DNA from: a virus
Direction: 5' to 3' (one strand)
IMG/VR virus record: IMGVR_UViG_3300049736_000297
Location: 1 to 20,453 of that record
Length of the DNA: 20,453 nt
The first letter of the stretch is position 1; each line of letters starts with the position of its first letter. The notes beneath the pieces are model-generated. The model made no database searches, had not been told where the DNA came from, and was given only the letters and a program-made list of their open reading frames with translations. The position numbers and the translations under genes are program-made. This document shows, piece after piece, positions 1 through 20,453 of the stretch.

Positions 1-768
1 TATGCCAACTGCATCATGCAATTCACCACTTAATGGTGCAATAAGGTATGTTCCTAATTTGCCGTCATTGTTTTGAACTTCGGCAAGCATTTCCGAGAAT
101 AATCTAGTAAAAGTTTTTTTAAGATCAGTTTCTTTACCACACTTATCTGCTTTCTCTACACAAAAATTAATCCCTCCAGGATTTAAATCTGTATTTTTAG
201 AATATTTCGCTACTTGAAAATTTGTTGGACCACTAATTATTTCATCCTTATCACCCTTTAGTATGCCACTAGGAGCTACTCCTGCCTCTGTAGAAGTTAG
301 CGAAGCAGGGGATCCAATGGCAGGGGTAGGTTGATCAAACGCTAATTTAGCATCTTCCGGAATATAGGTAGTAAATGATTTACAGTTTTCACCTGGTGTA
401 GGATCATCAGCAGTCTTTTCAGATGTTGAATTAGCAACTCTACCAACAGAACCCATAATAACGGGTTGTTGTTGAAGATTATCTAGATAAAATCCAATAA
501 CCCATACTCCCTTACCCAATTGATCAGAAACTGATGTTGCTCCTCCTGGTGTATGAGGATTCGTTACAGGCATCATAGTAATTGCCCATGGAAGATCATC
601 CCATGAAACTGCCTCACAAGACTTAGGATGAGCACCAACGATCCTTACTTTATAACGACCAGAAAGTTTTTCATCATCCGCCTTCTCAGATTCAACTTGT
701 CCAATCCACCATGAGAATCCATCGGATCCGATTTGGTTTATTGGATATAACCCGTTTAATGAATCCAT
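1..768 (-). CDS. gp5: gp5-like baseplate central spike/hub protein, N-terminal part (C-terminus outside window)
   Basis: I translated 256 codons from an ATG at 768 down to base 1; the frame is open at the window edge, so the gene is partial. The first ~110 residues resemble the OB-fold domain of T4 gp5: a WWIGQVES start, then GRYKVRIVGAHP, LPWAITMMPVTNPHTPGG and a strand ending QQPVIMGSVGR. In T4, gp5 forms the trimeric spike on the hub and carries a lysozyme domain after the OB fold. The visible part after residue ~110 (PEDAKLAFDQ onward) shows no clear lysozyme motif, so whether this protein keeps lysozyme activity cannot be judged here. It lies directly downstream of the CP12-like gene and the putative hub gene, as expected for a hub cluster. 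The OB-fold identification is firm; the function of the rest is inference. Confidence 0.85.
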   Translation of the reverse strand, partial: MDSLNGLYPINQIGSDGFSWWIGQVESEKADDEKLSGRYKVRIVGAHPKSCEAVSWDDLPWAITMMPVTNPHTPGGATSVSDQLGKGVWVIGFYLDNLQQQPVIMGSVGRVANSTSEKTADDPTPGENCKSFTTYIPEDAKLAFDQPTPAIGSPASLTSTEAGVAPSGILKGDKDEIISGPTNFQVAKYSKNTDLNPGGINFCVEKADKCGKETDLKKTFTRLFSEMLAEVQNNDGKLGTYLIAPLSGELHDAVGI

Positions 769-773
769 ATTAG

Positions 774-1001
774 TCAATCTTCATATACTAAGCATTCAGG
801 TTCCGAAGGATTTTGATCACAGAAAAGTTCTAGGTAAGTAGGATCATGATGATCTCCTGCCTCAATCTCTTTCTTATGATGCTCCACATACTCTTCCAAT
901 TCATGCAATTCGCCTTCAATGTGACGACGCTGATTGGGAGAGGTCATAGGATTGTCAAGGATTTCTTTATCCTTTTCAATATGATCTTCAATTGATTTCA
1001 T
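774..1001 (-). CDS. CP12-like small protein (C-terminal CP12 motif)
   Basis: This 75-residue acidic, helical protein ends in FCDQNPSEPECLVYED. That matches the C-terminal GAPDH-binding motif of CP12 (YC-x8-C followed by a Y-x-D type end): the two cysteines are eight residues apart, NP follows the first, and E precedes the second. CP12 is a redox-switched protein that ties GAPDH and phosphoribulokinase into an inactive complex and so slows the Calvin cycle. The N-terminal cysteine pair and the AWD_VEEL core of many CP12s are not evident; the helical part (RRHIEGELHELEEYVEHH) only loosely resembles the core. TAGGAG lies before the ATG, and an AATAAATA late-type promoter sits at 1020-1027 in the end of the preceding gene. 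It lies between two baseplate genes, so a virion or assembly role is possible. The motif is seen; Calvin-cycle control is inference from the family. Confidence 0.65.
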   Translation of the reverse strand: MKSIEDHIEKDKEILDNPMTSPNQRRHIEGELHELEEYVEHHKKEIEAGDHHDPTYLELFCDQNPSEPECLVYED

Positions 1002-1018
1002 TTGTACTCCTAATAATT

Positions 1019-2446
1019 TTATTTATTTGTGTATTCTTTAATTCCGCAAGAATCACGGATTAACTCAAGTACAGTATAAGCGTTTTGTTCCTTAACGTCA
1101 ATCTGATGGTTGACAGATTTAATCAAATATGTGCCACTATATGTTGGATCCCAAACTTCATCTTTCCTCTCTGCGTCAGAAACTTGATTGGGAATCCTAA
1201 TATCTATTGTATCTCCGGCATTAAGATCAAAATTCGCAGTTAGGGATATGGTCAATTCGTAATTGAACATAACTCCTAGTCTAGAAATACTCTGCGGTAA
1301 ATATTGTTTAACATAATCAGGAAAAGAATTATCGGGAGATTGATCCCCGAGATCAGCATCTTCATTAGATGCAACATTTTTACCCATATACCAATTTTCG
1401 TGATTTACAATAGTTGACATCACTCTACTTGGATACTGTGATAATATAGTTTGACCTACAGGAAGTTCAGTTTTTGTCCCTAAGTGAGACATATCATTCC
1501 AAGTATTTGTTAGGGAATAAACTTGCTCTTCGTACTTACCAGTATTTATGTCGTAGTAGCACACTAAAGAAGAATATGCTCCTTCCCTCATTTTTTGCAT
1601 AGTATCAATTTCACTTCCGAATCTAATCTCTTGGATCTTAAACATACTCTCTTCGGATGTCTTTCCAGGAGAATAAGAAAAAATATTAGTCTTTGGTCTT
1701 TGTTCTGATAAAGAATCAATTGACTTAAAGACGAATTGAGATTTCTCTTCTTTCCTTGTAACCTGAAAAAATAAATATCCTGCTGTTCCAGATGCATCAT
1801 CTGCAGTATTAGGATCAGCATCAGAAACAGTACCGAATGGTATTACTTCTAACGGAGTTACTCCTGATCTTGATTTTGATGTAGTAGATTCTTTTTGAGC
1901 AATTGTTTTAGACTGTAAGGATCTAATTAATGCAAATGGAGTCTTTTTAGCAGGTAAATGTGCAATACTAGTAACAGAATCTTCAATGTCAATCCTATTA
2001 CCAACAACATTCAAATATTCTAATAGTAGTTTTCTCACTACATTAGAGGTAGATCCAGAAATTAGTTTATTGACCCGAATACTCTCATTTAATAATCCCT
2101 CAGTAGAAATTAATGCTAATGTATAAATCTGGGTTCTATCTGCATTAACTCTGTTACTTACTTTAAACACACGAAACTCATAAAAATAAGTATCTTCTTT
2201 AGCATCAACTACTTCAAAAACAACCCTTTCAAATCCTTGAATAGGAATAGATGAAATTAAATTTTGTGCATTATCAAGTACAACCATGGTTGCACCATAA
2301 GCAGGCCACAGAATATTTTCATGATATTGAATAAACAATACCATATCCAAGAGGTTTGCTTCCGCCTTCTCTCCATCTGGTTTATATAAAGCAATCTGTT
2401 TTATTTCACAACTAGATGCATATGGTTTTCTATTAAATTCTGCCAT
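1019..2446 (-). CDS. Putative baseplate hub protein (gp27/gpD-like), structural
   Basis: The gene encodes 475 residues starting MAEFNRKPYASSCEIKQI. I do not recognise it residue by residue, but size, beta-rich character, the N-terminal strand pattern and the position next to gp5 fit the hub protein that carries the spike (T4 gp27, 391 residues; gpD of P2-like tails). The middle (residues ~170-215) is a low-complexity S/T/K-rich linker, and the C-terminal quarter has the pattern DTIDIRIPNQ...GTYLIKSVNHQID, typical of late beta-domains in tail hub proteins, where a final module describes an interface bound and then released. Its ATG lies 2 bases after the stop of the 773-residue tail protein, so the two are probably co-translated. 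No membrane segment is seen. The virion role is likely; the gp27 equivalence is inference. Confidence 0.6.
   Translation of the reverse strand: MAEFNRKPYASSCEIKQIALYKPDGEKAEANLLDMVLFIQYHENILWPAYGATMVVLDNAQNLISSIPIQGFERVVFEVVDAKEDTYFYEFRVFKVSNRVNADRTQIYTLALISTEGLLNESIRVNKLISGSTSNVVRKLLLEYLNVVGNRIDIEDSVTSIAHLPAKKTPFALIRSLQSKTIAQKESTTSKSRSGVTPLEVIPFGTVSDADPNTADDASGTAGYLFFQVTRKEEKSQFVFKSIDSLSEQRPKTNIFSYSPGKTSEESMFKIQEIRFGSEIDTMQKMREGAYSSLVCYYDINTGKYEEQVYSLTNTWNDMSHLGTKTELPVGQTILSQYPSRVMSTIVNHENWYMGKNVASNEDADLGDQSPDNSFPDYVKQYLPQSISRLGVMFNYELTISLTANFDLNAGDTIDIRIPNQVSDAERKDEVWDPTYSGTYLIKSVNHQIDVKEQNAYTVLELIRDSCGIKEYTNK
1020..1027 (-). promoter_or_regulatory. Late-type promoter upstream of the CP12-like gene
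   Basis: AATAAATA on the minus strand, immediately at the end of the hub gene and about 19 bases before the ATG of the 75-residue CP12-like gene, with TAGGAG between. It would give that gene and gp5 a late promoter of their own. A match of seven bases in AT-rich DNA is weak by itself. Confidence 0.4.
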
Positions 2447-2448
2447 AG

Positions 2449-4770
2449 TTAACTATACAAAGACGGGTAGAGTTCGGAAAATCCTATATCACCCTTTGTA
2501 CTTATATAAGAAGGAGGAGTATCATCAGCAGTATCATCTATTTGACTATTATTACTGATGAGAATTGGTTCCAAAGTTTTGTTTTTGGTTTCCATTTTAC
2601 GTAGAGAATTTTGCTGTGATTGCATATTCACAACCGTAGATATAGCACCACGAGATGCAGGAGAACTAATACTAGATTGATCTCCCATAGGTTTACCATA
2701 CATATTCATACTTTCATCAGCACCAGACATACCAGCATCACGCATATACTGTCTTAAGACATTATTTCGCCTTTGTACTTTCTCAGCGATTGTCCCAGTG
2801 CGATCCATCAACCCACGAGTACCTGTCATATCTCCAATATCTTGAGCATTACGAATCGCATTATCTAATCTTTTGTTACCTGTTGGTTGAATCGTAGATT
2901 GTGGAGTAACCTGTGGTTGTACCTTACGAGTTCTATATGCAGGATCACTTATACTAATATTATATTCCCGAAGCATTCTTTCTGCAAGTTCTCTTCTTTT
3001 TGGATGAGGAGCTGCATCATATGTTTCAAGTTGAGTTTCAGAATTCTGACTATTATATCTTTCAACATCCTCAGGAGTATATCCACTATTCTGAGCAGAG
3101 AATGGTACTTCCATTCCTAGGAATTTTTGTACCGTTCTGCCACCTTCCATATAGCTTCCTCGCCCAGATCCTGATGGAGTCATAACTCTACCAGTTCCAG
3201 GTAAGAATCCAAAAGGTCCTCCTGTGCCTCCTTTACGACTACCATATCGCATAGATGATCCACCAGTGCCACCTGTAGGTCTGCTATAAATGGTTTTAGA
3301 ATTATCACCACCTATACCACCACGACCAGTGAAGACCCCAAGAGGATCCCACCATGCTCTGTTATTTTTAGATGATTCTGTACTACCAGAAGCAAACATT
3401 TGTTTTTGTCTATCTTCCTGATCTTTTTTATGAGAAGTATCTTTAATAACTTTATCAGCAATAGTATTCGGAACTCCAAATGCAGATGCAATTGGGTTAG
3501 CAATTTGCTTAAGATCAGAAGTAATAGGAGCTGCTAATGTTCCCATACCAGAGACTGCCTTCTCAAGCATAGATAATGTCATGACTCCTGCCGCTCTAAG
3601 TGGCAGTTCCATAGCTTTCTGTAGATCTTTATTCTTTTTGTCTATTTTTGCAGGAACAGCAGAGTCCTGCATAGAAATCATAGCATTAAGAATATTAGGA
3701 GAGAATGAAGGATCGGATGCCTCTTCAGATCCTTGTTCATACATTGATACACCACCAGTTTTAGGAACTCGGGATGAAGGAATTGCAGATGTTTGAGGTT
3801 TAGGTCTTACTTTCCCATCAACAGCACTAGGTTCACCTTGAGTAAAATTATTATCAAGTGGCACGATCATTTCATTGCCATGTAACTTGGCAAGATAACC
3901 ACTATCAGGACCGGACATAATGCCGCCCTCTTCAAGTTCAGGTATTGGAAGACTTAATTGCTGATCTTGAGTCTCAGGAGTCTTTCCAATCTCTTGCTCA
4001 TCTTGCAATAAATTTAATTGTATTGCTTCTTGCTTTGATTGCCCGATATCTTGTAGTCGTAGCGTACCAGATTGATCAGTTTCTTTACCTTGTTCTGCAG
4101 CTTTAGCTCTGACTTGTTCTATATCTGTTTGTTTCTTAGCAGTATCATTCTGATCTCGTAAGGCATCTATAATAGCATCTAACTTAGTTTCTAGCAAATC
4201 AGAATTTTGCTCTAATTGCTTAATAGTACCAAAAATACCTTCTTTAGCTTGAATTACTTCTGATTGTGCATCATCTAAACTATCACTTAAGGTAGAAAAA
4301 TTCTGATTGATTGCTTCTACTGCAGCAGCTAAGAATTTACCAAGTTTTTTATCCTGAACCTTTACTGGTTTATCGTTAGATGGTACTGTTCCCGTTAATT
4401 TACTACTATTTTCCTTAAACTTTTTTTCGGCAGGATTTGCAAGTTGCTGATATTCCGGAAGATTTCTTACATGAGCAGGTGTTCCCATTAAAGGATCACT
4501 ACTTGATTGCCCTCTTGCAAGAATATCATTAACACTAGTTTTAGGTACAAATCTCTTACCTAAAGTTTTTTCAATAATATAATTTCTTCCCTCTCTTGCA
4601 GTAAACTCTCCAGGTGTAAACTTAGGGTCAACCTTATATTTTGCAGCTGCAAGAGTTGCGGCAGTTTTAGCAGTCCTTCCTCGTGATGCAGCAGTAGATA
4701 TAATATCTACTAGTTGCCCTGCAATACTAGATGTCAGATCTCCACTATAAGTTGCCTGCAAACTCGCCAT
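2449..4770 (-). CDS. Tail/baseplate-associated structural protein, sister of the downstream-numbered 919-residue protein
   Basis: A 773-residue protein. Its N-terminus, MASLQATYSGDLTSSIAGQL, is shared almost residue for residue with the protein encoded just upstream (4772-7531). Residues ~140-260 are rich in heptad-like Q/E/K/L and probably form a coiled coil. Residues ~282-305 carry GGIMSGPDSGYLAKLHGNE followed by MIVPL, a motif common in phage tail and tape-measure-like proteins (GG-x-x-x-GP-x-SGY...LHG-x-E-x-x-VPL). The part from ~residue 470 to 560 is glycine/serine/arginine-rich and likely flexible. No catalytic motif is visible. It lies between the M23-like protein and the hub gene with stop/start spacing of 1-2 bases. 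A role in the tail tip or baseplate is inferred from context and the tail motif; the exact function is unknown. Confidence 0.6.
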   Translation of the reverse strand: MASLQATYSGDLTSSIAGQLVDIISTAASRGRTAKTAATLAAAKYKVDPKFTPGEFTAREGRNYIIEKTLGKRFVPKTSVNDILARGQSSSDPLMGTPAHVRNLPEYQQLANPAEKKFKENSSKLTGTVPSNDKPVKVQDKKLGKFLAAAVEAINQNFSTLSDSLDDAQSEVIQAKEGIFGTIKQLEQNSDLLETKLDAIIDALRDQNDTAKKQTDIEQVRAKAAEQGKETDQSGTLRLQDIGQSKQEAIQLNLLQDEQEIGKTPETQDQQLSLPIPELEEGGIMSGPDSGYLAKLHGNEMIVPLDNNFTQGEPSAVDGKVRPKPQTSAIPSSRVPKTGGVSMYEQGSEEASDPSFSPNILNAMISMQDSAVPAKIDKKNKDLQKAMELPLRAAGVMTLSMLEKAVSGMGTLAAPITSDLKQIANPIASAFGVPNTIADKVIKDTSHKKDQEDRQKQMFASGSTESSKNNRAWWDPLGVFTGRGGIGGDNSKTIYSRPTGGTGGSSMRYGSRKGGTGGPFGFLPGTGRVMTPSGSGRGSYMEGGRTVQKFLGMEVPFSAQNSGYTPEDVERYNSQNSETQLETYDAAPHPKRRELAERMLREYNISISDPAYRTRKVQPQVTPQSTIQPTGNKRLDNAIRNAQDIGDMTGTRGLMDRTGTIAEKVQRRNNVLRQYMRDAGMSGADESMNMYGKPMGDQSSISSPASRGAISTVVNMQSQQNSLRKMETKNKTLEPILISNNSQIDDTADDTPPSYISTKGDIGFSELYPSLYS

Positions 4771-4771
4771 C

Positions 4772-7531
4772 CTATGCTCCTAATACCGCTAACTGATAAC
4801 TCTTCACTGGATTAACTTTAGATGTATTACTACTTATACGAGTATTGTTCTGATTTTTAATGATAGTATTAGTCACCACTACTGTTTGAACTGGGATCCC
4901 ATCTTCCATGTCCTCCATACTAGAACTAATTTTTTCAATTTCATTTAGTTTAGATTGATTATCAAATGGATTTAAGAAATTTATTGGTTTCATATAAAGA
5001 CCAGAGAATCCCTCTTCATCAGTCAATGATTCAATGAGTCCTTTAGGACCTGCAGGTTCTGATATTTTATCAGCAAGAATCCCATCAGGTGGAATCATTG
5101 ATTCAGTTCTCATTCTAGATGGAATTGATGCAGCAGAAGGAACACCTCCCTGTCCATACAAATTATTTTCATCGTACCACATACTAAAGAAATTATCAGT
5201 AGGATTCCTAAGAACATCACCAGATTGCATATTATCTTGTTCGCTCGTTCCCAAGAAATATGTTCTGCCCTTTACATGTTCTGCTGCTTTCATTTGAAGT
5301 TCGGGATTCAACAAAGACTTCTCAGTTTCCATTAAAGCTTTCATTGCATAATCTCTAGTCCAATTTCTTTCCCGACCTTTTTTAGACATAATAAGAGCGG
5401 TAATAGCAGTTTCCATATTAACAATTTTATGCCAATCAGATTTATTATAAAACGTTGGTTCAAATTGCTGTTTTGCAACAATATGAGATTTTAAACTATT
5501 ATCTTTCTGAAAATAATTAGATCCTGCTTTATGTCCTTCTAATCTATTATATAATGCTTGAGCAACATCTGCTCTTCCTTGAGGATCATCATCTTCTAAT
5601 GCTGAAATTGCCAATAAACTATAGTAATCTGCAGTATTCATTTTAGGACCTTCAGTTAATCCAGGTCCGCCAGTTCCACCACCACCTCCTTCTTTTGTTG
5701 GTACTCCTCCTTGGAGAAGAGATTCAATAATATGTCCTCTATCACCATAAGGATTGGTTACTTCTCCAGGTTTTGTATTTGGTTCAAAGAAATCAAGACT
5801 GGTGTGTGGTCCCGTCATATTTCCTGCTCCAGGAGCTGGTCTATTATTAGTAGTATCCCAACCAACTGGTCCCAAGTACTGATTTGCTTTAATTTTGTCA
5901 CCTGCTTTTACTGCAATAGTGCCATCTTCAAAATGAGCATACATTGCATCAAATTCTCTACCATTAGATGGATCTTTACTTCTTACAGTAACGACGTTTC
6001 CGTATCCATTCCCATAAAGTTTACCTGTTTCTACAACTACACCATCAAATAAACTATAGTTGCTCTTATAATCTCCAAAACTAAAATCTAATCCCGGTTC
6101 ACCGGAAGCATCAATTCCTTGCTCTTTACTAAAGGTTATAGCAGTATTTCCTGTTGGGGTACTTATTGGCGATTTAGTAACTGTTTTATCTTCATCATCT
6201 GGATTATCTTGATTATCTGTATCAATAGGATCATCAGAATCTGGTTCAGAAGTATTATTAACCGCTTTAACAATATTTTTATCTCTACGATTTAAAACAT
6301 TTAATAGTGCTTCGGTAGGTTGTTTAATAGCAGCTGCTTGCTGAATATTTCCTACATCAGATGCAAAAGGAATATTTACAAATTTGTAGTCCAATCCAGA
6401 TTTTTTAATTATTGAAGATATTTCTCTTCCGGTTCCTGTTCTATTTGCTAAAGATTGTACTGAACTAGCAAAATAAGAAATCTGATTATCTTGATTCAAC
6501 ATCATGGTATCAGAAAAATTAGAACTATCTTTCTTTGTAACAAGTGCCTCCATACCATGCAACATACTATATCCACTTTTGGCAAATCCAGTTCCTCTTT
6601 CATATTGAGGTGTACTCATATCTCTAGCAGCAAGTCCTGCATCAATTGCTAGAGACCCAGCTGTTCCTATTCCAGGGACAAATGCTGCAGCACCAGAAGC
6701 AAGTTCCAGTGCAGCTCCAGCAGGATCTGGTGGATTTTGAAATAATCTTTGAGCTGCAAATACACTAGAAATTGCAAGACCTATACCAAATGGTAACTTT
6801 TTTGCAGCAACTTTAGCACCACCTTTTGAAAGTCCTTTAGAAAGTCCTTTAACACCAAGGTTCAAACCAAATTTAGATGCTCCCTTTGCAGCATATTTCT
6901 TTAGTGCGGATTTTGCTGCTGTTTTTGGTTTTAGAAGACTTTTAATTGGTTTTAGTCTGCTTTTTACACCTTTAAATTTTCCTCTAGTAAGTCTACCTAA
7001 AATTTTAGATAAGACTCTATTAGTAATGTTACCGCCACCACCACTAGATGATTCATTTTTGCCATCAGATAATTTTAGAGTATCTGATAGGTCATTACTT
7101 TTTTCTAACTCTAACTCTTTCCTCTTTACCTTATTATCTTCTGAAATTTCTTCTTGTATTTCACGATTAGCAGTAAAGTGATCTAGTAGTTGATCAAATT
7201 TAGCGCCAAGCATTAAATTTTGATCATATATTAACTGATGAGATTGCACTAAGTTTGAATTTAATGCACTTACTTCATTTTTAAGTTGTTTTACGGAAAA
7301 CTCAACTACATTAAGTTTTTGCTCAACAGTAGATCCTAAAATTTTACCCGCAAGTTCTCTTGTTTTTGTGTCTTTGACGGGAAAACTATCATCAGGTTCT
7401 TCCATTTCAGCCTGTGCTTTCGCTACAGGTCCCTTCTTTTCTTTTCTAGCAGCATCCAGCACCTTCTTAGCAATAGTCCCTGCAAGGGCACTAGTAAGAT
7501 CACCACTGTATGTTTGCTGCAAATTTGCCAT
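4772..7531 (-). CDS. Tail-associated protein with M23-like and SleB-like cell-wall hydrolase domains
   Basis: A 919-residue protein. It opens with MANLQQTYSGDLTSALAGTI (shared with its neighbour), then a helical/coiled region (~60-150), a basic Lys/Ser-rich stretch (~165-250) and a hydrophobic Ala/Gly segment (~250-305). Residues ~462-600 look like an M23 (LytM-type) endopeptidase: SGEPGLDFSFG, DGVVVETG, GYGNVVTV, MYAHFEDG, VKAGDKIKANQYLG and GPHTSLDFFEP. The first zinc-ligand His is Glu (E478) and the HxH motif is H576-T-S, so the site looks altered; D482 and H533 remain. Residues ~633-765 resemble SleB/cell wall hydrolase 2: AISALEDDDPQGRADVAQAL, YNRL and QFEPTF, with E646 where the catalytic Glu is expected. 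Known relatives cut peptidoglycan during DNA entry; here this is inference. The ATG overlaps the stop of the small chaperone-like ORF (TAATG). Confidence 0.7.
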   Translation of the reverse strand: MANLQQTYSGDLTSALAGTIAKKVLDAARKEKKGPVAKAQAEMEEPDDSFPVKDTKTRELAGKILGSTVEQKLNVVEFSVKQLKNEVSALNSNLVQSHQLIYDQNLMLGAKFDQLLDHFTANREIQEEISEDNKVKRKELELEKSNDLSDTLKLSDGKNESSSGGGGNITNRVLSKILGRLTRGKFKGVKSRLKPIKSLLKPKTAAKSALKKYAAKGASKFGLNLGVKGLSKGLSKGGAKVAAKKLPFGIGLAISSVFAAQRLFQNPPDPAGAALELASGAAAFVPGIGTAGSLAIDAGLAARDMSTPQYERGTGFAKSGYSMLHGMEALVTKKDSSNFSDTMMLNQDNQISYFASSVQSLANRTGTGREISSIIKKSGLDYKFVNIPFASDVGNIQQAAAIKQPTEALLNVLNRRDKNIVKAVNNTSEPDSDDPIDTDNQDNPDDEDKTVTKSPISTPTGNTAITFSKEQGIDASGEPGLDFSFGDYKSNYSLFDGVVVETGKLYGNGYGNVVTVRSKDPSNGREFDAMYAHFEDGTIAVKAGDKIKANQYLGPVGWDTTNNRPAPGAGNMTGPHTSLDFFEPNTKPGEVTNPYGDRGHIIESLLQGGVPTKEGGGGGTGGPGLTEGPKMNTADYYSLLAISALEDDDPQGRADVAQALYNRLEGHKAGSNYFQKDNSLKSHIVAKQQFEPTFYNKSDWHKIVNMETAITALIMSKKGRERNWTRDYAMKALMETEKSLLNPELQMKAAEHVKGRTYFLGTSEQDNMQSGDVLRNPTDNFFSMWYDENNLYGQGGVPSAASIPSRMRTESMIPPDGILADKISEPAGPKGLIESLTDEEGFSGLYMKPINFLNPFDNQSKLNEIEKISSSMEDMEDGIPVQTVVVTNTIIKNQNNTRISSNTSKVNPVKSYQLAVLGA

Positions 7532-7677
7532 TACCTGTTAGCTGCTGCTTCTTGTTTTTGCTTAACTTCATCAAGGTATTGCATTAGAAAGGTAGTGTAA
7601 ACTTCCCTCTCCCAAGGCATCATATTTTCAATCTCAGTCAAAGAGTATTTATGATACTGCATCAAAGCAAAGTTCAT
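7531..7677 (-). CDS. Small gp51/chaperone-like ORF downstream of gp26 (possible -1 frameshift extension)
   Basis: A 48-codon ORF with the product MNFALMQYHKYSLTEIENMM, then PWEREVYTTFLMQYL and a charged end. This pattern (small helical protein, MPWE-x-E-x-Y) is typical of the second reading frame of tail assembly chaperones, which in many long-tailed phages is made as a -1 frameshift fusion to the preceding gene. The frame is open upstream of the ATG, through 14 further codons, back to a slippery TTTTTTC at the end of gp26. A GGAGGGG sequence nine bases before the ATG also allows independent initiation. T4 has gene 51 (hub assembly catalyst) in the same role near gene 26; I treat equivalence as probable, not shown. 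The stop overlaps the next start as TAATG. Confidence 0.75.
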   Translation of the reverse strand: MNFALMQYHKYSLTEIENMMPWEREVYTTFLMQYLDEVKQKQEAAANR

Positions 7678-7712
7678 TCTATAATACCCCTCCAGATTAT
7701 TCTGAAAGAGTG

Positions 7713-8426
7713 CTATGCGAAAAAATTGGATAATCCCTCAATTGTAAACGTGGACTCAATACCAGTATTAGGATTAGTCACTGTAAAAGTATGACTTAAC
7801 TTAGGTGCAGTTGCATAGAATTCTTGAATCTTTTCAAATTGCTTTGTAGTCAAATTATCAACAAATTCACGAAACTCTTTCTTTGATGTAGTAGAAGAAT
7901 CATACACATCTTCACCTTGAAAAATTTGATCAATTGAATTAGCAATAAAATCATAAACTTCTTGAGTTTGCATTTCTTTGCGTAAAAATTCGCGATCAAC
8001 GAATTCTTTCATACTAGGGTAGTTCATAATAATACCCGAATCTTCGTCAAACATGATTTTCTTATCATGTCCTTCGGGTTTAATAACTTCAACTTCATCA
8101 ATATTGATTTCCGTTTCTACAGTAGTTTCGTTATCATCTTGACACGTTACCGTAAGAGTTAGAGATTCTCCGATAGAAGCTGCTCTAATTTTTAAGAATA
8201 AGTATTCAAGGTCAAAACTAGGAAGTAAATCAACCTTAATACGTGAAATAACGCAATTTTTGATTAAATCCTTAACTGCACTAGTAATTTGCTTTTCGTC
8301 TTGTGACTCCATTGCAAGTAAAAGTACTTTTTCTTCTTTTACTAAAAATGGACGATATTTTACAGATTTTCCCGTAGAAGGCAGTGCCGTCTCATAAGTA
8401 GGATAACCAAGTTTTGGCAATGCCAT
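7713..8426 (-). CDS. gp26: gp26 baseplate hub subunit / tail assembly chaperone-like
   Basis: The 237-residue protein starts MALPKLGYPTYETALPSTGK followed by RPFLVKEEKVLLLAMES, the hallmark N-terminus of T4 gp26 (about 208 residues in T4). T4 gp26 is needed for hub assembly; the family behaves like a tail assembly chaperone working with the adjoining small ORF. The start is supported by GAGG just upstream and by a late-type AATAAATA at 8451-8458. The 0-frame ends in N-F-F-A-stop, and the run of six T followed by C in those codons is a canonical -1 slippery heptamer at 7719-7725. Shifting there gives a ~298-residue fusion with the next ORF. The product is probably needed in small amounts for assembly rather than as a major virion protein. 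Confidence 0.85.
   Translation of the reverse strand: MALPKLGYPTYETALPSTGKSVKYRPFLVKEEKVLLLAMESQDEKQITSAVKDLIKNCVISRIKVDLLPSFDLEYLFLKIRAASIGESLTLTVTCQDDNETTVETEINIDEVEVIKPEGHDKKIMFDEDSGIIMNYPSMKEFVDREFLRKEMQTQEVYDFIANSIDQIFQGEDVYDSSTTSKKEFREFVDNLTTKQFEKIQEFYATAPKLSHTFTVTNPNTGIESTFTIEGLSNFFA
7719..7725 (-). other. Candidate -1 ribosomal frameshift site (TTTTTTC) at end of gp26
   Basis: On the minus strand the codons AAT TTT TTC GCA TAG end gp26. The seven bases T TTT TTC fit X-XXY-YYZ exactly, with perfect re-pairing after a -1 slip. Reading then continues CGC ATA GCA CTC and stays open through the 48-codon ORF to its stop at 7531-7533. The slip site lies only two codons before the 0-frame stop, a common arrangement. 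A weak CAGA/TCTG hairpin about 17 bases downstream is the only obvious stimulator. Confidence 0.7.
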
Positions 8427-8450
8427 AATATTTACCTCAGATCATATGTA

Positions 8451-8458
8451 TATTTATT
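8451..8458 (-). promoter_or_regulatory. Late-type promoter upstream of gp26
   Basis: AATAAATA on the minus strand, one base from the T4 late consensus TATAAATA, lies about 25 bases before the gp26 ATG, with a GAGG ribosome site in between. Late promoters of T4-like cyanophages share the TAAATA core. Position before a structural operon fits late expression. Confidence 0.5.
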
Positions 8459-8481
8459 GCGACTTTTTTAATCAAAAATTA

Positions 8482-8505
8482 GCGGAGAAATTTTTCCGAC
8501 TTTTA
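8482..8505. repeat. Intergenic palindromic element, copy A
   Basis: CGGAGAAATTTTTCCG is a 16-base near-perfect palindrome (one G-T pair) followed by a T-rich tail. Related sequences occur at 12131-12154 and 19270-19294 in the same orientation. On the minus strand the hairpin is followed by CTAATTTTTG, so it may terminate transcription from the tail-tube-like gene before the gp26 promoter. The gap 8427-8519 holds this element and the late promoter and no gene. Confidence 0.55.
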
Positions 8506-8519
8506 CAGAATTAAAATAG

Positions 8520-9149
8520 TTATTTTCCGTATGCTACTGTATGTCTTGAATAGTAGAAATTGCATGTAAGTCTTGAAACTTGCGACGATCCATATGCTAG
8601 AGGAACTGTATCAATAGAATATGGATAACATTTTTCTAAAAGATATGTTACAGGAACTCTACCCCTTTCCGAATTACCGTTAGGTTCCGTTTTCATAATT
8701 CTAAGTGTAGCAGCATATTGATCCAGATATTTAAGTCTGTTTACACGGTTCTCAGGCAATGGGTTAGCGGTTGTCGCACCTTCAAGTCCAGTATACTCTA
8801 CATTACCTTCACCAAAAATATAATTATACCAGTTGTTCATAAATTTCAGTGCTGTCAAATCAGCATCCAATAAAAAACCTAAACTAATATCAGTAAAAAT
8901 TCTAGTGTGGGGATAAGATACCGGACCCTCGCCAAGATTTCTACCAGATCTTTGTGACACAGCAGATTGCACATTCGGTAGTTGTGCTTCATCACACAAC
9001 ATTTGAATTACATTTTTATTTTCTCCCTTAAAATCATAAAATGTCGGAGAATCTTTAAAAGAAAACTCAACATCAAAATTGGTGGAGTAGGACATTCCGC
9101 CCCTAGCACCAATTTTGGTCATGAATTGATTTAAACCATTTACTGCCAC
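8520..9149 (-). CDS. Tail-tube-family protein (possible gp54-like tube initiator)
   Basis: A 209-residue protein with the general layout of the T4 gp19/gp48/gp54 tube-fold family: a short helical N-terminus, GARGGMSYSTNFDVEFSF leading into the first strand, LCDEAQLPNV, a central FTDISLGFLLDADLTALKF with WYNYIF, and a final YSIDTVPLAYGSSQVSRLTC strand pair. The gp19 tail tube gene in such phages normally sits next to gp18 and gp20, so this copy is more likely a baseplate tube protein such as gp54; this is inference. The start is GTG at 9149, chosen because the homologous N-terminal pattern begins there; no good ribosome site is visible, and ATG codons at residues 10 and 19 are alternatives. 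A CATAAATA late-type promoter lies 28 bases upstream. Confidence 0.65.
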   Translation of the reverse strand: MAVNGLNQFMTKIGARGGMSYSTNFDVEFSFKDSPTFYDFKGENKNVIQMLCDEAQLPNVQSAVSQRSGRNLGEGPVSYPHTRIFTDISLGFLLDADLTALKFMNNWYNYIFGEGNVEYTGLEGATTANPLPENRVNRLKYLDQYAATLRIMKTEPNGNSERGRVPVTYLLEKCYPYSIDTVPLAYGSSQVSRLTCNFYYSRHTVAYGK

Positions 9150-9176
9150 TGCTAAATATAATCGTGGGATCTTATA

Positions 9177-9184
9177 TATTTATG
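9177..9184 (-). promoter_or_regulatory. Late-type promoter of the tail-tube-like gene, overlapping the gp4 start codon
   Basis: CATAAATA on the minus strand has the seven-base ATAAATA core of T4-type late promoters and points toward the gene starting at 9149. Its CAT is the complement of the gp4 ATG (9182-9184) on the plus strand, so promoter and start codon share bases in this 32-base divergent gap. Confidence 0.45.
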
Positions 9185-9613
9185 GCATACTCGGGACTGT
9201 ATAAACCAGTCAATCCAAAAAAGTATCGCGGAAATCCTACTCGTATTATTTACAGGTCATCATGGGAACGAAAGTTCATGATATTCTGTGATAAAAATCC
9301 CTCTATTTTAGAGTGGGGTAGTGAAGAAGTCATTATTCCATATCGTTGTCCAACTGATGGACGAGTGCATAGATATTTTCCAGATTTTTATATTAAAGTT
9401 CGCGAACAAACAGGAAAAATCACGAAGTATATTATTGAAGTAAAACCCAAAAAACAAACATCACCACCGAATGACAAAAACAAAAGGACTGCTGCCTATA
9501 GACGGGCTGCCCTGACGTTCATGAAGAACCGTGCCAAATGGGACGCTGCTCAGGACTTCTGTGAAGATAGGCAGATGAATTTTTTAATTCTTACAGAAGA
9601 TCACTTATTCTAG
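9182..9613 (+). CDS. gp4: gp4-like head completion protein with PD-(D/E)XK nuclease signature
   Basis: A 143-residue protein beginning MAYSGLYKPVNPKKYRGNPT, followed by RIIYRSSWERKFMIFCDKN, matching T4 gp4 (head completion, about 150 residues). The YRSSWE-x-KF...EWGSEEVIIPY...HRYFPDFYI...YIIEVKPK series also fits the PD-(D/E)XK nuclease fold: a leading Glu, then PDF and E-V-K spaced as in TnsA-like nucleases. The family acts after packaging, when the full head is prepared for tail joining. A GTG at 9164 would add six residues (GSYIFM type) but lacks family support, so I chose the ATG. It starts the plus-strand operon and is followed after 10 bases by the next gene. Confidence 0.85.
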   Translation: MAYSGLYKPVNPKKYRGNPTRIIYRSSWERKFMIFCDKNPSILEWGSEEVIIPYRCPTDGRVHRYFPDFYIKVREQTGKITKYIIEVKPKKQTSPPNDKNKRTAAYRRAALTFMKNRAKWDAAQDFCEDRQMNFLILTEDHLF

Positions 9614-9623
9614 GTAAAGAGCA

Positions 9624-10316
9624 ATGGCACAAGGATTTGCAACTATACAACGTAATACTACTAACGAAACTACAGGATATATAACTCTATTTGAAAAAAT
9701 AACTGAATTAACAGGAGGACAGAAGCAAAGTTTTAATTGGTATAAAAATGCTGTAAGAAAATCGGCAATGGATTATAAAAAAGATCCATCAAAGATTATA
9801 AGAGATGAACGAATAGATAATAGAGGTAAGGAAGAAGAAACGGATGAAAATATCCTTAGAGCATATGCAGTCTCTGGTCACCTTTATATGTTTGAATACA
9901 AAGCAAAAACAAAATGGTTGCCATATTATGACACATTTCCGCTAGTATATGTGATGAAAGCATCACCCGATGAATTTTGGGGTGTCAATTTACATTATAT
10001 GGCACCAAAGAAACGTATAATGGTTATTAAAAAATTAATGGAAGGAAGAATTGATGTTCCTAAGCGATGCTTCCATAAATACTTAACCAGTCAAGTAGAT
10101 GGTATGATGCTTGACCTTGCAGCAGCAGAATGGGACACTGCAATACTACTTCCTATTGAAAACTTTGTTCGTAATGTAAAAGGTAGTGCCGGTAGATTTC
10201 CATACACTAAAGAACTTGTATGGGAAGAGACAGATGATAACTACTACGATCGCATCAGAGGAAGGAGAATCATCCGTGGATATGGCAACCGTAAAGATAC
10301 CGAGATGGTAAAATAG
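9624..10316 (+). CDS. Conserved T4-like phage protein of unknown function
   Basis: A 230-residue, basic protein. The recognisable core is LYMFEYKAKTKWLPYYDTFP followed by LVYVMKASPDEFWGVNLHYM, a motif of type F-x-Y-x-x-KTK...LPYYD-x-FPLV...GVNLHYM that I have seen in proteins of many T4-like and other large myoviruses, next to virion genes. I cannot name the function with confidence; a DNA end protector (gp2-like) or a capsid/tail completion role are candidates only. The next gene's ATG directly follows this TAG, and it shares an operon with gp4, gp48 and gp53, which favours a virion or maturation role. No membrane segment or catalytic motif is evident. Confidence 0.6.
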   Translation: MAQGFATIQRNTTNETTGYITLFEKITELTGGQKQSFNWYKNAVRKSAMDYKKDPSKIIRDERIDNRGKEEETDENILRAYAVSGHLYMFEYKAKTKWLPYYDTFPLVYVMKASPDEFWGVNLHYMAPKKRIMVIKKLMEGRIDVPKRCFHKYLTSQVDGMMLDLAAAEWDTAILLPIENFVRNVKGSAGRFPYTKELVWEETDDNYYDRIRGRRIIRGYGNRKDTEMVK

Positions 10317-11438
10317 ATGGCATTTCAACTAACAAAAGGCGATTACTATAAAGGTTCTAACGGTAAATACTACATTTTTAATGCCGGTAACAGGACATTT
10401 TATCCCGTTAATTGGACGCCACCAGAAGGTTATGAGGGTAGAGAGGTTGATAAAGACACAAAACAACCAATTGCCGAAAGCACAACATCTGATGAAGCAG
10501 AATTAAAACAGACAAATTCTGGTAATCTAGGTGGTGACTTCACCAACTATGCACGATATCCTTCAAAGAATAGTAATGTAATATCAAACAACACTGATTA
10601 TGTTTTATTCCAATTTTCAGAATACAAACCTCCGTTTAAAAATAGTGGGGATCGTCTTCCTAATGGTCTTGGAGAGTATAATCAATCTATAGATAGTCTA
10701 ACCTCAATAGATATTCCAGTGCCAGGTGGTACAGTGTCAGGAATTATATTACCTATGCCTCAAGATTTGAGTACTGAACAGAAACAAAATTGGAATGGTA
10801 AAAAGTTTACTAGGCTAGGTGCTAATGCTATTAGAACAGCAGGAGGAGATTTAAGCGCACTGGGAAGAACTATTGATGACGGAGCACTGGGATCAGCACT
10901 TGCTGCATTAAAAACTTCCGCATTAAATCGTATTCCAGGTGTTGGTGGTAATTTAAGTATAAATGATATTACAGGTTCAACTAGAGGTATAGTTTTAAAC
11001 CCCAATGCAGAACTACTATATGACTCTCCAGATTTAAGAGAGATTGGTATGGTATTTAAAATGGTTCCTCAAACAGCAGATGAAGCAAAACAAATTAAAA
11101 TGATTTGTGATGCATTCCGAACTGCTTCTTTACCCAAATATGGAGCGGGAACAGCAAAGACTACGGGTATTGGTGATAAGGACAAACCACTTGATTCTGG
11201 GGCTTCCAATTTTATTAGAATTCCAAATCTATGTAAGTTTACTTTCATGACAGGATCAGGTTCAAATACTAATATTGCACAATACAAACCATGTGCAATC
11301 ACTGGAGTACAAGTAAACTACACACCAGATGGAACATATGCTACATATGGAGACGGTTCTCCAGTTGCAACAGAAATTACCCTTAAATTTGTAGAAACAA
11401 AACTCATATTCAGTAGCGAAATTCAAGCAGGATTCTAA
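10317..11438 (+). CDS. gp48: gp48-like baseplate tail tube cap
   Basis: A 373-residue protein, near the 364 of T4 gp48. An N-terminal YYKGSNGKYYIFNAGNRTFY segment and proline-rich linker are followed by an Ala-rich helical region. The C-terminal half carries the tube-like part: NPNAELLYDSPDLREIGMVF, KMVPQTADEAKQIKMICDAF, then RIPNLCKFTFMTG and AITGVQVNYTPDGTYATYG with a final EITLKFVETKLIF strand. The NPN-x-E-L-L-Y...L-R...F-x-F-K-M-x-P-x-(T/S)-x-x-EA series is typical of gp48 and related caps. In T4, gp48 sits on the hub and starts tube polymerisation with gp54. It begins directly after the stop of the previous gene and overlaps gp53 as TAATG. Confidence 0.85.
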   Translation: MAFQLTKGDYYKGSNGKYYIFNAGNRTFYPVNWTPPEGYEGREVDKDTKQPIAESTTSDEAELKQTNSGNLGGDFTNYARYPSKNSNVISNNTDYVLFQFSEYKPPFKNSGDRLPNGLGEYNQSIDSLTSIDIPVPGGTVSGIILPMPQDLSTEQKQNWNGKKFTRLGANAIRTAGGDLSALGRTIDDGALGSALAALKTSALNRIPGVGGNLSINDITGSTRGIVLNPNAELLYDSPDLREIGMVFKMVPQTADEAKQIKMICDAFRTASLPKYGAGTAKTTGIGDKDKPLDSGASNFIRIPNLCKFTFMTGSGSNTNIAQYKPCAITGVQVNYTPDGTYATYGDGSPVATEITLKFVETKLIFSSEIQAGF

Positions 11439-12106
11439 TGTATTTTTCTCTTATTCCCGATATTAAATACGATATAAAACCAATCAGTTATCCGTTTACG
11501 GAATCTGATTACGTTACTGCAAAGAATTTCTTTCGTAGATTTAAAATCAACAAAGATCTATTTGATTATAGTACATATTATACAAAGTATACAATAACAG
11601 ACAGTGATAGATTAGATACTATATCCAATGATTTTTATGGTGATACTAATTATGATTGGGTAATTGTATTAACAAATAATTTAGTGAATCCATTATTTTC
11701 CACCCCTGTATCAACTACTGTTATACAAAAATATGCTGAAGATAAGTATGGAGATGAAGCATACTCAGGTACTCATCACTATGTAACATTTGAAGTTCCA
11801 TCAGGTCAAACGATTGATGGGATTGCAGTTAATGCTCTAGAAGAGGGAATTGTTGTTGATAAAACGTTTTACGATGCTCCATTTGAATATTGGAATGGAT
11901 CACAGTTAATAACTGTTCCAGGAAATACTGTTTGTAGAGAAGTATCTAACTACGAATATGAAAATGATGAAAATGAAAAGAAAAGAGAAATTTTTATGCT
12001 AAGACCAGCATACTTTACTAGATTTGTAGAGGAATTTAAATCTGCAAACAAATATGCAGAGTCTTCAGATTTTATAACCGAGAAACTAAAAAAGGTCGCG
12101 GTTTAG
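11438..12106 (+). CDS. gp53: gp53-like baseplate wedge protein
   Basis: A 222-residue protein. The N-terminal MYFSLIPDIKYDIKPISYPF and the LysM-like stretch TDSDRLDTISNDFYGDTNYD followed by WVIVLTNNLVNPLF identify gp53, whose LysM-like domain joins neighbouring wedges into the ring around the hub in T4. The C-terminal part has a beta-rich insertion and the motif FMLRPAYFTRFVEEFKSAN. AGGA lies just before the ATG, which overlaps the gp48 stop by one base. The last codons and the stop (GTC GCG GTT TAG) form one arm and the loop of the terminator that follows, so the operon ends inside the coding sequence. Confidence 0.88.
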   Translation: MYFSLIPDIKYDIKPISYPFTESDYVTAKNFFRRFKINKDLFDYSTYYTKYTITDSDRLDTISNDFYGDTNYDWVIVLTNNLVNPLFSTPVSTTVIQKYAEDKYGDEAYSGTHHYVTFEVPSGQTIDGIAVNALEEGIVVDKTFYDAPFEYWNGSQLITVPGNTVCREVSNYEYENDENEKKREIFMLRPAYFTRFVEEFKSANKYAESSDFITEKLKKVAV

Positions 12107-12116
12107 CGCGACCTTT
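12091..12116. terminator. Bidirectional intrinsic terminator at end of gp53
   Basis: AAAGGTCGCG, six-base loop GTTTAG, CGCGACCTTT: a perfect ten-base-pair stem followed by T on the plus strand and by six T on the minus strand. It can end the gp4-gp53 transcript and the converging gp32 transcript. The gp53 TAG stop is within the loop. Confidence 0.85.
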
Positions 12117-12130
12117 TGAGTAAAAAATAT

Positions 12131-12154
12131 GCCGGGAAAATTTTCCCAGTTTTA
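12131..12154. repeat. Intergenic palindromic element, copy B
   Basis: GGGAAAATTTTCCC (12134-12147) is a perfect 14-base palindrome inside the shared element (consensus GC-S-R-G-R-R-AAATTTT then CC and AGTTTTA). It lies between the bidirectional terminator and the end of the converging small gene. On the minus strand it is followed by CATATTTTTTAC, which would suit a terminator. Confidence 0.55.
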
Positions 12155-12358
12155 TCGTTTTGAAAAACCCAATTTGTAGCAAGCAGGTGTTGCTAGTTCT
12201 GGGTTTTTTTGTAGTGCTCTGTGAACATGACCATGCACATCTGTTTCTATAGTAAGGTGTGCTTTAGTGTGGACTAACTCAATCAATCCTAAGGTCCCAA
12301 CTAAAGTTAGGTTTACGATTGTAACTGGGTGAAAGATAACAGAAGCAATCTTTTTCAC
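12152..12358 (-). CDS. Small single-span membrane protein, unknown function
   Basis: A 68-residue protein starting at GTG (MKKIASVIFHPVTIVNLTLV). Residues ~6-27 form a hydrophobic segment that could be a membrane anchor or uncleaved signal; the rest is hydrophilic and histidine-rich (HTKAHLTIETDVHGHVH) with one cysteine. The GTG overlaps the stop of the preceding 38-codon ORF by four bases (GTGA), so it is probably translationally coupled and transcribed from the gp32 promoter. I recognise no family. It could alter the host membrane early in infection, but that is only a guess from the topology. Confidence 0.6.
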   Translation of the reverse strand: MKKIASVIFHPVTIVNLTLVGTLGLIELVHTKAHLTIETDVHGHVHRALQKNPELATPACYKLGFSKR

Positions 12359-12471
12359 TTAATGAATTTATCCATTCTCAATTTAACATAATACATTCCG
12401 ATGACCCATACGGAGAAGAGGAACCCCTCTCCGTAGGACATGGAGTTCCAAGCGTGTACTGCTTCTCCCAT
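12355..12471 (-). CDS. 38-residue membrane peptide downstream of gp32
   Basis: ATG at 12471 overlaps the gp32 stop (TGATG) and is preceded by GAGGAG, an excellent ribosome site. The product MGEAVHAWNSMSYGEGFLFS then VWVIGMYYVKLRMDKFIK has a central hydrophobic stretch with a basic C-terminus, like a small membrane peptide. Its own stop overlaps the GTG of the next small membrane protein. Coupling at both ends and the strong ribosome site argue that it is real. The function is unknown. Confidence 0.65.
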   Translation of the reverse strand: MGEAVHAWNSMSYGEGFLFSVWVIGMYYVKLRMDKFIK

Positions 12472-13394
12472 CACTCCTCTGCAAGACGTGCAAAGTAGGA
12501 CAGGGCATCATCATCCTCAACGATTGCCTCTTCCTTGACAGGAGAGGGAGCACTCATCTGCTGACGGAAAGAAGATCCACCAGTGATGTCAGGATCGTTG
12601 AACCCACCAGTAGCAGCGACTGGTTCATACTCTTCACTATCTACTGTAGGAGCAGCAGTGCGTTGAGTGATACCAAGCACCATGTTCAGACGCTTCTCAA
12701 GATCTTCATAAGACTTGAACTGATCTTTGTGAGTGAATGCCTCAAGGGAATGCTCACTCTTCCAGATTGCTTCTAGTTGATCATCATCAGCTGACAGAGC
12801 AGAGACAGAATCAAACTCAGAAGAATCATAGTTCCAGTAACCTGCAACTTTCTTGATCTTCAGTTTAAAGTTAGCACCTTCCCAAAGGTCAAAGACATTA
12901 GTTGGTGTCTCATCTTGGAACTCAGGTTGCATAGCAGCGAGGATCTTATCATGGATCTTCTTGCCATACTTGTAAAGGAATACTTTACCTTCATTATCAG
13001 GGTGCTTAGGATCCTTCACGACATAGATGTTGCTGTAATACTGAAGCTTACGCTTCTGCTTACGAGCAGTCTCTTTGTCTTCATCTGCACCGCTGTTCCA
13101 GAGACGGCGGTTCACTTCACCAACGGGATCCTTCTCGTTGAGTGTAGTCAGAGAGTTTTCAATGTACCACCCACCAACACCTTGGAAGGCGTGGGAGTAT
13201 AGTTTTGCCCAAGGAAGGGTTTGACCTTCTGGGGCAGGGAGGAAACGGATAACAGCGTATCCATTTCCAGAAGCGTCAACCTCTGGTTTCCAGAAACGTT
13301 CATCAACGTTTTTACCGCTGGATGATTTCTCTAGTTCCTTTTGAAGGAAGTCAAAGTTGGTCTGGGATTTACGCTTAAGGTCTGCAAAAGACAT
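12471..13394 (-). CDS. gp32: gp32-like single-stranded DNA-binding protein
   Basis: A 307-residue protein with the gp32 plan: basic N-terminus (MSFADLKRKSQTNFDFLQKE) for cooperative self-binding, an OB-fold core (RFWKPEVDASGNGYAVIRFL...LYSHAFQGVGGWYIENSL...LQYYSNIYVVKDPKHPDNEG) and an acidic C-terminal tail (EEAIVEDDDALSYFARLAEE) that in T4 contacts replication partners. It coats single-stranded DNA in replication, recombination and repair. The zinc-binding cysteines of T4 gp32 after WYIEN are absent here (SLTTLNEKDPVGEV), leaving only H68 of the ligand set. Codon and base use look more GC-rich than the neighbouring genes. A near-consensus sigma70 promoter at 13448-13476 drives it. Confidence 0.92.
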   Translation of the reverse strand: MSFADLKRKSQTNFDFLQKELEKSSSGKNVDERFWKPEVDASGNGYAVIRFLPAPEGQTLPWAKLYSHAFQGVGGWYIENSLTTLNEKDPVGEVNRRLWNSGADEDKETARKQKRKLQYYSNIYVVKDPKHPDNEGKVFLYKYGKKIHDKILAAMQPEFQDETPTNVFDLWEGANFKLKIKKVAGYWNYDSSEFDSVSALSADDDQLEAIWKSEHSLEAFTHKDQFKSYEDLEKRLNMVLGITQRTAAPTVDSEEYEPVAATGGFNDPDITGGSSFRQQMSAPSPVKEEAIVEDDDALSYFARLAEE

Positions 13395-13447
13395 AGGATT
13401 TTTAGATTGAATTGGATTTGGTTTGTGTGATGCCCTATCACTTAGTC

Positions 13448-13476
13448 ATTATAACAGGCACAGAGTCAGGCGTCAA
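13448..13476 (-). promoter_or_regulatory. Sigma70-type promoter of gp32
   Basis: On the minus strand TTGACG (13471-13476) and TATAAT (13448-13453) are separated by exactly 17 bases. The predicted transcript starts near 13441, about 47 bases before the gp32 ATG. The -35 box lies in the loop of the inverted repeat 13457-13487, and its first bases overlap the stop codon of the DUF1825-like gene. Confidence 0.8.
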
Positions 13477-13487
13477 CTCTCTGTGCC
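13457..13487. promoter_or_regulatory. Inverted repeat overlapping the gp32 promoter
   Basis: GGCACAGAG and CTCTGTGCC form a perfect nine-base-pair stem with a 13-base loop. It spans the end of the upstream gene and the -35 and spacer of the gp32 promoter. There is no T-run, so it could be an mRNA 3'-end hairpin, a processing site, or an operator. Confidence 0.6.
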
Positions 13488-13817
13488 GCTTTTAAGAATG
13501 TCTTTAAACTCACGGACTTTACCGAGCAGTTCATCAAACATATCAGTTGCTCGTAAATTTTCATCACCGCCAAGCAAAACGACTGCTTGTTTAATACTTT
13601 CTGCCACAGATTTTGCTTCGGGATCATCACTCAAGCAAACTCGTGCATGAAAAATTTTCTGCTTTTCAATTAGTAATTCTAAAGCGTCAAAGTATTCTAG
13701 TTTTCTATCGTGATCCAGAAGATTTAAATTCATTGCACAGCGGAAGCAAAACTCCTGCAGTGATGTCATCTCTTGGATCTCTCCTCTTACTAGTTCGGAT
13801 TTAAAAAATTCACTCAT
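13473..13817 (-). CDS. DUF1825-like cyanobacterial-type protein
   Basis: A 114-residue helical protein. The series FFKSELVRGEIQEMTSLQEF, KLEYFDALELLIEKQKIFHA and RVCLSDDPEAKSVAESIKQA, with a late DMFDELLGKV helix, follows the pattern of DUF1825 proteins, small proteins found widely in cyanobacteria (F-F-x-S-E-x-V..., LIEKQ-x-F-x-x-R-x-x-LSDDPEA). Their function is unknown to me. It lies between gp33 and gp32 with start/stop overlap TGATG to gp33, so it is expressed with replication and late-transcription factors. A role in host takeover or as a partner of polymerase or replisome is inference from context. A gp33- or gp59-type identity was considered but the sequence fits DUF1825 better. Confidence 0.6.
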   Translation of the reverse strand: MSEFFKSELVRGEIQEMTSLQEFCFRCAMNLNLLDHDRKLEYFDALELLIEKQKIFHARVCLSDDPEAKSVAESIKQAVVLLGGDENLRATDMFDELLGKVREFKDILKSGTES

Positions 13818-14038
13818 CAGACTAACATTAATTTTGCTCTGGACGTTTTTTTAATGAAGTTTAACTTCTGTGCCTCACATTTTAGTTTTTCTTTTAATGG
13901 TTTTGAAATTAGTTTAGACACAGATTCAACTTCAATTTCATTGATATCACATAGGTGTAGCACAGCATCAATATAATTCATATCTAAATTAGTGAGTGCT
14001 ATTTTTTCTACCTCTTGAGAGAACTTCGCGCTTGTCAT
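13817..14038 (-). CDS. gp33: gp33-like late transcription coactivator
   Basis: A 73-residue protein with MNYIDAVLHLCDINEIEVES and SKLISKPLKEKLKCEAQKLN, the pattern of the T4 gp33 family in cyanophages (YIDA-x-LHYCE..., SKLIS...LK-K-x-x-x-EA-x-x-LN). In T4, gp33 binds RNA polymerase beta-flap and links the late sigma factor gp55 to the sliding clamp. I prefer ATG 14038 (MTSAKFSQEVEKIALTN), five bases after the upstream stop; an ATG at 14071 would add 11 residues and overlap the nuclease gene by 29 bases. Neither has a strong ribosome site. It is adjacent to the gp32 locus, as in T4. Confidence 0.75.
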   Translation of the reverse strand: MTSAKFSQEVEKIALTNLDMNYIDAVLHLCDINEIEVESVSKLISKPLKEKLKCEAQKLNFIKKTSRAKLMLV

Positions 14039-14042
14039 AAAT

Positions 14043-14741
14043 TTATCTGCTAGTAGATTCTTTTTTTCCATATCGGGTTTGGTATTCGTCTATGTACTGG
14101 ATTAGTTTGAGCAAGTATTCTTTTTTGGGAGGAGTGACATGCACTTGCGTCTCTCCATTTTCACATGCAACAATAGTAACGAGTTGCTTTACGGTAATGC
14201 CGTAAAGTTCTTGCAAACAACATGCATATGCAGTTTCTTGCACCAAATAGTCGTACAAATAAGCTTCTCTTTTTGGTTCAGCAGAAGTCTTGAAGTCAAT
14301 GATAGAAAGAACTCCATCAAATTCCGCAATACAATCAACACGACCCGCAACTTCAAGTTGGTCGGAGTATAATGCTGCTTCCTGTAGGTAAATATTATTT
14401 ATACGGTCCAAAACAGACCGAGAATGCTGGAACATTAGTACAGGTAAAGGAAACTTACTGTACTTTTTTAAGTCCAAATTATTGTTGAAATAATCTTCAG
14501 CAATAGCATGATACTTAGTTCCACGTCCAGAAGATCGTGCAGAAATATTTGCTGCCTTCTCTTTACCAACCCTCGCTCGCCATTTAGCAAGACCAGCTTG
14601 CTTCTTAGCATTATTGCCAATCACGGTGGTGATTGACGGATAATGATTACCGGATGGTGTATAGTAGACACGCTTCCCATCTACCATCTCAGCATTCATT
14701 TCAATAGGTGTCACATCACCAACATGATTAAACAAATTCAT
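14043..14741 (-). CDS. RecB/Cas4-like PD-(D/E)XK exonuclease
   Basis: A 232-residue nuclease. The motifs of the RecB/Cas4-like group are visible in order: GTKYHAIAEDYF (H78), QLEVAGRVDCIAEFDGVLSI with D136, IDFKTS (D149 and K151 as D-x-K) and QETAYACCLQELYG (the Q-x-x-x-Y motif near 168-172). Such enzymes degrade or resect DNA and are common in cyanophages. The ATG follows the phoH stop directly (TAA ATG), so the two are co-translated. An eight-base-pair perfect inverted repeat at 14187-14207 lies inside the gene. The active-site pattern is intact, so activity is likely; the substrate is unknown. Confidence 0.85.
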   Translation of the reverse strand: MNLFNHVGDVTPIEMNAEMVDGKRVYYTPSGNHYPSITTVIGNNAKKQAGLAKWRARVGKEKAANISARSSGRGTKYHAIAEDYFNNNLDLKKYSKFPLPVLMFQHSRSVLDRINNIYLQEAALYSDQLEVAGRVDCIAEFDGVLSIIDFKTSAEPKREAYLYDYLVQETAYACCLQELYGITVKQLVTIVACENGETQVHVTPPKKEYLLKLIQYIDEYQTRYGKKESTSR

Positions 14742-15491
14742 TTACAGACCAAGAGATAATTTACTAACAAGATATGCTTTAACAAGACCTGAGCGAACAA
14801 TATCTTCCACTCCAAACTCAATCATAGAAAACTCTTCCATGTTCTCTAGGATTCTTTGGAAGTCAAGAATACCATTACGTTCATTTGTTTTCTGTAAGTC
14901 AGATTGATTCACATCTCCACAGAAACAGATCTTACTATCCTGTCCGATACGTGTCATGATACTATCAAGTTCATGGAAGTTTAAATTCTGACACTCATCA
15001 ACAATAATGATTGCATTATCTAAAGTAGTACCACGGAGGAATGAGGTAGACCAAAATGAAATTGTTTCCTGTGCTTTAAGATTTTCATAAAGCATTTCAA
15101 AACTATTATCATCCGGCATCTCAAACATATGCTTTACCATATTTTTATATGGTATCTGATAAAGAGATGCTTTGTCTTCATGTGTTCCAGGAAGGAAACC
15201 AATTTCTCTAGTTGCTACAAGAGAACGAACAATATATACTTTTTCAAAAGGACTATTCTCATTCAGAATATCTTTAAGTGCTAGGTACAAAGCAATGAAA
15301 GTTTTACCTGTTCCTGCTGCACCATATGCAAACATGTTCTTTCCTTCTGCCCACTCGGTGAAGAAAACTTCTTGGTTATCTGTTAGGGATTCAATCTCAA
15401 GAAGATATGCTTCATTGATTGGCTTCCTGCGCTTCAGTTGTTTCTTAGACATCCCTTGTCCAGGTGTCCGATTTGATCTTCCTCTAGCCAT
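14742..15491 (-). CDS. phoH: PhoH-like P-loop ATPase
   Basis: A 249-residue protein with a basic, glycine-rich start, a Walker A box GAAGTGKT (57-64) and a Walker B box IIIVDEC (161-167), followed by QNLNFHELDSIMTRIGQDSK and CGDVNQSDL, which mark the PhoH family. PhoH is a phosphate-starvation-induced ATPase in bacteria, probably an RNA helicase-like protein, and is a common marker gene of marine phages. The function in infection is unknown. It is embedded in an operon of nucleotide and DNA genes rather than with pstS-like phosphate genes. The start three bases after the upstream stop is the only good one, as it keeps the typical MARGRSNRTPGQGMSKK head. Confidence 0.92.
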   Translation of the reverse strand: MARGRSNRTPGQGMSKKQLKRRKPINEAYLLEIESLTDNQEVFFTEWAEGKNMFAYGAAGTGKTFIALYLALKDILNENSPFEKVYIVRSLVATREIGFLPGTHEDKASLYQIPYKNMVKHMFEMPDDNSFEMLYENLKAQETISFWSTSFLRGTTLDNAIIIVDECQNLNFHELDSIMTRIGQDSKICFCGDVNQSDLQKTNERNGILDFQRILENMEEFSMIEFGVEDIVRSGLVKAYLVSKLSLGL

Positions 15492-15494
15492 AAT

Positions 15495-15758
15495 TTACCA
15501 CTGATACCCATCTTTATGTTTGGTAGACATACCGTAACCGGGTGCCTCTTTTACTTTAGACATAACATCTTTCCAACCGGGGTGAGACTTAGACATTTTA
15601 TCACGCCAGTCACCGGCTTCACCAGCACTAGCACAACCTTTTGACCAATCTTTATCCCAATCAGGGTTCTCTTCTTTCCATACCATGTAATCTTTCATAG
15701 ACATATGAAGTTCTTTTTCTTCACCTGTCGTGAGATTTTTAACTGGATAAGTCGGCAT
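15495..15758 (-). CDS. Small conserved cyanophage protein, unknown function
   Basis: I place the start at the ATG at 15758, giving 87 residues (MPTYPVKNLTTGEEKELHMS...), because AAGGAGG lies six bases before it; an upstream start at 15788 would add ten residues of poor quality. The protein is rich in W, K, D and G (WKEENPDWDKDWSKGCASAG, DWRDKMSKSHPGWKDVM). The MPTY-x-V...TGE...E...M beginning recalls zinc-ribbon FmdB-type proteins without the cysteines; this is weak. It overlaps the previous gene by 20 bases and sits 3 bases before phoH. Confidence 0.7.
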   Translation of the reverse strand: MPTYPVKNLTTGEEKELHMSMKDYMVWKEENPDWDKDWSKGCASAGEAGDWRDKMSKSHPGWKDVMSKVKEAPGYGMSTKHKDGYQW

Positions 15759-15966
15759 CTTCCCCCTCCTTCTTTTTATTAAATCCAAATGGACCCGCTA
15801 GTTTTTCTTCTAGTGCTACCTTTAATGCAACACCACCAATCGCTTCCATAACTTTGAGAACTTGCTCAGGTTTGGCATCCTCCCCTAGTTCTTTAGCGAT
15901 GTACCAATACTTAGGCCAGAATGTTTCACCTGCTTTTTGATAGTCGTCTAGTGTTAATAGTTTCAT
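15739..15966 (-). CDS. Small protein between thyX and phoH, unknown function
   Basis: The 75-residue product starts MKLLTLDDYQKAGETFWPKY and ends in an acidic/basic tail (NKKKEGEDADLSS). The ATG at 15966 overlaps the thyX stop as ATGA and has GGAG upstream, so I prefer it to the GTG at 15972. A central helix (KPEQVLKVMEAIGGVALKVA) is predicted. It resembles hypothetical proteins commonly found at this place in cyanophage genomes. No function is visible. Confidence 0.7.
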   Translation of the reverse strand: MKLLTLDDYQKAGETFWPKYWYIAKELGEDAKPEQVLKVMEAIGGVALKVALEEKLAGPFGFNKKKEGEDADLSS

Positions 15967-16601
15967 GTCCACTCCAGTGCTTCAGCACAAATAGGTAATT
16001 CTTTTACAAAGACATCGCGACATTGTAGTGCGATATCCATATGTTCTTTCTGCGTTCCATTAGCAGAACGCAATTGGATATAATGAATCCATGAGCGGAC
16101 TGAGCCCGTCATATAGATTTTGGTTGGTACAGCAAGAGGAAGTACAAAACGAGCACACTCCTTTGCAATACCCTCATCAAGCATTCTCTGATAGAGATCC
16201 ATTGCTTGTGAAAAATGTTGTTGCATCAACATTTCAAACTTCTGCCTGGTAAACGGGTCAATGTCATCAATAGAATTCTGACGATTCTTGGTGTCTTGTC
16301 TGCGTAGTTCAGGTAGAGGGATCGTCTTCGCGAGTAGGGAAGAATCAGCATAACGTTGTGAAAATTCTTGATATGTAAATGAACGGTGACGAAGGATTTG
16401 AGCCGCTAGACCCCGCGTGGTTTCAATCTCAAGCGTCATGTGTGCCTGCTCAAAGACGCTCCAGTGGTTGTGTTTGATGCAATAGGATAGAAGACCAGCG
16501 ACCTTAGGGTTCTCCTGGTTGTTCGGGTTGCTCACCCTCGCTACGTATCCCATCATCTTCTCCGCCTCGGGAGTCACTGTTATGAGTTTCACTGAATTCA
16601 T
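15963..16601 (-). CDS. thyX: FAD-dependent thymidylate synthase ThyX
   Basis: A 212-residue protein with the ThyX signature RHRSFTYQEFSQRY at residues 71-84 (consensus RHR-x7-8-S). ThyX makes dTMP from dUMP with FAD and methylene-tetrahydrofolate and supplies thymidine for phage DNA synthesis. Length and the C-terminal GSVRSWIHYIQLRSANGTQK element are typical. AAGG lies eight bases before the ATG. The gene's first 98 bases are also the end of the preceding ORF in another frame. It co-occurs with phoH, a RecB-like nuclease and gp33, as an early nucleotide/DNA operon. Confidence 0.92.
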   Translation of the reverse strand: MNSVKLITVTPEAEKMMGYVARVSNPNNQENPKVAGLLSYCIKHNHWSVFEQAHMTLEIETTRGLAAQILRHRSFTYQEFSQRYADSSLLAKTIPLPELRRQDTKNRQNSIDDIDPFTRQKFEMLMQQHFSQAMDLYQRMLDEGIAKECARFVLPLAVPTKIYMTGSVRSWIHYIQLRSANGTQKEHMDIALQCRDVFVKELPICAEALEWT

Positions 16602-16776
16602 TACTAAAACCTTTCTCCTGTTTGCGACGTTGTTGTTTAAGTTTCAATGCTATTTTAGCACGAGTTAATTGAATTACCATGTAAGAAATCTCTTCTGCTG
16701 TATACAGATTTGGATTTGTCTTTGCTTCTTTGATTGCTTTTTTTGCTAATCTAATTTGATCTTTTAGTCGGGTCAT
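16504..16776 (-). CDS. Small basic protein overlapping the start of thyX
   Basis: With the ATG at 16776 it encodes 90 residues; an ATG at 16806 would add MALLPTTKRT. The first ~60 residues (MTRLKDQIRLAKKAIKEAKT, LYTAEEISYMVIQLTRAKIA) are a basic helical domain that I recognise as common in cyanophages, while the last ~30 residues, acidic and Pro/Glu-rich (EGEQPEQPGEP), are read from the start of thyX in another frame. It overlaps the preceding gene by 26 bases. The function is unknown; a nucleic-acid-binding role would fit the charge. Confidence 0.65.
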   Translation of the reverse strand: MTRLKDQIRLAKKAIKEAKTNPNLYTAEEISYMVIQLTRAKIALKLKQQRRKQEKGFSNEFSETHNSDSRGGEDDGIRSEGEQPEQPGEP

Positions 16777-16987
16777 AGTACGCTTTGTAGTAGGCAACAA
16801 TGCCATCTGTTCTTAGGTTTCCTTGAGACACCCAGTCATGAACACATTCATAAATGCTCTGGTTAGAATATCTAGGTGATCCATCAGAACAAATTTCAGA
16901 TCCAAACTTTTTCATCAAGATGTTTAATCCCTGTGATCTAATGTCCATACGTTCATCACTGTAACGCCAATCAGTTGTGATATCCAT
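16751..16987 (-). CDS. Small conserved cyanophage protein, unknown function
   Basis: A 78-residue protein, MDITTDWRYSDERMDIRSQG then SDGSPRYSNQSIYECVHDWV and GNLRTDGIVAYYKAYYDPT. The SNQSIYECV-x-DWV-x-QGN core is typical of a small family in cyanophages. It opens the thyX-phoH operon, about 15 bases after the predicted start of a TTGCGA/TATAAT promoter. No function is known to me. Confidence 0.7.
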   Translation of the reverse strand: MDITTDWRYSDERMDIRSQGLNILMKKFGSEICSDGSPRYSNQSIYECVHDWVSQGNLRTDGIVAYYKAYYDPTKRSN

Positions 16988-17008
16988 AGTTAAATCACAG
17001 ATGCATTT

Positions 17009-17037
17009 ATTATACCATAAAAAAAGAGGGGTCGCAA
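17009..17037 (-). promoter_or_regulatory. Promoter of the thyX-phoH operon
   Basis: On the minus strand TATAAT (17009-17014) is preceded 17 bases upstream by TTGCGA (17032-17037), a four-of-six match to TTGACA. The weak -35 box falls in the loop of the terminator hairpin 17026-17043. Transcription would start near 17002, about 15 bases before the ATG at 16987. Confidence 0.6.
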
Positions 17038-17043
17038 CCCCTC
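17026..17043 (-). terminator. Terminator after the 54-residue Cys protein
   Basis: GAGGGGT, loop CGCA, ACCCCTC: a seven-base-pair GC-rich stem followed on the minus strand by seven T. It ends the unit starting at 17215 and abuts the next promoter. Confidence 0.8.
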
Positions 17044-17050
17044 GTAAAAA

Positions 17051-17215
17051 TTAATCTAAAATACTCCTGCATATTCGTTTGCATTGACGTTGGTCTAAAG
17101 AATCACATTCAATTAGACACTCATAATAATCATTTAATTTATAATTATCATGCTCCTGTGAATTTTCAAAATTCGTCCACTCATTTAACTGAGAGCGGGA
17201 TAAAAGATTGTGCAT
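17051..17215 (-). CDS. Small cysteine-containing protein, unknown function
   Basis: A 54-residue protein, MHNLLSRSQLNEWTNFENSQ ... YYECLIECDSLDQRQCKRIC. Four cysteines in the C-terminal third (C-x3-C, C-x3-C) could form a metal site or disulfides. The ATG at 17215 has GAGG six bases upstream; an upstream GTG at 17239 has none. It is a single-gene unit with its own promoter (17300-17328) and terminator. No family recognised. Confidence 0.65.
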   Translation of the reverse strand: MHNLLSRSQLNEWTNFENSQEHDNYKLNDYYECLIECDSLDQRQCKRICRSILD

Positions 17216-17299
17216 TGAACACCTCGTAACATAGAACACATAATATAGTGAGGGCGTGGGTTCATTTGTCTGCCTCTAATTCTACCACTATTTAACAGA

Positions 17300-17328
17300 A
17301 TTATATTGAAATCAACACCTGTTGTAAA
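17300..17328 (-). promoter_or_regulatory. Sigma70-type promoter of the 54-residue Cys protein
   Basis: TTTACA (17323-17328) and TATAAT (17300-17305) on the minus strand, spaced 17 bases. The transcript would start near 17293 with a leader of about 78 bases to the ATG at 17215. The gap 17216-17399 holds this promoter and the preceding terminator and no gene that I can support. Confidence 0.7.
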
Positions 17329-17365
17329 GAATATTATTGCCTACTAGTTTATACTCATAAAAAAA

Positions 17366-17384
17366 GAGAGGGGTTAACCCTCTC
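17366..17384 (-). terminator. Terminator after the YRG-motif protein
   Basis: GAGAGGG / CCCTCTC stem with loop GTTAA, followed on the minus strand by seven T. It lies just downstream of the small gene ending at 17400. Its surroundings closely resemble the terminator at 17026 (ATAAAAAAAGAG on the plus strand in both). Confidence 0.75.
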
Positions 17385-17399
17385 ACTAAAGTAAGTTGT

Positions 17400-17567
17400 T
17401 CACTTGGTGTAAAGTTGACCACGATAACAGAATGTACCATGGGTCTCTTTGGATTCTACACAACGTGTATTATACTCAACACCACGATATGAGGTGTGAG
17501 TAATTTGTGCGTCGTGAAGTGCAGATGCTCTGTTGATCTGCTTACGAATCAGATTAAGTGTGTTCAT
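17400..17567 (-). CDS. 55-residue YRG-motif protein (DUF4278-like)
   Basis: ATG at 17567 preceded by TTAGGAG eight bases upstream. The product is MNTLNLIRKQINRASALHDA, then QITHTSYRGVEYNT and RCVESKETHGTFCYRGQLYTK. The double YRG pattern (T-x-YRG-x-x-Y ... YRG-x-x-Y) is characteristic of DUF4278, a small protein family of cyanobacteria and their phages of unknown function. It is short and easily missed. It lies 40 bases behind the riboswitch-controlled 54-codon gene with no promoter between, so it probably belongs to the same transcript and may share its glutamine-responsive control, at least at the RNA level. Confidence 0.7.
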   Translation of the reverse strand: MNTLNLIRKQINRASALHDAQITHTSYRGVEYNTRCVESKETHGTFCYRGQLYTK

Positions 17568-17607
17568 TGTAGTTACTCCTAAAGTAGTTGGAATTTAATC
17601 CGTTCCT

Positions 17608-17772
17608 TTAGTCGTTTGCGTCCCAAGGGTAGCAATCAGGTGTTGATTCCTTCATGACCTCAATCAATTCCACCTTCATTTCAGGAGAAATATTCTCATT
17701 TGTTCTCATCCGTAGCATAATGCTATCAGCTTGAGTACACGTGAGTGATGAATAGAATAATAATTCTAGCAT
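17608..17772 (-). CDS. 54-residue peptide behind the glutamine-riboswitch-like leader
   Basis: ATG at 17772. The product is MLELLFYSSLTCTQADSIML, RMRTNENISPEMKVELIEVM and KESTPDCYPWDAND. The TC-x-QAD-x-I...R...P-x-x-K-x-E-L-I-E-V-x-x-x-STP-x-C pattern belongs to short ORFs of marine cyanobacteria and cyanophages; the 'downstream-peptide' RNA motif is named for short ORFs found after it. A GGAG sequence lies 11 bases before the ATG, inside the region that can pair with the leader. Known cyanobacterial glutamine riboswitches control inhibitors of glutamine synthetase, so a role in nitrogen control is a reasonable inference, but the function of this peptide is not known. Confidence 0.75.
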   Translation of the reverse strand: MLELLFYSSLTCTQADSIMLRMRTNENISPEMKVELIEVMKESTPDCYPWDAND

Positions 17773-17831
17773 GGGATGAACGGCTCCGTTCCGCGACTTA
17801 CTTGCGTCCCACCCAAGAGTGGGATGAACGA
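17773..17831 (-). promoter_or_regulatory. Glutamine-riboswitch-like RNA (downstream-peptide type)
   Basis: Minus-strand elements: P1 CGTTC (17826-17830) with GAACG (17787-17791); P2 CCCAC (17819-17823) with GTGGG (17808-17812); then the conserved-looking junction GACGCAAGTAAGTCGCGG. This fits the glutamine-binding glnA/downstream-peptide RNAs known from marine cyanobacteria and cyanophages. CGTTCATCCCA of the 5' arm recurs just before the ATG (17772-17782), so GAACG can pair either with the aptamer arm or with the region around GGAG. The promoter 17839-17867 would start the RNA at the aptamer. The pairing is seen; ligand and switching are inference. Confidence 0.75.
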
Positions 17832-17838
17832 TGGTATT

Positions 17839-17867
17839 AGTATACCATACTATGTATACGATGTCAA
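17839..17867 (-). promoter_or_regulatory. Consensus sigma70 promoter of the riboswitch transcript
   Basis: TTGACA (17862-17867) and TATACT (17839-17844), 17-base spacing, on the minus strand. The predicted start at about 17832 is only a few bases before the aptamer P1 helix. The -35 overlaps the end of the hairpin 17866-17887. Confidence 0.85.
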
Positions 17868-17887
17868 CTGTATCGGTTGATACAGTT
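17866..17887. terminator. Hairpin at end of the glutaredoxin unit
   Basis: AACTGTATC, loop GGTT, GATACAGTT: nine base pairs, touching the stop codon of the gene ending at 17887. No T-run follows on the minus strand, because TTGACA of the next promoter begins within the stem. It may be a weak terminator, an mRNA end, or an operator. Confidence 0.55.
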
Positions 17888-18135
17888 TACTTTTTGGGTG
17901 CTTTCCAAAGGCGAGGACTTATCCTACCTTCTGTCTGTGACATATTTTTAAAATCTGTCTTATACTTATCCCAATAGTCATCAAAAATATCTACTTGCTT
18001 TGCAGCAGCAACAATATCAAACTGAGAAATACCTGCTTGAGAATACTCAATTAAAAAAGCATTAGTAGGAAGACTTTTGTCTTGTGCTAATGACGGATCA
18101 CAATTTTTATGTAAAATCGTACATCCTTTTCCCAT
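17887..18135 (-). CDS. Small conserved cyanophage protein, unknown function
   Basis: ATG at 18135 overlaps the upstream stop (TAATG) with GGAGG eight to nine bases before it, so the longer start at 18153 is rejected. The 82-residue protein reads MGKGCTILHKNCDPSLAQDK, SLPTNAFLIEYSQAG, then FDIVAAAKQVDIFDDYWDKY and MSQTEGRISPRLWKAPKK. This is a recognisable conserved cyanophage hypothetical protein, always near the DUF6433-like gene in my recollection. Function unknown. Confidence 0.75.
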   Translation of the reverse strand: MGKGCTILHKNCDPSLAQDKSLPTNAFLIEYSQAGISQFDIVAAAKQVDIFDDYWDKYKTDFKNMSQTEGRISPRLWKAPKK

Positions 18136-18566
18136 TATGATCGTCCTCCCCATTGAATCTCTGGAAATGCTTGTTCAACACACTGCTTAGTGATCTTCCA
18201 ACGCTTCCCAAGTTTTTTATCCTTTGCTAGAATTAAAACCCCTGCTTCTCCTTGACTGAGACCTTCCAGCATTTGGATAAACATAGTTTCACGTTTTGTC
18301 TTAGCAATATTAGACCCACCTTTAAAAAAGTGATGTAATAAACGTGCTTCTTTTTCTAAAATTGTATGCTCAGTTCCATCAGGAGATTCATTCTTTTTGT
18401 ATGGAGGATCTCCTTCTGGAAGCAATGAGATAATACTCTCATCAAAATTAATAATCAAAAGAGATCGCAACGGTTGTGTATTGTATTCTCTAAGAAGTTT
18501 AATCTTTTCGGGTTTCGTTTTTGCGTTTGATACTTTCTGTAGTATCTCATGCATCAAAAGTTTCAT
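18135..18566 (-). CDS. DUF6433-like cyanophage protein
   Basis: A 143-residue protein with LLREYNTQPLRSLLIINFDE, ISLLPEGDPPYKKNESPDGT, LLHHFFKGG, RETMFIQMLEGLSQGEAGVL and AKDKKLGKRWKITKQCVEQA, ending FPEIQW. These features match DUF6433, a family frequent in T4-like cyanophages and of unknown role. The start at 18566 has GAGG about nine bases upstream and overlaps the previous gene by 20 bases. The second half (helices plus basic patch) could bind nucleic acid or a host protein, but nothing specific is seen. Confidence 0.75.
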   Translation of the reverse strand: MKLLMHEILQKVSNAKTKPEKIKLLREYNTQPLRSLLIINFDESIISLLPEGDPPYKKNESPDGTEHTILEKEARLLHHFFKGGSNIAKTKRETMFIQMLEGLSQGEAGVLILAKDKKLGKRWKITKQCVEQAFPEIQWGGRS

Positions 18567-18780
18567 CTGGTTCTTCCTCTATAAATCTCACGGATAAAAG
18601 TTCTTCGTTAATAATCATACCATCACCATCATACATTTCTGGATGCATTGCTTGCATCTCTTCTTTAGAATAGAAGTAATCATGCATGAACTGCTTTCCT
18701 ACCCACCCTGCGACAATTCCGACACATAAGAACAAAAAAGATGCGGTTGCCGAGAAAAATAGGATTGTTGCCGTTTCCAT
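18547..18780 (-). CDS. Single-span membrane protein, unknown function
   Basis: A 77-residue protein. Residues 4-28 (ATILFFSATASFLFLCVGIV) form one hydrophobic segment, followed by a short basic/aromatic linker (GWVGKQFMHDYFYSKEEMQA) and an acidic cytoplasmic-type tail ending EELLSVRFIEEEPDETFDA. It is the kind of small membrane protein common in cyanophages. It lies 20 bases after the preceding gene, and the next gene overlaps its end. No function recognised. Confidence 0.65.
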   Translation of the reverse strand: METATILFFSATASFLFLCVGIVAGWVGKQFMHDYFYSKEEMQAMHPEMYDGDGMIINEELLSVRFIEEEPDETFDA

Positions 18781-18799
18781 TGTTCAACTCCTTAGTGGT

Positions 18800-18982
18800 T
18801 TAATTACGTTCCCACCTCAGTTCAACGTTAAAATACAACTTACGTTTGAGGAGGGTGATCGTTTTCGTTAACCCAAACCCACCCTTGGGTTCAGGTAATG
18901 AGTCTTTCGGTTTAGCCCTCCTTAACATGAGCTCTATGCCTTTATTTATGTGAAGATCATCACCCTTTCTTGGTTGAGACAT
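18800..18982 (-). CDS. Small basic protein overlapping glutaredoxin, unknown function
   Basis: With the ATG at 18982 it encodes 60 residues, MSQPRKGDDLHINKGIELML then RRAKPKDSLPEPKGGFGLTK; starts at 18988 and 18997 are possible. It overlaps the 3' end of the glutaredoxin gene by 23 bases. The basic, helical N-terminal part (INKGIELMLRRAK) is followed by a Pro/Gly turn and beta-rich end. Lys/Arg-rich; no family recognised. Confidence 0.5.
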   Translation of the reverse strand: MSQPRKGDDLHINKGIELMLRRAKPKDSLPEPKGGFGLTKTITLLKRKLYFNVELRWERN

Positions 18983-19211
18983 ATCCATTTTTAACAAGGT
19001 ACTTTGCTACGTTAACTAGTCCACCATGTTCTACTCCATCAATAATAACATGAGGATATCCCTGAGCACTAGGATATTTTAACCTAAAATCACTTCTCTC
19101 AGAAGGAGAGTCAACTAAAATTGTCTCGTATTCTAATTCAGCTCTCTTAAACAATTCTTTTAGTTGATCGCAATAAAAACATCCTTTAGATGTGTACGCT
19201 TTGATCTCCAT
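18960..19211 (-). CDS. Glutaredoxin
   Basis: An 83-residue glutaredoxin with the CFYC active site at residues 11-14 (MEIKAYTSKGCFYCDQLKEL), a cis-proline-type QGYPHVIIDG and the GG-x-x-N motif HGGLVNVAKYL. It reduces disulfides, typically to supply electrons for ribonucleotide reductase in phage dNTP synthesis. It is the first gene of its unit, with a consensus promoter at 19236-19264 and a very short leader of about 18 bases that lacks an obvious ribosome site. The family assignment is firm; the in vivo partner is inference. Confidence 0.88.
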   Translation of the reverse strand: MEIKAYTSKGCFYCDQLKELFKRAELEYETILVDSPSERSDFRLKYPSAQGYPHVIIDGVEHGGLVNVAKYLVKNGYVSTKKG

Positions 19212-19235
19212 AAGATATGAGCATTAAACTAATTA

Positions 19236-19264
19236 AGTATATCATAAAAACTTTTTTGTGTCAA
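19236..19264 (-). promoter_or_regulatory. Consensus sigma70 promoter of the glutaredoxin unit
   Basis: TTGACA (19259-19264) and TATACT (19236-19241) on the minus strand with exactly 17 bases between. The transcript should start near 19229. The spacer contains A-run and T-run segments that could pair. The same boxes and spacing occur at the riboswitch promoter. Confidence 0.85.
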
Positions 19265-19269
19265 ATTTT

Positions 19270-19294
19270 GCCAGAGAAATTTTTACGAGTTTAA
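19270..19294. repeat. Intergenic palindromic element, copy C
   Basis: GCCAGAGAAATTTTTACGAG followed by TTTAA: the third copy of the element seen at 8482 and 12131, in the same orientation. It is the least symmetric. It lies between the psbD-operon terminator and the glutaredoxin promoter, so it would not be needed as the main terminator there. Confidence 0.5.
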
Positions 19295-19312
19295 GGAAAT
19301 CAAATACTAAAA

Positions 19313-19330
19313 AAGGGTCCGAAGACCCTT
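19313..19330 (-). terminator. UUCG-loop terminator of the psbD operon
   Basis: On the minus strand AAGGGTC, loop TTCG, GACCCTT followed by TTTT: a tetraloop terminator typical of cyanobacteria and their phages. It lies 7 bases after the stop of the 71-residue membrane protein, closing the psbD-led transcript. Confidence 0.85.
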
Positions 19331-19336
19331 AGTATA

Positions 19337-19552
19337 CTATTCAGTTTTTTTGTAAAGGTCTTCCAGTTTTTCTCTAGACAGATCCACATACATCAGTTCT
19401 TCACCTGCCTGTGGTGCTTCAGGATGACGTGGTTTAGGAGTCCTCATCTCTACGTTAATAGATTGAATGTTAGACCACATCATAGCGAAGGCACCACCAG
19501 CAATGAGAGCAAAGCATATAAAGTAAAGTGTTACTTCAAAACTATTCATCAT
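19337..19552 (-). CDS. Small membrane protein of the psbD operon
   Basis: A 71-residue protein, [20 protein letters not shown] then AFAMMWSNIQSINVEMRTPK. One hydrophobic segment spans residues ~6-26; the rest is soluble, with PKPRHPEAPQAGEELMYVDL and a charged C-terminus. Two adjacent ATG codons overlap the stop of the upstream gene (ATGA at 19552, TGATG at 19549); either could be used. It shares the psbD transcript and so may act at the thylakoid or inner membrane, but I recognise no photosystem subunit in it. Confidence 0.65.
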   Translation of the reverse strand: MMNSFEVTLYFICFALIAGGAFAMMWSNIQSINVEMRTPKPRHPEAPQAGEELMYVDLSREKLEDLYKKTE

Positions 19553-19794
19553 GCTTCCTGTAGAGATTGAACTGTGTTGTGAAGTTCTCCAATGTCACGG
19601 AGACCTTCAACGCTGAACCATGGGGCATTCGCCCAACTAAATCCTTCACCCATGGTGCTATCAGGTGCTGTGATATACCAATGACATGCTGTGTCTGGTA
19701 CATCTACTGCACACTTGGACCAATCATCCTGCCACTGTGGGACTTGCACCCACATCAATGCAGCAAACATAAAAGTGAAGAGTGATTTGATCAC
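19549..19794 (-). CDS. Exported/anchored small protein behind psbD
   Basis: An 81-residue protein with a hydrophobic N-terminus, [20 protein letters not shown], that looks like a signal peptide or anchor, followed by a tryptophan-rich region with two cysteines (C28, C37; [19 protein letters not shown]). The start is GTG overlapping the psbD stop by four bases (GTGA), so it is likely coupled to D2 synthesis. I recall similar proteins behind psbD in other cyanophages. A thylakoid-lumen or periplasmic location follows if the signal is used. Function unknown. Confidence 0.7.
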
Positions 19795-20453
19795 AGTGCG
19801 TTACCTCTAGGTAGAACTTCTTCAGGGAAGATGAACTGTTCATGTGGTTGATCAACTGGTGCCAACCATGCACGTAGTCCTTCATTCAATAGGATGTTCT
19901 TGGTGTAGAAGGTCTCAAATTCTGGATCTTCTGCTGCTCTGATCTCTTGACTTACAAAATCATAAGCACGAAGATTAAGAGCAAGCCCAATGATGCCAAT
20001 AGAAGATGTCCAAAGACCCATGACAGGAACAAACAGCATAAAGAAATGCAACCAACGCTTATTGCTAAACGCAATCCCGAAGATCTGCGACCAGAAGCGG
20101 TTCGCCGTAACCATAGAGTAAGTTTCCTCTTCTTGAGTGGAATCAAATGCCTTGAATGTATTTGCTTGGTCTCCATCTTCATACAATGTATTCTCTACTG
20201 TGACTCCGTGAATAGCAGATAGCAATGCGCCACCTAGGATACCAGCAACTCCCATCATATGGAATGGGTTGAGCGTCCAGTTATGGAAGCCCTGTAGGAA
20301 GAGTAGGAACCTAAATATCGCTGCAACACCAAACGACGGTGCAAAGAACCAACTGGACTGTCCGAGAGGATAGATGAGAAACACACTGACAAAAACAGCG
20401 ATAGGCCCAGAGAACGCAATAGCATTGTACGGTCGGATACCAATGAGACGTGC
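19791..20453 (-). CDS. psbD: Photosystem II reaction centre protein D2 (5' part outside window)
   Basis: The frame is open to the window edge; 220 codons of the usual ~352 are present. It begins [20 protein letters not shown] (TyrD is the Tyr of RPY) and continues [36 protein letters not shown] and [20 protein letters not shown] to the end [18 protein letters not shown]. The chlorophyll and iron ligand histidines (equivalents of H197, H214 and H268) are all present, so the part seen is intact. The phage copy keeps photosystem II supplied with D2 while the host protein turns over in light. It heads the operon with two small membrane/secreted proteins. The psbD start and promoter, and a possible psbA, lie outside the window. 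Confidence 0.97.

Follow-up and report, generated by a model that had tools for sequence, protein, structure and literature searches.

The window analysed here (the whole stretch of 20,453 bases) is a fragment of a T4-like cyanophage carrying psbA, thyX, phoH, gp32 and tail genes, and a leader on the minus strand of this ocean cyanobacterial virus DNA is most probably (with a probability of about 0.7) a double junction of the glutamine-I riboswitch type, with the gp197 reading frame in the loop of helix P2b and glutamine turning on gp198. In the predicted RNA, two three-way junctions would interlock and have helix P3 in common. The outer one would be formed by CGUUC1/GAACG2, P2a and P3, with AAGUA and RAAG as its two loop-E strands, RAAG reading AAAG in the window, and the inner, circularly permuted one by GAACG1/CGUUC2, P2b and the same P3. 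Because gp197 would sit in the loop of P2b, strands of the aptamer would double as its start codon and as its last codons. In the proposed mechanism, CURAAG, which includes the gp197 stop codon, would pair without glutamine with CUUYAG at the gp198 ribosome site and keep gp198 off, and glutamine would steady P3, loop E and outer P1, which would free this site and switch the DUF4278-like gp198 on. A ribosome reading gp197 would melt the 3' half and may, by coupling, open gp198 too. The parts of the element are the following:

17862-17867, minus strand: -35 box TTGACA of a promoter TTGACA-17-TATACT, with 11 of 12 matches and TG before the -10 box
17839-17844, minus strand: -10 box TATACT, ending 8 nt before CGTTC1, with a putative start site after it
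17826-17830, minus strand: CGUUC1, 5' strand of outer P1, pairing with 17601-17605 in the nested fold
17807-17824, minus strand: P2a hairpin UCCCAC/GUGGGA, of which 64 distinct versions pair, with many compensatory changes
17799-17806, minus strand: junction CGCAAGUA, containing the G and C of the ligand site as well as the 5' loop-E strand
17794-17798, minus strand: P3 5' strand AGUCG, pairing with 17610-17614, with the compensations AAUCG/CGAUU and AGUCA/UGACU
17787-17791, minus strand: GAACG1, 5' strand of inner P1, pairing with 17778-17782, with CAACG1/CGUUG2 in 8 distinct rows
17784-17787, minus strand: GGAG, ribosome site of gp197, in the inner P1 loop; its presence tracks the ORF
17778-17782, minus strand: CGUUC2, 3' strand of inner P1, lying within repeat copy 2 (17772-17782)
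17772-17776, minus strand: P2b 5' strand UCCCA, its last base being the A of ATG, pairing with 17621-17625
17608-17772, minus strand: 54-codon ORF, which is syn9 gp197 (phrog_504), inside the P2b loop, its last codons being aptamer sequence
17600-17625, minus strand: 3' half of the double aptamer, UGGGACGCAAACGACUAAAGGAACGG, with the P2b 3' strand, junction, P3 3' strand, stop codon and GAACG2
17610-17614, minus strand: P3 3' strand CGACU, with covariation
17606-17611, minus strand: CUAAAG including the stop codon, overlapping P3 and loop E and pairing with 17579-17584 in the predicted OFF state
17601-17605, minus strand: GAACG2, 3' strand of outer P1 in the nested fold, 180 nt downstream and past the ORF
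17579-17584, minus strand: CUUUAG, overlapping the gp198 ribosome site
17576-17580, minus strand: AGGAG, gp198 ribosome site, read in the sequence
17400-17567, minus strand: gp198 (phrog_545), DUF4278-like, the proposed regulated gene

An earlier note on this DNA had described a glutamine-riboswitch-like leader, and the strings from which it was drawn are present on the minus strand: CGTTC (17826-17830), P2 (TCCCAC/GTGGGA at 17819-17824 and 17807-17812), the junction, GAACG (17787-17791) and GGAG (17784-17787). The 11-base direct repeat that it placed at the aptamer 5' arm and before the ATG is also confirmed, given that CGTTCATCCCA occurs in exactly two exact copies (17820-17830 and 17772-17782, minus strand, the last base of the second being the A of ATG), against 0.18 chance matches expected with one mismatch allowed. 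What that note did not contain is a second 3' half, TGGGACGCAAACGACTAAAGGAACGG (17600-17625, minus strand), which lies across the end of the ORF and its stop codon. The kinship that it proposed is retained, as a phage relative of glutamine-I, and its anatomy is replaced by a nested one that includes the second 3' half. The fold energy of the leader is unremarkable (z -0.22).

With the -10 box ending so close to CGTTC1, the transcript would begin at the aptamer, and the spacing of 8 nt between promoter and CGTTC recurs in relatives. An inverted repeat, GGTATACTAATACC, spans the -10 box (17833-17846 of the window) and is found at the same place in relatives, where it varies on both arms (GGTCTATAATAGACC, GTTAGTGCTATACTAAC, GTGATGGATTCATCAC). 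Upstream of this repeat there is often TATAAATA, which is like a T4-type late promoter, and transcripts from there would open with a hairpin ahead of the riboswitch.

The predicted nested architecture is well supported by the comparison of relatives. Over 91 distinct rows, which are related to each other and many of which come from loci fetched by patterns requiring conserved bases, the pairing of inner P1, P3, P2a and P2b exceeds all 500 shuffles made for each. Compensatory changes are seen in 8 rows for inner P1, 5 for P3, 26 for P2a and 27 for P2b, and all cells pair but one. The P3 partners in a tolerant scan of 270 elements were AGUCG/CGACU (247), GGUCG/CGACU (14), AAUCG/CGAUU (3), AGUCA/UGACU (3) and wobble pairings (3), with no unpaired P3 among them. 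In 8 distinct relatives, with several linkers and contexts, GAACG1/CGUUC2 has changed jointly to CAACG1/CGUUG2 with CGUUC1 and GAACG2 constant, so that the nested pairing fits and a side-by-side pairing is mismatched. This joint change bears out the conserved hairpin that the earlier note had drawn around GGAG, between GAACG and the second repeat copy. The P1 of that note, CGTTC1/GAACG1, is broken in the same relatives, and CGTTC1/GAACG2 is predicted in its place.

The energies point in the same direction. RNAalifold, applied to 56 compact relatives, predicts unaided outer P1, P2a, P3, inner P1 and P2b, and the nested energy is below the side-by-side energy in 56 of 56, with outer P1 in every minimum-energy fold. 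Given that outer P1 is invariant across relatives, support for this helix comes from P3, the energies and homology, in place of covariation of its own. For the window, the ligand-free minimum, in which P2b and inner P1 are formed together with the OFF helix, is -74.9 kcal/mol. At -67.8 kcal/mol, the nested fold of the window lies 7.1 above this minimum with the ligand and loop-E terms uncounted.

Two minimal aptamers lying side by side (CGUUC1/GAACG1 and CGUUC2/GAACG2), perhaps in a bistable arrangement where the tandem exposes GGAG and the nested fold hides it, would account for the spacing CGCA-N10-GGAACG that both halves share and for the weaker single-aptamer matches that Rfam also gives. 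The tandem fold is on average only 2.4 kcal/mol above the nested one in the 56 compact relatives. Nonetheless, this arrangement is unlikely, and it was rejected because P3 links both halves and covaries, because all 56 energies favour the nested fold, and because the tandem P1s mismatch in the 8 rows where the nested fold pairs.

The end of the gp197 ORF was compared across 97 loci, which were collected solely by similarity to the 54-residue peptide. It reads TGG GAC GCA N-AC GA-Y TRA and is followed by AGGAACGG, and the conserved bases resemble the aptamer 3' half at 17786-17812. The choice of codons at this end is fixed, with GAC in 62 of 62 cases, GCA in 62 of 62 and the final GAC in 60 of 62, and AAC among the final codons is invariant; across the large ORFs of the window, GAC makes up 36 of the 247 Asp codons (15%). 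In S-CAM1 (L211, L227) and in L133 the reading frame stops early and the 3' motif is still there. Retention of WDAND for protein reasons alone was rejected in view of the fixed synonymous bases and the fixed bases after the stop; the occurrence of the motif outside the ORF in these last loci and its sharing by different ORF families also speak against it.

Pfam has no family for gp197, which AlphaFold models with moderate confidence (pLDDT 77, pTM 0.55) as a hairpin of two helices. The gene is also present in KJ019089.1 (ACG-2014j; locus L203, 1001-1162), where the GenBank record leaves it unannotated. Most likely gp197 is carried as a passenger, and its translation would disturb the sensor. 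With its ribosome site in the inner hairpin, this translation is probably weak or coupled.

The covariance models of Rfam, by which the earlier note had proposed to check its assignment, have no match in the whole window at gathering thresholds; at relaxed thresholds, the best two matches are RF01739, glutamine-I (29.1 bits against a threshold of 35, E 1.9e-4), and RF01704, glutamine-II (25.0 against 33). The window stays below the RF01739 threshold, its 3' half being hidden behind the ORF. Compact relatives pass for glutamine-I, with scores of 35.2-40.3 (L117 at 40.3, and L123, L099, L320, L185, L109 and L371), which Rfam achieves by joining CGUUC1 to GAACG2, and two compact relatives reach 34.0 and 35.7 for RF01704 with the second half only.

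The predicted three-way junction has the traits of glutamine-I, given that P2a and P3 covary, AAGUA is invariant and the 3' strand of the putative loop E is RAAG, in the A variant in TAA phages such as the window and as GAAG in TGA phages. The pairing CURAAG/CUUYAG encloses GGAACG, as would be expected of the H-type pseudoknot of glutamine-II, and it covaries; it shares bases with P3 and loop E, however, and we take it for the OFF pairing. The crystal structure of glutamine-II has the ligand held by C1, G2, G18, C19, C39 and G40, with the pairs C19:G41 and C5:G36 (PMC6698751). All of these contact bases are present in both the outer and the inner junction, in the window and in relatives, and all linker types observed begin with G, the counterpart of G41. 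Among the inner pairs a flip was observed at 5:36 alone, and this pair belongs to the two that are not highly conserved in glutamine-II. These observations are consistent with two working glutamine sites in the element.

It is conceivable that the element descends from a glutamine riboswitch, no longer binds the ligand and only couples the translation of gp197 and gp198. Glutamine binding by the element is so far a prediction, the window is under the Rfam threshold, and a translated ORF within the aptamer would often disrupt it. However, a loss of binding is quite improbable given that the ligand-contact bases are kept in both junctions in hundreds of relatives, including compact ones without an ORF, and that the type of target gene is the same as for the host riboswitches.

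For the preferred reading, in which glutamine acts on gp198, the relevant strand is CURAAG, which comprises the end of P3, the 3' loop-E strand and the gp197 stop codon. The stop codon and the ribosome site vary together: TAA occurs with CTTTAG in 51 of 51 cases, and TGA with YTTCAG (68) or the wobble YTTTAG (20). TAA with TTCAG has 0 cases, and this missing combination is exactly the one that would not pair. On the gene tree, 18 of the 30 changes of the stop codon fall on the same branch as the corresponding change of the ribosome site, although recombination could carry the stop codon and the ribosome site together. Because the OFF helix is part of the ligand-free minimum, glutamine should favour the release of the gp198 site, and most likely it switches gp198 on.

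The earlier note had glutamine freeing GGAG and turning on the 54-codon peptide, a claim that is left unsupported because GGAG stays enclosed by the inner hairpin whether the window takes its ligand-free or its nested fold; the gp198 ribosome site pairs with the aptamer 3' strand, which makes gp198 the likelier switched gene. The underlying model, a single local aptamer in which CGUUC1/GAACG1 competes with the GAACG1/CGUUC2 hairpin, is very improbable. In its favour, each of the two pairings is there, the hairpin is the more stable one in the absence of ligand (-14.2 versus -11.6 kcal/mol) and GGAG occurs with the ORF. Against it, the model leaves out the conserved second 3' half, does not provide for the P3 covariation, has its local P1 broken by the CAACG1/CGUUG2 change, and is at odds with relatives that keep the hairpin without GGAG and without an ORF.

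The nature of gp198 is in line with a glutamine-responsive gene of the host type. Its C-terminal half is DUF4278-like (22.9 bits against a cutoff of 25.3), the homologue in L109 passes at 26.0, and a gene with the YRG motif (DUF4278-like) lies downstream in 266 of the 267 elements with a readable downstream ORF. Cyanobacterial glutamine riboswitches are ON switches, mainly ahead of DUF4278 genes, and DUF4278 spans the N-terminal region of IF17, an inactivating factor of glutamine synthetase (PMC6316151). This N-terminal region is reportedly dispensable for inhibition, and an inhibition of glutamine synthetase by gp198 is speculation.

The same RNA is found with its genes missing, swapped or added. 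A search without a specified linker gave 9 loci with two compact halves in a row, no ORF between them and gp198 directly after, and a targeted search gave at least 120 compact stretches. The 300 distinct elements include every combination of ORF or short loop in P2a and in P2b. When only the loci fetched without a linker-specific pattern are counted, 170 of the 172 elements with an ORF have the linker GAG*, against 0 of the 12 compact ones (Fisher p 4e-17, the rows being related); with the loci of the targeted search added, the counts are 170 of 188 and 0 of 87. By blastp, the ORFs in P2b form at least 5 clusters, with one further group joined weakly to gp197; one cluster member is a gp196 relative moved into the P2b loop, and nearly all of these ORFs end in DAND, DAHD or GAND. 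In other phages the P2a loop holds the gp196 ORF, of which the start and stop regions pair and covary (CUCAUG/CAUGAGA, CUUAUG/CAUAAGA). A wider interpretation, to which we would give slightly less than an even chance, is that of a two-site, pseudo-symmetric glutamine receptor with tips that serve as gene-insertion sites, where cassettes are swapped, the sensor dictates the start region and the C-terminal DAND, and ribosomes reset the sensor.

The gp196 ORF (66 aa, phrog_6471; syn9 L201 1264-1464 and 31 similar loci) begins about 10 nt after the predicted transcript start and is without a ribosome site, and it may be translated from a near-leaderless mRNA. In L190, a homing-endonuclease-like ORF (phrog_314, 1640-2218) occupies the linker that joins GAACG1-GAG to CGUUC2, and just past GAACG2 there is a second ORF (2450-2998), which is endonuclease VII/HNH-like; the same linker in L256 and L277 holds shorter remnants. 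Homing may be directed at the conserved DNA of the riboswitch. The gp197-gp198 cassette is found in two settings, the nrdB-talC interval in syn9-like phages and the vicinity of thyX in others (L204-L216 and the window), and the riboswitch travels with it. The short-loop half pattern, which host aptamers with a longer P3 would escape, had 11 hits among 84,980 genomes of bacteria and archaea, none of them cyanobacterial; nine are scattered and chance-like, and two are phage-like contigs in one MAG.

With glutamine-I (glnA RNA, RF01739), for example the leader of Synechocystis gifB, the element shares P1 CGUUC/GAACG, P2, the junction ACGCAAGUA, P3, the 3' loop-E strand (GAAG in TGA phages), the ligand-contact bases and a target gene of DUF4278 type. 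It differs in that the phage P3 arm has a second interlocked junction, that whole ORFs lie in the P2 loops and that the window is under the Rfam threshold. Tandem glnA RNAs were noted in 2010 (PMC2864571). In cyanophage S-CREM1 a glnA RNA is annotated at 164232-164330 (RF01739, 44.0 bits; PMC9964418). By its sequence, the S-CREM1 RNA is the element in its compact form, followed by a YRG (DUF4278-like) gene and with one P3 pair mismatched; the accessible part of that publication presents it as an ordinary glnA, with the nested architecture and ORF insertion unmentioned (PMC9964418). Glutamine-II (downstream-peptide, RF01704) has the ligand site, a short ORF downstream and the ON switch in common with the phage element, and its aptamer splits into two strands in vitro (PMC6698751), but it has a pseudoknot, no helix-P3 junction, and its ORF downstream of the aptamer instead of inside.

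Among the open literature searched, the closest precedent is given by the uORFs of the M. tuberculosis metE and ppe2 B12 riboswitches, where a translated short ORF in or near the aptamer affects downstream expression (PMC11260477). The mycobacterial uORF overlaps the aptamer sequence, whereas the phage ORF is a removable, loop-filling cassette with many unrelated versions. Neither the interlocked fold nor the presence of genes in its loops is described in the open literature searched, although an earlier description elsewhere is possible; as far as found, the placement of a gene in the tip of a hairpin has not been described before.

Riboswitches are usually described as untranslated leaders before genes. 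Here, the aptamer would enclose whole genes, in several versions and across hundreds of marine virus sequences. Given that the RNA would impose the last residues of unrelated proteins, it explains a conserved peptide motif that is easily misread by protein analysis. The interlocked junctions would make a natural two-site glutamine sensor, which is a candidate for cooperativity. If gp198 acts like the host DUF4278-containing IF17, cyanophages would use the nitrogen signal of the host and adjust nitrogen assimilation during infection.
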